Shown here one piece after another: positions 1 to 64,000 of a DNA stretch of 64,000 nucleotides. Below the pieces are notes generated by a model, which was given only the letters and a program-made list of their open reading frames with translations, ran no database searches and was not told where the DNA came from. The translations under genes and the position numbers were made by a program. The stretch lies in contig NZ_JAPPVQ010000013.1 in NCBI RefSeq assembly GCF_026768455.1, positions 1 to 64,000 of the forward strand. The letters are read 5' to 3'. Within the stretch, counting starts at the first letter, position 1. Every line of letters starts with the position of its first letter. Origin of the DNA: Candidatus Nitrosotenuis cloacae (GTDB lineage: Archaea; Thermoproteota; Nitrososphaeria; Nitrososphaerales; Nitrosopumilaceae).

Positions 1-1
1 A

Positions 2-451
2 AGCAACGCCAAGTGGTGGTCGGAGGGAACTATAAGCGACTCTGACTTTGTCTCAGGAATACAATATCTGATACAAAACGGAATAATGACAGTGGGACAG
101 TCTGCATCGACGTCAAGCGGCCCTGCAGACATTACCGATGATCAGCCAGAGCCTACATCAACGCAGCAAAACTTTGTACGGGTGGATGTGGATACTGTGG
201 AAAAGCAGGCATATCGCAGTACACAGGTGCAGATCACCGGAAAGATTGAAGACTTTACGAGCGGAACGTCGGTGATTCTTACCGTGGTAAAGCCTGACGG
301 CACGTCGTTTGACCTCAAGGGGATAGTTACGAACAGGGGCCTGTTTACGGTACCCTTCATGATTGACGGAAACTCGCAAATCGGAAAATACGTAATCCGT
401 GCCACATACAACAACTATGATGTGGGCGTCACATCATTTACCGTAGAATGA
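2..451 (+). CDS. C-terminal end of a secreted or surface protein (5' end outside the window)
   Basis: The reading frame is open from base 2, so the gene starts before the window; the ATG at 86 is internal. The first residues read NAKWWSEGTISDSDF followed by GIQYLIQNGIM. I know this motif as a short module repeated in many exported thaumarchaeal proteins. A Thr/Ser/Pro linker follows, then about 85 residues of beta-rich sequence ending in SFTVE that look like an Ig-like or macroglobulin-type domain. There is no C-terminal membrane segment. The function is unknown; extracellular location is inferred from the motif and composition. Confidence 0.75.
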   Translation, partial: SNAKWWSEGTISDSDFVSGIQYLIQNGIMTVGQSASTSSGPADITDDQPEPTSTQQNFVRVDVDTVEKQAYRSTQVQITGKIEDFTSGTSVILTVVKPDGTSFDLKGIVTNRGLFTVPFMIDGNSQIGKYVIRATYNNYDVGVTSFTVE

Positions 452-473
452 AAAATATGGAATTGTAGCAGTA

Positions 474-818
474 CTAGACTCGCCACATCTTCTTCCATGT
501 GTCTGCAAACTTGTTCATCATGTCACCGTATGCTTTGAGCTGGTCCATACCTGCCTGACCTGTTATGTTCTGCCAGTCTACGCCAAATGATTTCATCATA
601 CCTGACTCGCTTATCGACTTTTGCCAGTTCTCGTAGAATTCCTTTAGTGAGTCAGGGCTCGATTCGCTTATTGCCTTTTGCATGACCTCGCCGTACTTTG
701 CTTGGACCTCTGAGCTTACCTTCTGCAATGACTCAAATGACTGTGTCCATTTCTTCAAAAGCTCGCTGTATTCGTTCCATAATGTGTCCCAGTTTTTTGG
801 TTCGTTTGTTTTACTCAA
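474..818 (-). CDS. Small helical protein, phasin/PhaE-like (hypothetical)
   Basis: This 114-residue protein appears entirely alpha-helical, with many Trp, Lys, Glu and Met residues, no signal peptide and no cysteines. The pattern of amphipathic helices with regularly placed Trp (NWDTLW, KKWTQSF, FYENWQKS, DTWKKMWRV) resembles small phasins and the PhaE subunit of class III polyhydroxyalkanoate synthases, which some thaumarchaea carry. No phaC lies in the window, so a granule-associated role is only a suggestion. It stands alone, convergent with the surface-protein gene ending at 451. A simple coiled-coil protein of other function is equally possible. Confidence 0.6.
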   Translation of the reverse strand: MSKTNEPKNWDTLWNEYSELLKKWTQSFESLQKVSSEVQAKYGEVMQKAISESSPDSLKEFYENWQKSISESGMMKSFGVDWQNITGQAGMDQLKAYGDMMNKFADTWKKMWRV

Positions 819-866
819 TGAAGAACATGTACACTGCTGATAATTAACGATGATGTTTGAGATAGG

Positions 867-972
867 ACAGAAGCTGACCTCTTGCAGCGCCTTTCTGCTC
901 CTGGCAAAACTGTATGTTTTACCGACATATTGACGCCGCCTGTACAGGTTAGGCTACCACGTCAGCTTCTGT
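867..972. repeat. Long-range inverted repeat, possible structured RNA
   Basis: ACAGAAGCTGAC at 867-878 is the exact reverse complement of GTCAGCTTCTGT at 961-972. The 82 nt between contain smaller complementary segments, for example the palindrome CCTGTACAGG. No reading frame crosses it sensibly. It could be a non-coding RNA closed by a 12-bp stem, or a small remnant element; the strand is undetermined. Confidence 0.4.
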
Positions 973-1088
973 TATACCATATGACAAAACAAAAGATAAG
1001 GCTGATCCTGGAGTTGTTTGTGATCTGTCCAATTGGGCGTGAATCGGTGTACAAATTTTCAAATCCATTAATATTTTCTGAGAAATTA

Positions 1089-1109
1089 TAAACAATTGTT
1101 AATTGTTTA
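1089..1109. promoter_or_regulatory. Operator-like inverted repeat
   Basis: TAAACAAT and ATTGTTTA form a perfect 8-bp inverted repeat with a 5-nt spacer, about 40 bp upstream of the TATA box at 1151. Size and placement would suit a dimeric HTH regulator, but no binding is known. Confidence 0.3.
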
Positions 1110-1150
1110 GTTGTTAATGATGATGAATTATCAGTTATTTCATGAATTAT

Positions 1151-1160
1151 GATATATATG
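1151..1160 (+). promoter_or_regulatory. TATA box for the 1180 operon
   Basis: GATATATATG lies 20-29 nt before the ATG at 1180. At the usual archaeal TATA-to-start distance, the transcript would begin at or next to the start codon (leaderless). Confidence 0.5.
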
Positions 1161-1179
1161 TTAATACACATAGGTTGCC

Positions 1180-1326
1180 ATGAGCTATTGCATAGAATGT
1201 GGAGATGAAGCGGAGGTATGCTTCTGTAAAACAGAGAAAAAACCGATAAGCGAGTACGTTTCGGCACTAAAGGAGTGCACGGATCTCAAGTGTTACTGCC
1301 GAAGGCACCTGCCAGGGGGGCAATGA
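1180..1326 (+). CDS. Cysteine-rich 48-residue microprotein (putative zinc binder)
   Basis: The ATG at 1180 sits just downstream of a TATA box and opens a frame of 48 codons. The product has seven cysteines and a histidine: C4-x2-C7, C14-x-C16, C33, C38-x-C40-x2-H43. That is enough for one or two zinc sites or an iron-sulfur cluster. Its TGA (1324-1326) is followed one base later by the GTG start of the Lrp-type ligand-binding protein, so the two are almost certainly cotranscribed and probably translationally coupled. I do not recognise the family. The promoter, the metal-site spacing and the tight coupling are the reasons to call it a gene. Confidence 0.6.
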   Translation: MSYCIECGDEAEVCFCKTEKKPISEYVSALKECTDLKCYCRRHLPGGQ

Positions 1327-1327
1327 C

Positions 1328-1567
1328 GTGACAACTGCGTATGTGCTGATAAACTGTGATCTTGGCTCTGAGGAAAGGGTGCTCTCCGAACTAAAGTCGA
1401 TCAAAAAGGTCACCGAGACAAAGGGCGTCTTTGGTGCATACGATATTGTTACCAAGATAGAGGCACCATCATCTCAGATGGTAAAGGACCTGATAACGTC
1501 CAAGATAAGGAGAATTGAGAGGATACGCTCCACGCTGACTCTGATGGGAATCGACGGGCAGGAATAG
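1328..1567 (+). CDS. Stand-alone Lrp/AsnC ligand-binding (RAM) domain protein
   Basis: The 79 residues match the C-terminal effector-binding domain of Lrp/AsnC regulators: an N-terminal strand (AYVLINCDLG), a helix (SEERVLSELKSI), the VFGAYDIVTKIEA strand pair and a final IERIRSTLTLM strand. There is no DNA-binding HTH. Such proteins form oligomers that bind amino acids, or act as partners for full-length Lrp proteins. The start is GTG at 1328, one base after the upstream stop, and the gene is followed by the roadblock-like gene at 1569. The sensed ligand cannot be told. Confidence 0.85.
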   Translation: MTTAYVLINCDLGSEERVLSELKSIKKVTETKGVFGAYDIVTKIEAPSSQMVKDLITSKIRRIERIRSTLTLMGIDGQE

Positions 1568-1568
1568 C

Positions 1569-1970
1569 ATGTCGCTGATCAGCAAAATCCACTATCCAGC
1601 ATATGACGAAAAGTGCAAAAAACTGGTTTTGGAATGCGGGATCCGCTTTGCGGGTGTTCTGGATGAATACGGGGGGATGGTTGCAGGCGGCTTCAAAGAA
1701 GGGCTTACGCCGCTTGAGGCAGACAGGATGCGCCTGTCTGATTTTATGAGGTTCGTCTCATATGTGTCGTTGCGAAAGGACCTTGACAAAAGTCTTGGGC
1801 CGATTAACTATATTGCAGCAAGAAGGGACAAGATAGTTCTGGTAAGCTTTCCATTTCCGCTCGCAAAGATGACGCTGCTGATTTCGGCAGACAAGGACTT
1901 GGACATCGAGCGGCTCGCATCGCATGTGATAGACGTGTTTAGCGGCGAGCAGGCACGATTCGGAGACTAG
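1569..1970 (+). CDS. Roadblock/LC7-like conserved thaumarchaeal protein (DUF6659-type)
   Basis: The 133-residue soluble protein has an alpha/beta pattern resembling roadblock/longin-type domains: a helix (KCKKLVLECG), a strand-turn-strand (IRFAGVLDEYGGMVAGGF), a long helix with an arginine-rich DRMRLSDFM segment, then strands (IVLVSFPFPLAKMTLLISAD). I recall this as a family common in thaumarchaea, where many paralogs occur; the DUF6659 name is from memory. It begins two bases after the Lrp-domain gene, so the three genes 1180-1970 form one unit. Its stop at 1970 abuts the end of the convergent ctaB with no gap. The biochemical role is unknown. Confidence 0.7.
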   Translation: MSLISKIHYPAYDEKCKKLVLECGIRFAGVLDEYGGMVAGGFKEGLTPLEADRMRLSDFMRFVSYVSLRKDLDKSLGPINYIAARRDKIVLVSFPFPLAKMTLLISADKDLDIERLASHVIDVFSGEQARFGD

Positions 1971-2903
1971 CTATCTTAGCGCAGAGTCTACCATTAGCGC
2001 AATAAACAATACTGCAAGGTACGGGCTGGAGAACTTGAAGAGCATCCATGACGACTTTTCCGACGGCTTGGCAATCACCCAGAACGACAGTACCAGCATC
2101 AGTGCACCTGATGCTATTGCCGTGTACAGGTATATCTCCCTCATGACCGGCTGCCCGCTTTGGTCGTTCAAAAAGAACGGGACTATGCTGAACAGCACCA
2201 TCACTAATGTGGATATGGCAATCACCCGTGCGGATGTTTTTTCCGACTGGACTGCGGTAAGCATCGGGACATTTACCTTGTTATAGTCATCTTTGAAGTG
2301 TAGCGTGAGGGCCCAGATGTGCATTGGGATCCAGATGAAGACGAGCCCTGCCATGACGAGCCCAAAATCCCACATTCCCTGCAGTGTGACTGCAGCGTAT
2401 CCTATCATCGGTGGAGATCCTCCGCAGAGGCCGCCAAGTATGATGTTTGTTCTGCTTCTTCGCTTCAGGGCGTGAGAGTACACTGCAACGTTGTTTATGA
2501 GACCAAACGCCATGAATATCCCAGCCCAGATGCCGTTCCAAAACCCTGCAGTGTATGATATGGCAAAGGCGCACGCAAGGGAGATTGCGGCAAGCACCAG
2601 ACCAAAGTCGCGCGCCTTTTCAGGCGGCGATATTCTTCCGGAAGGAATCGGCCTTCCCTTTGTGCGCTCCATTATTGCGTCAATGTCCCTGTCGTGATAG
2701 TTGGTAAGCGTGTTTGCAGACGCAGAGCCTGCGGCAACTCCAAACAACATCAAAGCCCAGGTGATTGGCGAAATCTCAATATTGTAAATGTTTGATGCGG
2801 TAATTGCGGCGCCAAACGCGGTAAAAACAAGCAGATACCAGATCTTCGGTTTTGTCAGCTCGTAATAGGTCTTGATTCTTGAACTACTCTGGGCCTTTTG
2901 CAT
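1971..2903 (-). CDS. ctaB: Protoheme IX farnesyltransferase (heme o synthase)
   Basis: This UbiA-family membrane prenyltransferase joins a farnesyl group to heme b to make heme o, the precursor of heme a for terminal oxidases. The 310 residues hold about nine membrane segments. The first substrate-binding motif NYHDRDIDAIMERTKGRPIP (around residues 68-87) is intact, as are the YSHALKRRS loop and the HFKDDYNKVNVPML segment typical of the heme o subgroup. Length fits the family. It is transcribed alone, with a short AT-rich gap before the divergent-side neighbours. It would serve the respiratory chain to which the complex III at 50.7-53.3 kb also belongs. Confidence 0.93.
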   Translation of the reverse strand: MQKAQSSSRIKTYYELTKPKIWYLLVFTAFGAAITASNIYNIEISPITWALMLFGVAAGSASANTLTNYHDRDIDAIMERTKGRPIPSGRISPPEKARDFGLVLAAISLACAFAISYTAGFWNGIWAGIFMAFGLINNVAVYSHALKRRSRTNIILGGLCGGSPPMIGYAAVTLQGMWDFGLVMAGLVFIWIPMHIWALTLHFKDDYNKVNVPMLTAVQSEKTSARVIAISTLVMVLFSIVPFFLNDQSGQPVMREIYLYTAIASGALMLVLSFWVIAKPSEKSSWMLFKFSSPYLAVLFIALMVDSALR

Positions 2904-2953
2904 GCTGTTTCCCCATCACGTACAACTTACAAAGGGAATTAAATGTAACACGT

Positions 2954-3409
2954 CTAGGCGCGGTGATTATAAGGCATGGTCTTGGTCCTGCGCTTCATCT
3001 CTATGAACGACTCTGAGGCAAGCACGCCCTGAATTCTGCCTATTCCCTCCGAGATGAGCTTGTGCATTTCCGCAAGGTTCTGGGCATACATAGTCACTAT
3101 GATGTCAAATCTGCCGGTTACCTCAGATATCTCACGGACTCCCTTTATCTTGAACAGCTCGTCAATTATGGTGTCCCTGTATTTTGAGTCCATGTTGAGC
3201 CCTGTTAGTGCCTTTACGCCGTATCCTAGCTCCTTGTCGTTTACAACTATTGTAAAGCGCTCGATTAATTTTCTTTTTGTAAGCCGCTTTATCCTGCTGT
3301 ACACAACCGACGGGTTTACCTTGATCTTTTCTGAAAGCTTTGGAATTGAAATCGATGCGTCCTCACTCAGTTCGGACAGAATGGTGAGGTCAAGCTCGTC
3401 AATTTTTAC
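2954..3409 (-). CDS. Lrp/AsnC family transcriptional regulator with a non-canonical start
   Basis: Full-length Lrp protein of about 151 residues: an N-terminal HTH (IDELDLTILSEL, then KVNPSVVYSRIKRL) and a C-terminal RAM domain (GRFDIIVTMYA). The first ATG/GTG/TTG in frame is GTG at 3304, which lies inside the recognition helix and would delete most of the HTH. The frame is open to a TAG at 3415-3413, and the codons after it are ACG GTA AAA ATT GAC GAG. An AGGTG ends six bases before that ACG and a TATA box lies at 3445-3453. I therefore place the start near 3409-3412 with a rare codon. A sequencing difference at the start codon is the other explanation. Confidence 0.75.
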   Translation of the reverse strand, partial: VKIDELDLTILSELSEDASISIPKLSEKIKVNPSVVYSRIKRLTKRKLIERFTIVVNDKELGYGVKALTGLNMDSKYRDTIIDELFKIKGVREISEVTGRFDIIVTMYAQNLAEMHKLISEGIGRIQGVLASESFIEMKRRTKTMPYNHRA

Positions 3410-3444
3410 CGTCTAAAACACCTGCCTTGCAGAAATATGTGCTG

Positions 3445-3453
3445 TTTTATAAG
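3445..3453 (-). promoter_or_regulatory. TATA box of the Lrp regulator gene
   Basis: On the minus strand this reads CTTATAAAA, about 36-44 bases before the presumed start at 3409. It predicts a transcript start near 3420 and a short leader carrying AGGTG. Confidence 0.45.
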
Positions 3454-3485
3454 CGTATGAACAAAAAATTTGAAAAATTTTCCAA

Positions 3486-4565
3486 CTAGAGTTTGCCTTT
3501 TTTGTACAGCATCTCTGCTAGCAAAACTGCGCCCTTTGCAGAGCCCATCTTTTTGTTGTGCGAGAACAGTACGTACTTTACTCCGTTGTCAAATATCTGG
3601 TCCTCTTCAAGTCTTCCCATCGAAGTTGTCATGCCGTCGTTCAACTCCCTGTCGATTCTCGGCTGCGGTCTTGTAGGATCCTTGTGCACTACAAGATAGT
3701 CCTTTGGAGCAGATGGCAGTCCGTGGACGCTGATGTGATCTGAGAACTCTTCAATTGTGTGTGTCACATCTGCAAGCTTTGTCGGCCTGTCCGTTTCAAC
3801 AAAGACCGATTCTGTGTGGCCGTCAATTACTGGGACTCGTGTGCATGTGCAGCTTACCTTGATGTTTGCAGGTTCGATCTTGCCGTCCTTGAGCTTGCCT
3901 AGGATCTTGGCAGTCTCCACTCGGACCTTGTTTTCCTCCTTTGGGATATACGGAATTAGGTTGTCAGTTACATCTAGTGCGGATACTCCGGGCGATCTTC
4001 CGGCTCCGGATATTGCCTGCATTGATGTCATGAGCACCCGCTTCGCACCGTAGCTTTCGTACAGCGGCTTCATTGTAATTGCAAGGCCAGTTGTGGTGCA
4101 GTTTGGCAATGGCAGGACGTATCCCTTCCAGTTGCGGTTTTTCCTCTGAGTCTCGATAAGCTCTACATGATCGTCATTAATTCCTGGAATCAGAATCGGG
4201 ACGTCCTCCTCGTATCTGTACGCCGATGACGTGCTAATTACCGGTAAATCTTTTGCAAATTTCGTCTCTATCTCCCTTGCCGCGTCGCTTTCCACTGCTG
4301 AAAATACCAAGTCAAGCTCACTCGTCTTTACCTGGTCTATTGATACTACGGTCATCTCCTTGGCGTACTCTGGGACATCTCCTCCCACCTGCCACTTTAC
4401 TATGCCGGAGTTTGGGTCCCTGATTGCCTCGGTATACTTTTTGCCAGCCGATCTCTCAGACGCGGCAAGCTGTGTTACCTCAAACCACGGATGGTCCTTT
4501 AATGAAACTAGGAACTCTTGGCCTACTGCGCCTGTCGCACCTAGTATGGCTACTCGCTTCTTCAC
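3486..4565 (-). CDS. asd: Aspartate-semialdehyde dehydrogenase
   Basis: Catalyses NADPH-dependent reduction of aspartyl phosphate to aspartate semialdehyde for lysine, threonine and methionine synthesis. The 359-residue protein has the N-terminal nucleotide-binding GATGAVGQEF and the catalytic cysteine C156 in LPLPNCTTTG, and it is of the archaeal/fungal type. The related Sulfolobus enzyme acts as malonyl-CoA reductase, so a side role in the hydroxypropionate/hydroxybutyrate carbon-fixation cycle cannot be excluded from sequence. Threonine synthase is encoded separately at 36.5 kb. It is divergent from the cobalamin operon. An AATTATTAATTG stretch just upstream of the ATG may be its TATA element. 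Confidence 0.92.
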   Translation of the reverse strand: MKKRVAILGATGAVGQEFLVSLKDHPWFEVTQLAASERSAGKKYTEAIRDPNSGIVKWQVGGDVPEYAKEMTVVSIDQVKTSELDLVFSAVESDAAREIETKFAKDLPVISTSSAYRYEEDVPILIPGINDDHVELIETQRKNRNWKGYVLPLPNCTTTGLAITMKPLYESYGAKRVLMTSMQAISGAGRSPGVSALDVTDNLIPYIPKEENKVRVETAKILGKLKDGKIEPANIKVSCTCTRVPVIDGHTESVFVETDRPTKLADVTHTIEEFSDHISVHGLPSAPKDYLVVHKDPTRPQPRIDRELNDGMTTSMGRLEEDQIFDNGVKYVLFSHNKKMGSAKGAVLLAEMLYKKGKL

Positions 4566-4643
4566 GAGAGGCTTTTGACGCGATCAATTAATAATTCTTG
4601 GGCTCACCGTAACGACTAAACCCGTGCTTGCCGTCTTGAGTGT

Positions 4644-5720
4644 GTGAAATTTGCCAAAATCGCAGCACGACACAAAACGGTGCCGCACGGAGGACTGTAT
4701 TCTATTAATAATCCCGATCCGCGGATTCTTGATTTCAGCTCAAACGTAAACCCTCTGGGATGTCCAAAACCGCTCAGGCGTCTTATCAGTACCTGCATGG
4801 ACAAGATCCCAGTCTACCCCGATCACAACTCTTCCATTCTAAAGGAGAGTCTCTCAGAATACCTTGGCGTCTCCGCGGAGAATCTGGTGGTGGGCAACGG
4901 TGCAACTGAGATAATCTACAACTTTTGCCGTGCCTTGATGGACAAGAACACCTCGGTGTTGGTGACCGCGCCTACGTTTGGGGAATACGAGGCCGCGGCA
5001 AGGCTGTGCGGCGCCAAGTTGCAGTTCTTCAAAACGCTGGACCTAGAAGCTGACATATCTGGATTTATGCAAAAAATTCCAAAGAACGGAATAGTCTTTG
5101 TGTGCAACCCCAACAACCCCACAGGTCTGCTTGTCCCAAAGGATGTGATGACAAAAATTCTCAAGACTGCACAAAAAAGAAGAACGACCGTCTTTGTTGA
5201 TGAGTGCTTTATCGAGCTGGCACAAAATCCGCACCAGTCGCTAGTTGACATGGTGTCAAAATTTGACAACCTGTTCGTGCTGCGATCACTTACCAAGTCA
5301 TTTGGGCTGGCGGGATTGAGAATAGGCTACGGCGTTGGAAACAAGAAGATGATCTCAGTTCTTGACAAAATCAAGATTCCGTGGAACGTAAGCGGGATTG
5401 CGCAAGAGGCCGCAGTTCTGGCACTATCCGATGTGGGATTTCTCAAGAAAACGCAAAAACTGATAGCAGCCGAGTCGGAGTTTTTGAAAAGATCCATATC
5501 TGGCATTGCCGGATTTTCATGTCTTGATTCGCAGACCAACTTTCTTCTGATAAGGACAAAAATGCCATCAAGACTGTTGCAAAAAAGACTGTTGAAAAAA
5601 AGAATCCTAATTCGCGACTGCAGCACATTCAGGGGACTGGGCCAGAACCATATCCGAATAGCGGTGAGGACTCGCAGAGAAAACCTGGCGCTGGTTAGGG
5701 CGTTGGAGGAAGTAAGTTGA
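4644..5720 (+). CDS. cobD: Threonine-phosphate decarboxylase (CobD-type aminotransferase-fold enzyme)
   Basis: A fold-type I PLP enzyme of 358 residues resembling HisC and CobD. The PLP lysine is in SLTKSFGLAGLRIGYG, and CNPNNPTG is present. A second enzyme at 30743 sits inside the histidine operon and is the true HisC, whereas this gene heads a cobalamin operon. Decarboxylation of L-threonine O-3-phosphate to aminopropanol phosphate is therefore the best call. The start is GTG at 4644. The last bases overlap cbiP by 4 nt. The assignment between the two sister families rests on context. Confidence 0.8.
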   Translation: MKFAKIAARHKTVPHGGLYSINNPDPRILDFSSNVNPLGCPKPLRRLISTCMDKIPVYPDHNSSILKESLSEYLGVSAENLVVGNGATEIIYNFCRALMDKNTSVLVTAPTFGEYEAAARLCGAKLQFFKTLDLEADISGFMQKIPKNGIVFVCNPNNPTGLLVPKDVMTKILKTAQKRRTTVFVDECFIELAQNPHQSLVDMVSKFDNLFVLRSLTKSFGLAGLRIGYGVGNKKMISVLDKIKIPWNVSGIAQEAAVLALSDVGFLKKTQKLIAAESEFLKRSISGIAGFSCLDSQTNFLLIRTKMPSRLLQKRLLKKRILIRDCSTFRGLGQNHIRIAVRTRRENLALVRALEEVS

Positions 5721-6550
5721 GCCATACCATCATGATCCAGGGGACATCCTCTGGTGCAGGCAAGACCACGCTTGTGGCCGCACTGTGCCGCATATTTTCA
5801 GATGAGGGATATTCCGTCGCACCGTTCAAGTCCCAGAACATGTCAAATTACTCGTACAAGGGGGACGGCTTTGAGATATCACAGGCTCAGGCCGTGCAGG
5901 CGGTGGCGGCAAGGGCGGAGATCTCGCCACACATGAACCCAATTCTGCTAAAGCCGCTTGGGGGCTATCGCAGCTCGGTGCTGCTTCAGGGCAGATTCCA
6001 CAAGAACATGGACGCCGAATATTACTATAAGAAATTCGTTCTAAAGGGAGGCCTAAAGACCGCAATGGAGTCGTTTTCAATACTTGAAAAGCAGTACGAT
6101 ATCATAGTGATGGAGGGGGCAGGCTCGCCATCGGAGGTAAACTTGCAAAAATTTGACATTGCAAACATGCAGTTTGCGGAAAGGACGCACTCTCCGGTAT
6201 TGATTGTAGCAGACATTGAGCGCGGCGGAAGCTTTGCAAGCATCGTCGGCACGATGGCGCTATTACCTGAAAAGCACAAGAGACTGGTTAAGGGATTCAT
6301 CATAAACAAATTCCAAGGAAACACGAGGCTGCTCCAGCCGGGATTTAAAAAAATAAGGCAGATCACATCAAGGCCGGTACTTGGGGTGATACCAAAGGTA
6401 GCACTAAACCTGCCAAACGAGGACTCACTTGACGGCAAGGTCGACCTATTTAGAAAACAAAATCGAAAATTGCAAGCTGAATTGGACAAACTTGCAAAAA
6501 CGGTAAAGGCAAACTTGGACATGAAATATGTGCGGGGGCTGCTCAAATGA
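5717..6550 (+). CDS. cbiP: Cobyric acid synthase, ATPase domain only (no glutamine amidotransferase domain)
   Basis: CbiP/CobQ amidates the corrin side chains b, d, e and g. Here the dethiobiotin-synthetase-like ATPase half is clear: P-loop GTSSGAGKTTL near residue 9, then PFKSQNMSNYS, MNPILLKPLGG, MEGAGSPSEVNL and DIERGGSFASI. The family is usually about 480-500 residues, with a C-terminal GATase holding a Cys-His pair. This protein has only 277. After LNLPNEDSL it runs straight into LQAELDKLAKTVKANLDMKY, which resembles the extreme C-terminal helix of full-length CbiP. The amidotransferase domain thus appears cleanly removed. It may take ammonia directly or use a separate glutaminase; this is inference. 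Confidence 0.85.
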   Translation: MSHTIMIQGTSSGAGKTTLVAALCRIFSDEGYSVAPFKSQNMSNYSYKGDGFEISQAQAVQAVAARAEISPHMNPILLKPLGGYRSSVLLQGRFHKNMDAEYYYKKFVLKGGLKTAMESFSILEKQYDIIVMEGAGSPSEVNLQKFDIANMQFAERTHSPVLIVADIERGGSFASIVGTMALLPEKHKRLVKGFIINKFQGNTRLLQPGFKKIRQITSRPVLGVIPKVALNLPNEDSLDGKVDLFRKQNRKLQAELDKLAKTVKANLDMKYVRGLLK

Positions 6551-7512
6551 TCCTTGCATCCGTTCTGATACTGGCAGGTGCAATAATCATTGATCTTGCA
6601 TTTGGAGATCCGAAGAACCGATTCCATCCAACTGCCTGGGTTGGCACGCTGATAGCAAAGCTTGTGCCTTTTGCAAGGGGGACAAACCCGCATGCAGAAA
6701 AGCTTGGCGGGCTGGTGATCACGGTTTTTGTTGCAGGGCTGGTTGCATTTTTGCTGTTTTTGTACCAGGGTATGTTTACGGGTCGTGATGTGATTTCGAC
6801 TGCGATTCTAGTCCTGACAGGCGCGCTATTGCTCAAAACGACGATTGCCATACGCGGGCTTGAAAGACACGGAAGGCAGGTCATGGAAGCACTGTCGCAA
6901 AACAACCTAGAAGAGGCACGCTCAAGGCTTTCCATGCTGGTCAAGCGCAACACCAAGGACCTTGACAAAAATCACATCGTATCGGGCGTGCTTGAGACCA
7001 CAAGCGAGAACATCGTTGACGGGGTGACTGGGCCGGTCTTTTACTTTGCAATATTTGGCCTGCCTGGTGCATTCGTATACAGGACGGTCAACACGATTGA
7101 TTCCATGGTTGGCTACAAAACAGAGTTGTTCAGAAACGTAGGCTGGTTTGGCGCAAACTGCGACAAGGTGCTCAACTACCTACCGTCGAGAATCACGGCA
7201 TATGTGATGATACTTGCAGCGCTGCTGATTGGAGCCGACTGGAAAAACTCTTTGCTTGTAATAAGAAAGGATGGAAAAAACACATCAAGCCCGAATGCGG
7301 GATACCCGATGGCAGCAATGGCAGGAGCACTGGGGGCAAAATTTGAAAAGATAGATCACTATACGATGGGAAACGGGACGGCACAGATGGACGAAAGACA
7401 CTTTGAGTCGGCAATCAAGCTGCTCAAGGTGACAAGCATCCTGTTCTGTATAATTGTCGCAGTCCCGATCATTTCAATATTGTATTATCTTGGATGGTGG
7501 ATTCATGTTTAG
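6547..7512 (+). CDS. cbiB: Adenosylcobinamide-phosphate synthase
   Basis: CbiB/CobD membrane protein that attaches aminopropanol phosphate to adenosylcobyric acid. The 321 residues show the family signature near the N terminus (IIDLAFGDPKNRFHPTAWVG), the conserved SENIVDGVTGPVFYFAIFG and TIDSMVGYKTE segments, and NAGYPMAAMAGALG near residue 255. There are four to five membrane segments including one at the C terminus. It overlaps cbiP by 4 nt and cobS by 8 nt, so it is cotranscribed with them. The CobD upstream provides its aminopropanol phosphate substrate. Confidence 0.93.
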   Translation: MILASVLILAGAIIIDLAFGDPKNRFHPTAWVGTLIAKLVPFARGTNPHAEKLGGLVITVFVAGLVAFLLFLYQGMFTGRDVISTAILVLTGALLLKTTIAIRGLERHGRQVMEALSQNNLEEARSRLSMLVKRNTKDLDKNHIVSGVLETTSENIVDGVTGPVFYFAIFGLPGAFVYRTVNTIDSMVGYKTELFRNVGWFGANCDKVLNYLPSRITAYVMILAALLIGADWKNSLLVIRKDGKNTSSPNAGYPMAAMAGALGAKFEKIDHYTMGNGTAQMDERHFESAIKLLKVTSILFCIIVAVPIISILYYLGWWIHV

Positions 7513-8230
7513 GCAGGTCGGCGCGGTATTTTCGTTTCTGACCATAATTCCTGCTGGGAGCTCCAATCTCCAAGTTGTTGCAAGACACATGTACCTGTTT
7601 CCGGTCGTGGGCATTGCAATAGGAATCATTGTGGGCTCTGCCGCATGGGGACTGTCGTTCCTGCTGGAGCCGCTTGTGGTGGGACTGCTTGTCACTGCCG
7701 CACTGGTACTTGTCACAGGCCTGCACCATATCGACGGACTGTCCGACTTTGCAGACGGGCTGATGGTGCGCGGCACAAGGGAGAGAAAATGGCAGGTGAT
7801 GAGGGATCCGTCGGTCGGCTCTGCCGGAATAGTGTCGGTAGTCCTGTATGTGGGCGGCATGATAATTGCGTTGTCTGCAATTCGTGGGTTTGACCTGTTC
7901 TTGGCAATCATTGCAGCCGAGATAGTCGCCAAGTTCTCGATGGTGCTGCTTACTAGCTTTGGGCCTTCTGCGTGGGAGGGTTCAAACTCTGATTTTGTCA
8001 AATCCATGAAGGACAGAAGGAAACTTGGCATTGCAGCAGCAATTACAGTGCTCTCGCTCATGCTGTTGCAGAATAATGCCGCGTTTGCCGCACTTGCGGC
8101 TGGAATTGTAATCTCGCTTATCATTTTAGGCATATCTAGGCGCAGCTTTGGGGGAATCTCAGGTGACATCTTGGGTGCTACAAACGAGATGACAAGACTT
8201 GCATCACTTCTTGTCTTTGCGTCGGCATGA
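7505..8230 (+). CDS. cobS: Adenosylcobinamide-GDP ribazoletransferase (cobalamin synthase)
   Basis: Membrane enzyme joining alpha-ribazole to adenosylcobinamide-GDP, the penultimate or last step in making the cofactor. The acidic signature HIDGLSDFADGLM and the downstream RKWQVMRDPSVGSAGI are intact, with about six membrane helices. I start it at ATG 7505 (FRQVGAVFSFLTIIP), which gives 241 residues and the usual N terminus; an in-frame start at 7454 would add residues not seen in the family. The gene overlaps cbiB by 8 nt and cobY by 4 nt. Confidence 0.92.
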   Translation: MFRQVGAVFSFLTIIPAGSSNLQVVARHMYLFPVVGIAIGIIVGSAAWGLSFLLEPLVVGLLVTAALVLVTGLHHIDGLSDFADGLMVRGTRERKWQVMRDPSVGSAGIVSVVLYVGGMIIALSAIRGFDLFLAIIAAEIVAKFSMVLLTSFGPSAWEGSNSDFVKSMKDRRKLGIAAAITVLSLMLLQNNAAFAALAAGIVISLIILGISRRSFGGISGDILGATNEMTRLASLLVFASA

Positions 8231-8805
8231 TTGCGCTTGTGATGGCTGGTGGGAAGGGATCCAGGATGGATTCAAAGGAGGAAAAACTACTCCTCAAATA
8301 CAAAAAGCCGGTCGTACTGCACGTGGTTGATGCATTGCGGCAATCAGGATGCTTTTCAAGAATTGTGGCGGTGACAAGCAAAAACTCACCCAAGACTCAA
8401 ACCGCTCTGTCAGAGTATGGTGTGGAGATAATTGACACGTCCGGAACCGATTATGTAACTGATCTTAACCTTGCCTTGTCAGGCATTGACGACGTGGCTA
8501 TGGTCGTGTCGGGCGATCTGCCGCTTCTTGACGCAGACATTGTGCAAAAAATGATCATGCAACACAAAAAAGATTCTACATGGCAAAGCTTTGTAGTCAC
8601 AAAGAACTTTCTAGAATCGCAAAACATGGCAGCCGAGTTTTCAGTAGAGTGCGACGGACAAGAGTGCTACTACACCGGCATATCTGTAGTGAACCCGAAA
8701 ATGATCACCGCCCACGTAAAGGAGACATGCACCATCCTAGATGACAAGAGAATTGCGATGAACCTTAACACGAAATACGATTATTCCTTACTCAAGAACG
8801 CCTGA
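8227..8805 (+). CDS. cobY: GTP:adenosylcobinamide-phosphate guanylyltransferase
   Basis: The archaeal, non-orthologous replacement of CobU: a nucleotidyltransferase that activates adenosylcobinamide phosphate with GTP. The 192-residue protein has the N-terminal ALVMAGGKGSRM loop, the VVSGDLPLLD metal-binding segment and YTGISVVNPKMI. It is the last gene of the cobalamin operon, overlapping cobS by 4 nt. Its 3' end overlaps the convergent rps27e gene by 18 nt. Its place directly after cobS supports CobY over generic MobA-type transferases. Confidence 0.9.
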   Translation: MIALVMAGGKGSRMDSKEEKLLLKYKKPVVLHVVDALRQSGCFSRIVAVTSKNSPKTQTALSEYGVEIIDTSGTDYVTDLNLALSGIDDVAMVVSGDLPLLDADIVQKMIMQHKKDSTWQSFVVTKNFLESQNMAAEFSVECDGQECYYTGISVVNPKMITAHVKETCTILDDKRIAMNLNTKYDYSLLKNA

Positions 8806-8985
8806 AATAGTGCCGTTGATCTTTGCAATGGATCCGGTCGGCTCGGCAATCACGTTTCCGCATGACTTGCATGTTACGGTGCTTGTGACGTGAGAGAACA
8901 GGACGTTTTCCGCACTGCACTCCTTGCACTGTACCTTCTGGAACTTGCTCCTTGGCTTTGGAATTAGGATGTGTCCTTTCTTCAA
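8788..8985 (-). CDS. rps27e: 30S ribosomal protein S27e
   Basis: The 65-residue zinc-finger ribosomal protein has two CxxC pairs, VQCKEC and VTCKSC, in the expected positions, and a typical FxxVxC context. Length matches archaeal S27e. It overlaps the upstream rpl44e gene by 4 nt, the usual archaeal pairing, and overlaps the convergent cobY by 18 nt. Confidence 0.95.
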   Translation of the reverse strand: MKKGHILIPKPRSKFQKVQCKECSAENVLFSHVTSTVTCKSCGNVIAEPTGSIAKINGTISGVLE

Positions 8986-9263
8986 TTTGCCACCAACTCT
9001 AGCTTTCTTAGTCTGATGCCCTTTTTATTAGATTTCTTTTTACATTGAGGACAAGTCAAAATCAAGGTCTGTTTTTTCGTAGTCTTTGCAGGCTTGGCAA
9101 GCTTTGGGAATTTCTGTCCGCCGTATCCCTTTTTGTCTTCCTCGTGCCTTCGCTCACCGATTGCAGAGCCTCTTCTTTTACCGGCCTTGTACAAGGCGAC
9201 CTTTTGCAGAGTATGTGTCTTGCATTTTGCACAATACCTGTTGATCTCCTTCGGTATGTTCAT
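8982..9263 (-). CDS. rpl44e: 50S ribosomal protein L44e
   Basis: The 93-residue protein starts at ATG 9263 (NIPKEINRYCAKCKTHT). It has the two zinc-binding pairs CAKC and CPQC and the basic middle region with GYGGQKFPKLAKPAKTTKK that is diagnostic of L44e. The frame extends upstream to 9410, but that extension has no family similarity and would overlap the divergent adenine deaminase, so I reject it. It is cotranscribed with rps27e. Confidence 0.94.
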   Translation of the reverse strand: MNIPKEINRYCAKCKTHTLQKVALYKAGKRRGSAIGERRHEEDKKGYGGQKFPKLAKPAKTTKKQTLILTCPQCKKKSNKKGIRLRKLELVAN

Positions 9264-9333
9264 AGAGACCAACGACTTGGATGGTAATTTAAACACAACT
9301 TTGAATTTATAGCGGATTGGTGCAGATTGTACC

Positions 9334-11097
9334 ATGTCTGAGCTTGCCTCGATGATTTCCGCGCTAAACGCGGTTGCAATGGGCGACAAAAAGGCGGACA
9401 TCATCCTCAAGAACTGCTCGCTTGTGAACGTCTACACAAACGAGTTGGTCCCAAAAACCCAGGTTGCCATAAAAAAGGACCGCATCGCGTATGTGGGCCA
9501 AGATGCGTCCCATGCTGCGGACGAAAAAACGGCGATAATTGACCTGCAGGATGGATTTCTGGCTCCCGGATTTGCGGACCCTCACACTCACATCGACCAG
9601 TTTGTGACCCCTGCGGAGCTTGCAAAAAAATCCCTGCTCTGCGGCACGACAAGCCTCTTCTCAGATCCAATTGATGTAGTCAGTGTCTGCGGGTTCAAGG
9701 GGCTTCGAGAATTTGTAAAAATGTGCTCCTCTCTTCCAATCAGAATATTCAACGTGGTGCCAGGGGGCCTGCCAGTCGACAGGAAGTTCAGCCATAGAAA
9801 GGCACTCACCATATCTGAGGAAAAGGCGGCAATCAAGATTGACGGCATAGTCGGCATGGGGGAGGTGTTCTCCTGGACTAAGGTCACATCAAGGGATCCG
9901 CAGACAATGAAAAAGATAGCAAGCATGATAAACCACAACTGCATCATAAACGGGCACACTGCTGGGGCATCGGACAGAAAGCTCAACGCGTACGTTTCAT
10001 CTGGCATAATTTCGTGTCATGAACCAATAGACTATGATCAGGTGATGGAAAGGTTGCGTCTTGGCATGTGGGTCATGATGAGGGAGGGCTCGATTCGCCG
10101 CGACCTGAAAAACATCATACCAAAGATCCTTCAGACAAAACCGTATCTAAACAGGCTGATGTTCTGCTCCGACGGGCTGGATCCTGTGGATATTGCAAAA
10201 TTTGGCCACATTGATCACTGTGTTAGGGAGGCAGTAAGACTCGGTGTAAGCGCGGTGGACGCCATAACGATGGCATCAAAGAACTGCTTTGACTATTACA
10301 ACATGGGAAAAGACCTTGGCGGCATTGCACCAGGAAAGCTTGCAGACATGCTGGTATTTGATGACCTGGAAAAAATAAAGCCAAAGCGCGTGTTCATGGG
10401 CGGAAGGCTGGTCGCATCAAACGGCAGTATTGTGACCAGAATACAGAACAAGCCCGTACCAAAATGGATGAAACACACAGTAAAGATTGCAAAGACCTTC
10501 TCCGAAAAAGACTTTGCAATAAAAAGCAAAGACCAGACAGTGTCTGCAAATGTGATGGAAATGGAAACTGAGATAATCACAAAACTGGGTACTGCGACAC
10601 TTGCCACAAAGAATGGGAACGTGACTCCATCACAGGAGCAGGATGTCTGGAAGGTGGCCGCATTTGACAGGACGTACGGCTCAGGCAAGCACGCGGTGGG
10701 ATTTTTGAAAAACTTTGGAGCAGATATTGGCGCGTTTGCATCCACGTGGAGCTTTCATGAAAACGACCTAATTGTTATCGGCTCAAATGAAAAAGACATG
10801 GCATACGCGGCAAATCACCTGGTAAAATCCCAGGGGGGAATGGTAATAGTAAAGAACGGCAAGGTTCTGTCCTTTCTGCCTCTGCCAATATCTGGGATAA
10901 TCTCATCTGATCCCTTTGAAGTGGCTTTGGAAAAGTTTGTGGGACTCAACTCGACTCTGGTGGAAAGCGGCTGCAAGTTCGCAAGACCGCACCTGATCCC
11001 GCTGTTTCTGCCGTTTCTTGCCCTTCCGTCAGTCAGAATGCTTCACAGCGGGATGATAGATGTGAAGAAAAGATCGGTTATTGCGCCGATTCACTAG
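9334..11097 (+). CDS. ade: Adenine deaminase
   Basis: An amidohydrolase that converts adenine to hypoxanthine and ammonia in purine salvage. The 587-residue length and layout fit the Ade family: an N-terminal composite beta domain, the metal site PHTHID (H84, H86), VVPGGLPVD, GEVFSW, NGHTAGASD, MFCSDGLDPVD and a C-terminal domain ending near LHSGMIDVKK. A TATA-like GAATTTATAG lies about 22 bp before the ATG. It is monocistronic, divergent from the ribosomal protein pair. It fits with guaA and guaB elsewhere in the window as purine interconversion. Confidence 0.93.
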   Translation: MSELASMISALNAVAMGDKKADIILKNCSLVNVYTNELVPKTQVAIKKDRIAYVGQDASHAADEKTAIIDLQDGFLAPGFADPHTHIDQFVTPAELAKKSLLCGTTSLFSDPIDVVSVCGFKGLREFVKMCSSLPIRIFNVVPGGLPVDRKFSHRKALTISEEKAAIKIDGIVGMGEVFSWTKVTSRDPQTMKKIASMINHNCIINGHTAGASDRKLNAYVSSGIISCHEPIDYDQVMERLRLGMWVMMREGSIRRDLKNIIPKILQTKPYLNRLMFCSDGLDPVDIAKFGHIDHCVREAVRLGVSAVDAITMASKNCFDYYNMGKDLGGIAPGKLADMLVFDDLEKIKPKRVFMGGRLVASNGSIVTRIQNKPVPKWMKHTVKIAKTFSEKDFAIKSKDQTVSANVMEMETEIITKLGTATLATKNGNVTPSQEQDVWKVAAFDRTYGSGKHAVGFLKNFGADIGAFASTWSFHENDLIVIGSNEKDMAYAANHLVKSQGGMVIVKNGKVLSFLPLPISGIISSDPFEVALEKFVGLNSTLVESGCKFARPHLIPLFLPFLALPSVRMLHSGMIDVKKRSVIAPIH

Positions 11098-11139
11098 CAA
11101 ACTTTTAAAAAAGGGCAGAGGCGATTTTTTTCGATTAGT

Positions 11140-12735
11140 ATGGCTTCAATTCAACAAACTCCAAACGGTCCTGTTTTAGTATTAAAGGAAAGCGCGCTCC
11201 AGCAAAAGGGCAGGGATGCGCAGAAAAACAACATAATGGCGGCAAAACTTGTAGCCGATCTGGTTAGAACCAGCCTCGGACCACGCGGCCTTGACAAGAT
11301 GCTTGTAGATTCGATTGGCGATGTTACAATAACAAATGACGGTGCTACGATTCTCAAAGAAATCGACGTACAGCACCCGGCAGCAAAAATGATGGTAGAG
11401 ATCTCAAAGACGGTGGACAACGAGGTGGGTGACGGCACCACATCATCTGTAGTATTTTCAGGGGCACTTTTGGAAAAGGCGGAGGAGCTTTTGGCAAAAG
11501 GTGTTCACTCATCGGTAATTGTAGAGGGATATCAGGCAGCACACGAGAAGGTCATGGAACTGTTGTCACAAATTGCAAAAAAGGTAGACCCGACAGACGA
11601 GGAATCGTTACTAAAAATAGCAACAACTAGCATGCAGTCAAAGCTGATCTCAGAGGACAGCAGCATTCTCTCAAGACTTGTAGTTGATGCAGTACTGCGT
11701 GTGGCAGAAAAGAAGGGCGACACGTACATTGTAGACCTTGACAATATCAAAGTAGAGAAAAAGGCAGGCGCCTCAATTCAGGATACCGAACTTGTAAAGG
11801 GAATAGTACTTGACAAGGAGGTGGTGCACAGCGGAATGCCTACAAAGATTGACAAGGCAAAGATTGCATTACTGAACGCAGCACTAGAAGTTGAAAAAAC
11901 TGAGATGAGTGCGGAAATTAGAATCACGGACCCGACCCAGATGCAAATGTTCTTGGAGGAAGAAAACAGGATGCTAAAGTCCATGGTTGACAAGCTGCAA
12001 AGAATCGGCTGCAACGTTTTGGTCTGCCAAAAGGGAATTGACGATATAGCGCAACACTATCTTGCTAAATACGGAATCCTGTCTGTAAGGCGAGTAAAGG
12101 AAAGCGACATGACAAAGCTCTCAAAGGCGACAGGCGGCAGGATCACAACAAATCTTGACGATATGACTGAAAAGGATCTCGGCCACGCAGAACTGGTGCA
12201 CCAAAAGAAGGTGGAATCGGACAAGTGGGTATTCGTCGAGGGATGCAAGAATCCAAAATCAGTATCCGTCCTGGTACGAGGTGGCTCACAAAGAGTAGTC
12301 GACGAGGTGGACAGGTCGCTTCATGATGCACTTATGGTTGTAAAGGACGTAATCGAAAAGCCGGCAATAGTTGCAGGTGGTGGAGCACCAGAAGCATACC
12401 TTGCATCACAGCTAAAGGAGTGGTCTGACAACTTTGAGGGGCGCGAACAACTTGCAATCAGAAAGTACGCCGAGGCATTGGAGGTAATCCCGCTTACAAT
12501 TGCGGAAAACGCGGGAATGGATCCAATTGACACCATGGCAAACTTGAGGGCCAAGCAAAGCAGCGGTAGAAAGTGGGTCGGAATCAACGCAAAAGAGGGA
12601 AAAATCGACGACATGTTTGCACTCAATATCGTAGAGCCGGTCGCAGTAAAGGAGCAGATCTCAAAATCTGCAACAGAGGCGGCATGCATGATACTTCGAA
12701 TCGACGACGTCATTGCAGTTTCAGGCAAAAAGTAA
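11140..12735 (+). CDS. thsA: Thermosome (group II chaperonin) subunit
   Basis: An ATP-driven protein-folding chaperonin of the CCT/TCP-1 family, 531 residues. Seen in order: the N-terminal [21 protein letters not shown] motifs ITNDGATIL and [10 protein letters not shown], an apical domain with a lid helix (residues about 240-310), and the C-terminal ATP-binding [11 protein letters not shown] and [10 protein letters not shown]. The C terminus ends in VSGKK and lacks the Gly-Gly-Met repeats seen in many thermosomes. A TATA-like CTTTTAAAAAA lies about 30 bp upstream, fitting a strongly expressed single gene. Whether it is the alpha or beta type cannot be decided here. Confidence 0.94.
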
Positions 12736-12775
12736 CTGCAAAAAACTTCAAAACATATCTCTCCATTAGATTCCA

Positions 12776-13642
12776 GTGTACAAAATAGGAATTGATCTTG
12801 GTGGTACCAAGATAGAGGGAATCTGCCTTGATGAGAAACTCAATGCTGTCAAAAGAACAAGAATTCCGACGAACCAGCACAACGGCTACCGATTCATTGT
12901 AGATTCAATCGTCTCACTCGTAAGGGATCTGACAAAGGAAATCTCCGACTATTCCATCGGAATCTGCACTCCTGGGGCAATATCAAAAAAGACGGGTCTT
13001 ATCAAAAACAGCAACACACAGTGTCTTATTGGCATGCCGCTAAAGGACGACCTTGAAAGGCTGCTTGGAAGAAAAATTGCAATGGACAACGACGCAAACT
13101 GTTTTGCAATGGCAGAGTCCAGGCTTGGAGCGGCGGTAGGTCATGGAGTCGTATTTGGTGTAATAATGGGGACAGGCGTCGGCGGAGGAATAGTAATTGA
13201 TGGAAAAGTGCATCGGGGCAGGACGAACATTGCAGGAGAGTGGGGTCACCACACGCTTCACCAGAACGGAAACAAGTGTTATTGCGGAAAGCTTGGATGC
13301 GTTGAGACATACATCAGCGGTCCTGCGCTTGAAAAAAGATGGACCCAACTTACCGGGAAAAAATCCGGTCTTCCGGAGATAGTAAAGGCTCTTGATGGCG
13401 TACCGGCGCAGACATGGAAAAAGGAATTTCTGGAAAACTTTGGGACCGGCCTTGCAAACGTGATCGACATTTTGGATCCTGATGCGGTCGTACTGGGTGG
13501 CGGACTGTCAAACATCGACTTTTTGTACACCGAGGGGAGGGATGCGGTGTATGGTACGGTGTTTAGCGACTTGGTGGATACGCCGATTCTGAAAAACAAA
13601 CTCGGCGACTCTGCCGGTGTGTTTGGCGCCGCATTACTGTGA
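12776..13642 (+). CDS. ROK-family sugar kinase (glucokinase-like)
   Basis: A 288-residue ASKHA kinase with the phosphate-1 loop GIDLGGTKIEG at the N terminus, DNDANCFAMAE, the phosphate-2 loop GTGVGGGIVIDG, and the ROK zinc site near H-x-CYCGKLGCVETY. It most likely phosphorylates glucose or an N-acetylated hexosamine or mannosamine; the substrate cannot be read from the sequence. Closest in feel to bacterial NagK/glucokinase. The start codon is GTG at 12776, 40 bp after the thermosome gene. Its end overlaps the convergent DUF2024 gene by 9 nt. Confidence 0.88.
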   Translation: MYKIGIDLGGTKIEGICLDEKLNAVKRTRIPTNQHNGYRFIVDSIVSLVRDLTKEISDYSIGICTPGAISKKTGLIKNSNTQCLIGMPLKDDLERLLGRKIAMDNDANCFAMAESRLGAAVGHGVVFGVIMGTGVGGGIVIDGKVHRGRTNIAGEWGHHTLHQNGNKCYCGKLGCVETYISGPALEKRWTQLTGKKSGLPEIVKALDGVPAQTWKKEFLENFGTGLANVIDILDPDAVVLGGGLSNIDFLYTEGRDAVYGTVFSDLVDTPILKNKLGDSAGVFGAALL

Positions 13643-13897
13643 GGGACAGCCTTCCATCCTTTGGATGTAAAAACCGCTGGTCATTATCTCGATCTCAATC
13701 TCGTCTGGAACCGACTCTGAATGGCAGAAATGGCACTCTTCCGATGTGACCTTGGCTTCCTGCTCTCCTATTGTGGTAAGCCACTTTTTTGCATACTGGA
13801 TTGCCTTCTGGTTGTCCTGCGAGTCTGTGATCACGTCAAAGTGCATGGTGTGCCCGTCTTTTGCCTTCACATAGGTGTCAAAAACGTGGACCTTCAT
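13634..13897 (-). CDS. DUF2024 family protein
   Basis: This 87-residue soluble protein starts VHVFDTYVKAKDGHTMHFDV and contains ECHFCHSE followed by GFYIQRMEGCP, the pattern I know from the uncharacterised DUF2024 family found widely in bacteria and some archaea. The CxxCH arrangement might bind metal, though it could also suggest a heme site; a soluble cytosolic protein with this fold is not known to be a cytochrome. It stands alone on the minus strand. No function is assigned. Confidence 0.75.
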   Translation of the reverse strand: MKVHVFDTYVKAKDGHTMHFDVITDSQDNQKAIQYAKKWLTTIGEQEAKVTSEECHFCHSESVPDEIEIEIMTSGFYIQRMEGCPSQ

Positions 13898-13932
13898 GGT
13901 GTGTGTGGCTGTAAGACGGTTTTTATTTTTTG

Positions 13933-14337
13933 TCAGAAGTTCTCATAGGCATGATATACAATGCGCCTTGTATTTTCCAAAAGTAAGGAGCACAGATCAA
14001 TGATTTTATCTGTGCTTAGATCGATTTCGGCAAGATCTCTTTCCAAAAGACGTCCCAACTCGGAATCGTTTCTAATTCTGCGGTATTCTCTTTCATACCA
14101 CATGAGAAAACTAATTGCGTTTACGTTACCAGTCTTCTTTGCCTTTGCCTTGAATTTGTCCAGGCCGATCCTGTCTATTTTACAATCAAACTTTTTGTTG
14201 TATTCCTCTAGAAGATCCGTATATGACTCTTGAATCGCTTTCAGAAATTCCATGATCTGAGATGTGGCATCTTTTTTGGCTGATCTGATTTCCTCTAGAA
14301 TCCTCTCTGCATCCGCTATCCTTCTTGCCGCACTCAT
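13933..14337 (-). CDS. Helical hypothetical protein
   Basis: A 134-residue, charged, all-helical cytosolic protein, probably with coiled-coil character at the N terminus (AARRIADAERILEEIR). It has no signal peptide, membrane segment or recognisable catalytic motif. A run FLMWYEREYRRIRND in the middle is distinctive. Base use is slightly more AT-rich than in the flanking housekeeping genes. It sits upstream of the DUF2024 gene with a 35-bp gap and is probably lineage-specific. I do not recognise the family. Confidence 0.6.
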   Translation of the reverse strand: MSAARRIADAERILEEIRSAKKDATSQIMEFLKAIQESYTDLLEEYNKKFDCKIDRIGLDKFKAKAKKTGNVNAISFLMWYEREYRRIRNDSELGRLLERDLAEIDLSTDKIIDLCSLLLENTRRIVYHAYENF

Positions 14338-14366
14338 ACAGGGATGTAAAACAAATTATTATTGAA

Positions 14367-14855
14367 TCATCGTAATTTTGCAAGATCCCTGTCGATCTTT
14401 GCTTTTTCTAGCGCCTTTTTTGCATCATCGTATGCTATTTTCTTGGTGGAGTTTGTGGGATTTGAGTTATAGTCCTTTTTTGCCTGCGACAGTTTGAGAT
14501 CTGCTGCCTTTACCGCATCTTTTGCATCCTTTAGCGCCTTTAGTTTTGCAGCATTGCTTGCATCGGTCGCTGCTTTTCCTTTTGGCGATTTTGCAGTTGT
14601 GCTGGAAGTCGTTTTATCTAACGTTTTCTTTTGTGCCTCCAAATCGCTCTTCTTTTTTGCCTTGATCTCTTCTGCGATTTGTTTCTCTCTTTGTTTTGCC
14701 TTTTCTCTTGCCTCACTGCCTCCTGCGTTTGCAGTTGGCATTATCTGAGTTAGTAAAATTGTACTTGCAAATACGGCAAACAGCATCAACGACTTTCTCA
14801 CGTGCTGAGCACCTTCTGTCCTGACATAATTCCGATACTGTGATGTGTTCTCCAT
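14367..14855 (-). CDS. Secreted Lys/Ala-rich coiled-coil protein
   Basis: The mature protein is about 115 residues of Lys, Ala, Asp and Glu-rich coiled coil with a Ser/Thr/Lys linker in the middle. The N terminus contains a clear signal peptide (KSLMLFAVFASTILL then a cleavage-like TANAG). Two starts are possible: ATG at 14855, or GTG at 14801, which would put the signal peptide at the very N terminus. A TATA-like CATATAGAAA lies right before 14855, so a transcript starting 25 bp downstream would favour GTG 14801. A surface or cell-wall role is inferred; nothing more is known. Confidence 0.6.
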   Translation of the reverse strand: MENTSQYRNYVRTEGAQHVRKSLMLFAVFASTILLTQIMPTANAGGSEAREKAKQREKQIAEEIKAKKKSDLEAQKKTLDKTTSSTTAKSPKGKAATDASNAAKLKALKDAKDAVKAADLKLSQAKKDYNSNPTNSTKKIAYDDAKKALEKAKIDRDLAKLR

Positions 14856-14937
14856 TTTCTATATGCGATTGTTTTTTCGTTTTGAACGATCAAACCTATT
14901 TACAAATATTGTTGTGATGCGGGCAATTTTGCCTTGA

Positions 14938-15831
14938 TTATTCTAATTGTTTTATTATTTTGAGAAAGTTGAGACTCTTGTGTATTATGTTCTCCGGATA
15001 ACAGTTAAGCATCCAGCCGTTGTTTATCCTGTAAAACTCCATATCTTTGCAGTCCACGTTGTATTCTAATACGCTATTGTCAAATTCCCAATCAAAGCCG
15101 TTGCGAATTTCAGCTGATGGATAATTGTGCCCACGTACCAACGTGATGGTGTTTTTGTCATAGTTTGCCTCAACTTCTGCATACAGGGCGTTTGGATACA
15201 GGTAGATGACACTGGGATGCTTTGTGATTGCGTCAAACTCCCTTTTTGTGACGTATTCGTTGTGCAATACGATCACTTTGTCGTAATTTGAAAGAATTGA
15301 CGGGTCTTTGTCAACGTCAACGTCTGTCACAAACGAGTAGCCCAGAAGGTACAGTGTCTGCACTGCGTTGGGATTTGCCTGCGGCAGAAAGTCGTGTCTG
15401 ATTTGCGTCGTGAGGCACTCCGAACCGCACTCATTCCTGTAGTACGTGTAAAATCCCGGTTCTGTATATGCAGACGCTGTAAACGTGGGAAAAATCACGA
15501 CTGATTTTTTTGGCTCGTTCTTTACACTGGCTCCCTCATAGTTGATCTTTGGATCCAGCTCCAACAAGATCTGGTTGTAGTGTTTTTTCCCGTCTACTAG
15601 AACATGTTCGTCTTCTTTGACGTACGTGTTAAAGATGGATGTGGAATTGACAAATGTCCAACCCCCACTGCTTTTTGAAAAGTATTCTCCAACATAATCG
15701 TTAAAATCTGCGTCATAACTGTAGCGTTGCGGAATATTTTCTGGCTCTTGTATCGGAGCATTTTGCAATGCTAGAGTAATTGCAATTATTGCTGCGACAA
15801 TTCCCACACCTACCGGCACGTACCTGTTCAT
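14938..15831 (-). CDS. Membrane-anchored exported protein, thaumarchaeal, unknown function
   Basis: The 297 residues begin with a hydrophobic anchor (VPVGVGIVAAIIAITLAL) and continue as an exported soluble domain. Two cysteines in NECGSECLTT probably form a disulfide, and a further pair (VDCKDM, LNCYPEN) lies near the C terminus. The middle has alternating strands and helices (YDKVIVLHNEYVTKREFDAI) that suggest a Rossmann-like or gasdermin-unlike alpha/beta domain. I know similar proteins only from ammonia-oxidising archaea. It stands alone on the minus strand between the Lys-rich protein and guaA. Confidence 0.65.
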   Translation of the reverse strand: MNRYVPVGVGIVAAIIAITLALQNAPIQEPENIPQRYSYDADFNDYVGEYFSKSSGGWTFVNSTSIFNTYVKEDEHVLVDGKKHYNQILLELDPKINYEGASVKNEPKKSVVIFPTFTASAYTEPGFYTYYRNECGSECLTTQIRHDFLPQANPNAVQTLYLLGYSFVTDVDVDKDPSILSNYDKVIVLHNEYVTKREFDAITKHPSVIYLYPNALYAEVEANYDKNTITLVRGHNYPSAEIRNGFDWEFDNSVLEYNVDCKDMEFYRINNGWMLNCYPENIIHKSLNFLKIIKQLE

Positions 15832-15921
15832 GGATATTGTGTATCCATAACGACTTTAAGCTTTTGCGAATGTTGAAAACAAAACCCTCATCTATTCTGA
15901 CGTGTTGTCGCTGAAATCCAG

Positions 15922-17445
15922 TCACTGTGGTTCTATGGTGGCAGGAGGCTTGCTTGATATCACGTATGATACCCACGTGACCTCGTCTATCTCGTTTGTA
16001 ATTCGGTTGCTTATCTTTGCTAGCACATCATGCGGCAGCCGCGTCCAGTCTGCAGTCATCGCATCTGTTGACTCGACTACTCGTATCATCACTATGTTGC
16101 CGTATTTTCTCTCGTCTCCTACCACACCTACTGCCTTGTCGTCTCCGACTGCGGCATAAGCCTGCCATACCTTGTCGTACCAGCCGGCTGCCTCCAATTC
16201 GTCCTCGACAATCTTGCTTGCCGTCTTTGCAATGTGTAATTTCTTTTCCGTTACCTCGCCAATAATCCTCACTGCAAGACCGGGTCCTGGAAACGGATGT
16301 CGTGATAGGAGTTTCTTTGAGACTCCCAAAATTGCGGCAGCCTTTCGAACCTCGTCCTTGTAAAGATCCCTCAGCGGCTCTAGGATCTCCAAATCGAGCC
16401 ATTCTGGAAGTCCTCCTACGTTGTGGTGCGTCTTGATTACGGCAGCAGGTCCCTTTGAGACTCCACTTTCTATGACATCAGGGTACAGTGTTCCCTGCGC
16501 AAGCCACTTGAACGGGCCGTTTTTTTCGGCAAACTCTGTAAATATCCTGACAAACTCCTCGCCTACTACCATTCTCTTCTTTTCCGGGTCTGTTATTCCG
16601 ACAAGCTTGTCCAGAAACTGCCTTTTTGCGTTGACTGCAGTAAAGTTGACTGCAAAGTTGTCCTTGAACATCTTTTCTATCTCCTGTTCCTCGTCTAGTC
16701 TGAGAAGGCCGTTATCCACAAAGACGCATTTTAACCGGTTGCCTATTGCCTTGTGAATAAGCAGTGCCGCCACGGTGGAGTCTATTCCACCACTTACCCC
16801 GCATAACACATTGCCCTCGATCTTTGCAATGTCTCGTACTGTTTTTTCAATAAAGTTCTCCATAGTCCAGTCCTGCTTGGCGCCACAGATATTCAGAACA
16901 AAGTTCTTGAGGATCTGCATGCCGTTTTCGGTGTGTATTACCTCCGGATGGAACTGGATGCCGTAGATGGACTTCTGCCTGTTTGCAATTGCAGCCGCAC
17001 GTGATCGTTCAGTGTGGCCTATTACCTCAAAGTTCTCCGGAATGTTTTCTGCCTCGTCCCCGTGACTCATCCACGCCCTGACGGAATTGCCTACTCCGCT
17101 GAGAAGACTGGAGCCATTGTCGACTGTCAAAATCGAGTGGCCGTATTCCTTGTTTGCCCGCTTCACCCTGCCCCCGAATTTGTCAACTATTAACTGGTGT
17201 CCGTAACAGATGCCAAGAAGTGGCAGATTCATCTGAAATACCTCCGGGTTTGGCTTTGGGGCGTCCTTGTTGTAGACGCTGGACGGCCCGCCAGAAAAGA
17301 TCACGCCCTTTGGGTTCATGGCTTGGAGTTTTTCATACGGTATGTCATACGGGACGAGCTCCGCGTACACTGAGAACTCTCGTATCCTCCTACATATCAG
17401 GTGGCTGTACTGGGAACCAAAGTCTAGCACTATAATTTTGTCCAA
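15922..17445 (-). CDS. guaA: GMP synthase (glutamine-hydrolysing)
   Basis: Converts XMP to GMP with glutamine and ATP. The 507 residues contain both halves. The class I amidotransferase has C80 in LLGICYGHQL and the HPEV histidine in IQFHPEV. The ATP pyrophosphatase has the SGGIDSTVAALL loop followed by the dimerisation domain ending RLPHDVLAKISNRI. Many archaea split this enzyme into two genes; here it is fused in the bacterial manner. The start is TTG at 17445, six bases after the gene at 17452. IMP dehydrogenase, the preceding enzyme, is at 19730. Confidence 0.95.
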   Translation of the reverse strand: MDKIIVLDFGSQYSHLICRRIREFSVYAELVPYDIPYEKLQAMNPKGVIFSGGPSSVYNKDAPKPNPEVFQMNLPLLGICYGHQLIVDKFGGRVKRANKEYGHSILTVDNGSSLLSGVGNSVRAWMSHGDEAENIPENFEVIGHTERSRAAAIANRQKSIYGIQFHPEVIHTENGMQILKNFVLNICGAKQDWTMENFIEKTVRDIAKIEGNVLCGVSGGIDSTVAALLIHKAIGNRLKCVFVDNGLLRLDEEQEIEKMFKDNFAVNFTAVNAKRQFLDKLVGITDPEKKRMVVGEEFVRIFTEFAEKNGPFKWLAQGTLYPDVIESGVSKGPAAVIKTHHNVGGLPEWLDLEILEPLRDLYKDEVRKAAAILGVSKKLLSRHPFPGPGLAVRIIGEVTEKKLHIAKTASKIVEDELEAAGWYDKVWQAYAAVGDDKAVGVVGDERKYGNIVMIRVVESTDAMTADWTRLPHDVLAKISNRITNEIDEVTWVSYVISSKPPATIEPQ

Positions 17446-17451
17446 ATTATC

Positions 17452-18024
17452 TCACTTTGAATTATCTATCATTTTAGAAAAAGACCACGTGGCAGTGCTT
17501 ATTATCTCGTTTACTCGTTCCTTCTGTCGATAGTTTTTGATTATTATCTCGCGAAGAAGAGTACCATCTTTGTTCACCATGCAGTCTATCATGGAGTTCT
17601 CGTTAATTGCACCCTTTTCCAGATCCGCCATATCTTTTTTGCGCATCTCGCCGATGACTCTTTCTATGAAAAATGATTTGAACGGGTGCATGTCCTCTCG
17701 AAGTGATACTGATTCGTCTAGTATTATTGATACCTTGTCCGGGGTAATGTGCGCATTTGCAATGAGCGAGCCCCCGTTACTCTTTCGTAACGGTACGGAA
17801 TAGTCGGCACTTTCCTTGTTCTGTGGCGCCTGCTCCTTTTTTACTTCGAACTTGGAGTCTTTTAGGGCAGATGCCTTTGTGAAGCTTTGTTGCTTTAGGA
17901 TGGAGTTTATCAGCGCAAGATTCTTCTCAAGCGTTTCTATCTCCTGTCTGCGTCTTTGAATCTCTGCTTCTATGTAGTCTCTTGTCTCTAGGGCGTCTCT
18001 GACCTGGTCCTCTGAGAACTGCAT
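17452..18024 (-). CDS. Coiled-coil conserved hypothetical protein
   Basis: The 190 residues start with an amphipathic coiled coil (VRDALETRDYIEAEIQRRRQ) and have a charged linker with Lys/Gln/Asn. The C-terminal alpha/beta domain of about 100 residues (PDKVSIILDESVSLREDMHP, then GTLLREIIIKNYRQKERVNE) is the conserved-looking part. It is cytosolic. It lies six bases upstream of guaA in the same direction, so the two are probably cotranscribed. I recall related genes in other ammonia-oxidising archaea but no function. Confidence 0.65.
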   Translation of the reverse strand: MQFSEDQVRDALETRDYIEAEIQRRRQEIETLEKNLALINSILKQQSFTKASALKDSKFEVKKEQAPQNKESADYSVPLRKSNGGSLIANAHITPDKVSIILDESVSLREDMHPFKSFFIERVIGEMRKKDMADLEKGAINENSMIDCMVNKDGTLLREIIIKNYRQKERVNEIISTATWSFSKMIDNSK

Positions 18025-18060
18025 AATTTTGTGAGGACGCCAACGGTATTAAAATCCATT

Positions 18061-18798
18061 CTAGTTGTGTATGGTACGTTTTAGCTCCTGGTAGGTAATC
18101 TTTTTGAAACCTCTGATTGGTTTTGACAGGGTAAAGAGATTCGCCTTTGCCTGTGGCGCAAGCCACTCTAACAACGTTCGTCCATACTTTAGCTTCTTTA
18201 GCTTTGTAGCCCTGTCCAATCTCTTGGTATCGGAGTATCTACCGATCTTGGCTCCAAAATCCATTCCGAACAAAAAGATCTCGCTTGCTCCAAAGTAATC
18301 TGCCAAAAACACACACCTGTCCCCGTCAGTAAACCCGCCAAAATTGTGCACCTTGCCTGTCTTCCTTGTCTGTGTGGTGCCTATGCAATTCCTAAAACCT
18401 CTCGCAAGTTCAAGCCTGTCGTAATTGTCCCCGTGCGCATGTACTACCATTATGGAATCAGTCCTTCCGATTCGTCGTAGAGTCTCCAAGTCCCCGTCAA
18501 GATCAGTCACCACCACCTGTGGACTTATTCCATTCTGAATTAGCGGCGTGACTGCGGTGTCTGCACAGATCTTGGTTATCTTTTTGTATTTTTTCAAAAC
18601 CGGCAAGGCGCTTGAAAGTGACGGGCCTGCACCAATTACAAAAACCGGCCTTTTGCAAATCATCTTTCTTAGGTTGTCAAGCGGGTATTTTTTCAGCATG
18701 GAGTCCAGCAGTACTGCGGATTTGTGATCCTTTATCCTGCTATAGCCAAACTCTTCTAGTATCTCGTTATACTTTACATTCCATCCTGTGACGCTCAA
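18061..18798 (-). CDS. mptE: 6-hydroxymethyl-7,8-dihydropterin pyrophosphokinase (MptE-like)
   Basis: The archaeal, DUF115-type replacement of FolK, activating hydroxymethyl-dihydropterin for folate or methanopterin-like C1 carriers. The 245 residues show VFVIGAGPSLSSALPVL, the ICADTAVTPLIQNGISPQVV block and VVTDLDGD, then VVHAHGDN, all typical. It starts with TTG at 18798 and is divergent from folP (18834) across only 35 bp. Putting the two consecutive pterin enzymes back to back strongly supports both calls. Confidence 0.87.
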   Translation of the reverse strand: MSVTGWNVKYNEILEEFGYSRIKDHKSAVLLDSMLKKYPLDNLRKMICKRPVFVIGAGPSLSSALPVLKKYKKITKICADTAVTPLIQNGISPQVVVTDLDGDLETLRRIGRTDSIMVVHAHGDNYDRLELARGFRNCIGTTQTRKTGKVHNFGGFTDGDRCVFLADYFGASEIFLFGMDFGAKIGRYSDTKRLDRATKLKKLKYGRTLLEWLAPQAKANLFTLSKPIRGFKKITYQELKRTIHN

Positions 18799-18833
18799 CT
18801 AACTCTAAATTTGACACGCTTTTCATAAATCCT

Positions 18834-19709
18834 ATGAACAAACTGGGTTCAGTGCATGTGGGCAGAGGCAACCCCGTGAGGATAATGGCAATACTGAACG
18901 CTAGCCCTGAGTCGTTTTACAAAAAATCCGTCAAAAAGGGTGCAAAAATAGCAGAAACCGTGCAAAATATGGCAGAGCGAGGGGCGGACTTTGTGGATGT
19001 GGGAGGGATGTCGACTGCACCATACCTCTCAGATATGGTATCTGAAAAAGAGGAAGCTGCACGAGTGATCCACGCAATCAGGCAGATTCAGAGAGCATCA
19101 AACCTGCCAATATCGGTTGACACGTGTAGGGCAAGCGTTGCAAAAGTCGCTCTGGAAAACGGAGCGGAGATAATCAATGACATATCTGGTCTGAAATACG
19201 ACAAAAAGATGGCACACGTTGTGGAAAAATATGCCCCATCTCTTGTCCTGTGCGCATACGGAATAAAGCCGGTCGGCGGCAACCTGATACTGCAGACAAA
19301 ACTACTACTCAAGCAAAGCCTTGTCCTTGCAAAATCTGCCAAAATAAAAAAAGAAAACATCGTGCTAGACCCAGCAATCGGATTCTTCAGAAAGGATGGC
19401 AAGAACCCATTTCACACGAAGATAAGTTCCGACTGGCTTGCGCGTGATCTTGATGTTCTGGAAAACATCCGATCGCTGAAAATGCGGCAACCCATCCTGA
19501 TCTCTGCATCAAACAAGTCATTCATCGGAAGAATAATCGAAGACCCGGATCCGCAAAATCGGATTTACGGCTCTGTCACATCCGAGGCAATCGCGGTGCT
19601 CAACGGTGCGGATATAATTCGAACCCACAATGTGGCGGAAACTAGAAGCGCAATCTTGCTTGCTCAAAAATTATCCAAACGTTGGGAAAAGGCTTATAAC
19701 GCATTCTAA
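18834..19709 (+). CDS. folP: Dihydropteroate synthase
   Basis: Condenses the activated pterin with p-aminobenzoate or a related arylamine. The 291-residue TIM barrel shows RIMAILNASPESFY (the Asn-rich pterin loop, in which the usual NVTPDSF is replaced), GADFVDVGGMST, PISVDTCRASVA, INDISGLKYDK and ILISASNKSFIG. The family often carries DPxxGF, here LDPAIGFFRK. It is longer and more divergent than bacterial FolP, as in other archaea. The short 35-bp gap to mptE must hold promoters for both. Confidence 0.85.
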   Translation: MNKLGSVHVGRGNPVRIMAILNASPESFYKKSVKKGAKIAETVQNMAERGADFVDVGGMSTAPYLSDMVSEKEEAARVIHAIRQIQRASNLPISVDTCRASVAKVALENGAEIINDISGLKYDKKMAHVVEKYAPSLVLCAYGIKPVGGNLILQTKLLLKQSLVLAKSAKIKKENIVLDPAIGFFRKDGKNPFHTKISSDWLARDLDVLENIRSLKMRQPILISASNKSFIGRIIEDPDPQNRIYGSVTSEAIAVLNGADIIRTHNVAETRSAILLAQKLSKRWEKAYNAF

Positions 19710-19729
19710 TTCTCCTTTAGAAGGTTTAC

Positions 19730-21160
19730 TTGGAAATAAGAGAAGGATTAACGTTTGATGATGTTCTTCTTGTACCAAAATACTCTAACATTACCACGAG
19801 ATCGCAAACGGATCTGAAAACTAAACTATCAAAAAACATCTCGCTAAACATTCCGCTAATATCTGCAAACATGGACACGGTCACGGAGGCGGCCATGGCA
19901 ACCGCAATGGCAAGGGAGGGCGGAATCGGAATCATACACAGGTTCCTCACCGTGCAGGAAGAGGTGGAGGAGGTTCTCAAGGTAAAGCGTTCAGCAAGCG
20001 TGATAATCGAAAATCCGTACGTAATCTCGCCTGATCAGACCGTAAAGGATGCAATCAACTACATGCACGAAAAGGGGGTATCCGGATTACTTGTTGTAAA
20101 AGACTCCAAACTGGTGGGAATACTGACTGGCAGAGATGTTGAATTTGAGTCCACATCAAGCAAGCTTGTGCGTGACGTGATGACAAAGGACGTCATTACG
20201 GCAAAAACCGGCATCTCGCTTGCGGATGCAAAAGAGACGCTAAAACAGCACCGAATAGAAAAACTCCCGCTAATCGACGATAACGGTGCAGTCCGCGGGC
20301 TAATCACTACCAAGGACATAACGCACAATGAAAACTATCCAAACGCATCAAAGGACAAAAAGGGGCGACCACTCGTGGGTGCCGCAGTCGGCGTCAAGGG
20401 CGACTTTATGGAGAGAACCGAGGCACTGCTTGAGGCGGACGCAGACGTCATAGTTGTGGACATAGCTCACGGCCACAGCGAAAACGCCATTAGTACCATT
20501 CGAAATATCAAAAAGGCATTCCCAAACTGCGAGTTAATTGCAGGAAACGTTGCAACCGCAAGGGGCGCAGAGGATCTGATCAAAGCAGGAGTGGACGCAG
20601 TAAAGGTGGGAGTCGGTTCTGGCTCAATATGCATAACACGAGTGATCACGGGATCCGGCGTTCCGCAGCTGACCGCAGTATATGACTGCGCCGAGGTCGG
20701 AAAAAAATACGACGTTCCGATAATCTCCGACGGGGGAACTAGGACATCCGGAGACGTGACAAAGGCGCTTGCAGCAGGTGCATCCACTGTCATGATTGGA
20801 AGCCTGTTTGGCGGAACAGACGAGAGCCCCGGCTCGTATGTGATGAAAAACGGCAAGAGATACAAGATATACCGTGGAATGGCCTCGTTTTATGCAGCGC
20901 TTGGAAGAAAGTCAAAGGAGACTGGCACCGTGGCAATAAATGATGATCTAAACGACTATGTTGCAGAAGGTGTAGAGGCAATGGTTCCGTACAAGGGAAC
21001 CGTAACTGACATGATAAAGCAGCTTGCAGGAGGCGTACGCTCAGGTCTAAGCTATTGCGGCGCCCACACAATACTGCAGATGCAGCAAAATGCCGAGTTT
21101 ATCAAAATGTCCCGTGCCGGGTTTGCGGAGAGCCAGCCCCACGACGTAGACCTGATGTAG
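19730..21160 (+). CDS. guaB: IMP dehydrogenase
   Basis: Oxidises IMP to XMP, the committed step to GMP. The 476-residue barrel has GLTFDDVLLVP at the N terminus and a pair of CBS domains at about residues 93-205 that may bind adenine or guanine nucleotides. The catalytic C301 is in GSGSICITR, and the flap region SYCGAHT lies near the C terminus. The start is TTG at 19730, 20 bp after folP, with a TATA-like GGCTTATAAC inside the end of folP, so it may have its own promoter. Confidence 0.95.
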   Translation: MEIREGLTFDDVLLVPKYSNITTRSQTDLKTKLSKNISLNIPLISANMDTVTEAAMATAMAREGGIGIIHRFLTVQEEVEEVLKVKRSASVIIENPYVISPDQTVKDAINYMHEKGVSGLLVVKDSKLVGILTGRDVEFESTSSKLVRDVMTKDVITAKTGISLADAKETLKQHRIEKLPLIDDNGAVRGLITTKDITHNENYPNASKDKKGRPLVGAAVGVKGDFMERTEALLEADADVIVVDIAHGHSENAISTIRNIKKAFPNCELIAGNVATARGAEDLIKAGVDAVKVGVGSGSICITRVITGSGVPQLTAVYDCAEVGKKYDVPIISDGGTRTSGDVTKALAAGASTVMIGSLFGGTDESPGSYVMKNGKRYKIYRGMASFYAALGRKSKETGTVAINDDLNDYVAEGVEAMVPYKGTVTDMIKQLAGGVRSGLSYCGAHTILQMQQNAEFIKMSRAGFAESQPHDVDLM

Positions 21161-21197
21161 AGTCAAGTTTTTAATCTCACAACGAATCTAATTTTTT

Positions 21198-21665
21198 GTG
21201 TTTACCAAGACCACCATCATAGGGATATGTGTTGGCGCAGTAATTCTTGGCATAGGCGCATTTGCAATCATACAGTCCCCTCCAACCTTGCACACAAAGA
21301 ACATCGACGAGACAATCGGGATTGAAAAGCTTGCCACATACCAGTTTACGGCCCCCAAAAGCTCGCACCAGTACTTTAAGGTGACCGGAGAAAAGTTCCA
21401 CGTCAAGCTTGACACCCCAGCAAACGGAATCAAAAAGGACGAGGATTTCAAAAACGAGGTCGCATTTGACTGGTACGTTTTACAGGAAGGGGAAAACAAG
21501 ATCGCAATCAACAACACCGGCGAGTCCGAGCTAAAGTTCCAGGGCACGTTTGAACAGTATGGCGACCCAACCTATCTGGCGCACAACCTGTTGTTGTTGG
21601 TCACTGGTGTTATAATAATTGGGTTTAGCGGCGCCTTTAGCATCCGCAAGCCAAAGGGATTCTAG
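21198..21665 (+). CDS. Two-pass membrane protein with an external beta domain (hypothetical)
   Basis: The 155 residues have an N-terminal anchor (TIIGICVGAVILGIGAFAII), about 90 extracellular residues of beta-rich sequence (YFKVTGEKFHVKLDTP, ENKIAINNTGESELKF), and a C-terminal helix (LLLLVTGVIIIGFSGAF) followed by a basic tail. It starts with GTG at 21198 after a TATA-like GTTTTTAATC. Its last 4 nt overlap the convergent pheA. I know similar short proteins only from thaumarchaea; the function is unknown. Confidence 0.65.
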   Translation: MFTKTTIIGICVGAVILGIGAFAIIQSPPTLHTKNIDETIGIEKLATYQFTAPKSSHQYFKVTGEKFHVKLDTPANGIKKDEDFKNEVAFDWYVLQEGENKIAINNTGESELKFQGTFEQYGDPTYLAHNLLLLVTGVIIIGFSGAFSIRKPKGF

Positions 21666-22474
21666 GCAATCTTTGCCTTTTTGTAAGAGCCGAGCACCTT
21701 GAGGAACAGGGATCTCTTGGTGATCTTTTCCAGCAGGTCCTTTATTCTCGGCTCGTCGTATCTGCCGTCAAAGTCGACGTAAAAGTTGTACTCCCACGGA
21801 GTGCTCCTGTTGGGCCTTGACTCTATCTTTGTGAGGTTTATCTTGTAATTGTCAAACTCCTTTAGTATGTTGAACAGCGCGCCAGCCTCGTGCTTTACCG
21901 AAAATATTATCGACGTTCTGTCTTTGTCGCCTGCAACCTCGTCTCGTGCAAGCACTAGGAATCTGGTATAGTTGTTTGTATTGTCCTCAATTCCCTCCGA
22001 CACTGTTGGGACGTTGTATATTTCCGACGCTCTCTTGCTTGCTATGCAGCTGACGTTTTTTTTGCCCAATTCCTTTATCATCTTGACGCTGCCGGCAGTG
22101 TCGTATGACGGGATGGTCTTTAGCTTGTGCTCTTTGATGAATCTCCTGCACTGCCCCAATGCCTGTGGATGAGAATAGACGGTGTCTATGTTTTCAAGAA
22201 TGTCAAACCCGATAAGACAGTGTCTTACCCTGTAGTATATCTCGCCCACTATTGTCAGTTTGGTTGACAGCAGCAGATCGTAACTTTCCCCGACGCTTCC
22301 CTCCAAGGAGTTCTCCACCGGCAGAACGCAATAATCGGCACTTCCGCTTTCCACCGCCTCGACTACCTCTGAGAACGTGGCGTGTGGGACGGTGTCTATT
22401 CCTTCTTTGAAAAATGTGATTGCTGCATCCTCGCTGTATGCCCCTCGTTCGCCCTGGAACGATACCTTGTACAT
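21662..22474 (-). CDS. pheA: Prephenate dehydratase
   Basis: Converts prephenate to phenylpyruvate in phenylalanine synthesis. The 270 residues hold the periplasmic-binding-like catalytic domain (FQGERGAYSEDAA at the start, VLPVENSLEGSVGESYD, and YDTAGSVKMIKELG). A C-terminal ACT domain carries the phenylalanine-binding ESRPNRSTPWEYNFYVDFDG, which implies feedback inhibition. No chorismate mutase domain is fused. It follows csl4 by one base in the same direction. Confidence 0.94.
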   Translation of the reverse strand: MYKVSFQGERGAYSEDAAITFFKEGIDTVPHATFSEVVEAVESGSADYCVLPVENSLEGSVGESYDLLLSTKLTIVGEIYYRVRHCLIGFDILENIDTVYSHPQALGQCRRFIKEHKLKTIPSYDTAGSVKMIKELGKKNVSCIASKRASEIYNVPTVSEGIEDNTNNYTRFLVLARDEVAGDKDRTSIIFSVKHEAGALFNILKEFDNYKINLTKIESRPNRSTPWEYNFYVDFDGRYDEPRIKDLLEKITKRSLFLKVLGSYKKAKIA

Positions 22475-22475
22475 C

Positions 22476-23021
22476 TTACTCTCTTATTTTGATGAAATCG
22501 TCTTTTTCGTAATTAGTTGAAATCTTTCTTTCTTCCATATAGCCGCAGTTGGGGCACTTTACTCCCTCTCTTAGCGGAACTACGCTTCCAGCACAGATGT
22601 TGCATTTTGTAAACAAGACCCCCAGCTCCGGCTCGTCTATTGTGGCGTGTATTGTACCGTTGAGGTGGGTCTCTATCTTTAGTATGATGATGTCATTTAC
22701 CCTGGCAAGTATGCGCCTTCTGTCCGGGTTCTGGCAGATGCACTCTATTCCAAGTGCGTTTGGCTTTCCGTTGATGTACTGTATAGAGACTGCGATCATC
22801 GAGGAAAGAACTGCTGCAACCGTGCCTATCACGATATCGCCCTTCTTTGGGATGGACAACTGCTTTCCCGTCTGTACCTCTGCCAACTTGCTTTTTTTAT
22901 CTATATTCACAATGCCTGCCGTGGATGACCTTATCGTGTCCCCGTCATCAAACGTATTGCTGCCTGCGCTGATCTCCTCGACGATTCCGAGTTTGTCGCC
23001 TGGCAACACAAAATCTTCCAT
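22476..23021 (-). CDS. csl4: Exosome complex RNA-binding protein Csl4
   Basis: A cap subunit of the archaeal exosome. The 181 residues comprise an N-terminal barrel (LPGDKLGIVEEISAGSNTFD), a central S1-like domain (GDIVIGTVAAVLSSMIAVSI) and a C-terminal zinc ribbon with CNIC and CPNCGY. Length and order match archaeal Csl4. It is cotranscribed with pheA, ending one base before that gene's start. The other exosome genes are not in the window. Confidence 0.92.
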   Translation of the reverse strand: MEDFVLPGDKLGIVEEISAGSNTFDDGDTIRSSTAGIVNIDKKSKLAEVQTGKQLSIPKKGDIVIGTVAAVLSSMIAVSIQYINGKPNALGIECICQNPDRRRILARVNDIIILKIETHLNGTIHATIDEPELGVLFTKCNICAGSVVPLREGVKCPNCGYMEERKISTNYEKDDFIKIRE

Positions 23022-23066
23022 GAATATACCCCCACTGTTAACTATTAATTCTTATAGAAATTCCGC

Positions 23067-23435
23067 CTAGATTTCGGATTCGCAAACAGGTATGTCCTTT
23101 AGGATGTCCTTTCCATCCTCGTCCACGATTGACGGGGCAACCAGGCATATCTTTCCGTTCTTTCTCTTGCAGTAGACCTCCGACTCGTTGCCGTCCTTGT
23201 CCTTTGCCCAAAACGAATGCGTCTGCGAAAAGTTCGGACTCTGCCCGCTTTTCTCGTAAATCTCCTCCGCAGTCCATACTTGGTCACGCACGACCGAGCT
23301 TGTCCCAAGCTTCATTCCCTTGATGGATACGATGTCGCCTTCCTCGTCCTTGATTATGCAGCTTACGTGAATTCTAGCTTTGGGATATCTGATAAAGTTC
23401 TTTTTTGCATGTGAAAAATTGTTCTTGCGCGCCAT
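23067..23435 (-). CDS. Small basic hypothetical protein
   Basis: The 122-residue protein has a basic N terminus (ARKNNFSHAKKNFIRYPKAR) that could contact nucleic acid, followed by beta-rich acidic sequence. Three cysteines are spread across it (HVSCII, VYCKRK, PVCESE) without a clear metal-binding spacing. There is no signal or membrane segment. It lies 45 bp upstream of csl4 in the same direction and may be cotranscribed. I do not recognise the family. Confidence 0.6.
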   Translation of the reverse strand: MARKNNFSHAKKNFIRYPKARIHVSCIIKDEEGDIVSIKGMKLGTSSVVRDQVWTAEEIYEKSGQSPNFSQTHSFWAKDKDGNESEVYCKRKNGKICLVAPSIVDEDGKDILKDIPVCESEI

Positions 23436-23533
23436 TTACATCATTATGGTGTGAGAAAAATATCTTGACTCAAATTACTTCCTTGATAATGATCGTCTCG
23501 GGCTCTTCAATATTAACATTATTGTCTTTTTGA

Positions 23534-24529
23534 TCATAGCCAGTGCGGTATCTGCAGATATCCATCAATGCTTTCCTTTCTGAGAATCTTGAGCAGTGCG
23601 TTTGCCTGCGGTGTGGACAGGACCGGCTTGTCAAACTGATTGTCGGTGGAGATTCTGGGACATGCAACCTGGATGAATGCGTCAATCCCCTTCAGGTTTC
23701 GCAGTCTGTCATTTGTTATGTCAGTCAGGGCGAAAAGCTGAACCGACTTTCCCTCCTTTTCAAGCTCGCGCTTGAACTTTAGCGCCACCGTCTTTGAGAT
23801 CTGTCCCTCCTTTAGTCCCACTATGACTCCAAATGTCTGAGCCTCTGCCGCCTTGTAGATTGCAAGTGTTGCCATTCGCTGCAGCTTTTGGGCAAACTCC
23901 GTCACGTCGCGCACCTCGTTAAAGTACGGGTCTAAGATGAATGTGGGAAGGTTTGTAGATAGCGCAAGTCCTGCTGCATGAAAGTTGCTTTGCCCCATGA
24001 AGACATTTGCGTCCACCTGATCCCTGACCTCAAGTGCGGGGTAAAACTCGCATCCAAACACCTGTCCGTCGTTTAGCTGTCCCATGCCCTTTCCTATCTT
24101 TACTGTCACTCCGTTACCCTCGAGGATGTTCTTGACCGACTCTATCTGGTTGAGGTGCTGGCTGTCAGTCACCAATGAAACGGTCTTGCCTCTCAGAATG
24201 TCTGTGCACTTTTTTGTGACGGATTCAAAGGAGATGTCATCAAATGCGTCTATCATTATCACATTGTCGCCAAAACTCTGCATGCTTATTGTGTGTCCTA
24301 TGTTGAACAGAATCTCTGCGGAAAGTATCTTGGCGCTGTTTGAGTTGATGTCGCAGGAGCCCCACGTCGTGTCTGCTATTACGTATGCTGGAATTCCAAA
24401 ACGGCTCATTATGTTTACTGCCGTTTCCTGTACCTTTGGAAGGATTCCCTCTGGTCCGTTGAGTGCCACCGAGACTGGCTTGCGTTCCTGAATTGTCCTA
24501 AAGATTGTCTCCTCGTCGATTATTATCAT
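23534..24529 (-). CDS. dph2: Diphthamide synthase Dph2 (radical SAM-like, 3-amino-3-carboxypropyl transferase)
   Basis: Carries out the first step of diphthamide formation on elongation factor 2, using a [4Fe-4S] cluster to cleave S-adenosylmethionine. The three cluster cysteines, one per domain, are all present: TWGSCD, VFGCEF and QVACPR. I start it at the ATG at 24529 (IIIDEETIF); an in-frame ATG at 24544 would add five residues. It is divergent from tiaS with a shared AT-rich promoter region of about 55 bp. Length (331 residues) fits archaeal Dph2. Confidence 0.92.
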   Translation of the reverse strand: MIIIDEETIFRTIQERKPVSVALNGPEGILPKVQETAVNIMSRFGIPAYVIADTTWGSCDINSNSAKILSAEILFNIGHTISMQSFGDNVIMIDAFDDISFESVTKKCTDILRGKTVSLVTDSQHLNQIESVKNILEGNGVTVKIGKGMGQLNDGQVFGCEFYPALEVRDQVDANVFMGQSNFHAAGLALSTNLPTFILDPYFNEVRDVTEFAQKLQRMATLAIYKAAEAQTFGVIVGLKEGQISKTVALKFKRELEKEGKSVQLFALTDITNDRLRNLKGIDAFIQVACPRISTDNQFDKPVLSTPQANALLKILRKESIDGYLQIPHWL

Positions 24530-24585
24530 TGAACAGATGATCACGCCGAGTTTTTAATTTAAATCAATCCTATAGAAAATCAAAA

Positions 24586-25926
24586 ATGCCTGAGCAGTTT
24601 TTTCATCTTGTGGAAGACACCGTTCTGAACATAGGCTTTGACGACACCGACTCCCCAAAGGGCATGTGCACCACGTACCTTGCATACAAGATAGTGGACT
24701 CGCTAAAAAAGGAAAAAGTGGAGTTTATCGACTATCCAAAACTGATCAGGTTCAACCCGAATATACCGTGGAAGACGCGCGGAAACGGCGCAGTCTCGCT
24801 GAAAATTCGAACCAGTTCCCCTGAAAAAATAAAAAAGAAGGTAATCCGATTCGTGACAAAGTTTTCGGATCTCAAAAACGGGGCAAATCCTGGCGTGGTA
24901 TTCTTTGAAAGCAAGGCGGTGCCTGATCAGTTTACCAAATTCAGCAGGGATGCGCTCTGGCAGTTGGTGAGCAGAAGCAGGGCAAAAAAATTCCTCGCAG
25001 AAAACAATGTCGACTCGTTTCACATCGGCAACGGACAGGGACTGATAGGGGCAATCGGGGCTATAGGGTACAAGTTTGATGATCACACGTACGAGCTATT
25101 AAGCTACAGGAAAAGATCAAAGTTTGGCACAAAAAGAAACATAGTGGCATCCAGCGTCAAGCAGATGCAGGAAAGCCTCCCAAAAACATTCAACAGTTAT
25201 GACACAAAAAAACAAAAAGTGCTGCTGGCACCGCGCGGACCGGATCCAGTATTCTTTGGAGTCCGGGGCGAGAACGTTGACTCTGTATTGAGTGCGTCAA
25301 AGATGATCAAATCCGATGAAAAACCAGTAGGTCATATGGTATTCAAGTCAAACCAGGGTACAGGAGACCACCTCCTAAACCAGCTTGACGTGCTGTCGCT
25401 CAAGCCGTATTCTTCTGGAGTAATTACTGGAACGGTTCTAGACGAGCCGGAAATGAAACTAGGAGGATATGTGATGTTTTCCATACTAAAGCAAGGAGTC
25501 AAGGTAAACTGTGCAGTCTACAAGCCGACCGGAATCACACAGAATGCGTTGAACCTAATCAAAGGCGATGTGATACGCGTGGGGGGAGGACTCAGAAAGG
25601 CGTCAAAGAACCACACGCGTACTTTGAATGTGGAGTTTTTCCAAGTTCTAAAACTCCAAGAAAGAAAGGTTCCAGCAAACCCGCTGTGCACAAGGTGCAA
25701 CAAGAGGATGAAGTCAAAAGGGAGGTCTCAGGGCTTTGAGTGCGTCAAATGCGGAAGGAAAAAAACAAAAAAAGTAACCATGACCATTCCAAGAAACCTG
25801 CAAAAACGGCTTTACATTCCCCAGTCATCGGCACACCGGCACCTCACAAGGCCACAACAGAGAATAGGTATAACAAACAAGGAATCAAAATTCGACAAAA
25901 AGATTCCATGGTTTAGTGTTTATTGA
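24586..25926 (+). CDS. tiaS: tRNA(Ile2) 2-agmatinylcytidine synthetase
   Basis: Modifies C34 of tRNA-Ile2 (CAU) to agmatidine so that it reads AUA. The 446 residues have the N-terminal catalytic block GFDDTDSPKGMCTTYLAY, the FNPNIPWKTRGNGAVSL segment and IGAIGAIGY. An OB-fold (SGVITGTVLDEPE) and a C-terminal zinc ribbon (CTRCNKRM with CVKCGRKK) follow. Domain order and length are standard for TiaS. It sits 8 bp before the 3' end of the antisense initiator tRNA gene. Confidence 0.95.
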   Translation: MPEQFFHLVEDTVLNIGFDDTDSPKGMCTTYLAYKIVDSLKKEKVEFIDYPKLIRFNPNIPWKTRGNGAVSLKIRTSSPEKIKKKVIRFVTKFSDLKNGANPGVVFFESKAVPDQFTKFSRDALWQLVSRSRAKKFLAENNVDSFHIGNGQGLIGAIGAIGYKFDDHTYELLSYRKRSKFGTKRNIVASSVKQMQESLPKTFNSYDTKKQKVLLAPRGPDPVFFGVRGENVDSVLSASKMIKSDEKPVGHMVFKSNQGTGDHLLNQLDVLSLKPYSSGVITGTVLDEPEMKLGGYVMFSILKQGVKVNCAVYKPTGITQNALNLIKGDVIRVGGGLRKASKNHTRTLNVEFFQVLKLQERKVPANPLCTRCNKRMKSKGRSQGFECVKCGRKKTKKVTMTIPRNLQKRLYIPQSSAHRHLTRPQQRIGITNKESKFDKKIPWFSVY

Positions 25927-25934
25927 AAATCAAG

Positions 25935-26061
25935 TAGCGGGGGGTGGACTTTCAGGAGTTTTATCTCCATTTGAACCACTGATCTGCGGGTTTCTCATCA
26001 TGATGATTATGAGCCCGCCGGGATGACTTAGCCCTGTGAAGACTGACTTCCCCACCCCGCT
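25935..26061 (-). tRNA. Initiator tRNA-Met (CAU) with three introns
   Basis: Read on the minus strand from 26061. The acceptor arm is AGCGGGG with CCCCGCT and discriminator A at 25935; CCA is not encoded. The anticodon stem GCGGG/CCCGC with three G-C pairs and an A1-U72 pair marks an initiator. The anticodon is at 26011-26009. Three insertions must be removed. Intron 1 (26042-26028, 15 nt) splits the D-loop so that G18 and G19 come together. Intron 2 (26007-25992, 16 nt) is at 37/38. Intron 3 (25969-25949, 21 nt) is in the T-loop at 59/60. Each has a 4-bp central helix of a bulge-helix-bulge: AGTC/GGCT (one wobble), CTCA/TGAG and TTCA/TGAA. The spliced tRNA would be 75 nt with an A49-C65 mismatch. 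Confidence 0.88.
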
Positions 26062-26080
26062 GAGTAAAACTGGAGCTATG

Positions 26081-26090
26081 GGGTATATAG
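26081..26090 (-). promoter_or_regulatory. TATA box of the tRNA-Met gene
   Basis: CTATATACCC on the minus strand, 20-29 bp upstream of the tRNA 5' end at 26061, the usual archaeal spacing. Confidence 0.5.
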
Positions 26091-26140
26091 GCACTGTCAT
26101 TTTTCCAAATAATTATTAGCATTTCACGATCCTTCTCGTC

Positions 26141-27229
26141 ATGAACAAAAAGTTCAGAATCGCCGGAATCATAGGCGCACTAATTGTATCTGCAATAATT
26201 CTCACGTCCCCCTCAGAGTCTCCTCCGTTGCCGCTGCCCACTACGGAACAGAAAAACGAGTCAGTCAAAATCATTGCAACCGGATTTCAAAGGCCGTGGG
26301 CAATTGCCTTTGCGGAAGACAAAATCCTTGTAACGGAAAAATCAGGGGACATAAGGATAATCGAATCCGACGTTTTACTGGACGAGCCGCTTGCCACATT
26401 TAGGGTGGCAAAGGTGTTTGGCGGCGGACTGCTTGGGATAACAGCACATCCGAATTTTGAGCAAAACCGCCACTTGTACGTCTATTACACATACTCTGAG
26501 AACGACTCGTTGTGGAACAAGGTAATACGAATTACCGAGTCTGACAACAAGGTATCTGATGTTATTACAATACTTGACAAAATCCCGGCATCCCAGTTCT
26601 ATAACGGCGGTGTGGTAAAGTTTGGTCCAGACGGCAAGCTGTATGTGGCAACGGGACTGTCAACAGAGTTCTCACACGAATCCCAGGATCTCCAGTCGCT
26701 TGGAGGCAAGATCCTACGACTAAATGACGACGGCACCATCCCGGCAGACAACCCATTTGCGGGATCACCCATATTCTCGCTTGGACACAGGGATGTACAG
26801 GGGATGGCCTGGGATGCAAACGGGGCTCTGTACGTAACGGAATTGGGCCCGACAAAAAATGACGAAATCAACATTGTACAAGCAGGACAGAACTACGGCT
26901 GGCCCGAACAGGAATGTGGCGGAAATGAAAAGTTTGTGGACTCGATAACGTGCTATGATCCGAGTATAGAGCCTGGGGGAATTGTGTTTTATAGTGGGGA
27001 CAAGCTAGAATACAAGGACAGCTTGATTATGGCAACTTTGCGCGGATCAAACCTATTCAAAGTTAACCTAAATGATGACACAACACAAAAAAGCATATTG
27101 AGTGGAACCGGGCGCATCAGGGATGTGAGTCAGGGCCCTGACGGATATCTTTACATTATCACATCAAACACCGATGGAAAGGGTTTTCCAGACAAGACCG
27201 ATGACAAGCTTATCAGAATTCTGAAGTGA
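26141..27229 (+). CDS. PQQ-dependent sugar dehydrogenase-like protein (GSDH/Yli family), exported
   Basis: The 362-residue protein starts with a signal or membrane anchor (FRIAGIIGALIVSAIIL), then a six-bladed propeller of the glucose/sorbosone dehydrogenase family. Seen: GFQRPWAIAF, GGGLLGITAHPNFEQNRHLY, GGVVKFGPDGKLYVATG, LGHRDVQGMAWD, TELGPTKNDEINIV and NYGWPEQECGG. Typical enzymes oxidise aldoses using PQQ outside the cell. Whether this organism makes PQQ cannot be seen here, so the substrate and cofactor are inferred. The hmgA start lies one base after its stop. Confidence 0.85.
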   Translation: MNKKFRIAGIIGALIVSAIILTSPSESPPLPLPTTEQKNESVKIIATGFQRPWAIAFAEDKILVTEKSGDIRIIESDVLLDEPLATFRVAKVFGGGLLGITAHPNFEQNRHLYVYYTYSENDSLWNKVIRITESDNKVSDVITILDKIPASQFYNGGVVKFGPDGKLYVATGLSTEFSHESQDLQSLGGKILRLNDDGTIPADNPFAGSPIFSLGHRDVQGMAWDANGALYVTELGPTKNDEINIVQAGQNYGWPEQECGGNEKFVDSITCYDPSIEPGGIVFYSGDKLEYKDSLIMATLRGSNLFKVNLNDDTTQKSILSGTGRIRDVSQGPDGYLYIITSNTDGKGFPDKTDDKLIRILK

Positions 27230-27230
27230 A

Positions 27231-28478
27231 TTGACCGACTCTACTAGCAGATTCTTTGAGAAAAACAGGAAGGAGCGACTGGATGTGGTGGAAAAGATTG
27301 CACACCTCACAAAACAGGAAAGGGAAACACTAGAGTCGCTAGGCGGCATAGGATTTGAGCAGGCAGACAAGATGGTCGAAAACGCAATAGGAACGTTCTC
27401 GTTCCCGCTAGGGATTGCGACAAACTTTCTCATAAACAAAAAGGAATACCTCATTCCTATGGTAATTGAGGAGCCGTCAGTAATAGCTGCCGCATCAAAG
27501 GCGGCAAAGATAGCAAGAGTCCATGGCGGCTTTACCGTGCGAAACGACGAGTCATACAGCATAGGGCAGATTCAGGTGGTGAATGTGGATGTGGAATCTG
27601 CAACAAAAAAGATCCTAGGTTCCACAAAGGAGATTCTATCTCTTGCAAACTCGAAGAGCAACACGCTGTCCAAAATGGGAAAAGGTGCAAAAGAAGTGAC
27701 ATGCAAAAAGCTAGGCACCCCTGTTGGACCGATGCTAATTGTGGAATTACTAATTGATGTGGGTGATGCGATGGGTGCCAATGTTACAAACACGATGTGT
27801 GAAGGAGTGGCACCGCTGGTTGAAAAGATAACCGGAGGAAAGGCAATCCTGAAGATCCTCTCCAATTATTCCACAAGACGTATGGTTTACGGCTCTGCCG
27901 TGTTTGACAAGGACGAGGTGGGCGGAGAGAAGACAGTTGACAACATTATCCTGGCTTATCAGTTTGCCGCAAACGACGAATACCGTGCAGTGACCCACAA
28001 CAAGGGAGTAATGAATGGGATAATTGCTGCAGCGAATGCGACGGGCCAGGACACCCGGGCGATAGAGGCGGCAGCACATGCATATGCGGCAAGGACTGGC
28101 AAATACACATCTCTTACTGAGTGGAGCAAGGACGAGAATGGGAATCTGGTAGGCAAAATTGCACTGCCAATGTCGGTCGGAATAGTGGGGGGAATAATCA
28201 ACGTGCACCCGACAGCCAAGGTCTGCACAAAGATACTTGGAATAGAGTCTGCAAGCGAGCTTGCATGCGTGCTGGCGGCTACCGGGCTTGCGCAAAACTT
28301 TAGCGCAATTAGAGCACTTGCCTCGGAGGGCATACAAAAAGGACACATGAGGCTTCATGCAAGGAATTTGGCAGCGGCTGCAGGCGCAGGGCCTGACCAA
28401 ATCGACCGTATCGTAGAGCAGATGGCAAAGGAAGGCAACATCTCGATTAACCGGGCAAAGGAGCTCTTGGGGCAGTAA
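27231..28478 (+). CDS. hmgA: Hydroxymethylglutaryl-CoA reductase, class II
   Basis: Reduces HMG-CoA to mevalonate, the entry to archaeal lipid isoprenoids. The 415 residues follow the class II (Pseudomonas mevalonii-like) pattern: ENAIGTFSFPLGIATNF, IEEPSVIAAASKAAK, DVGDAMGANVTNTM, HNKGVMNGI, and the catalytic-histidine region EGIQKGHMRLHARN near the C terminus. Class I enzymes, common in other archaea, differ in all these blocks. The start codon is TTG at 27231, immediately after the sugar dehydrogenase stop. A biosynthetic role is inferred because archaea need mevalonate; class II enzymes often prefer NADH. Confidence 0.93.
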   Translation: MTDSTSRFFEKNRKERLDVVEKIAHLTKQERETLESLGGIGFEQADKMVENAIGTFSFPLGIATNFLINKKEYLIPMVIEEPSVIAAASKAAKIARVHGGFTVRNDESYSIGQIQVVNVDVESATKKILGSTKEILSLANSKSNTLSKMGKGAKEVTCKKLGTPVGPMLIVELLIDVGDAMGANVTNTMCEGVAPLVEKITGGKAILKILSNYSTRRMVYGSAVFDKDEVGGEKTVDNIILAYQFAANDEYRAVTHNKGVMNGIIAAANATGQDTRAIEAAAHAYAARTGKYTSLTEWSKDENGNLVGKIALPMSVGIVGGIINVHPTAKVCTKILGIESASELACVLAATGLAQNFSAIRALASEGIQKGHMRLHARNLAAAAGAGPDQIDRIVEQMAKEGNISINRAKELLGQ

Positions 28479-28515
28479 ACACCAAAAATATAGAGGTTGA
28501 TTATTTCACATTAGC

Positions 28516-29493
28516 ATGGCCAAGGTAAAGTTCGCTATCCCAAAGGGAAGCCTCGAAGATGCCACATTTAGCATCCTGGAGAGGTCCTGGACCAAGGTAT
28601 ACAGGAAAAGCCGCACTTACCGCGTAACGCTTGACGATCCCGAAATAACAGTAAAAATGCTCAGACCGCAGGAAATTCCAACCTTTGTTTCCGATGGTCT
28701 GTATGACGTAGGAATCACAGGTAAGGACTGGATAGCAGAGACAAAATCTGACGTAGAACCACTCTTGGACCTAGAATATGGAAAGATAAAACTTGTAATC
28801 GCAATTCCGGACTCTTACAGATACAAATCGCTTGATGAGATGATTGCAGCATATGCAAAACAAAAAAAGATACTGCGCATCTCATCCGAATATCTTACTA
28901 CAGCATCCAAGTTCATCAAGGAACAGAAATCCTACAAAAAATACTTTGGCACAAAGGATCCACAGATTGTGACTCCCTGGCTCCGGGTCGGCGCAAACAA
29001 AAGCGTGCAGATTCACCTCTCGTTTGGCGCAACTGAGGCAAAGCCGCCAGATGCGGTGGATGCAATAATGGATGTCACGGAGACTGGTACCACACTTGAG
29101 CAGAACCAGCTGAAGATACTCGATACAGTGTTGGTATCTACTGCGCATTTGATTGCAAACAAGAACTCGTTGCGAGACAGGGAAAAGCGGGAAAAGATCT
29201 ACGACATACTTACTGTGATGAGGGGCGCAGTGCAGGGAAGAAAATATCTGCACATATATCTTAATGTCGAGGCAAAAAACCTCTCAAAGTTACTGTCCAG
29301 TTTACCGTCCCTAAAAAGACCGACCGTAAGCCCGCTTAGCGAAAAGGGCTGGTACGGAGTGAATACTATAGTCTTAAAATCAGAATTCCACAAAATGATT
29401 CCAAAGCTGAGAAAAATTGCCCAGGGACTGGTGGTGCACGAGCCCAGGCAGATTTTGGAACTTGAGGAGATAAAGCGTGATGAAGAAAATTGA
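28516..29493 (+). CDS. hisG: ATP phosphoribosyltransferase (long form)
   Basis: First step of histidine synthesis. At 325 residues this is the long, HisZ-independent form: two catalytic lobes (FAIPKGSLEDATF, VGITGKDWIAET, IMDVTETGTTLEQNQL) and a C-terminal ACT-like domain (KRPTVSPLSEKGWYGVNTIV) expected to mediate histidine feedback. The sequence LLDLEYGKIKLVIAIP is typical. A TATA-like AAAAATATAG lies about 30 bp upstream of ATG 28516, making this the head of the his operon. It overlaps hisD by 4 nt. Confidence 0.95.
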   Translation: MAKVKFAIPKGSLEDATFSILERSWTKVYRKSRTYRVTLDDPEITVKMLRPQEIPTFVSDGLYDVGITGKDWIAETKSDVEPLLDLEYGKIKLVIAIPDSYRYKSLDEMIAAYAKQKKILRISSEYLTTASKFIKEQKSYKKYFGTKDPQIVTPWLRVGANKSVQIHLSFGATEAKPPDAVDAIMDVTETGTTLEQNQLKILDTVLVSTAHLIANKNSLRDREKREKIYDILTVMRGAVQGRKYLHIYLNVEAKNLSKLLSSLPSLKRPTVSPLSEKGWYGVNTIVLKSEFHKMIPKLRKIAQGLVVHEPRQILELEEIKRDEEN

Positions 29494-30746
29494 AGGTCAT
29501 ACGCGTAAAAAATGCAGATTCGTTTGCTAGACCGAAGGAACCATCCTACAACAAAAAACTAGTCGAATCCATAATTGATCAGGTACGAAAAAGTGGAGAC
29601 ACAGCGCTAAGGAAATTTGAAGCCAAGTTCAACGGTGTGAGTATCAAAACCCTGCAGGTATCAAAAAAGGAGATCCACGACGCATACCAATCCGTGACAA
29701 GGGAGCAGATGACTGCCATCAGTATGGCAAAAGATAATCTTGCAAGAACCGAATTGGCACTAAAAAAACAGCTAAAAGAAATCAGAATTGATTCCAACGG
29801 AATCAAAATAGTAAAATCATTTTCCGCATTGGACTGTGTGGGGTGCTATGTTCCCGGGGGTCTGGCAAGATATCCGAGCTCCGCAGTCATGTCTGTGGTT
29901 CCAGCCAAGGTTGCCGGAGTGCAAAAGATCATAGTTGTCACGCCTCCAAACAAGCAGGGAGGAGTGGATCCGACCGTGCTTGTTGCAGCAGACATGTGTG
30001 GTGCAGACCTTATCTTCAAAGTGGGTGGCGCGCACGCAATTGCAGCGCTTGCATATGGGACAAAATCCATTCCGCCGGTGGACAAGATAGTGGGACCAGG
30101 TGGTCCATTTGTGACTGCCGCAAAATATCTTGTATCTAGTGTGACTTCAATTGACATGCTAGCAGGGCCTACGGAACTGGCAATAATTGCAGACGATTCG
30201 GCAGACCCGGAATTTGTAGCACTGGATTTGATATCTCAATCAGAACACAGTGCTGATACGACATGCTGTTTGATAACAACTTCAAAAAAACTGGCAGACT
30301 CTGTCAATGAAATTATTACAAAATCTACAAGCATACAACGAAAGGAAATCGTCTTATCCAGCCTGAACAAAAATGGGTTTGTGGCGCTATGTGATAAAAT
30401 GTCGGACGCGATAAACGTTGCAAACAAGCTGGCACCAGAACACTTGGAGATAATTACAAGGCAGCCACAAAAGCTGGCAAAGCAGATCAAATCTGCTGGA
30501 TTGATACTGTTGGGTAAGAACACACCTTCCGCTGCAAGTGATTACCTGCTTGGAACCAACCACGTCCTTCCTACGAACCGATTCGGCAAAAGCCGCGGCT
30601 CGCTTTCGGTACTTGACTTTATGAAGATACAAACTACAGTGGAGTCGTCAAGAAACGCGCTGGAAAGGATTGATAAAAAACTGGAAACGCTTACTACCTC
30701 AGAAAGCCTGCCAAATCACTATCTGGCTGTGAGAAAGAGACTATGA
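29490..30746 (+). CDS. hisD: Histidinol dehydrogenase
   Basis: Zinc enzyme performing the last two oxidations to histidine. The 418 residues contain CVGCYVPGGLARYPSSAVM, GAHAIAALAYGT, DKIVGPGGPFVTAAK, MLAGPTELAIIAD, the zinc-binding SQSEHSADT and APEHLEI. The start is TTG at 29490, overlapping the hisG stop as TTGA, and its end overlaps hisC by 4 nt. Confidence 0.95.
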   Translation: MKVIRVKNADSFARPKEPSYNKKLVESIIDQVRKSGDTALRKFEAKFNGVSIKTLQVSKKEIHDAYQSVTREQMTAISMAKDNLARTELALKKQLKEIRIDSNGIKIVKSFSALDCVGCYVPGGLARYPSSAVMSVVPAKVAGVQKIIVVTPPNKQGGVDPTVLVAADMCGADLIFKVGGAHAIAALAYGTKSIPPVDKIVGPGGPFVTAAKYLVSSVTSIDMLAGPTELAIIADDSADPEFVALDLISQSEHSADTTCCLITTSKKLADSVNEIITKSTSIQRKEIVLSSLNKNGFVALCDKMSDAINVANKLAPEHLEIITRQPQKLAKQIKSAGLILLGKNTPSAASDYLLGTNHVLPTNRFGKSRGSLSVLDFMKIQTTVESSRNALERIDKKLETLTTSESLPNHYLAVRKRL

Positions 30747-31807
30747 ACCTGTTTGAGAAAAAACTGGAGGAATTCTCCAAACTACGTGGATACCAAAAGC
30801 CGGAATATCACGCAGGGGTGCTAAAGCTTGATTCAAACGAGAACTTTGTCATAGGCAAGCAATTCCAGCAGGATCTGATTGAAAGTGCAAAACGAAACTC
30901 TGATGTACGCGAATATCCGTTGGGCAAATCAGAAAAACTAGTGGAGACACTATCAAAATATCTGCAAATCCCGGCATCCATGATTGGAATAGGCAACGGC
31001 TCTGACCAGATACTTGATCTGATTCTCTCAAACTTTGCCTCAAGCAAGACTAGGATACTGACATCGGATCCAACGTTTGGGTTCTTTGAGGAACGATGCA
31101 AACTATACAAGATACCGACAATCAAGATCCCTTTCTCAAAGGACATGACACTTGACATGGTTTCATTTGTTTCAAACTACAAAAAGGCGGACATCCTGTA
31201 CCTTGACTCGCCAAACAACCCGACCGGATTCCAATTCAAAAAGGACGAGATTGCGGATCTCATAAAGAAGTTCAGGGGTGCGGTGATAGTTGATGAGGCA
31301 TACGGGGAGTTTTCGGACTATTCCGTGACTAGCATGACCAAAAAGTTCGAAAACCTGATCGTAGTGAGGACATTCTCAAAGTCGTTTGGGCTGGCGGGAC
31401 TGCGGCTGGGGTATGTGATTGCAAACAAGAGATTCATCGACGTGTTCTCGCGCGTATTGCAATATCCGTACCCGTTAAACACAATGGCAATCGAGGCGGG
31501 AATTCTGGCACTGCAAAAATCAAAGCAGGTTGCAGAGACCATCAATCTCGTAAGATCAGAGCGCGCAAGAATAATCAAAAAACTGCGCGAATCGGGCGCA
31601 TTTGACGTCTTTGATTCCAAGGCAAACTTTGTACTGTTTGACGCAAGGGGTGCAGACAAGAGAATCTACACCGCATTGCTTGAGCAAGGAATCTCGATTA
31701 GAAAGCTTGGAAAGATTGGAAAGCACGAAGGATGCCTTCGCGTAACTGTCGGAACAAAGGACATGAATTCAAAGTTTCTGCTTGCAATACGTGACTTTTT
31801 GCAATGA
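30743..31807 (+). CDS. hisC: Histidinol-phosphate aminotransferase
   Basis: PLP-dependent transaminase converting imidazole acetol phosphate to histidinol phosphate. The PLP lysine is in RTFSKSFGLAGLRLGYVIAN, with DSPNNPTGFQF and the C-terminal LRVTVGTKDMN arginine. The 354 residues and operon position make the call firm. The related gene at 4644 belongs to cobalamin synthesis. It overlaps both neighbours by 4 nt. Confidence 0.94.
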   Translation: MNLFEKKLEEFSKLRGYQKPEYHAGVLKLDSNENFVIGKQFQQDLIESAKRNSDVREYPLGKSEKLVETLSKYLQIPASMIGIGNGSDQILDLILSNFASSKTRILTSDPTFGFFEERCKLYKIPTIKIPFSKDMTLDMVSFVSNYKKADILYLDSPNNPTGFQFKKDEIADLIKKFRGAVIVDEAYGEFSDYSVTSMTKKFENLIVVRTFSKSFGLAGLRLGYVIANKRFIDVFSRVLQYPYPLNTMAIEAGILALQKSKQVAETINLVRSERARIIKKLRESGAFDVFDSKANFVLFDARGADKRIYTALLEQGISIRKLGKIGKHEGCLRVTVGTKDMNSKFLLAIRDFLQ

Positions 31808-32778
31808 CATATCAACAAAGACACAACGACGTCTTCATCGACGAGACTGCATCCGAAGTTATTCCAGAAATAGATGGAATAATCTTTGACTGCGACGGCG
31901 TTTTGGTGGATGTCTCCAAGTCGTACGACATGGCAATCATGCAGACTACGCAATATGTGTTGGAAAGATTTGTGGGAATCAAATCTATTCCGATAACCCC
32001 TGAGATAATAGGCGGATTCAAGGAAACAGGCGGATTCAATGACGAGGTGGATGTCACATATGCCTCGATTTTATCACTTGCCGCAGCAAAAAGCCTCGGA
32101 ATGGATCCAAAACAATTCATCTTCCAGGTGATTGACAATGCTGATTATACCGGAATAAAGTCCGTTGAAAAGTTTCTCAATTTACAAAATGTGGATATCT
32201 CAAAATTAAAAAAAACATTGGACTATCCGGGACCTCATGCAACCAATCCTCTCTACATGATATTTGATCAGATCTTTTACGGCCCTGAACTATACGAAAG
32301 GATCTTTGGCAAAAAATCCCAGTTTGCTGAAAAAGGACTCATAGAAAACGACCATGTGATTCTGACAAAAGATCTGATTGATATTTTAAAGAGAAAATTT
32401 GACGGGAAAATCGCAATAGTGACAGGACGCGGAAAAGAATCGATAAATTATTCTCTGAAAAGCTTGCTGAACGAGTTTGACGTAAAAAGCTCCGTATTTT
32501 TAGAAGACGAATCAAAGGAAATGGCAAAGCCAAATCCAAAACCGCTCATGCTCTCAATGGACAGCCTGGGCGCAAGATGCTGCCTGTACGTGGGCGACTC
32601 GATGGAAGACCTGCTCATGTCAAACGGGGCAAATGCTCTGGGAAAGAGAGTGGTTTTTTGCGGAATCTATGGCACAAACAAAAATCCCCAACTAAAAAGG
32701 GAATTTTTTGAAAGCAAAAAGGCACCAATCATCATAAAGTCAATTGACCTGATCCCAAAGGCATTAAATTTGGCGTAG
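31804..32778 (+). CDS. HAD-superfamily phosphatase, candidate histidinol-phosphatase
   Basis: The 324-residue HAD subfamily IA protein has motif [10 protein letters not shown] (D29, D31), motif II IVTGRG, a lysine in KPNPKPL and motif [12 protein letters not shown]. An unusually long helical cap of about 150 residues lies between motifs I and II. It sits inside the his operon between hisC and hisB, overlapping hisC by 4 nt. No other histidinol-phosphatase (HisN, HisJ or the HisB N-terminal domain) is in the cluster. I therefore infer that it removes phosphate from histidinol phosphate. The activity itself has not been shown for this sequence. Confidence 0.8.
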
Positions 32779-32795
32779 GGATTTTCATCTTATTC

Positions 32796-33383
32796 ATGAC
32801 TGCCAGAACCTCCAAAATCAAAAGAGAGACAAAGGAGACGTCGATTTCCGTATCTGTCAATATAGACGGGAGCGGCAAGACCTCGATTGGCACAGGAGTC
32901 AACTTTTTTGATCACCTAATAGGCTCCTTTGGAAAACACGCAATGCTTGATCTTACTGTAAAATCAAAATCAAATGACAACATAGTACACCACCTCATAG
33001 AGGACACCGGGATTGCAATTGGTATGGCACTTGATAAGGCGCTCGGGAACAGATCCGGAATAACCAGATTCAGCTACGCATCAGTTCCAATGGACGAGTC
33101 ACTTGCAGAGGCATCAGTTGATCTGGTAAAAAGGCAGTACAACAAAATAAGCCTTGGAATAAAGCGGGCGCAAATCGAGGGAATGTCAAAAGAGGATGTG
33201 GAGCATTTTGTCTTTTCGCTGACTCAGAACATCAACAGCTGTATACACATCAATGTAAAATACGGGGAAAACGACCACCACAAAATCGAGGCTGCCATAA
33301 AGTCACTGGCAGTCGCATTTAGGACAGCGGCAAGCCTGGACAAGAAGCAAAAAGGAATCCCGAGTACAAAAGGTTCAATGTAA
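32796..33383 (+). CDS. hisB: Imidazoleglycerol-phosphate dehydratase
   Basis: Manganese enzyme of histidine synthesis, monofunctional (195 residues). Repeated metal-binding motifs are seen: [25 protein letters not shown], and the second-half [15 protein letters not shown]. It follows the HAD gene by 17 bp and is directly followed by hisH without a gap. Confidence 0.95.
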
Positions 33384-33989
33384 ATGAAGGTCGCAATATT
33401 TGACTACGGAGCAGGCAACATATTCAGCCTCAAAGTTGCGCTTGAAAAGCTCAACGCAAACGTGGACGTCATAACAAGCTTTGACAACGTGAACAATTAT
33501 GACGGCTTACTGCTTCCAGGAGTGGGAAACTTTGATCCTGCCATACGGAGCATTCGGGATTACTCCAGCGTACAGTTTCAGGACTATGTAAAAGACAAGA
33601 CTCCTGTTCTTGGGATATGCCTTGGAATGGAGATGTTTTTTGAGAAAAGCGAGGAAGGAAAGGAGCATGGACTGTCCGTCATGGACGGCGAGGTGATACT
33701 TCTCCCAGACAAGTTCAAGATTCCTCACATGGGATGGAACAGCCTCAAGATACTCAAGGCAAATCCCCTCCTTGACGGCGTACCTGATTCGTCGTGGGTT
33801 TACTTTGTCCACTCGTATAGGGTAAAGCCAAAGGATTCCAGCGTGATAATAGCTGATGCGGATTACGGAATCGAGGTTCCGGCGGTGGTCAGCAAGGCAA
33901 ACCTGTTTGGGACGCAATTCCACCCTGAAAAATCGGGCAAAGTGGGATCCTTGATGCTTGGCAACTTTCTGCGAGTGTGCAAAAAATGA
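33384..33989 (+). CDS. hisH: Imidazole glycerol phosphate synthase, glutaminase subunit
   Basis: Class I amidotransferase of 201 residues that feeds ammonia to HisF. The nucleophile elbow is in LGICLGMEMFFE, the oxyanion region LLPGVGNFDPA is present, and the His-Glu pair is in GTQFHPEKSG. It starts immediately after the hisB stop and overlaps hisA. Confidence 0.95.
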   Translation: MKVAIFDYGAGNIFSLKVALEKLNANVDVITSFDNVNNYDGLLLPGVGNFDPAIRSIRDYSSVQFQDYVKDKTPVLGICLGMEMFFEKSEEGKEHGLSVMDGEVILLPDKFKIPHMGWNSLKILKANPLLDGVPDSSWVYFVHSYRVKPKDSSVIIADADYGIEVPAVVSKANLFGTQFHPEKSGKVGSLMLGNFLRVCKK

Positions 33990-34693
33990 AGGTGATTCCG
34001 GCAATCGATCTGATGGATGGCCAGGTTGTAAGGCTGCTCAAGGGAGATCCGAACAACAAGACCGTATACAGCGACAACCCGTACGAGGTGGCAAAAAAAT
34101 GGGAGGGGGCAGGCGCCGACATGATCCACCTGGTGGACCTTGACGCCACTTTGCAGAGGGGCTCTAACTTTGAGATAATAAGAAAAATTGTCAAAGAGTC
34201 ATCCGTTCCGGTCCAGGTTGCAGGCGGACTAAGAAGCAGGCAAATAATTGAGGAGTCCCTCGAGTTTGCGACACGAATCGTAGTGGGCACAATCGCGTTC
34301 AAAGACCCCGTGTTGCTCTTGGATGTGGCAGAAAAATTCGGCAAGGAAAGAATAGTGTTGTCGGTGGACCATAATGACGGAATGGTTGTGATAAACGGCT
34401 GGCAGCAGTCTACATCTGTAACACTGGATGACGCGATGCGGGATTTTGCAGGAAAAGGCTTTACGGAATTTCTGGTTACGAACGTATCAAGGGATGGCAC
34501 CCTGCAAGGGCCGGATCTGAAAAACCTTGAGAATGTGTGCAGCATCTCAAAAATCAACGTAATTGCAAGCGGCGGCATATCGCAACCGTCTGATATTCCA
34601 AAAGTAAAAAAATCCGGCGCATACGGAGTCATTTTGGGTAAGGCACTTTATGATGGAAAGATATCGATTGAGGAGGCAAAAAAGCTGGCATGA
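33986..34693 (+). CDS. hisA: ProFAR isomerase
   Basis: A TIM-barrel isomerase of 235 residues from ATG 33986, which overlaps the hisH stop as ATGA; an in-frame GTG at 33977 would add only three residues. Catalytic aspartates are in the paired halves: VIPAIDLMDGQVVRL at the start, and a second aspartate in VSRDGTLQGPDL. Phosphate-binding VAGGLRS and IASGGISQ are present. It overlaps hisF by 4 nt. Confidence 0.94.
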   Translation: MKVIPAIDLMDGQVVRLLKGDPNNKTVYSDNPYEVAKKWEGAGADMIHLVDLDATLQRGSNFEIIRKIVKESSVPVQVAGGLRSRQIIEESLEFATRIVVGTIAFKDPVLLLDVAEKFGKERIVLSVDHNDGMVVINGWQQSTSVTLDDAMRDFAGKGFTEFLVTNVSRDGTLQGPDLKNLENVCSISKINVIASGGISQPSDIPKVKKSGAYGVILGKALYDGKISIEEAKKLA

Positions 34694-35493
34694 CGCTGAC
34701 AAAACGAATCATTCCGTGCCTTGATGTAGCAAACGGGCGGGTAGTAAAGGGACTTCACTTTGAATCAATAAAGGATGCCGGCGATCCGGTCCTATTGGCA
34801 CAAAAGTATAGCAACGAGGGCGCAGACGAATTGGTGTTCCTTGACATTACTGCTTCACAGGAACAAAGGGAGACTATCAGATCCCTTGTATCCAAGGTGG
34901 CACAAGTGATTGATATTCCATTTACCGTCGGCGGCGGTGTGAAAACGCTTCAACATGCAAGAGATATACTGTTGTGTGGCGCCGACAAGGTTGCAATAAA
35001 CACGGGTGCTGTCAAAAACCCCCAGATCATCACCGAATTGATGGATCTCTTTGGAAGGCAGTGCGTAGTGGTTGCAATGGACGCAAAACGAAACTACAAC
35101 ACATCCAAGGGAAAAAACATCTTTACCGAAAATTCCCGTAGTTTCTGGTTTGAACTGTTCATCTATGGGGGCAAAAAGGAGACCGGAATCGATGCGATAG
35201 AATGGGCAAAACAGGTGCAACAACTTGGTGCGGGCGAGATACTGCTCACCAGCATAGACAAGGACGGCACAAAGGACGGATACGACCTAATCCTGACCAA
35301 GGCAATAGTCAATGCAGTCAACATTCCGGTGGTTGCATCCGGTGGCTGTGGAGAGCCGTCACACATGCTGGATGTGTTTAAGAAAACAGACGTTGATGCC
35401 GCACTTGCGGCATCCATCTTCCACTATGAGACTCATTCCGTGGACAGAGTAAAGGAATTCCTAAAAGAAAACCACATCGAAGTACGATTATAA
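34690..35493 (+). CDS. hisF: Imidazole glycerol phosphate synthase, cyclase subunit
   Basis: The cyclase half of the HisH-HisF complex, 267 residues. Catalytic residues are visible in [16 protein letters not shown] and [14 protein letters not shown], with phosphate loops FTVGGGVKT and [11 protein letters not shown]. The start overlaps hisA as ATGA. Some 24 bp separate it from hisI. Confidence 0.95.
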
Positions 35494-35517
35494 GTAAAAA
35501 TCAATTCATTATACAAC

Positions 35518-35844
35518 ATGAAAAAGACCATTGCTGACTTGGATTTCTCTAAAGACAACGGCCTTGTGCCTGTGATTGTTCAGGATGTCAATACAAAAGA
35601 CGTTCTTACATTGGCATATGCAAACAAGGAATCGCTTGAACTGACGCAAAAAACAGGCAATTCTTGGTTCTGGAGCAGATCCAGAAAAAAACTCTGGATG
35701 AAGGGCGAGGAATCTGGAAATGTGCAAAATGTCAAAGAGATTTTAGTGGACTGTGACTCTGATGCGGTGATATATCTGGTAGAACCGACCGGCCCTGCGT
35801 GCCACACCGGTGAGAAGGTCTGCTTTCACAACGATCTTGGATGA
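35518..35844 (+). CDS. hisI: Phosphoribosyl-AMP cyclohydrolase
   Basis: The 108-residue single-domain cyclohydrolase has [17 protein letters not shown], the metal-binding [12 protein letters not shown] and [13 protein letters not shown]. The PRA-pyrophosphohydrolase (HisE) domain often fused to it is absent, and no hisE gene lies in this cluster. It is the last gene of the his operon; its stop abuts the convergent gene at 35845. Confidence 0.94.
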
Positions 35845-36315
35845 CTAACAGATTCTGCTGAAAATACTTTCTTCGCCCTGCAAAGTTTCATTTAGAATAT
35901 TGAATTTTATTGGTTTGTAGTTTGTTCCCTGGAATACGGCAGTCCATTCACCGATGAGATCATTTGTATCGCAAATCTTCTTATTTTTTGATAATGATGG
36001 CTTGAAATACTGGTTAAAGCCTGATTTTTCCATTCCATCAAATGGTATTACGATATATTTTGTAGTGCCGTTTGGCATCACGAAAACCACATTCCCAATA
36101 TCGTCTGGTTTCAGGTTGTTTGCAACGATGAAAATATTCTCCCCCACCTTGTACTCGAATTTGTTTATTGCAAACGCACCTGATCTATTCCATCCTTCAT
36201 ACTCGTCCTTAGGTGATGGAGGTGAAACATCAATCGGATCCACAAAAACTATCGTGGTAATCAATGCTGCAACTATTGCTACTACAATTGATATGCCTAC
36301 GATCTTGGCTTTCAA
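35845..36315 (-). CDS. Membrane-anchored exported beta protein (hypothetical)
   Basis: The 156 residues start with a membrane anchor (IVGISIVVAIVAALITTIVF), then a Ser/Pro linker and a beta-sandwich-like domain (KVGENIFIVANNLKP, GNVVFVMPNGTTKYIVIPF). Two cysteines (KICDTND and a terminal Cys) might pair. It resembles many small anchored Ig-like proteins of ammonia-oxidising archaea. It is transcribed alone against the his operon, with its stop directly adjacent to hisI. Base use is AT-richer than in hisI. Confidence 0.65.
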   Translation of the reverse strand: MKAKIVGISIVVAIVAALITTIVFVDPIDVSPPSPKDEYEGWNRSGAFAINKFEYKVGENIFIVANNLKPDDIGNVVFVMPNGTTKYIVIPFDGMEKSGFNQYFKPSLSKNKKICDTNDLIGEWTAVFQGTNYKPIKFNILNETLQGEESIFSRIC

Positions 36316-36367
36316 GGTTTTATTTAGCCTCTAAAATGGATAAAAAACCTTTGCAGAAGCAAATCTG

Positions 36368-36382
36368 CCTGCAAAAAGCAGG
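36368..36382. promoter_or_regulatory. Small hairpin upstream of thrC
   Basis: CCTGC-AAAAA-GCAGG, a perfect 5-bp stem with an A5 loop, in the divergent gap between the anchored protein and thrC, about 90 bp before the thrC ATG. It could be a minor operator or RNA hairpin; nothing more can be said. Confidence 0.25.
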
Positions 36383-36473
36383 TTAACTGGTATTAAATTT
36401 ATGGACGCCAAAATTAAGTGTCACTAAACTTGATATTAGGACATTTTAACTACCGATCAGGCGTCGATCTCAC

Positions 36474-37688
36474 ATGTCAAAGATATCGCTTCAGTGCAGA
36501 GAGTGCAAAAAAGAATACGAGTCCACATTCAAATACATCTGCGATGAGTGCTTTGGTCCGCTCGACGTAAAATACGACTATTCTCCAATCTCTAAGAACA
36601 CCTTTGACGGCCGTGAGCATACGTACTGGCGATATTTCGAACTATTGCCAATACAGGACAAGTCAAACATTGTGAGCATTGGCGCCGGCATGACTCCATT
36701 AATCAAGGCAGAAAAGCTTGGAAAACTACTCGGACTGAACAAATTATACATAAAAAATGACTCCGTAAACCCCACCTTCTCATTCAAGGACAGGCCTGCA
36801 GGAATTGCAGTATCAAAGGCAAAAGAATTTGGCTTGTCTGCAGTGGGCTGTGCATCAACAGGAAATCTTGCATCTGCCACCGCCGCACATGCCGCAAAAG
36901 GCGGATTTCCATGTTATGTATTTGCACCGAGCGATATAGAGCACGCAAAAATAGCCCAGGCGCTTGCATATGGCTCCAAATTCATCGCAGTTGACGGCAC
37001 ATATGATGATGCAAACCGGATTGCCGCGCAGATTGGCGACAGCAAGGGAATCGGCATAGTGAACATCAACATGAGATCATACTATGTGGAAGGATCAAAA
37101 ACTCTGGCATACGAGGTGGCAGAGCAACTAGACTGGCAGGTACCAGACCAACTAATAGTCCCTGTTGGCAGCGGTGCAATGCTCAATGCCATATGCAAGG
37201 GATTCGAGGAACTACAAAGCGTATCACTTCTAAACGACGTATCAAAAATGCACATGATTGCAGCCCAGCCACACGGATGTGCGCCAATAGTTGATGCATT
37301 CAAAAAAGGCTCAAACGAGGTAATCCCAGTTGAAAATCCTGACACCATAGCAAAAAGCCTTGCAATAGGCGATCCCGGTGATGGACGATATGTACTCAAA
37401 AGGCTAAAGCAGTACAACGGCTATGCCGAAGAGTCAAACAACAAAGAGATTCTTGATGCCATCTTACTACTTGCAAGAACAGAGGGAATATTCACAGAGC
37501 CTGCTGGTGGCGTGTCCGTTGCAGTTCTAAAAAAGATGGTAGAGGACGGTAAGATCGACAAAAATGATACAACCATATGCTATGTGACAGGAAACGGACT
37601 AAAGGCAACAGAAGCAATAATGGAAGTACTACAAAAACCACAAGTGATGCAGGCGGACTTGGCAAAGATCGCCGCAGTGGTGGAATAA
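36474..37688 (+). CDS. thrC: Threonine synthase
   Basis: PLP enzyme converting phosphohomoserine to threonine. The 404 residues carry an N-terminal zinc ribbon (LQCRECKKEY and ICDECFGPL), the PLP lysine in NPTFSFKDRPAG, GCASTGNLASATAAHAAKGG and VPVGSGAMLN for phosphate binding. It shares a TAATG junction (1-nt overlap) with the next gene, a MoaD-E1 fusion. The preceding 158-bp gap contains the promoter. Confidence 0.93.
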   Translation: MSKISLQCRECKKEYESTFKYICDECFGPLDVKYDYSPISKNTFDGREHTYWRYFELLPIQDKSNIVSIGAGMTPLIKAEKLGKLLGLNKLYIKNDSVNPTFSFKDRPAGIAVSKAKEFGLSAVGCASTGNLASATAAHAAKGGFPCYVFAPSDIEHAKIAQALAYGSKFIAVDGTYDDANRIAAQIGDSKGIGIVNINMRSYYVEGSKTLAYEVAEQLDWQVPDQLIVPVGSGAMLNAICKGFEELQSVSLLNDVSKMHMIAAQPHGCAPIVDAFKKGSNEVIPVENPDTIAKSLAIGDPGDGRYVLKRLKQYNGYAEESNNKEILDAILLLARTEGIFTEPAGGVSVAVLKKMVEDGKIDKNDTTICYVTGNGLKATEAIMEVLQKPQVMQADLAKIAAVVE

Positions 37689-39022
37689 TGGCAAACATCA
37701 CATTTACCATTCCATCCGTTCTGAACAAGGGTGGAGGAGAAAAAAAACTCCAAGTTACGGCAAACTCGCTTCTGGAATCGTTTAACAAAGTATCCGATAC
37801 GATGGGCGATGATTTCAAGCGCAGAGTTCTAAATGACGATGGCACTCCACGCTCACTGGTCAACATCTACATCAACGGAAAAAACTCTAGGTTTTCAGGC
37901 GGAATCAACACCGAGCTAAAGGATGGGGATGAAGTCTACATACTGCCCGCAGTGGCAGGCGGCTCTGAACTTTCCAGTAAGGAGATTGACCGATATTCAA
38001 GGCAGATAATGCTAGAGGAGATAGGGTACCAGGGACAGCTAAAACTGCGTGCAGCAAAAGTGTGCGTGGTGGGAGTGGGCGGACTGGGTAATCCGATAAC
38101 TACCAGATTGGTTGCAATGGGTGTAGGGAAATTACGTATCGTGGACAGAGATGTAATCGAGCTGTCCAATCTTCACAGACAAACAATGTATGACGAAGAC
38201 GATGTGGGCCAAGTCAAAGTTGAGGTGGCTGCAAGAAAGCTACACAAGATGAATCCTGATGTGGAAATAGAGTCACTGCCGATCTCAATTAATGATTACA
38301 CCGCAATTGATGCAGTAGAAGGATGTGATGTTGTAATTGACGCACTTGACAGCGTAAACGCAAGATATGCCCTAAACAAGGCATGCGTGGAAAAAAACAT
38401 CCCGTTTGTAACAGGTGCAGCGGTGGGAGTCTCCGGGCAGGCATTTACCATTTTGCCAAAGGACACTGCATGCTATTCCTGCATGTTTCCAGAACTTGAT
38501 GAGGACTCGATGCCTACATGCAGCATTGAGGGCGTACACCCATCGATTCTTTCCATAGTCGGAGGCATAGAGGTAGCAGAGGCAGTCAAGATAATACTTG
38601 GAAAAAAGCCGACGCTTTCAGACAAAATATTGCATATAGACTTGGAAAATCTGACATTTGAGATGACCAAAACGTTCAGAGCAGAAGAATGTACTGTGTG
38701 CGGCAGTGGCAAGGCCGAATCTGTCCAAAAAGAGGAACTAATCATTGAGGAACTATGCGGCAGAAACCGCGGCAAAAGAACATTCTCCATCACTCCGACA
38801 CAAAAGTTTGAGATCGACGTGGAGGGAATCACAAATCTTGCCAAAAACTTGCAATTTCGTGTGGAGAATCAAGGCGAGTTGGGGCTTTCCATGAGGACGG
38901 ATGATCTTTCTGTCAGTTTCATGAAGCGTGGTTCTGCAGTAGTAGTTGGACCAAAAGACGAAAACGATGCCGTACTGCTATACAAAAAACTTCTAAACAA
39001 AAAAGAAATCATTTCAAACTAG
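37688..39022 (+). CDS. MoaD-like ubiquitin-fold domain fused to a ThiF/MoeB-type E1 enzyme
   Basis: 444 residues from ATG 37688. Residues 1-92 form a ubiquitin-like MoaD/SAMP-type domain ending in VYILPAVAGG, with the diglycine at 91-92. Residues 100-345 form an E1-like adenylyltransferase: YSRQIMLEEIG, the ATP loop VGVGGLGNP, DRDVIELSNLHRQ, a zinc site C262-x2-C265 with C335-x2-C338, and the likely catalytic C278 in PTCSIEG. A C-terminal domain of about 100 residues follows. Because the diglycine is internal, it can act as a sulfur or protein carrier only if cleaved or used in another way. Molybdopterin synthesis, thiolation or sampylation are all possible. Confidence 0.85.
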   Translation: MANITFTIPSVLNKGGGEKKLQVTANSLLESFNKVSDTMGDDFKRRVLNDDGTPRSLVNIYINGKNSRFSGGINTELKDGDEVYILPAVAGGSELSSKEIDRYSRQIMLEEIGYQGQLKLRAAKVCVVGVGGLGNPITTRLVAMGVGKLRIVDRDVIELSNLHRQTMYDEDDVGQVKVEVAARKLHKMNPDVEIESLPISINDYTAIDAVEGCDVVIDALDSVNARYALNKACVEKNIPFVTGAAVGVSGQAFTILPKDTACYSCMFPELDEDSMPTCSIEGVHPSILSIVGGIEVAEAVKIILGKKPTLSDKILHIDLENLTFEMTKTFRAEECTVCGSGKAESVQKEELIIEELCGRNRGKRTFSITPTQKFEIDVEGITNLAKNLQFRVENQGELGLSMRTDDLSVSFMKRGSAVVVGPKDENDAVLLYKKLLNKKEIISN

Positions 39023-39071
39023 TTTTGAAATACTAAATCCATATATTATAACATACATTCACAATTCTAAC

Positions 39072-40082
39072 TTGCTTGACATTTCAATGATAAATAAAAT
39101 TGACAGCCAGGGAATGTACAAAGTTTATGACCGTTGGTCAGATGTTGCATCTAATTCATATTACAAAAAACATGATCCCGTTGACTACAAAGACATTGAT
39201 CATATTGTATTTGCAGGTATGGGAGGATCCGGAGCAGTAGGAGATCTGTTTGCAGCCATTCTCTCAAAGGCTAACATTCATGTGAGCTTGGTCAAGGGAT
39301 ACCTGCTGCCAAAAACCGTTGATTCCAACACATTGGTTGTAACTGTTAGTATTTCTGGAAACACTGTGGAAACATTAACCGTATTGAATGCCGCAAGCAA
39401 ACAAAATTGTAAATTAATTGCTTTTTCTTCTGGTGGACAAATGGAAAAGTCTTGCATGAGAAAGAAAATAGAGTTTCGAAAAATAGATCTAATGCATTCC
39501 CCACGAGCATCTTTTATCAATTATGTATATTCTATCTTGGGTACGCTAAATTCAATTATTCCGATCAATAAACATGATGTTTCAGAGTCTCTTCTGGAAT
39601 TGCAAAAGACATCAAAAAACATCAATTCTTCTAACTTGACAAAAACAAATCCGTCATATGATCTGGCAAGATGGATTTCAGGAATACCGATGATCTATTA
39701 CCCTTGGGGGCTTCAGGCCGCTGCAGTTAGATTCAAAAGCTCATTGCAGGAAAACGCAAAATCCCACGCGATAATTGAGGATGTGATAGAAGCATCTCAT
39801 AATGGCATTGTCTCTTGGGAAAAGCCATCTGGTGTAAAACCAATTCTTCTGGAAGGATATAACGACTACATAAAGACCAAGGAACGATGGCACATCGTGA
39901 AGACGTTTTTTGAAAAAAATGGTGTGGATTACAAAGAAATCAAATCTGTCAAGGGAAGCATACTGACAAAACTGGTACAACTCATTTATCTTCTAGATTA
40001 TGCGTCAGTCTACTATGCAATATTGAATAAAACAGATCCCTCTCCAGTAAAATCAATCGATTTTATCAAAAAAAGACTGTAG
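39072..40082 (+). CDS. Bifunctional phosphoglucose/phosphomannose isomerase
   Basis: The 336-residue sugar isomerase domain protein has the SIS signature blocks HIVFAGMGGSGAVGDLF and VVTVSISGNTVETL and the later WISGIPMIYYPWG, typical of the archaeal PGI/PMI family. It interconverts fructose 6-phosphate with glucose 6-phosphate and mannose 6-phosphate, supplying glycan precursors. The start is TTG at 39072 (LDISMINKIDSQGMYKVYDRW), preceded by a TATA-like CATATATTATA. This gene is visibly more AT-rich than the preceding ones. Confidence 0.87.
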   Translation: MLDISMINKIDSQGMYKVYDRWSDVASNSYYKKHDPVDYKDIDHIVFAGMGGSGAVGDLFAAILSKANIHVSLVKGYLLPKTVDSNTLVVTVSISGNTVETLTVLNAASKQNCKLIAFSSGGQMEKSCMRKKIEFRKIDLMHSPRASFINYVYSILGTLNSIIPINKHDVSESLLELQKTSKNINSSNLTKTNPSYDLARWISGIPMIYYPWGLQAAAVRFKSSLQENAKSHAIIEDVIEASHNGIVSWEKPSGVKPILLEGYNDYIKTKERWHIVKTFFEKNGVDYKEIKSVKGSILTKLVQLIYLLDYASVYYAILNKTDPSPVKSIDFIKKRL

Positions 40083-40123
40083 AAACAACCCTTTTCACCG
40101 TGTGAAATGTAAATATTACAAAT

Positions 40124-40144
40124 ATCGATCAAAGAAATCGATCA
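40124..40144. repeat. Direct repeat ATCGATCA x2 upstream of the S-layer gene
   Basis: ATCGATCA occurs at 40124-40131 and again at 40137-40144, 13 bp start to start, each containing the palindrome ATCGAT. The pair lies about 80 bp upstream of the TATA box, a position suited to an activator. Confidence 0.35.
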
Positions 40145-40209
40145 GAGCGAATTTACGCTTGAAATTAATGCAAAAAAGCAACTAATTGTGGATAAATTGT
40201 CCATTAATG

Positions 40210-40218
40210 TTATATACT
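40210..40218 (+). promoter_or_regulatory. TATA box of the S-layer gene
   Basis: TTATATACT, 27-35 bp before ATG 40245, predicting a start of transcription a few bases before the start codon. Confidence 0.55.
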
Positions 40219-40244
40219 AAATTTCGAACAAAAGTGACAATAAC

Positions 40245-43200
40245 ATGAACAACGAGATAGGACGTAAAATAACTAGTCTTACATTAATGACAATTATGCT
40301 AGCTGCAGGATTCTCAGCATTTGCTCCAAGCACAATGCCAGAGGCCGCAGCAGCAAACGCAAACTTGTTCGTATCGGCTGAAAACTCTCAATTCCAAAAC
40401 TACTTCGCAGGCCCAATGGTCATCGAGGTAGTTGTAATTGATAGTGATATCAAAGATACAGACAAAGGCAAAGGTGAGCCTGATGTAACCATTAACGGCA
40501 ACAAGCTGAGAATGGCTCAGGCAACCGATGGTAATTGGTATGGATACTTTGCAGACCGTGCACAAGCACAAAAAGCAGATGCTACACAAGCAGCTGTTGG
40601 TGTTGGTGGCAACGGTACTGGATTGGACTTTGGTGTATTTTGCTCACCTACTAGCGCAACGACCATAATTGGTCCATCATTCACTCAAACAGTTGGTGTT
40701 GCAATTGCACGCCAAACCGTGACCCAAAGTGGTTCACAGGGTGAAACGAGCACTGGCAGTAGCATTTCAACAACATGTACCTCTTCAATTAACTCTGCAG
40801 GTCTTCATAACAACGTAGTTAGAGAAAATAAAACACTAAACCGTGGTGGCACAGGTGTCACTGTTGGTCAAATAGGAGTTTTACAATCAAACTACTGGCC
40901 ATTCATACAACTATACAACTTCAACCCAACGGGTAACGTTGTCGTACAGTACAACAAAGGTGGCGGTGTACAAACTACCACACTGAAGTTTGATACTGTA
41001 GACCAGTTCGCAAAACTGGATCTGGACAGAACTTCTTATCCAAGAAGTGCTCAAGTCCACGCAACAGTCACTGACCTACAACTGAACATTGATCCAACAG
41101 ATGAAGATTCTTGGACATTTGGAACTATTACAACAAACAAAACCACCTACTACTCTGTCTTCACTGAAGATGGAGCTCTATCAAGAGGAACTGGTGGCGG
41201 TATCTCAAAAGCATTAACTGGTAACTTAACTGGATTGATGTTTGAGGATAACGGTGTAATGGTTCTAAACAAGAATGCACAGAGTGCATCAGGCAATATT
41301 GTCCTCATTCAAGATAACGCTGATACAGTATTATCTGCAAATGATGGAATTGTTGCATCTGGTACACAATCAATCTCTTCAGCAAGCCAGCCAGTCACAA
41401 TTACTGAATCCGGTCCAAACACCGGCGTTTTCGGTACTTATGATGAATCTGATGTCTCCGTATTAGAAATTACGAGTGACGCTGCAAGAGGTAAATCTGC
41501 AACGATTGACTACAATTCGTCTCCAAAGACTATTCTTGTAGCATTCGGATTTGCATCTGTTGATATTCAATCCGGTGATGCAGAGTGGAACTCTGGCGAA
41601 GACGTTCCAGTTCTACTGACTGACTCTGATGCAAACAAAAACAGCAGAGCAGACGAGGACTTGGATCTGAACAACCCAGATGTTGCACTTATCCCTTCAT
41701 TACGTATTGGCACTCCATTTACACTTGGTGTAAAGGGAACTGAGGGTTCTACAACTGCTGATTCTATATTGCTAAGAAACTTCACGGAGAGCGGCACAAC
41801 CGTAAACCAAAGAGCTACAGCACTAAAGGCATCAGTATTTGCAAAGAATCCAACCAACGTAGTTGTTGAGGGAAACATGACCGTACAAAAGTTCAGTGAT
41901 CGTGCTATACTAACTGTAAACACGACTGATTCAGTAGGTGCACTACTTGTAGATACAAAGGCAACTGGTGCAGATCTAAAGAAGTCAATCTTCGATCCAA
42001 GATCTACCAGCACAACGAAATTCCATGGCTATAACCTTGTGAATATAGATATTCGAGGAATTAGTTCATCGATTTCAAATGCCACTGTCTACTTGCTTAA
42101 CAGCACAAGTGCAACTAGCATTCTTACAAGACAATCTGGTACGACCGGTGCTGAAGTAGAATTAACTGCTACTTCGCCAAAAGTTATACCTATCGCCTAT
42201 AACGTAAAGCCACAATCACTAACACTTGTTAATGCAACACATACCAATGTGTATAGTGATATATTTGGCGGTACGACAGGCGCAGGTATAGTTGATACAG
42301 CAAAGATTGGATACGTAGTAAACTTTACACGTGTCACAATTGATAGCACCAACAAACCAATTGTTATTGACTTGTTCTCATTCGGATTCAAGAATGACGG
42401 CACAGTAAAAGCCGATAGAGTCAACAACATGATTGTAAGAATTGAAGCAGAGGAAACAGGCGATAACACGAGCGTATTTGAAGGCTCACTTGAATATGTA
42501 GTACTAAACCAACTCAACATCCTTGATTCATCAACATATACTGGACTCAGCACAATTGCTGATGACCCAGCATTCATTGTGCATCAAGACCTAGATGATG
42601 AGGAGTCACCAAGAGTCAACTATAATGACCTAGGTGCCGACGGTGTAGTTACACAAGTTGCAGACCAGCAAGCCGCTCCAACCCACTCTGGTGTTGTATC
42701 ATTTGACAAGCCGACATACAAGATTGCAGATACAGTATTAGTAACACTTGAAGACCAAGACCTTAACACCGATGTTGATCTGATCGATATTTACACAGTT
42801 GTTAACTCAACTGGTGATGTCGCAGACAACCTAGTTGGCGAGGCAGGTCTTTTCGTATTAACTAATGGTGACGCACTAGGTCGATTACTAGACATTACTT
42901 TCGATGACAGAACTTGGGTAGATAACAACGACTCTTGTACCACCTCACTAAGAGCTTCTGGTATAGATGTCGCCTTGGGCAGCACCGGTTTCACACTAAT
43001 TGAGACTGGCTCAGCCACAGGTATCTTCACAGGTGACTTCCAAGTCCCAAGCCAGGTCTGTAGACCGGCCGATTCACAAACAGGTGCATCAAAAGATACA
43101 TCTCCAGTGAATACACAGGGATTTGACCTCGAAGTAAACTACCTCGACTTTAGAGACGCATCTGGACAAATCGTCGAAGTAGGTGACGGCGCAGGAATCA

Positions 43201-45413
43201 GAGCAAACACCGGTTCAGTCAGCCTTGACAGAACTGTGTACCCAGTACCATGGGGAAGCATTGATGACTTCGCAACACCAACTGACAACACATCACCAGG
43301 CGGAAGAGCAATCTTCCCAGTTCACCTGACTGGTATCGGTACAAACGGTATCCAGGCAACCGAGACACTAGGCGACGGAGCACTGACCATCCACGTACAA
43401 GTGAATGACCCAGACTTTGACACCTCAGCATCCGGTGAAGACAGAATCGCACAAAACGTTACTGGAACCGACAAGGGACCAGTAAAGGTTACAGTATCAA
43501 GAGGCAACTCACAAGTTATCCTCGGATATGCTGGAAGCGATATAGTCAAGAACGGCGTGATGGATGTTGGCGCAGACAACACCGGCGACGGTGTTTCATC
43601 AGTGAGACAACTAGGTCCAATTACAGAGACTTCACCATCAAGTGGAATCTTTGAATTTGACTTGGATGTCTTGTACACTGACGGCCCAGCATCAAGTGCA
43701 TGTCCAGATACAGCAGCGGCACAATATGACTCACTAACAACACCTGGTACCAAGAGCACTGTAACATCAAGATTTGACACCGCAGCATCAACTGGTGACT
43801 ATTGTATCCTACAAGGTGATATCATCACAGTAGAGTACACAGACCCAGCAGATGCATCAGGTGACCAAAATACTGTTACAGACTCAGCAACATTTGACCT
43901 TAGAAACGGCGCATTACAATCTGACAAATCTGTCTACATCATCGGTTCAGACATGATCTTAACCCTGATTGAGCCAGACTTTGACCTAGATAATGATCTT
44001 GCAGAGACATTCGATCTGGATCTCATTGAATGGGATTCAGACGCGGCTACCCTCACAATGGGTAACCTCGGCGGACAATCTGCAGCATTTGACCCAGAGC
44101 CATCAGACTTGAGAGAGACTGGTGACAGCACTGGTATCTTCCAGACCGTAGTCGAGATTCCAAAAGTTCTCGATAACGACAACTTGGAGAGAGGCGAAGA
44201 GATTGTACTAGAATACACCGACTGGGGTCCATCCGGTGCTGACTACGTTGGCCAAGAAGATGAGGACGTCAACTTGACTGTCTTTACATCTAACTTTGGT
44301 GCAACAGTAGAGCTTGACCAAAAAGTATACACCTGGACTGACAAAGTCTACATCACTGTAGTAGCACCAGACCACAACTTTGATAGCAACCTAATCGATG
44401 AAATCGGTACCCAAAGTGCCGACCCATTGAAGGTAGCTACAAGAGGTCACTCTCTTGACAGGTACAAGCTTGTCGAGACAGGTACTGACACAGGAATTTT
44501 CACCGGTGAAGTAATCCTCACAGGATTCGCACACGATGCAAATGATGATGGAACTACAACCGATGCTCCAAACACGACCACACCATTAACTGGCGGCGGT
44601 CCGACAAACGGCTTCTTACAAGCCGATGACGATGACGGTCTAACAGTCTCCTACGAATTCTCGGAGGACGAAACTGTTGTAGGATCTGCATTGATCAGAT
44701 GGAACATTGGTGAAGTTGCATGGTTAGAGGCAAGCTACCCAGCTAGCGGAACAGGCGTAGTAAGAGTCATTGACCCAGATATGAACCTAAACCCAGAAGC
44801 AGTTGATAACTTTAGCACCGACGTATGGTCAGACTCCGACGCAGGAGGAATTGATCTTACTGTAACTGAGACTAATGAGGCAACCGGAATATTCGAAGGT
44901 ACTGTGTTCTTCACAACTACCGACGCATCATCCGGTCACAGACTCAGAGTCGCAGAAGGTGACACAGTCACTGCAGAATATCACGACCAAACATTACCAG
45001 ATCCATACACAAGAGCAGATGAGCTCGATATCACCGGCACCGCGTTTATCGGTACTGTGGTACCACCTCTCGAAAGAGCACCAGCTTCTAACGCGAGGGT
45101 TGTTGACGCCTTCGGCAACACATTAGATGATGTGTCCGTAGACCAACAGGTACAAATCACAGCCGATTTGACAAACGGCCAGGACAGAGAGCAACCATTT
45201 GCATACTTGGTACAGATCCAGAATGAAGACGGCGTAACGGTATCACTCGCATGGATTACAGGTTCATTGTCAGCAGGTCAATCATTCAGCCCAGCATTGT
45301 CTTGGATTCCAACTGAAGCCGGAACATACACTGCAACAGTGTTTGTCTGGGAATCAGTTGACAACCCGACAGCGTTGAGCCCACCTGTATCAGTAGACAT
45401 AACTGTCAGCTAA
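40245..45413 (+). CDS. slaA: S-layer protein
   Basis: A 1722-residue exported protein that I recognise as the thaumarchaeal S-layer subunit by size, the N terminus NNEIGRKITSLTLMTIML, and composition: Asp, Thr and Gly-rich, very acidic and nearly Lys-poor in the second half. A signal peptide runs to about residue 37. At least seven copies of a motif like ETGxxTGIFxG occur near residues 385, 733, 918, 1126, 1289, 1408 and 1540, marking repeated beta-sandwich domains. Many N-x-S/T sequons suggest N-glycosylation. The C terminus (about 1610-1722) is a further Ig-like domain without a membrane helix, so it needs a separate anchor. The gene has its own strong-looking promoter and a T-rich terminator. 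Confidence 0.92.
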   Translation: MNNEIGRKITSLTLMTIMLAAGFSAFAPSTMPEAAAANANLFVSAENSQFQNYFAGPMVIEVVVIDSDIKDTDKGKGEPDVTINGNKLRMAQATDGNWYGYFADRAQAQKADATQAAVGVGGNGTGLDFGVFCSPTSATTIIGPSFTQTVGVAIARQTVTQSGSQGETSTGSSISTTCTSSINSAGLHNNVVRENKTLNRGGTGVTVGQIGVLQSNYWPFIQLYNFNPTGNVVVQYNKGGGVQTTTLKFDTVDQFAKLDLDRTSYPRSAQVHATVTDLQLNIDPTDEDSWTFGTITTNKTTYYSVFTEDGALSRGTGGGISKALTGNLTGLMFEDNGVMVLNKNAQSASGNIVLIQDNADTVLSANDGIVASGTQSISSASQPVTITESGPNTGVFGTYDESDVSVLEITSDAARGKSATIDYNSSPKTILVAFGFASVDIQSGDAEWNSGEDVPVLLTDSDANKNSRADEDLDLNNPDVALIPSLRIGTPFTLGVKGTEGSTTADSILLRNFTESGTTVNQRATALKASVFAKNPTNVVVEGNMTVQKFSDRAILTVNTTDSVGALLVDTKATGADLKKSIFDPRSTSTTKFHGYNLVNIDIRGISSSISNATVYLLNSTSATSILTRQSGTTGAEVELTATSPKVIPIAYNVKPQSLTLVNATHTNVYSDIFGGTTGAGIVDTAKIGYVVNFTRVTIDSTNKPIVIDLFSFGFKNDGTVKADRVNNMIVRIEAEETGDNTSVFEGSLEYVVLNQLNILDSSTYTGLSTIADDPAFIVHQDLDDEESPRVNYNDLGADGVVTQVADQQAAPTHSGVVSFDKPTYKIADTVLVTLEDQDLNTDVDLIDIYTVVNSTGDVADNLVGEAGLFVLTNGDALGRLLDITFDDRTWVDNNDSCTTSLRASGIDVALGSTGFTLIETGSATGIFTGDFQVPSQVCRPADSQTGASKDTSPVNTQGFDLEVNYLDFRDASGQIVEVGDGAGIRANTGSVSLDRTVYPVPWGSIDDFATPTDNTSPGGRAIFPVHLTGIGTNGIQATETLGDGALTIHVQVNDPDFDTSASGEDRIAQNVTGTDKGPVKVTVSRGNSQVILGYAGSDIVKNGVMDVGADNTGDGVSSVRQLGPITETSPSSGIFEFDLDVLYTDGPASSACPDTAAAQYDSLTTPGTKSTVTSRFDTAASTGDYCILQGDIITVEYTDPADASGDQNTVTDSATFDLRNGALQSDKSVYIIGSDMILTLIEPDFDLDNDLAETFDLDLIEWDSDAATLTMGNLGGQSAAFDPEPSDLRETGDSTGIFQTVVEIPKVLDNDNLERGEEIVLEYTDWGPSGADYVGQEDEDVNLTVFTSNFGATVELDQKVYTWTDKVYITVVAPDHNFDSNLIDEIGTQSADPLKVATRGHSLDRYKLVETGTDTGIFTGEVILTGFAHDANDDGTTTDAPNTTTPLTGGGPTNGFLQADDDDGLTVSYEFSEDETVVGSALIRWNIGEVAWLEASYPASGTGVVRVIDPDMNLNPEAVDNFSTDVWSDSDAGGIDLTVTETNEATGIFEGTVFFTTTDASSGHRLRVAEGDTVTAEYHDQTLPDPYTRADELDITGTAFIGTVVPPLERAPASNARVVDAFGNTLDDVSVDQQVQITADLTNGQDREQPFAYLVQIQNEDGVTVSLAWITGSLSAGQSFSPALSWIPTEAGTYTATVFVWESVDNPTALSPPVSVDITVS

Positions 45414-45429
45414 GACTACAAACTAAAAC

Positions 45430-45449
45430 TATCCTTTTTTCTTTTTTTT
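45430..45449 (+). terminator. Poly-T terminator after the S-layer gene
   Basis: A pyrimidine run of about 20 nt, nearly all T, starts 17 bp after the S-layer stop. T-rich tracts terminate archaeal transcription. Confidence 0.55.
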
Positions 45450-45511
45450 GAATACCTAGACAGCGGATGCTGTATCAAAAATATATCTAGCCCGCACCTT
45501 CCATAACTTAC

Positions 45512-46471
45512 ATGAAACTGGCCATAGTTGCGTTCCTTGTAGTAATTTTAGGATTCCAGACGGCATTTGCAGAACTTGACGTATCCACCGACAACCAGGT
45601 GTACTCTCCTGGCAAGCCGATGTTCGTATACGGAAAGGGACTACCAAACGAGGACATTATCCTTAGGATATTTGCACCGGATGAGACCATTGTCACATTT
45701 ACACAGATCACAACTGACAAAAACGGCGACTTTACACTTGACCTGTTTACGTGGCCTGAGGCATCCGTGTCATTCCCGTATGGAACATACCGGGTAGAGG
45801 CAATCAGCACAGCCCAGAACGGGCTATCTGAGAGAATAGACGTAAAGTTTGCCGAGTCCACAAATCTTGAGAGCATCCCAATTACCAGAACGGTAAGCAC
45901 GCTTGTCTTTGCGCCAGAGACTGCCGCAATAAACCAGCCAGTAAGAATCTTTGTGCAGACTACAAGCGACGGACTGCTGGTAGGCGGGCACCCAGACAAA
46001 TTACTTGGAACATCGCACGTGCACCTACCTGACGGGCAGGTGGTCAACCTCTCAGAGTCATTTAAGACCCTGCACCAGGGACTGTACTATGCGGAATACA
46101 CGCCTGTCGCAGAGGGAACGCACGTATTCCACGTCGTCACATTCACGCAAGGGACGATATCCCACGGCTCTGCTGCCACGCTTGTCCTAAAGCAGGACCT
46201 TGGCGGGATATCACAACAAATCATAGAGCTAAACTCTGTACTTGATCAGACCTCAAACGAGCTTGACAACCTAAAATCGGAAATAGAAGGCTTTGGCTCG
46301 TCACTAAACACGGCAAGCGACGACATCGACAAGAGCGTCGACTCCATCACCATTTCGGTAGGAAACATAGAGGCTGCATCAATCCAGCTCAACTCGTTGT
46401 TATTTCCAATAGTTGCATCCATTGCGGTTATAGTTGCCTTGCAGATAGTAATACTTGCAAGAAGAAGATAG
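45512..46471 (+). CDS. Tail-anchored surface protein with coiled coil, possible S-layer anchor
   Basis: The 319 residues have a signal peptide (LAIVAFLVVILGFQTAFA), two beta-sandwich domains (about 20-110 and 125-225), a coiled-coil stretch (about 230-285: SQQIIELNSVLDQTSNELDN) and a C-terminal membrane helix (FPIVASIAVIVALQIVILA) with an RRR stop-transfer tail. This order of beta domains, coiled-coil stalk and C-terminal anchor parallels Sulfolobus SlaB, which holds SlaA to the membrane. It directly follows the S-layer gene. A TATA-like AAAATATAT upstream gives it a separate promoter, and the protease gene follows after 5 bp. An anchor role is inference. Confidence 0.7.
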   Translation: MKLAIVAFLVVILGFQTAFAELDVSTDNQVYSPGKPMFVYGKGLPNEDIILRIFAPDETIVTFTQITTDKNGDFTLDLFTWPEASVSFPYGTYRVEAISTAQNGLSERIDVKFAESTNLESIPITRTVSTLVFAPETAAINQPVRIFVQTTSDGLLVGGHPDKLLGTSHVHLPDGQVVNLSESFKTLHQGLYYAEYTPVAEGTHVFHVVTFTQGTISHGSAATLVLKQDLGGISQQIIELNSVLDQTSNELDNLKSEIEGFGSSLNTASDDIDKSVDSITISVGNIEAASIQLNSLLFPIVASIAVIVALQIVILARRR

Positions 46472-46476
46472 ACGGC

Positions 46477-49400
46477 ATGAAGATGATATTTGCCGTGCTC
46501 TGCGGCATACTGTTCTTATCGTTTGTGGCAAGCTCGCACGCATTTATCGAATCCGAAAGGATCGCGCCACGCCCTGTCATCGTACAAACGCCAGAGATAG
46601 TCCAGATTCCACCAGAGATCACCCAAGACCACAAGCTATCGCGGTATTTGGTGTTCGGCCGCGGCTCGTCTGATGACATACGCGACATTGCACCAAACCA
46701 GATAGCAAGCTCAAACTCGGCAAACGGATTCTTTTCTATAGTGATACTTCCGGACCAGTCCGCATCGGCACTGCACACGCGCGGCTATTCCGTCATGAGG
46801 GACGTCCCGCTTGACTTTCACGCAAACGCGACATTTTCCCAGATGAGCCAGATAAGAAAGGCAACAGGCTCCGAGTCGGCATTTGTAAAATACAACTATA
46901 CAGGCGCCGGAATCAACATAGCTATTGTCGATACGGGAGTGGACTTTTCAAACCCGGACATGCGGCACTCACTTGCAAGGGATCACAACAACCACCCAAT
47001 AATGCTTGACCCGGACGGACAGGGGCTGGTCCTTACAAACGCAACCTTTGCCGCAAACATCAACAAGTTTGGAATCATAGAAAACACCACAAAGCAGTCA
47101 GTAGAAAAGACAAACGAGTCCCTCTCAAAGAACGCAACCTCCACCGTATACGTGACAAAAAACGGAGTCTTTCTCAACCTAAAGCAGAAAAAAGGGACTA
47201 CCATCTCGATGTACAACTCTTTTTTCCCAGTCAGCGGGCCGCTTCCAATCTTTAATGCTACAATTACCGACGACTACAAGATAGGCAAGACCAACCGTGA
47301 CTATATAAAATCCGCAAGCGGAGTCTACCACTTTGGCATGATTTACCAGGGGGCAGTGCAGGGACCGTTTGCAAGCGTGCAGGTCGTGCCGGTGCTGGTG
47401 GTGGACTCGCAGACACCTGGGCTGTACGATACTATAATTCCTGACATGTCAACATCCTGGAAGGACTACACCCGGTTCGACCTAAAAAAGGGGCAAAAGC
47501 CAAACTATGACTTTGACTTTACCGATGAGACTCCAATCAAGCTGGGATCGGGAAACGAGTTTCTAGTATACGACTCTGACAAGAACGGACGACCAGACTA
47601 CTCCGCAGGAACCGTTGGTGCACGCGTACTTGACATATACGGGATAATGTCGCAGAACAAGTCCTCAATAGACAAGGCACTCAAGGCGACAAACGGAACA
47701 CTACTTTTCGGAATGGACCAAAACGGAAACTATTTTGGAGTAATGACTGATTTCGTAGGACACGGAACGTCCAGTGCCGCATCCATATCGTCCAAGGGAA
47801 TAGTCCAGTACGACATTTACAACGACACCAAAAAGTACACCCTGCCCGGAGTTGCGCCAAACGCAAAGATCATTCCAGTAAAGGCGCTGTGGTTTGGCGA
47901 TACCATATACGGCTGGCTGTGGTCCGCAGGATTTGACAACACAAACAGCACCTGGCACTTTAGCGGATCACCGCGAGCCGACATAATATCTAACAGCTGG
48001 GGAATATCCACCTTTCCAACATTCAAGTCCGCCCCCGGAATTGACCAGCTGTCCCTTGTGGCAAGCCTTCTGTCAGTTCCGCAATCACTTGACGAGCGAT
48101 ACCCCGGCGTGGTAATGATATCTAGTGCCGGAAACGCAGGGCACGGATACGGAACAATAGGCATGCCAAACGCGGCGCCATTTGGGATTACGGTGGGCGC
48201 CACAACAAACAACGTCTACGTCGGGTATGGCAGCTTCAAGGGGCAGCCAAGGTTTGGCAATACGACAGAGCATGCAAACGACATGATTGACTTTTCCAGC
48301 AGGGGACCGTCCGTAATAGGAGATCCAAAACCCGACATCGTCGACACCGGCGCATACGGGTTCACACCCGCAAACACGTTAAAGGCAAAGCCAAGCTCAA
48401 AGCAGGAGCCCTTCTCGCTGTTTGGCGGAACCAGCATGGCAGCACCATTAGCAGCAGGCTCTGCAGCCATCTTGATGGAGAGCCTGCACGACAAAAACGA
48501 GGACTATGACCCATTTAAGATAAAAAACATCCTAATGTCAACTGCAACCGACCTGCAAAACGACCCGTACACACAGGGCTCAGGACTCGTAAACTCGTAC
48601 AAGGCGGTAAGCTTTGTCAAAGGCGACGGCGGCATATTCCTAGTATACAACAACTCTACTTATCACAACATAAAGAGTATACTTGACGAGCCTCTGTCAC
48701 AGCTGGACCATACAGTACTTGGAATTGACTCCCTTGTTTTGCGCGACAAACCCCAGTACCAGACAAGCTGGTTTGGCGGACGACTCGTACCTGGAGAAAA
48801 GAGCACCACCACATTTACGATAGAAAACCCAACCAACCAGACTCTTACCATATACATCACACCAAAACACCTCAAGCTGATCTCCGAATCAAAGCTAAAC
48901 TCTACTACAAATCTCAGGCTTGCCGACACATTGTACACAAAGCCCGGAGTGTACAGGCCGGACTATATCAAACTGGAGGACATTAGGTCGCACGACTCTC
49001 TTTTGTCATACTATGAAAACTCCACCATCCCATCCGACTCGTCGCTGATGGTGCTGAACCTCAACTATGCGTTTGGCAACTTTTTAAACAAGACCGAAAA
49101 GATGTATGCTGCAGACACAAAGGTCGCCTCGATATACCTGTACGACTGGGGCGACAAAAACAGGGACAAAAAGGTCTCAAGCGACGAGCTCTCGCTGGTA
49201 AACAGGGGCGGCTCGTGGGGGACTGTTCCAGAGCTGCGAGTCTCCGACCCAAAATCAAAGTTCCAGGACACGCCCCTAGTAGGAGTATACCCGGTCCCCA
49301 CAAGATATTCTTACTGGCTTGGCGACACAAAGAAAAACTCTACATCAATGGACTATACCATATCTGCAAGCCACTTCAAAAAGGAGGACTGGGCCGACAT

Positions 49401-50682
49401 CTGGCTTGAAAGCAGCCTGGTACACGTAAAACCAAAAAGCACATCCCATGTCTCTGCAACAATTACAATACCAGACGATGCAAGACCTGGACTGTACCAG
49501 GGATTCATCGAATTCAAAGGAGAAAACCACACGGTGCACGCTCCCGTGTCGTTTGCAGTTGTGACGCAAGTGCAGCAAAAGGAAAAGCTTGCAGTCATTG
49601 CGGGATCACAAAACAGCATCCTGTACGGAAACGGATACGTCAAGGGAGCATTTGACATGGTAAACAGGTACAACGCAGGGGACTGGCGCCCGTACTATTT
49701 TGACATCAAGGACTCTACAATCAACGCAGCGTCAATTGACATATCGTGGAAGGACCCAGACACAAACCTCTCCGTGTTTGTAATTGATCCCAAGGGGAGG
49801 ATAATCCAGACAAACGCGCCGCCCGGCGTGTTCGGACAGTTCCTTGACTGGCCCACGTCCGACTGGCTTGGCACATCCGTGTTCAGCGAGGGCGGAGGAT
49901 TCTTTCCGGTAAAGAACAAGGATCAGACCTCGACTGTACTGTATGCTCCAATAAACCAGACTGGCACCTACACCCTACTGGTACACGCAACACTGTTTGG
50001 CGGACGGTCCACGACGGAGCCGTATACAGTCCTTGCACAGTTTTCCACACTCCTTGCCGACAACACCCCGCCAAAGATAGCCTTTGACGTACAGGAATAC
50101 CTAAACAAGATACCAGTCCCGCAGATAACCGACGACGGAGAGTTCTCGGCGAGGTATTACCTTGACGACTCTGAAATGCCCCTGCAGGACCTTGACGCCA
50201 TCCCAGAAGGATACCACAAACTGACAATCGAGGCATCAGACGAGTCCGACAATGTATCTTCCAAGACCGTCTTTTTTACACTGGACAGGACCGCACCTGA
50301 TATAGTGATACACTCGCCGCAGAACAACACCCGGGTATCTGGTATTATAGTACTGGACTTTACAGCCGACGGCGACACCCAAGTTATCCTGCCGGACGGA
50401 CAATCCATACAGAACAAGACCAGAATGGAAATAGACACAGGTAACCTCCACGGACCGCACCAAATAGTGGTGTTTGCAACCGACAGGGCGGGAAATTCTG
50501 CCCAAAAAACGATCGCATTTGAGGTATCAGAAAAGCCGGCGACAGAACCAACAAGGCCCCCGGCAAAGGCAGGACCTGACACCAACACCATTTTGCTGAT
50601 TGTGTCCGGCGCGTTTGCGATCGGAGTTACCTGCTTTATCCTACTGACCAACAAGAGTCCCCCAAAAAGGCGCAAAATCTAG
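46477..50682 (+). CDS. Membrane-anchored subtilisin-like serine protease (S8 family)
   Basis: A 1401-residue exported protease. The signal peptide is at 1-23. The catalytic triad is visible as Asp in NIAIVDTGVDF (about 150), His in VGHGTSSAA (about 428) and Ser in GGTSMAAPLAAGSA (about 652), with the oxyanion Asn in SSAGNAGHG. About 275 residues are inserted between Asp and His, more than in ordinary subtilases. The rest is a series of beta domains, ending in HSPQNNTRVSG-type Ig repeats. A C-terminal membrane helix (ILLIVSGAFAIGVTCFILL) and a basic tail close the protein. It is cotranscribed with the anchor-like gene. Processing or turnover of surface proteins is likely but unproven. Confidence 0.9.
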   Translation: MKMIFAVLCGILFLSFVASSHAFIESERIAPRPVIVQTPEIVQIPPEITQDHKLSRYLVFGRGSSDDIRDIAPNQIASSNSANGFFSIVILPDQSASALHTRGYSVMRDVPLDFHANATFSQMSQIRKATGSESAFVKYNYTGAGINIAIVDTGVDFSNPDMRHSLARDHNNHPIMLDPDGQGLVLTNATFAANINKFGIIENTTKQSVEKTNESLSKNATSTVYVTKNGVFLNLKQKKGTTISMYNSFFPVSGPLPIFNATITDDYKIGKTNRDYIKSASGVYHFGMIYQGAVQGPFASVQVVPVLVVDSQTPGLYDTIIPDMSTSWKDYTRFDLKKGQKPNYDFDFTDETPIKLGSGNEFLVYDSDKNGRPDYSAGTVGARVLDIYGIMSQNKSSIDKALKATNGTLLFGMDQNGNYFGVMTDFVGHGTSSAASISSKGIVQYDIYNDTKKYTLPGVAPNAKIIPVKALWFGDTIYGWLWSAGFDNTNSTWHFSGSPRADIISNSWGISTFPTFKSAPGIDQLSLVASLLSVPQSLDERYPGVVMISSAGNAGHGYGTIGMPNAAPFGITVGATTNNVYVGYGSFKGQPRFGNTTEHANDMIDFSSRGPSVIGDPKPDIVDTGAYGFTPANTLKAKPSSKQEPFSLFGGTSMAAPLAAGSAAILMESLHDKNEDYDPFKIKNILMSTATDLQNDPYTQGSGLVNSYKAVSFVKGDGGIFLVYNNSTYHNIKSILDEPLSQLDHTVLGIDSLVLRDKPQYQTSWFGGRLVPGEKSTTTFTIENPTNQTLTIYITPKHLKLISESKLNSTTNLRLADTLYTKPGVYRPDYIKLEDIRSHDSLLSYYENSTIPSDSSLMVLNLNYAFGNFLNKTEKMYAADTKVASIYLYDWGDKNRDKKVSSDELSLVNRGGSWGTVPELRVSDPKSKFQDTPLVGVYPVPTRYSYWLGDTKKNSTSMDYTISASHFKKEDWADIWLESSLVHVKPKSTSHVSATITIPDDARPGLYQGFIEFKGENHTVHAPVSFAVVTQVQQKEKLAVIAGSQNSILYGNGYVKGAFDMVNRYNAGDWRPYYFDIKDSTINAASIDISWKDPDTNLSVFVIDPKGRIIQTNAPPGVFGQFLDWPTSDWLGTSVFSEGGGFFPVKNKDQTSTVLYAPINQTGTYTLLVHATLFGGRSTTEPYTVLAQFSTLLADNTPPKIAFDVQEYLNKIPVPQITDDGEFSARYYLDDSEMPLQDLDAIPEGYHKLTIEASDESDNVSSKTVFFTLDRTAPDIVIHSPQNNTRVSGIIVLDFTADGDTQVILPDGQSIQNKTRMEIDTGNLHGPHQIVVFATDRAGNSAQKTIAFEVSEKPATEPTRPPAKAGPDTNTILLIVSGAFAIGVTCFILLTNKSPPKRRKI

Positions 50683-50688
50683 CAGTAC

Positions 50689-50697
50689 CTTTATAAG
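50689..50697 (+). promoter_or_regulatory. TATA box of the complex III operon
   Basis: CTTTATAAG, 25-33 bp upstream of ATG 50722. Confidence 0.5.
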
Positions 50698-50721
50698 AAA
50701 TTTCCCGACTTCGGAGCTTGA

Positions 50722-51330
50722 ATGTCTCAGCAGGGTAGTACCGGGGTAAACACGCTATCTCGGAGGGATTTTCTAAAGTTGATGGGCGCCGCAGGCACGG
50801 CACTAACATTTGCGCCCTTTGTCCCGTGGGGCAAGTTCATGCCAAACCCGGATTCCGCAAAACTAGAGAAGGTGCCAGTCATTTTACCTGACGGCAACCA
50901 GGCAAACGTTAACACTTTTCCAGTAAATCATGCAGAGGTAATCACGTATCCTCAGACAGGAGACAGAGTCCTTGACGAGGAGGCATTTAGAAAATGGCAG
51001 TTCATCAGGCTGCCTGACGAGCTTGGAGGGCAGACTGCCGAAGCAAGCTCGTTTAGGGCGTATAGCATGGTGTGCCTTCACCTGTGGTGCCTCTGGAAGT
51101 ACTGGCCGCAGGAGGGACGAAAAAGGGGCGAGTGCCCGTGCCACGGAAGCATGTACAATCCGATGACCGGCACCGCGTTTGCAGGACCTGCATCATTGCA
51201 GGCACCGCCGTCAAACACACTTGCGACCCTTCACCTGGAGGCGGACGCAAAGGGGGACTTGTGGATCCTTCCGGCAAAATTCACACCAAACGAGAATGGA
51301 GTAGTGGGGTATGGCCGTTTCATTAAGTAG
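50722..51330 (+). CDS. Rieske iron-sulfur protein of complex III
   Basis: The 202 residues carry a Tat signal (SRRDFLKLMGAAG; R14, R15) that also serves as membrane anchor. The [2Fe-2S] ligands are in C118-L-H120 and C138-P-C140-H141, with the supporting disulfide cysteine C123. The protein accepts electrons from quinol and passes them on in the bc1/b6f-type complex. Its 3' end overlaps the cytochrome b gene by 20 nt, so the two are translated together. Confidence 0.95.
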   Translation: MSQQGSTGVNTLSRRDFLKLMGAAGTALTFAPFVPWGKFMPNPDSAKLEKVPVILPDGNQANVNTFPVNHAEVITYPQTGDRVLDEEAFRKWQFIRLPDELGGQTAEASSFRAYSMVCLHLWCLWKYWPQEGRKRGECPCHGSMYNPMTGTAFAGPASLQAPPSNTLATLHLEADAKGDLWILPAKFTPNENGVVGYGRFIK

Positions 51331-52783
51331 GAGAACGGGCGCAGTCGCCTTTTTCTATTGGCTCTGGGACGGACTTGAGAGGACCGTATTCACCGGAGTA
51401 AAGTTCTCATTTCCTTCAAGATTCGTAAGCCCGTTCGGCTTCCTCGGAATGCTGACATTTATCGTATTTGTAATACTTGGAATATCCGGGGCGCTGCTCA
51501 TGTTCTACTACATGCCCATTCTTGACAGGGCGTGGGACAGCGTGGCAAAGATAAACAACGTCGTGCCGTTTGGATTCCACATACGAAACATCCACTACCA
51601 CGGCTCAAACGCAATGGTACTGCTTGCCATATTGCACATGTACTATCAGTATTTCTCAGGAAGATACAAGATACGAAACGAGGTGCTCTGGGTGACAGGT
51701 GTCATACTGGGTACGGTGACCATCCTTGAGGCATTTACCGGTTACGATATAATATTTAGCGAAAGGGCGGAGCTTGCAATCTCAATTGCCGCATCCCTTA
51801 CCAACTCCATCCCGATTGCCGGGCCCGTCATACGGGACGCCATGTTCGGGTCGGGATTTAGCGACTTTGTGCTTAGGTTCTACGCCCAGCACGTGTTCAT
51901 CTTGCCTCTTGTAATGCTTGGATTAATGGCAGTCCACTTTCCAAGATTTCTGGTATTTGACGTGCCTATGGTCATGGCAATATCAGGTGCCATACTCATC
52001 ACCGGAGGCGTGTTCCCAATCGACATGGGATTCAAGTTCGAGCCCACCGTACCGCCTGGTATTACAGTTCCAGAGTGGTACCTGACAGGCCTGTACGCCT
52101 TTTTGAGGACCCAGTACGACAAGTTCGTAACAGGCGTGCTCTGGCCGGGCCTGTTCATAGGGGCGTTGCTGCTTGCGCCGTTCATAGACAGGTACAAAAA
52201 GTTCTCCTGGAAGGACCGCCCCATAATTACGGCATTTGGAATAACCGGAATTGCGCAGATAATGGTGACCACATACTGGGGATTCTACATCCCGTCGGAT
52301 ACTACCATCCCGCTGGTGCAGAGGCTGGTAATCGACCCGATATTCTTCTACTTGGTAATGATACTGCTAGTCCCGCTCGGCTTTGGCTTTAGCTACATGA
52401 TGATAAAGATGGCACAAGAGGCAGAAAGAAAGGCCAAGCTGAACAAGGACAAGGGACCAAAGAAGGTAGCGGAGATAAACCTGTCCCAGAAATGGCTCAA
52501 CTGGATAATCGTGGGGCTGATCGCATTCCAGGTGTACCTCAACATTGCTGCATACAACGCGGCAATCACCGGCCTGAACAACCTGTCGCTGTTCTTTACC
52601 GGACTGATACTGATAGTGTTTGCAGGCCTGTTCCACGTGTACAGGTATGCGATGAGCGAGGCAAAGAGGCCGCCACCACCGCCACCGGTGCAGGAGGCAA
52701 TCCCAGAAGCAATACCAGAGGCGGCGCCAGTAGAGGCGGCAAAGGAGCTCCCAGACGATGCTCCAAAACCCGAATCAAAATAA
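51311..52783 (+). CDS. Cytochrome b of complex III
   Basis: A 490-residue multispanning quinol oxidase subunit. Heme-ligand histidines are visible in FHIRNIHYHGSNAMV with ILHMYYQ for the first half, and RFYAQHVFILP with MAVHFPRF for the second. The quinol-site motif is PEWY (VPEWYLTGLYAF). The N-terminal four-helix cyt b6-like part is fused to the subunit IV-like part, plus extra helices. The C-terminal tail of about 40 residues is Pro/Ala/Glu-rich (KRPPPPPPVQEAIPEA). It sits between the Rieske and cupredoxin genes. Confidence 0.95.
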   Translation: MAVSLSRRTGAVAFFYWLWDGLERTVFTGVKFSFPSRFVSPFGFLGMLTFIVFVILGISGALLMFYYMPILDRAWDSVAKINNVVPFGFHIRNIHYHGSNAMVLLAILHMYYQYFSGRYKIRNEVLWVTGVILGTVTILEAFTGYDIIFSERAELAISIAASLTNSIPIAGPVIRDAMFGSGFSDFVLRFYAQHVFILPLVMLGLMAVHFPRFLVFDVPMVMAISGAILITGGVFPIDMGFKFEPTVPPGITVPEWYLTGLYAFLRTQYDKFVTGVLWPGLFIGALLLAPFIDRYKKFSWKDRPIITAFGITGIAQIMVTTYWGFYIPSDTTIPLVQRLVIDPIFFYLVMILLVPLGFGFSYMMIKMAQEAERKAKLNKDKGPKKVAEINLSQKWLNWIIVGLIAFQVYLNIAAYNAAITGLNNLSLFFTGLILIVFAGLFHVYRYAMSEAKRPPPPPPVQEAIPEAIPEAAPVEAAKELPDDAPKPESK

Positions 52784-52806
52784 TTTATTTCAAAAATTTT
52801 GACAAA

Positions 52807-52815
52807 GCTTATAAG
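52807..52815 (+). promoter_or_regulatory. TATA box of the cupredoxin gene
   Basis: GCTTATAAG ends 23 bp before the TTG start at 52839, so the transcript is probably leaderless. Confidence 0.45.
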
Positions 52816-52838
52816 ACTTTCAAAATCCCTCAGGATCG

Positions 52839-53306
52839 TTGAGCAACACGCCGACTTCCAGCCATGCATATGGAATTGGAGTTATAGCAGTAATAGTTGG
52901 AATATCAGTCGGCGTTGCATACTACCAGATGTACTATCTGCCGGAACTGTCCGCAAAGCCGGCAGTATCGCACGAGATACTAGAGCCAGTTGACACTGCA
53001 AAAATCGACATCATAATCGGCTCTGCAAGCGCGGATCAAAAGGACAACTTTGTGCCAAAGCTGGTAAACATCCAGCTCGGAGTGGACAACTTGGTAGTCT
53101 GGACCAACTCTGATGACACTGCGCACACAGTAACTCCTGACCACAGAATGGAGGACTCTTACAGCGGCGACTTTGGCTCGCCTGGGGTCATAAAGCCTGG
53201 CGAAACATACGAGTTCCTGTTTACAGAGGCTGCCGAGGTTGAATACCACTGCACACCACACCCGTGGATGAAGGGCAAGCTGGAAATCACAAAGCAGAGA
53301 TTCTAG
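52839..53306 (+). CDS. Membrane-anchored blue copper protein (plastocyanin-like)
   Basis: A 155-residue protein with an N-terminal anchor (GIGVIAVIVGISVGVAYY) and an external cupredoxin domain. All four type 1 copper ligands are present: H96 (DTAHTVT), C138, H141 and M144 (YHCTPHPWMKG). It lies right after Rieske and cytochrome b, and thaumarchaea lack cytochrome c, so it very likely is the electron carrier or third subunit of complex III. The TTG start at 52839 has its own TATA box. The last 4 nt overlap the convergent gene. Confidence 0.93.
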   Translation: MSNTPTSSHAYGIGVIAVIVGISVGVAYYQMYYLPELSAKPAVSHEILEPVDTAKIDIIIGSASADQKDNFVPKLVNIQLGVDNLVVWTNSDDTAHTVTPDHRMEDSYSGDFGSPGVIKPGETYEFLFTEAAEVEYHCTPHPWMKGKLEITKQRF

Positions 53307-53650
53307 GAATAACTGGCAAACAAGACGTCGCTTTCTATCTCCTTGTGCTGCTCTATGATTGATGCGCGAAACTTTACCTCGTGCCTTTTCTTTGGCTCAA
53401 ATGATATGGTGGCAGTAAACTCTGCCTTGTTGTCCGGCATCACGTCCTTGCTGATGAACAGCCTTGAGCTCTGAGACGACATCTTTTTTCCATTGCACGA
53501 CGTAAACACCATCAATTCGTTTGAGTCAAGAATCTGTGTGTTTAGAACCACGCTGTCGTACCGCCCCGTGTAGTTTACGGTTATGGTGCCGCAAATCTCG
53601 GCGTTCTGCCTGATCTCTTTTTCCCGTAAAATGATCTCTATTTCCTTCAC
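53303..53650 (-). CDS. Arrestin/beta-sandwich-like hypothetical protein
   Basis: From GTG 53650 (KEIEIILREKEIRQ) the product is about 115 residues of alternating strands (CGTITVNYTG, AEFTATISFEP, VKFRASIIEQHKEIESDV) that look like a single beta-sandwich, similar to arrestin-N or Spo0M-type domains. The frame continues upstream to 53725, but those residues seem unlikely to be coding. There is no signal or membrane segment. It ends in a 4-nt overlap with the cupredoxin gene. Its role is unknown. Confidence 0.6.
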   Translation of the reverse strand: MKEIEIILREKEIRQNAEICGTITVNYTGRYDSVVLNTQILDSNELMVFTSCNGKKMSSQSSRLFISKDVMPDNKAEFTATISFEPKKRHEVKFRASIIEQHKEIESDVLFASYS

Positions 53651-53770
53651 TGAGAACCAAAGTAATGATGCCGATAAATAATTTTTCAAGTGCGCCGAGT
53701 CTGCACTATAATAAAACACTTGCATGATTCTGTCTGTTTAATAAAAAATACAAATCGATTTTAAAAAAAC

Positions 53771-54043
53771 GTGCCAACCACCCGTGTGAGTTCCATAAAA
53801 GACGATCTAGTCTGTACGCCAAATCGCATCCAAGATTTCATCTCGGATCAGGCAGAGCCCACAATACACGATCTGGACAGAATAGACATGCTGTTCGGCC
53901 AACCAAGGCACCAAGGTTTTACATCTGGCGAACAGTCACCATACGAGGCTGGCAGAAAAACAGACTGGAATTTCAGGCCGGACTCGCACGTCATAAGATA
54001 TTACCTGCATCTGAAAAACATGGCAAGGCTGTCTTATTCCTAA
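53771..54043 (+). CDS. Small hypothetical protein
   Basis: A 90-residue soluble protein, starting with GTG at 53771 just downstream of a TATA-like GATTTTAAAA. Composition is balanced and protein-like (RIQDFISDQAEPTIHDLDRI). It has no cysteine cluster or membrane segment and ends in a 4-nt overlap with the convergent gene at 54040. I do not recognise it; the promoter position is the best support. Confidence 0.5.
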   Translation: MPTTRVSSIKDDLVCTPNRIQDFISDQAEPTIHDLDRIDMLFGQPRHQGFTSGEQSPYEAGRKTDWNFRPDSHVIRYYLHLKNMARLSYS

Positions 54044-54366
54044 CTGGCCTCAGACTGAGAGTAATACCACAGTATGTTGATCAGATTGAATGCCGCCGGA
54101 AAATACAGGGAGACCCACAGCATTATCCTGACATCCTTCTTTTTCTTGAACATCCACACGGCACTCAATGCCCTCAGGTATGCAAACGCCACCAATGTTG
54201 CAGGAATTAGACCAATCTGGGTTGGAAACAGCACGGATATCAGCGGATTCATCTCTGAGAAGCCAAGCTGCAGCGCAAAGATTGTAGTCACCGCATCAGC
54301 AATTCCGGCATGGATGAAATACGGATAGACAAACGCCTGCACCAGTTTTTCTTTTATTGTTTTCAT
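54040..54366 (-). CDS. DUF5658-like small membrane protein
   Basis: The 108 residues have three predicted membrane helices. The first contains AGIADAVTTIFALQLGFSEM followed by NPLI, matching the D-xx-TT...G-x-x-E-x-NP pattern I associate with DUF5658 proteins. The basic KKKKD loop lies on the cytoplasmic side. The function of the family is unknown. It is transcribed alone. Confidence 0.65.
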   Translation of the reverse strand: MKTIKEKLVQAFVYPYFIHAGIADAVTTIFALQLGFSEMNPLISVLFPTQIGLIPATLVAFAYLRALSAVWMFKKKKDVRIMLWVSLYFPAAFNLINILWYYSQSEAS

Positions 54367-54371
54367 GGTTT

Positions 54372-54444
54372 GCTGGCAAAATCCGCCCTAATCTGACAAC
54401 AGTATGCTGGTAGGCAAGCTCTTCTGAATTTGTGTTTTGCCAGC
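54372..54444. repeat. 73-nt inverted-repeat structure
   Basis: GCTGGCAAAA (54372-54381) and TTTTGCCAGC (54435-54444) are exact reverse complements, enclosing 53 nt with further GCTGG and GGCAAGC copies. It may be a structured RNA or a terminator-like fold. Confidence 0.3.
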
Positions 54445-54651
54445 GGTTCTAGTAATTTTGCAAGAATGCGATGTTGACGACATGACTGGTTACGATGGCC
54501 TTGGAATTCTATTAAACATGTTTGAGAATGCAAGAATCTGTTACAGGGACATAAACTAGAATCCTAATTGTTTTCTGTTAAACATTAAGATTGCAGATCG
54601 TGCTGGAATGACGTCTGCAAAAATCTTGCGAGCCACTTTGAACTCCAAAAG

Positions 54652-54664
54652 CGGGCCAGAAGGG
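54652..54664 (-). repeat. Partial copy of the tRNA-Arg 3' end (att-like repeat)
   Basis: CGGGCCAGAAGGG here is identical to 55418-55430, which is the discriminator base, the 3' acceptor strand and part of the T stem of tRNA-Arg. Counting further into the T-loop, 16 of 20 positions match. Such duplications are left when an element integrates into a tRNA 3' end. Confidence 0.45.
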
Positions 54665-54703
54665 ATTGTAATGCATTTTTGGAATTAAAATTTGTGCGCA
54701 GTG

Positions 54704-54820
54704 TTATTGTTTGTAGAGATCGTCTTTTCTTTCTAAACCCAGAGCCTCAAATAATTTATCGTGTTCGCTCACAAATTTTTCAACGAATGTTTCCAGATCT
54801 TTTTTGTTATCTAGGTTCAT
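54704..54820 (-). CDS. 38-residue charged peptide coupled to the Doc-like gene
   Basis: ATG at 54820 overlaps the TGA of the Doc-like gene as ATGA, and the frame runs 38 codons to TAA at 54704. The peptide is acidic to neutral and looks like a single amphipathic helix pair (DLETFVEKFVSEHDKLFEAL). It has the length and helicity of a Fic-inhibiting antitoxin fragment, though antitoxins of Doc usually precede the toxin. I do not recognise the family; the stop-start overlap is the main evidence. Confidence 0.5.
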   Translation of the reverse strand: MNLDNKKDLETFVEKFVSEHDKLFEALGLERKDDLYKQ

Positions 54821-55269
54821 GATCTGCTTGAGTGTTTTCTTATATATAAGATTATTTTGTCAATTACTTGCCTGTCTAGCTGACCGCGCTCTTCTTGAAT
54901 ATCAAACAAAAGCTGTCTCAATTCCGGATTTTCGTTTTGCGGTATGTTGAGTTGATAGTCATTTTGTAAGAGAAAAACAGTGCCGGTCAAAATTGCAGTT
55001 CTTTTATTTGCGCCACTAAAAGCTTGACACCATGCTAATCCGCCAACAAGATAAGCAGCTTTTTCAACTAATGCCTGCTCAAAAGACAGATCATTGGCAG
55101 AATTTTTGACTATTGTTAAAACCTCATCAAGTCTGTCTGTACCTACATCTACGAATTCAAGCTTTTCGGGATGTCTTTGATTCCACATTTTAATTATTTT
55201 CTGGTTTATTGTAATTATCTTCTCTCTATCAACATAGAGGATTTTTTTCAATGATTTGTATAAAATCAC
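54817..55269 (-). CDS. Doc-like Fic-fold protein with Gln in place of the catalytic His
   Basis: 150 residues. The region AWCQAFSGANKRTAILTGTV aligns with the Doc/Fic core HxFx(N/D)xNKRTA. F84, N88, K89 and R90 are kept, but the catalytic histidine position is Gln82 (codon CAA). Active Doc phosphorylates EF-Tu/EF1A and Fic proteins AMPylate targets; without the histidine the protein is probably inactive or has a changed activity. The gene is clearly AT-richer than its neighbours and has a TATA-like GTATTTAATATTC just upstream. It lies between tRNA-Arg and a duplicated tRNA end, which suggests horizontal acquisition. Confidence 0.75.
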   Translation of the reverse strand: MILYKSLKKILYVDREKIITINQKIIKMWNQRHPEKLEFVDVGTDRLDEVLTIVKNSANDLSFEQALVEKAAYLVGGLAWCQAFSGANKRTAILTGTVFLLQNDYQLNIPQNENPELRQLLFDIQEERGQLDRQVIDKIILYIRKHSSRS

Positions 55270-55417
55270 AGTCGAATATTAAATACGCAAACCACATGGA
55301 TTGACTCAATACTGCGAACGTGTGTAACGTACTAAAAAACAGCTATTGGCTCTGTACGATATACTCCTAATGACTTGGAAAAATTGGCCGAGTCCTTGTT
55401 TATGTTCAGAAATGGAA

Positions 55418-55492
55418 CGGGCCAGAAGGGCTTCGATCCCTTGACCACTGGATTAGAAGTCCAGCACTCTATCCAAGCTGAGCTACCGGCCC
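55418..55492 (-). tRNA. tRNA-Arg (UCU)
   Basis: Minus strand, 75 nt, no intron. The acceptor arm is GGGCCGG/CTGGCCC with one G-U pair, the anticodon stem is CTGGA/TCCAG with loop CTTCTAA giving anticodon TCT, and the discriminator is G; CCA is not encoded. The T-loop is ATCGAAG, with A instead of T at position 54, which is unusual. The D stem closes with a G-U pair. Its 3' end is duplicated 766 bp away at 54652. Confidence 0.93.
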
Positions 55493-55549
55493 AAGAATTT
55501 CACAAGTTGCTGGCATTAAAAACATACCGCGCTACTTCAAATGTGGTGC

Positions 55550-56377
55550 TCAGACCCACCTCTTCTGGTTAGAGTCGCGAATCATCTTGAAGAGAAACTG
55601 CTGCGAGTATCCGGCATACGGCCCGAAATAGTCCACCAGTTCGTCATGGAGCAAGCGGTATTTTTTGTCAGTCAGGGCCTTACCCTCAAATGAGAACCTT
55701 CTTGGATAATACTCCTGCAGGCTGCGTATGATCCAGCGGTCCAGCGGGAACGCCTCCATCTTTTCAAGCGAGAACAACAAAATGCAGTCTGCCACCTTGT
55801 TTCCAATCCCGCTAATCTTGAGCAGCTCGGATTTTGCCGTGTGATAGTCAGTCTTCTTCAAAAACGCAAAGTCCACCTCCCCGCTGTCTGCGGCCCTTGC
55901 AGCGTCATACACATAGTCCGTCCTGTACCCAAGCCCGCACGATCTCAGCTCCTGCCTGCTTGCCCCTGCCAGACCGTCCGGCGTTGGAAACAGGTGGAAC
56001 TCTATTCCGTCAAACGTCACCTTTTTTCCAAACCTTTCTGCAATCTTTGAGAGCGACAGCCTGATGTTCTGTATGTTAGAGTTGGCAGATGTGATAAACG
56101 AGATATAGCACTGAAACGGGTCCTGCCTGAGCAGCCGCAACCCGGGAAACCTCCTTACGCCATTTCGTATCGTACCGTCCCTTGAGATCTCCTCTGATAT
56201 CTTGGCAAAGTCGTCCTTTGTCCTAAAAAAGTCCGAGCCGTCCCTTCTGTATGATCTCACACCTGACGGACCTGCGCATATGACGTTCTGGCCGTCTATT
56301 CCGTACCACAAATCGCCAAGTCTCCGCCAGAGAAACACCTGGCCGCTGTTGATTGTATGGTCTAAGTTTATCTGCAT
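55550..56377 (-). CDS. ogg: 8-oxoguanine DNA glycosylase/lyase (OGG1 family)
   Basis: Base excision repair enzyme removing 8-oxoguanine. The 275 residues match the OGG1 family: an N-terminal domain (TINSGQVFLWRR), DPFQCYISFITSANSNIQNI, a helix-hairpin-helix (KISGIGNKVADCILLFSL) with catalytic K194, and the general acid/base D213 in FPLDRWI. It shares a TAATG junction with the upstream beta-CASP gene and is cotranscribed with it. Confidence 0.92.
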   Translation of the reverse strand: MQINLDHTINSGQVFLWRRLGDLWYGIDGQNVICAGPSGVRSYRRDGSDFFRTKDDFAKISEEISRDGTIRNGVRRFPGLRLLRQDPFQCYISFITSANSNIQNIRLSLSKIAERFGKKVTFDGIEFHLFPTPDGLAGASRQELRSCGLGYRTDYVYDAARAADSGEVDFAFLKKTDYHTAKSELLKISGIGNKVADCILLFSLEKMEAFPLDRWIIRSLQEYYPRRFSFEGKALTDKKYRLLHDELVDYFGPYAGYSQQFLFKMIRDSNQKRWV

Positions 56378-57633
56378 TATACCGTGACTATCTCGCCTAT
56401 CTCAGGGGCGTGCGCGTCAAGGCCGAACTTTTCATGAATCTCCTCTGCAAACTTTATGCACGATTGCCCGTCCCCGTGGATGGTCAGGACCTTCGGGTTC
56501 CCCTCTATTCTCTTTACCACCTCAAACAGGGCGTTTCTGTCAGAATGCCCTGAAAACTCAAACTGGCGAACCTGCGCCTCGGCCTTTTTCTCCCTTCCCT
56601 GGATGGTCACCTTTCCTGTGTCAAGGAGCCTCCTTCCCGGCGTGCCCTCGCCCTGGTACGAAACAAGGGCGATTCCGTTCTTTTTATCAAACGCCAGCTC
56701 CTGCAAATAGAACACGGCGTTTCCTCCAACCAGCATCCCTGCAGGCGAGATTACCACGCACGGCTCGTCTAGCTCCCTTACCCTTTCCTTGTGGTTTTTT
56801 ATCCACACGGTATTGTGCACTGCGTCTGCAAACACCTTGTAGTCCCTCAAGTAATCAGGATACCTCAGTATGACCTCGTTTACCTTTAGCGCCATTCCGT
56901 CCATCACTATCTTGTGCTTGAACTTGGCATTCTTCAAAACGCACGCAATCTCCTGCGACCTTTCCACCGAAAACGACGGAATGAACAGCGTGCCCTTTTG
57001 GTCCAGTATCTCGTTTGCAAACTCGATGAGCTTCTCCTCGGACTCTTTTCTTGGCATCTGTGTTGTCTGGGAGTAGGTGCTCTCTGTAATCAAAAGGTCG
57101 ACCTTTCCGACATCCAAGTCCGCCTCGTTTAGCATCCTAGAGCCGTTCAGGTTGATATCCGCAGTGTAGAATATTTTTTTATTTTCAGACTCGACAACTA
57201 CCGAGCTTCCGCCTACTACGTGCCCAGAGTCGCGAAGCTCAAACGACGTGTTGCCGTGTCGTATCTTTTGCTTGTAGCCAATCTCGACTGCGTGGCTGTA
57301 CATTCTGTTCACCTCCGGAAGGCCGAACGGGTGCGCGTCCTTTTCGAGTCTGAGCATGTCCTCAATTAGCAGCCTGCTGAGATCAAATGTCGGGGGAGTG
57401 GCATACACGTCGCACCCACCGCTCACATACATCATGGGAACGTAACCTGAATGGTCAAGGTGCGCATGCGTTACAACTATTCCGTCCACCTCCTTTGGCA
57501 TCACGTGCAGCGGCGGCTGCGGATTCCTTCCAAGGTTTACGCCATAATCCAAAAGATAGTTTGCCCCGTCGCCGTTTACCAAAAATCCCGATCGTCCTAC
57601 CTCGCGCCCCGCCCCGAGAACTTTAACTTTCAA
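56377..57633 (-). CDS. Beta-CASP metallo-beta-lactamase ribonuclease (aCPSF2-like)
   Basis: A 418-residue RNA-processing nuclease with the zinc motif THAHLDHSG (H56, H58, D60, H61), DSGHVVGGSS, YTADINLNGS, and a beta-CASP domain with LITESTYSQT, FIPSFSVERSQE and FSGHSDRNAL. There are no N-terminal KH domains, so it belongs with the aCPSF2 type rather than the terminator nuclease aCPSF1. Endo- and 5'-3' exonuclease activity on RNA is known for the family. It starts the operon with ogg. Confidence 0.9.
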   Translation of the reverse strand: MKVKVLGAGREVGRSGFLVNGDGANYLLDYGVNLGRNPQPPLHVMPKEVDGIVVTHAHLDHSGYVPMMYVSGGCDVYATPPTFDLSRLLIEDMLRLEKDAHPFGLPEVNRMYSHAVEIGYKQKIRHGNTSFELRDSGHVVGGSSVVVESENKKIFYTADINLNGSRMLNEADLDVGKVDLLITESTYSQTTQMPRKESEEKLIEFANEILDQKGTLFIPSFSVERSQEIACVLKNAKFKHKIVMDGMALKVNEVILRYPDYLRDYKVFADAVHNTVWIKNHKERVRELDEPCVVISPAGMLVGGNAVFYLQELAFDKKNGIALVSYQGEGTPGRRLLDTGKVTIQGREKKAEAQVRQFEFSGHSDRNALFEVVKRIEGNPKVLTIHGDGQSCIKFAEEIHEKFGLDAHAPEIGEIVTV

Positions 57634-57744
57634 GATTCAACTTCATTTTCGTCTATCTTAAAAGCTTGCCACTGCACCGGCGATCATTCCGTTTACAATG
57701 TAATCTTCAAAAGCTTTAATTAGTCATACCTAAGATCCACTCCT

Positions 57745-57957
57745 ATGGGTAGAACTTTTGACCAATGGTGGAATTCAATCCCGGCAGACCTACGCAGCAA
57801 AGTGCGCGCAGGCGACGAGGGAAACAAACCACTGCTAAACCAGATTAACTGGGTTTGGGTAAAGAATCTGATGGATAAAAGAGCTGACTTGAATCCAACC
57901 GCAGCAGAACTGCTGGACTGGGTAACAAGCGGCCAAATAGATGCAATGCGAAAGTAA
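57745..57957 (+). CDS. Small conserved Trp-rich protein (hypothetical)
   Basis: A 70-residue soluble protein with five Trp residues (FDQWWNSIP, INWVWVKNL, LLDWVTSG) and a helical pattern. A TATA-like GCTTTAATTA lies about 25 bp upstream of ATG 57745. I recall near-identical short proteins in other thaumarchaea, but no function. It stands alone before the ferredoxin gene. Confidence 0.65.
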   Translation: MGRTFDQWWNSIPADLRSKVRAGDEGNKPLLNQINWVWVKNLMDKRADLNPTAAELLDWVTSGQIDAMRK

Positions 57958-58045
57958 AGCACCATCTGGATATCTTTTTTATATTTTGAATTATTTTGTT
58001 TTGATGCGATCAAATTCTATAACACTGTTAACTTTTTGAATCATA

Positions 58046-58055
58046 GTTTAAATAG
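58046..58055 (+). promoter_or_regulatory. TATA-like box of the ferredoxin gene
   Basis: GTTTAAATAG, about 33 bp upstream of ATG 58088 in a very AT-rich gap. Confidence 0.4.
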
Positions 58056-58087
58056 TTACGAACTACTGATCAAAACAAGTGAAATAA

Positions 58088-58390
58088 ATGCCAATAGCAA
58101 TACTTCCAGACGTTGACGAGCAAAGATGTATTGGCTGCGCACTATGCGTAGAGATCTGTACATCACTCGGCCCAGACGTACTCCGTGTAAAGCCGGTAGA
58201 AGGCTGGAAGAGAGGTAAAGCATTCGTATTTTACCCAGAAAGATGCATCTCCGACGGAGCATGCATCGGCGTTTGCCCAACAAAGGCAATCTTCTGGATG
58301 AGACCGATGAATTACACCGCTGGACAACCAGTACCTCTTCACAAGAACGGAGTATTCGTAAAAGGCTGGGCAGAAGACGCGGGCCTATAA
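58088..58390 (+). CDS. Two-cluster ferredoxin with one Asp replacing a cluster Cys
   Basis: A 100-residue iron-sulfur electron carrier. The first motif is C14-x2-C17-x2-C20-x3-C24; the second is C53-x2-D56-x2-C59-x3-C63-P. The Asp at 56 takes the place of the usual second cysteine, as in some archaeal ferredoxins with a [3Fe-4S] or Asp-ligated [4Fe-4S] cluster. A C-terminal extension of about 30 residues is present. The gene has its own promoter and a T-rich terminator. It is probably a main low-potential electron carrier. Confidence 0.9.
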   Translation: MPIAILPDVDEQRCIGCALCVEICTSLGPDVLRVKPVEGWKRGKAFVFYPERCISDGACIGVCPTKAIFWMRPMNYTAGQPVPLHKNGVFVKGWAEDAGL

Positions 58391-58396
58391 GCCGCT

Positions 58397-58424
58397 TCTT
58401 TAGCCTTTTTTCTTTATTTTTGTT
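58397..58424 (+). terminator. T-rich terminator after the ferredoxin gene
   Basis: T-tracts start 7 bp after the ferredoxin stop and lie inside the 3' end of the convergent tgtA, so the two transcripts end against each other. Confidence 0.45.
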
Positions 58425-59920
58425 ATCTTTGTCCTAGTCTTACTTGGAATTGATTTTGCAAAGTGTCTTAGGAATTTATCGTCCGCTATGTGGATTTTTT
58501 TGAACTTGTTGTTCTCAAAGAATGCCTTCCACGTCTTTTCAAATTCCGTGTATTCTGCCGGGTCGCGCTCCACTTTGGACATCAGATAGTGCGACGCCGG
58601 GTACAGGTCCGACAGTTCCAGCGGGACCAGTCCGAAGAACGGGTTGTACTGGCAGAACTGGACGTCGTCTGAGTCGAACCTTTTTCGTATGTTGTGGTAT
58701 TCGTCGGACAAGTAAAACGGGTTCTTTTGCGATTCCTTTACTATTACCAGCTCCTTTTTGCCCGACTTGAAGCTTCGGACTGTTTTGTGGTACGAGTAAA
58801 TCTCCGGCCTGAACTGGTCCTCGATTCCCTGCAAAAACAGCGCCCTTTCCTTGAATCGCGGCGTAGTCTCTGCAAAATAGGCCGAGTTCTCGGTAAATAT
58901 CGACATGGTCTCCAAAAGCTTTGGGTGCGCCCTTATCTTTTTCATGACGTACTCCCACAGGCGCCCTTCGTGTATTGCCTGCTTTACCCTGTCCACCTCG
59001 GCCTTTATTGCGTACAGGTTGTGCAGCGCAATCGTGTTTATGCGGGCCTCCTGCTCCAGCTGGAGCATCTCCTTTGGCTTGTATTTCGTGCAGACCTCGC
59101 AGTTGCACGAAAAGTACTGCATCTCGGAAAGGTTGTTCGTCTTGTCCTCCGAGATGTACCTGTCGTGCTTTGCGTACAGCATGTATGACGCAGAATCAAA
59201 CGTGTCGCACCCAAGCGCGACTGCAATCGGAATGGTAAGTGGGTGGCCTGCGCCAAAGAGGTGCAGCGGTATCGACTGGGGTATCTGCCTTTTTGCGTGC
59301 ATTATCATCTCTGCAAGTATCTTGTACTCGTACGACTCCATGACCTCGACTGGGCTGCCAAGTGCCAGCATCTTGTACCCAAAATCTACTAGCGACTTTG
59401 TGGACCTTTTCACCAAGTCATAGTGCTCCGCGCCCTGAATGGGCCCACACCATATCTGGCCGTTGTCGTTGCTGGAGTCGAGCGTCTCCTTTGATATTCG
59501 CAAGGTGTAATCGACATACTCGACTGCCTTTTTCCGCGGCAGTCCGTACCCCGTAGGCCTGTCAAGCGGGATTGCAATGTCTGTCATTATCTTTCTCTCA
59601 AATGACGCCATGTCCTCTGATGAGACGTTCACCTTTCCGTATTCCAGCACCTGGTACCCGCCAGAGTCTGTCATGACCGAGCCGTCGAAGTTGATTATAT
59701 CATGGATGCCGCGCTTTATCGCCTCGTCGCCATACCTGTTCAGAGTGATGTACGCGTTTGTTATGACAAGATCAAACCCCATCTCCCTCAGCTTTTTTGG
59801 CGGTATCCTCTGGCTTACCGGGTGCACCACCGGCACGAACGCCGGTGTCTCCACCTTTCCGTGGTTGGTGTACAGCGTGCCAATCCTTGCTGCCAAATCC
59901 GTCTTTAGAATCTCAAACAT
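58400..59920 (-). CDS. tgtA: tRNA-guanine(15) transglycosylase (archaeosine synthesis)
   Basis: Exchanges guanine 15 in the tRNA D-loop for preQ0. The 506 residues comprise the TIM-barrel catalytic domain (FDGSVMTDSGGYQVLEYG, GPIQGAEHYDLV, HLFGAGHP), a zinc site C-N-C-x2-C with a downstream His (ARINTIALHNLY), and archaeal C-terminal domains. A canonical PUA domain is not obvious at the end, which is basic (TRTKITKIKKKG). It is nine bases downstream of the small kinase gene and is probably cotranscribed with it. Confidence 0.94.
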   Translation of the reverse strand: MFEILKTDLAARIGTLYTNHGKVETPAFVPVVHPVSQRIPPKKLREMGFDLVITNAYITLNRYGDEAIKRGIHDIINFDGSVMTDSGGYQVLEYGKVNVSSEDMASFERKIMTDIAIPLDRPTGYGLPRKKAVEYVDYTLRISKETLDSSNDNGQIWCGPIQGAEHYDLVKRSTKSLVDFGYKMLALGSPVEVMESYEYKILAEMIMHAKRQIPQSIPLHLFGAGHPLTIPIAVALGCDTFDSASYMLYAKHDRYISEDKTNNLSEMQYFSCNCEVCTKYKPKEMLQLEQEARINTIALHNLYAIKAEVDRVKQAIHEGRLWEYVMKKIRAHPKLLETMSIFTENSAYFAETTPRFKERALFLQGIEDQFRPEIYSYHKTVRSFKSGKKELVIVKESQKNPFYLSDEYHNIRKRFDSDDVQFCQYNPFFGLVPLELSDLYPASHYLMSKVERDPAEYTEFEKTWKAFFENNKFKKIHIADDKFLRHFAKSIPSKTRTKITKIKKKG

Positions 59921-59929
59921 GTCCTGTTC

Positions 59930-60472
59930 CTATGCCGGAAAGAATCGCGCAAGGTCGCCCCTCCTTGCAACCATTCCAAGCCAGTCCACCCTGTCGCCCT
60001 TTGCCCTTTTGAGAACCGCCCTGACCCTCTTCATGGTGTCACTTATGGAGCCAGACGTGTCCACCTGCCTGACCTTTGATGCACCGACACTGCCTGCCAT
60101 GTCGTATGCGATTATCCCCAGAATCTCGCTTCCGACATTTTCTGCTATCTTTTTTTTCGTGTAATTTCTCTTCTTGTAAATTGGTATCAACTTGTACGGA
60201 TTTTTCCGTAAAACTATGGCAAATTTAACTTGTGATCTGGACACCACATACGGCGCCAGGTGCCCCACTATAATGGAGTCTTTTTGCGCCGTCTTTTTTA
60301 CCAGTTTTGCAAGCTTGCCTACGTCCACGTCCAGCGTGGAGCCGCGTTTTTCAAAGATCCCAGCCTCTATTGCCACCTTGTTTAGGTCAAGTATGGGGCG
60401 GCCTGTCTCAGCCGACAGCCTTTTTGCTATCGTGTGCTTGCCCGTGCCCGGATTCCCAGTTATTACAATCAC
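59930..60472 (-). CDS. Adenylate kinase-like NMP kinase (Fap7/ADK6 type)
   Basis: From GTG 60472 (IVITGNPGTGKHTIAKRL) the 180-residue protein begins with a Walker A loop GNPGTGKHT, then LDLNKVAIEAG and IIVGHLAPYVV, a short lid KKRNYTKKKIAENV and the ILGIIAYDMAG segment. This is the pattern of Fap7/hCINAP, an atypical adenylate kinase linked to small-subunit ribosome maturation. The frame continues upstream to 60586, overlapping the divergent GTPase gene, and that part is not family-like. It lies nine bases upstream of tgtA. Confidence 0.85.
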   Translation of the reverse strand: MIVITGNPGTGKHTIAKRLSAETGRPILDLNKVAIEAGIFEKRGSTLDVDVGKLAKLVKKTAQKDSIIVGHLAPYVVSRSQVKFAIVLRKNPYKLIPIYKKRNYTKKKIAENVGSEILGIIAYDMAGSVGASKVRQVDTSGSISDTMKRVRAVLKRAKGDRVDWLGMVARRGDLARFFPA

Positions 60473-60548
60473 ACAACCAGTCGGGCCGTACCTGATTAAA
60501 CCATTTTCAAAATCAATACTAATATCATGTGAAAATTCCCTGATTTTG

Positions 60549-61730
60549 ATGCTAATCGGTCTTTTGGGAAAGGCAAACGTGGGCAAGTCGACCTTCTTTT
60601 CGGCAGCAACAGAGACTGCAGTCCCAATTGGAAATTACCCATTTACCACCATAGAGCCAAACATCGGAGTCACATATGTTAGAACTGCATGTGCATGCAA
60701 GCACTTTGGCATTCCGCATGATATCCCGTTGTGCATAAACGGGGTGCGCCTAGTCCCGGTGAAGATAATCGACGTGGCAGGGCTGGTGCCGGGGGCGCAC
60801 GAGGGAAAGGGGCTTGGCAACAAGTTCCTTGACGACGCAAGGCAGGCCGAGGTGCTAATCCACGTAGTTGACATTGCAGGAACTACTGACATCCAGGGCC
60901 AGCCAGTCCCTGCAGGAACACACAACCCGCTTGAGGACGTGGAATTTGTGGAAGGCGAGTTCGACCAGTGGTTCAAGCAGATTCTGGAAAGGGAGTGGCA
61001 GAAGCTGCTCCGCGAGATCACTCAAAAGACTGCCACATTAATCGAGGGAATAACAAAGAGGTTCAGCGGCCTTGGAGTAAAGGAGTTTCTAGTATCCGAG
61101 GTGCTAAAAGAGTCGGAGCTTGTCACAAAAAAGCCGTCAGAGTGGACCGACTCTGACATATTACATTTTGTCACAGTACTGCGCAAAAAGACAAAACCAA
61201 TACTTGTTGCGGCAAACAAGGCAGACCTGTGCAAGGACCTCTCGATTACACAGAAGATAAAAAATCACGTGGTGATGTGCAGCGCAGAGTCCGAACTATT
61301 GCTGCGCAAGGCATCAAAGGCAAAACTCATACAGTACGTTCCAGGCGACGACCACTTTGAGATAGACAGCCAGGTAAACACCCAGCAAAAGCAGGCACTT
61401 GATCTTGTGAAAAACGTAATGGGCAAGATACGCACCACCGGGGTGCAGGAGGCGCTAAACCACGCAGTGTTTAACGTGTTACGATTCATCACCGTGTTCC
61501 CAGTGGAGGACGAGACAAAACTCACAAACAAGGACGGAGTGATTCTTCCAGATGCAAGGCTGCTGCCTGCAGGCTCCAGCGCAAGGGACCTTGCGGCAAC
61601 GATTCACGCCGACCTCGCAAAGGGGTTCCTGTTTGCAATGGACGTAAAGACAAAGCAGCGAATCAGCGCCGAGCACCAGCTAAAGGACGGGGATGTCATA
61701 AAGATAGTCTCCAGCATGAGCCGTGGATGA
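60549..61730 (+). CDS. YchF/Obg-like GTPase with TGS domain
   Basis: 393 residues from ATG 60549. Seen: G1 GLLGKANVGKSTFFSAA, the PFTTIEPNIG switch, G3 KIIDVAGLVPGAHEGKGLGN, G4 NKAD in ILVAANKADL, a helical insertion at about 115-190, and a C-terminal TGS-like domain (LLPAGSSARDLAATIH, then LKDGDVIKIVSSM). Family members bind the ribosome. An open frame reaches back to 60192 but is antisense to the kinase gene and not family-like. The kae1 gene follows within one base. Confidence 0.88.
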   Translation: MLIGLLGKANVGKSTFFSAATETAVPIGNYPFTTIEPNIGVTYVRTACACKHFGIPHDIPLCINGVRLVPVKIIDVAGLVPGAHEGKGLGNKFLDDARQAEVLIHVVDIAGTTDIQGQPVPAGTHNPLEDVEFVEGEFDQWFKQILEREWQKLLREITQKTATLIEGITKRFSGLGVKEFLVSEVLKESELVTKKPSEWTDSDILHFVTVLRKKTKPILVAANKADLCKDLSITQKIKNHVVMCSAESELLLRKASKAKLIQYVPGDDHFEIDSQVNTQQKQALDLVKNVMGKIRTTGVQEALNHAVFNVLRFITVFPVEDETKLTNKDGVILPDARLLPAGSSARDLAATIHADLAKGFLFAMDVKTKQRISAEHQLKDGDVIKIVSSMSRG

Positions 61731-61731
61731 C

Positions 61732-62712
61732 ATGCTCTGTCTGGGCTTTGAGAGCACGGCGCATACGTTTTCGTGCGGAATAGTGGAAAAAAAGGCAAAC
61801 AAGGGGAGGATAATCTCAGATGTCCGAAGGATATACCGACCGCCGGAGGGTCAGGGAATACATCCAAGGGAGGCATCGCGTCACCACATAGAGTGCAGCT
61901 CGCACGTACTTGCAGAATGTCTCAAGGAGGCAAATCTTACCATACGTGACATCGACATCATATCGTATGCCGCAGGACCGGGACTTGGGCCCTGCCTTAG
62001 GGTGGCAGGGGTGGTGGCAAGAACCGTCTCATCATATTACAAAATCCCAATCTATCCGGTAAACCACGCAATAGGGCACGTGGAGCTTGGCAAGATGCTG
62101 ACCGGAGCAAAAGACCCGCTGGTACTGCTGGTATCAGGCGGGCACACCGTCCTTGCCGCATTCAAGCAGAAAAAGTGGCGCATATTTGGCGAGACGCTTG
62201 ACATCACACTTGGGCAGCTGCTCGACCAGTTCGGCCGCTCGCTCGGATTTGCCTCGCCGTGCGGAAAAAAGATAGAAGAGCTTGCACTAGAGTCGGAAAA
62301 ATACATCCCATTACCATATTCCGTAAAGGGAAACGACGTGTCGTTTTCAGGACTGATGTCCGCTGCAAAAAAAGTCTCAAAGAACCGCCAGGACGCATGC
62401 TATTCGCTGCAGGAGACCGCGTTTGCAATGATTGGCGAGGCAACCGAAAGGGCGCTCTCATTTACCGAAAAAAAGGAACTCATGGTGGTAGGCGGAGTTG
62501 CCGCAAACAGGCGGCTGTCTGAGATGCTGCGAAAAATATGCAAAAGGCAGAACTGCAAGTTTTTCGTATCCCCGATTCAGTATGCCGGCGACTGCGGCTC
62601 GCAGATTGCCTGGACCGGCCTGCTTGAGGCGTCGGTCAAAAAGGGCGCAAAGATAAGTGAGACGTTTGTCAGGCAGTCGTGGCGGCTGGATACGGTGGAA
62701 ATTGACTACTGA
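61732..62712 (+). CDS. kae1: tRNA threonylcarbamoyladenosine synthase subunit Kae1
   Basis: The ASKHA-fold catalytic subunit of the KEOPS complex, making t6A37 in ANN-decoding tRNAs. The 326 residues from ATG 61732 (LCLGFESTAHTFSCGIV) include the metal-binding NHAIGHVELG (H112, H116), the substrate block AAGPGLGPCLRV, LVSGGHTVL and GGVAANRRL. A GTG at 61723 overlapping the GTPase stop is an alternative start. Bud32, its KEOPS partner, is encoded at 63237, with one antisense gene between them. It is not fused to the kinase. Confidence 0.94.
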   Translation: MLCLGFESTAHTFSCGIVEKKANKGRIISDVRRIYRPPEGQGIHPREASRHHIECSSHVLAECLKEANLTIRDIDIISYAAGPGLGPCLRVAGVVARTVSSYYKIPIYPVNHAIGHVELGKMLTGAKDPLVLLVSGGHTVLAAFKQKKWRIFGETLDITLGQLLDQFGRSLGFASPCGKKIEELALESEKYIPLPYSVKGNDVSFSGLMSAAKKVSKNRQDACYSLQETAFAMIGEATERALSFTEKKELMVVGGVAANRRLSEMLRKICKRQNCKFFVSPIQYAGDCGSQIAWTGLLEASVKKGAKISETFVRQSWRLDTVEIDY

Positions 62713-63020
62713 GACATTGCCTTTTCGATGTCTTTTTTCCAGCTTCCGGTGTTGAATACGCCGAACTTGTATGTCTTCTCCCCGTCGGCAGTCTTTACCG
62801 TGATGCACGTTTTTTTAATGAGTATTCCCTCCTTCCACACCTTTGTGATGTCGTTTAGCTGCGCGTCAAGCAGGGTCTCCTCGAACCTTTTTGTAAAGTC
62901 TGCAATCCTGCCGCGCGTCTTTTCAAACACTATTCTCTTGTTTGTCAGAGTCAGTATGCCTGCCCCAAGCGAGTCCTCGTTGCAGTCCTCCTGCTTTAGG
63001 CGTTTTTCGGATTCGTCCAT
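62706..63020 (-). CDS. PH/GRAM-like small protein
   Basis: From ATG 63020 the 104 residues follow a pleckstrin-homology-like pattern of strands (GAGILTLTNKRIVFEKTRG, GILIKKTCITVKTADGEKTY) closed by a C-terminal helix (WKKDIEKAM). Similar bacterial and archaeal PH-like proteins have unknown ligands. The frame extends to 63233 but the extra part is not protein-like. The end overlaps kae1 by 7 nt. Confidence 0.7.
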   Translation of the reverse strand: MDESEKRLKQEDCNEDSLGAGILTLTNKRIVFEKTRGRIADFTKRFEETLLDAQLNDITKVWKEGILIKKTCITVKTADGEKTYKFGVFNTGSWKKDIEKAMSQ

Positions 63021-63033
63021 TTCTGCTTGTTGT

Positions 63034-63135
63034 GTGCAATTTTGAGTTATAACTCTACTTGATGGACTGCCAGCCCGTGATGGAAGCTGCCTGCGTACTG
63101 CCAAGCTCACCGCGCAATGATGGGCAAAATTGCAC
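63034..63135. repeat. Long-range inverted repeat, possible structured RNA
   Basis: GTGCAATTTTG (63034-63044) is the exact reverse complement of CAAAATTGCAC (63125-63135). It encloses 80 nt with a 10-bp palindrome AGTTATAACT and several GCTGCC/GGCAGC-type segments. The structure fills the centre of the 216-bp gap (63021-63236) between the PH-like gene and bud32, where I see no gene. Confidence 0.4.
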
Positions 63136-63236
63136 CTATCCGTTCCTGTAACAACATTGCACAATATCTGGCCGGCGCGTGGAAAACGACTGCGCCTGAT
63201 GTTAGGATAATATCTTGCGGCACAATAACCCAAATC

Positions 63237-63857
63237 ATGAAACTGCTCAAAAAGGGCGCAGAAGGCGACATCTTTCTAACAAAATACGACTCCAAGCAGG
63301 CAATACTGAAGACAAGAAAGAAAAAGTCGTACCGAAACCCCGAGCTTGACGAGCGAATCAGAAGGCAGAGGACCATGCGGGAGGCCGGAGTCATATCAGA
63401 GGCAAGGTCTTTTGGGGTGCTCACGCCACTGATATACCGGGTGGACACCGAACACTGCACCATCCTGATGCAGCATGTATGGGGAACGATGGTGCGAGAC
63501 CTTGCGGGAAAAAAGCTGGAGAGTGGCTGCGTGCAGATCGGAAGGATAACCGGCACGCTGCACAAAAACGGCATAATGCACGGCGACCTTACCACGTCGA
63601 ACTTTATACTACATCATAACAAGGTGTTTGCAATCGACTTTGGGCTGTCGCAGAGGACGCCAAGGCTGGAGGACCACGCAGTGGACCTGAGGTTGTTCAA
63701 GGAGATACTTGGAAGCGAGCATGTCGAGTCCATGAAGACGCTGTGGTCAAAGTTTCTGCAAGGGTACAAGTCGGCAGTGGGCAGCGAGAGATTCAACAAG
63801 GTATTACACCATGTGTCAGTAATAGAAGGGCGTGGAAGGTATGCGACGGTCGTATGA
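63237..63857 (+). CDS. bud32: Bud32, Kae1-associated protein kinase
   Basis: A small RIO-like kinase of the KEOPS complex. From ATG 63237 (KLLKKGAEGDIFLTKYDSKQ) it has 206 residues. The catalytic loop is MHGDLTTSNFIL, the metal-binding motif IDFGLSQRT, and the early AILKTRKKKSYRNPELDERI carries the conserved lysine region. The upstream frame to 63117 is open but would replace the normal N terminus. The next gene overlaps its stop by 17 nt. Confidence 0.92.
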   Translation: MKLLKKGAEGDIFLTKYDSKQAILKTRKKKSYRNPELDERIRRQRTMREAGVISEARSFGVLTPLIYRVDTEHCTILMQHVWGTMVRDLAGKKLESGCVQIGRITGTLHKNGIMHGDLTTSNFILHHNKVFAIDFGLSQRTPRLEDHAVDLRLFKEILGSEHVESMKTLWSKFLQGYKSAVGSERFNKVLHHVSVIEGRGRYATVV

Positions 63858-64000
63858 CGTGATGTTTGTCTCATCAAACAGGCACAAGTATTCCGAATCG
63901 CAAGAGATCCTAGAATCATTTGGGATCAGCCTCGGCTTTTTCAGGTCTGATCTACTTGAGATCCAGTCCGATTCTGTATACGAGATTGCCAAAAACAAGG
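63841..64000 (+). CDS. XTP/dITP pyrophosphatase (HAM1/RdgB), 5' part only
   Basis: The window ends inside this gene; 53 codons are visible. DVMFVSSNRHKYSESQEILE matches the N terminus of HAM1/RdgB enzymes, where the SSN-x-x-K loop binds the nucleotide. These hydrolyse non-canonical purine triphosphates such as dITP and XTP. I give the start as ATG 63841, overlapping bud32 by 17 nt; GTG 63859 and ATG 63862 are alternatives. In many archaea this gene sits beside bud32/kae1, which supports the call. Confidence 0.82.
   Translation, partial: MRRSYDVMFVSSNRHKYSESQEILESFGISLGFFRSDLLEIQSDSVYEIAKNK

Follow-up and report, generated by a model that had tools for sequence, protein, structure and literature searches.

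A single-copy initiator tRNA-Met gene with three introns in a Nitrosotenuis-like archaeon and a possible link between its T-loop intron and a LAGLIDADG endonuclease

Archaeal tRNAs with three introns are known from Pyrobaculum, examples being P. calidifontis tRNA-Glu and P. islandicum tRNA-Pro (PMC4390854), and thaumarchaeal tRNAs with multiple introns, some of them with three, have also been published (PMC8450103). Disrupted initiators are on record as well. The tRNA-iMet of Thermofilum pendens is permuted, with a junction at 59/60 plus an intron at 37/38, and a split tRNA-iMet broken at 37/38 has been described (PMC3218864). In tRNA-Ile(UAU) of Cyanidioschyzon merolae, introns are found in the D-, anticodon and T-arms (PMC9602550).

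We analysed a 64,000-nucleotide stretch of DNA, hereafter the window, from a Nitrosotenuis-like ammonia-oxidising archaeon (thaumarchaeon). Read directly from the sequence, positions 26061..25935 of its minus strand hold a single-copy archaeal initiator tRNA-Met gene with three introns. Like the multi-intron tRNAs of Pyrobaculum and thaumarchaea, it combines short bulge–helix–bulge (BHB) introns, up to three per gene, with an alpha2beta2-type EndA. Unlike them, it is the single-copy initiator of a Nitrosotenuis-like thaumarchaeon, and all three introns can be followed as a presence/absence series among relatives. The gene is broken at 59/60 and 37/38 as in the disrupted initiators above, but its introns are in cis, the third lies in the D-loop and there is no permutation or trans-splicing. 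It shares with the C. merolae tRNA one intron per arm in three arms and BHB motifs; the latter, however, is eukaryotic, is interrupted at 12/13, 37/38 and 53/54 and is not an initiator. A search made largely without the subscription literature found no paper on a three-intron initiator.

The initiator tRNA gene and its copy number

The minus strand from 25935 to 26061 reads AGCGGGG...CCCCGCTA, which gives a precursor of 127 nt between the mature ends and a product of 75 nt once 15, 16 and 21 nt are removed. ARAGORN called the 75-nt spliced form as tRNA-Met(CAU). It made no call for the unspliced form, for any single removal or for the double removal of the D-loop and anticodon introns; the form keeping only the 37/38 intron was still called, and the form keeping only the D-loop intron was reported as a tRNA of undetermined type. 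In the raw window, both ARAGORN and Rfam missed the gene. The product has the A1–U72 acceptor end, the GGG/CCC anticodon stem and the CAU anticodon of an initiator, and together with the ARAGORN call these bear out the identity, anticodon and 75-nt product proposed in the initial annotation.

On the minus strand, exon 1 (26043..26061) runs from the acceptor 5' strand to G18, exon 2 (26008..26027) from G19 to A37 with the anticodon, exon 3 (25970..25991) from position 38 to A59 and exon 4 (25935..25948) from U60 to A73. These assignments rest on the sequence, supported by the ARAGORN splice forms for exons 1 to 3 and by orthologues for exons 1 and 4. Exon 4 forms the A49–C65 mismatch with exon 3. 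This mismatch, pointed out earlier as an oddity, is real and recurs in two relatives (G010 and G093). Because the anticodon-arm sequence is found in 210 of the 250 family genomes, the gene is not a chance match.

The initiator is distinct from the other two CAU tRNAs of the genome, an elongator Met tRNA and an Ile2-like tRNA. The adjoining gene encodes TiaS, the tRNA-Ile2 agmatinylcytidine synthetase, and we therefore considered an Ile2 or elongator identity; this was ruled out since both of those tRNAs are present elsewhere in the genome. TiaS (24586..25926, plus strand) is convergent with the tRNA gene and ends 8 nt from it. It modifies the other CAU tRNA, Ile2, and the gene order of TiaS and the initiator is conserved through much of the family, as well as in some further families of the order. 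The Ile2-like tRNA of this genome (L083, G000:C4:7439-7542) has a 29-nt intron, apparently before the anticodon. On the other side, the divergent neighbour is a glucose/sorbosone dehydrogenase-like gene (26141..27229, plus strand). One database entry titled Woeseiaceae bacterium (L118) holds a thaumarchaeal TiaS–initiator tRNA contig, which is probably a binning error.

Neither BLAST with the mature sequence nor a covariance model built from intron-less orthologues found a second initiator in the host genome, which is 99.27% complete in 18 contigs; both matched only this locus. One initiator per genome is the rule in these genomes. The initial annotation had treated three introns in the sole initiator as exceptional. 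The introns and the single copy stand, and the uniqueness was overstated, because single-copy initiators are usual, three-intron archaeal tRNAs are published and three-intron initiators recur across the order. For these reasons the window gene alone is not a new kind, and by itself it is a further case of an established type.

Junctions, intron structure and splicing

The D-loop intron (26028..26042, 15 nt, UCUUCACAGGGCUAA) lies at position 18/19, the anticodon-loop intron (25992..26007, 16 nt, AUCAUCAUGAUGAGAA) at the canonical 37/38 and the T-loop intron (25949..25969, 21 nt, UGGAGAUAAAACUCCUGAAAG) at 59/60, all on the minus strand and each with a covarying hairpin. Orthologues that naturally have one, two or all three introns missing agree at the predicted junctions. 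The D-loop intron is absent in L036, L038, L047 and L112, the anticodon-loop intron in L028 and L030, and the T-loop intron in the close relative G009 (locus L009) and most other orthologues; several Nitrosopumilus and Nitrosopelagicus have none of the three. The predicted mature tRNA and the intron-less L112 sequence agree at all but 4 of 75 positions. These orthologues thus fix the junctions without any structural assumption, within the usual border-repeat ambiguity, and they agree with the number, lengths and positions of the introns as initially annotated.

We gathered 89 distinct initiator gene sequences across the family and the order. Pairing in the inner stems exceeded that in shuffles, in tests that take no account of relatedness among the sequences: 85 of 88 cells were paired for the T-loop intron (shuffles, mean 61, maximum 72), 164 of 204 for the D-loop intron (mean 145, maximum 157) and 122 of 153 for the anticodon intron (mean 103, maximum 113). 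The introns share a common plan of 1 nt, a hairpin, 4 nt pairing with the four exon bases before the 5' bulge, and 2 nt. We scored a BHB as a helix of 4 bp flanked by two 3-nt bulges, each of them cut after its second nucleotide, with the presumed cut positions taken from the intron-less orthologues. A 4-bp BHB had been proposed at every junction. At 37/38 and 59/60 it is regular; at the D-loop it is weak, with a U.G pair in the 4-bp helix, an intron hairpin of 2–3 bp and no clean outer helix, and this motif is best called a relaxed BHB.

The gene is preceded by a TATATA promoter element (26084..26089, minus strand), about 22 nt upstream of the tRNA and kept in the Nitrosotenuis relatives and most others compared, and it is probably transcribed as a precursor. 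Exon bases 14–17, 32–35 and 54–57, in the D-loop, anticodon loop and T-loop, are held in the intron helices, so the precursor would have no elbow and no usable anticodon before splicing. The genome encodes two EndA-family proteins. The 177-aa protein retains Tyr, His and Lys at the active site, and its closest matches are catalytic chains from crenarchaea (3p1z_B/3ajv_B/2cv8_A); the one of 191 aa lacks the aligned His. By gene content, catalytic and structural subunits (alpha and beta) are thus both encoded, and there are two copies of RtcB. According to reviews, Thaumarchaeota have alpha2beta2 splicing enzymes (PMC4090602), and this type removes relaxed motifs (PMC6379350). With these genes present, an alpha2beta2-type EndA would cut all six sites and RtcB would join the exons.

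The mismatch, the failure of ARAGORN and Rfam to recognise the gene and the incomplete, 18-contig assembly would suit a decayed or silent pseudogene with a complete initiator gene elsewhere. We regard this as extremely improbable given the searches for a second copy, the conserved TATA box, the conserved exons and the covarying intron stems. From the sequence comparisons, the introns are almost certainly real and spliced, and the gene is very probably a functional, spliced, single-copy initiator tRNA-Met with three introns.

Intron distribution among relatives

The combination of D-loop, 37/38 and T-loop introns occurs in the window, in G003, G005, G006, G007 and G010, in Ca. Nitrosotenuis chungbukensis MY2 (G011, L103), in CSP1-1 (G028) and in L127 and L150. 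Outside the family it was found in L020, L027 and L033, and L046, L048 and L053 have other sets of three that include variable-region or T-stem introns. Variable-region or T-stem introns are present in the initiators of other families at L041, L046, L048, L051 and L053.

The D-loop and 37/38 introns are widespread in the family. The T-loop intron varies between close relatives, and this is the unexpected part of the gene. On the TiaS tree, the fewest changes were at least 8 for the T-loop intron, 7 for the D-loop intron and 5 for the 37/38 intron. The T-loop intron of G222 is identical at 19 of 20 positions to that of N. chungbukensis, and the examined members of G222's own clade are without it. 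The upstream sequences of G009 and G011 match at 94.7% identity as far as the T-loop intron. From there G011 carries the intron, the end of the tRNA and some 750 additional bases, after which homology with G009 resumes. The two differ by a single block, from the T-loop intron through an endonuclease gene. We propose that the T-loop intron is the recently moving part of the gene. Spread to other tRNAs was also considered and rejected: seven further matches to the intron pattern in the family all lie outside tRNA genes, and that pattern thus gave no sign of intron transposition.

The T-loop intron and the neighbouring endonuclease gene

The extra bases (about 750 in G011, about 1 kb in G007) hold an ORF of 204–213 aa in the same orientation as the tRNA and beginning about 34 nt past it. 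Homologues were found in seven of the 250 family genomes, in three genera, all immediately 3' of the initiator tRNA; no more were found among 400 genomes of the class, and none in viral contigs or phage records. The window has no such gene, with only 8 nt between its tRNA and TiaS, and no homologue was found in the rest of its genome. The gene is intact in G007, G011, G093, G177 and G194 and broken in G169 and G027. The intact copies are those at L008 853-1467, L006 826-1467, L253 1495-2121, L254 582-1205 and L255 290-898, and the broken ones those at L256 and L257-L258. Homing genes are expected to decay after fixation, in line with the broken copies. A tRNA 5'-half-like stretch lies opposite the endonuclease strand in G011 and G007 (L008 ~738-860, L006 ~497-850), and the copy in G011 includes TGTCTAGTGGTTAGGAT, which matches 17 nt of the tRNA-Val(CAC) in the window's genome exactly.

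The product has a LAGLIDADG_3 domain (PF14528, E 8e-8), and Foldseek gave I-DmoI as the top matches (probability 0.97–1.00) for a predicted model of low confidence (mean pLDDT 52.9). By domain and predicted fold, the gene encodes an I-DmoI-like LAGLIDADG homing endonuclease. It resembles the I-DmoI-type endonucleases of archaeal rRNA introns in this structural match and in its PF14528 domain, and no relation to I-DmoI was detected at the sequence level. Unlike them, it is free-standing beside a tRNA gene and not intron-encoded. Site-specific cleavage and homing are putative, on the grounds of the fixed position, the horizontal-looking divergence and the linked changes in the T-arm.

Of the 250 genomes, 180 (of about 212 that bear an initiator) have an uninterrupted canonical T-arm (AGTAGTTCAAATCTACTCCCCGCT), and none of the seven endonuclease carriers does. 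In G007, G011 and G093 the arm is interrupted by the T-loop intron; in the other carriers the T-stem is recoded to AGCAG/CTGTT, AACAG/CTGTT or AATAG/CTATT. The carriers represent about four to six independent lineages, and the chance of finding no canonical arm is about 1e-6 by genome and 4e-4 if there are only four lineages, with an approximate denominator, an estimated number of lineages and a hypothesis formed on the same data. In the loci compared, the nearest upstream matches of G177, G027, G169, G093 and G011 are endonuclease-free with a canonical arm; the relatives of G194 are mixed, with L118 canonical and L162 recoded. G093, from a different genus, has retained a 5' part and a D-loop intron of its own. 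Its 3' part has a window-like AGTGG/CCACC arm with the A49–C65 mismatch, the T-loop intron and then the endonuclease gene. At fourfold sites, the endonuclease genes of Nitrosotenuis and G093 are 55–59% identical and both flanking genes 34–38%, which points to horizontal transfer.

These patterns also have to be weighed against ordinary turnover of BHB introns, in which all three introns would be either ancient or subject to random gain and loss, and the endonuclease that adjoins the tRNA in some relatives would be coincidental to the T-loop intron. Beyond this family, T-loop introns with similar hairpins are present in the same order at L020, L027, L029 and L046, so the intron may be an old one that was lost many times. 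Several genomes of the family have the T-loop intron and no homologue that we found (the window, G003, G005, G006, G010, G028 and G222), and G142, G178 and G180 have recoded T-arms without the endonuclease. Coincidence fits poorly, however, with every homologue sitting at one tRNA, with the lack of a canonical arm in any carrier and with the foreign-looking 3' part of G093, intron plus endonuclease. We give ordinary turnover substantial weight, somewhat below an even chance.

Another conceivable source of the T-loop intron is an integrase-type element whose attachment site is the 3' end of the tRNA. In the published model for Caldiarchaeum tRNA-Thr, the intron derives from an integrating element and protection of the site is suggested (PMC3293823), and here too the change affects the 3' part of the tRNA plus the adjoining flank. 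This seems unlikely, since no more than about 1 kb of extra sequence lies between tRNA and TiaS and, in the inserts of two genomes (G006/G007/G011-type loci), no ORF other than the LAGLIDADG gene reaches 100 aa, with no integrase seen.

As a comparison, free-standing endonucleases of T-even phages spread by cutting neighbouring sequence in relatives, their own alleles being poorly cut, and T4 SegB, one of these enzymes, acts in the phage tRNA region with the cleavage motif RAWTSGAAC (PMC2988022, PMC13096335). The relatives' endonuclease is likewise free-standing beside a tRNA gene, and by our own comparison the reverse complement of the SegB motif, GTTCSAWTY, resembles the T-loop. SegB differs in being a phage enzyme of the GIY-YIG family whose cleavage has been shown, that of the archaeal endonuclease being putative. 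By this analogy, the endonuclease would cut the canonical T-arm of the initiator tRNA gene, and repair would carry over the endonuclease gene along with the resistant 3' end, whether intron-bearing or recoded in the stem. The T-loop intron would then be part of a tRNA 3'-end haplotype that resists the free-standing LAGLIDADG endonuclease and spread with it, and the window would represent a lineage that keeps the resistant arm, its endonuclease gene lost or never present. The distribution in genomes makes it nearly an even question whether the T-loop intron is linked to the endonuclease element. A little more tentatively, thaumarchaeal initiator tRNA genes may be the target of this endonuclease in a form of intronless homing, with the T-loop intron as its resistance mark or companion.

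How archaeal tRNAs gain introns is an open question, and at this locus close relatives can be compared with and without a single tRNA intron. That the third intron is the variable one, and that it appears linked to an endonuclease gene in relatives, was beyond the reach of the initial annotation. The locus also supplies a candidate agent that could be expressed, with a defined 24-bp sequence, the canonical T-arm AGTAGTTCAAATCTACTCCCCGCTA. If the proposed link is true, it would show one way for an archaeal tRNA to acquire an intron at 59/60, and an essential single-copy gene would be the homing site of a selfish endonuclease, with the intron as immunity.
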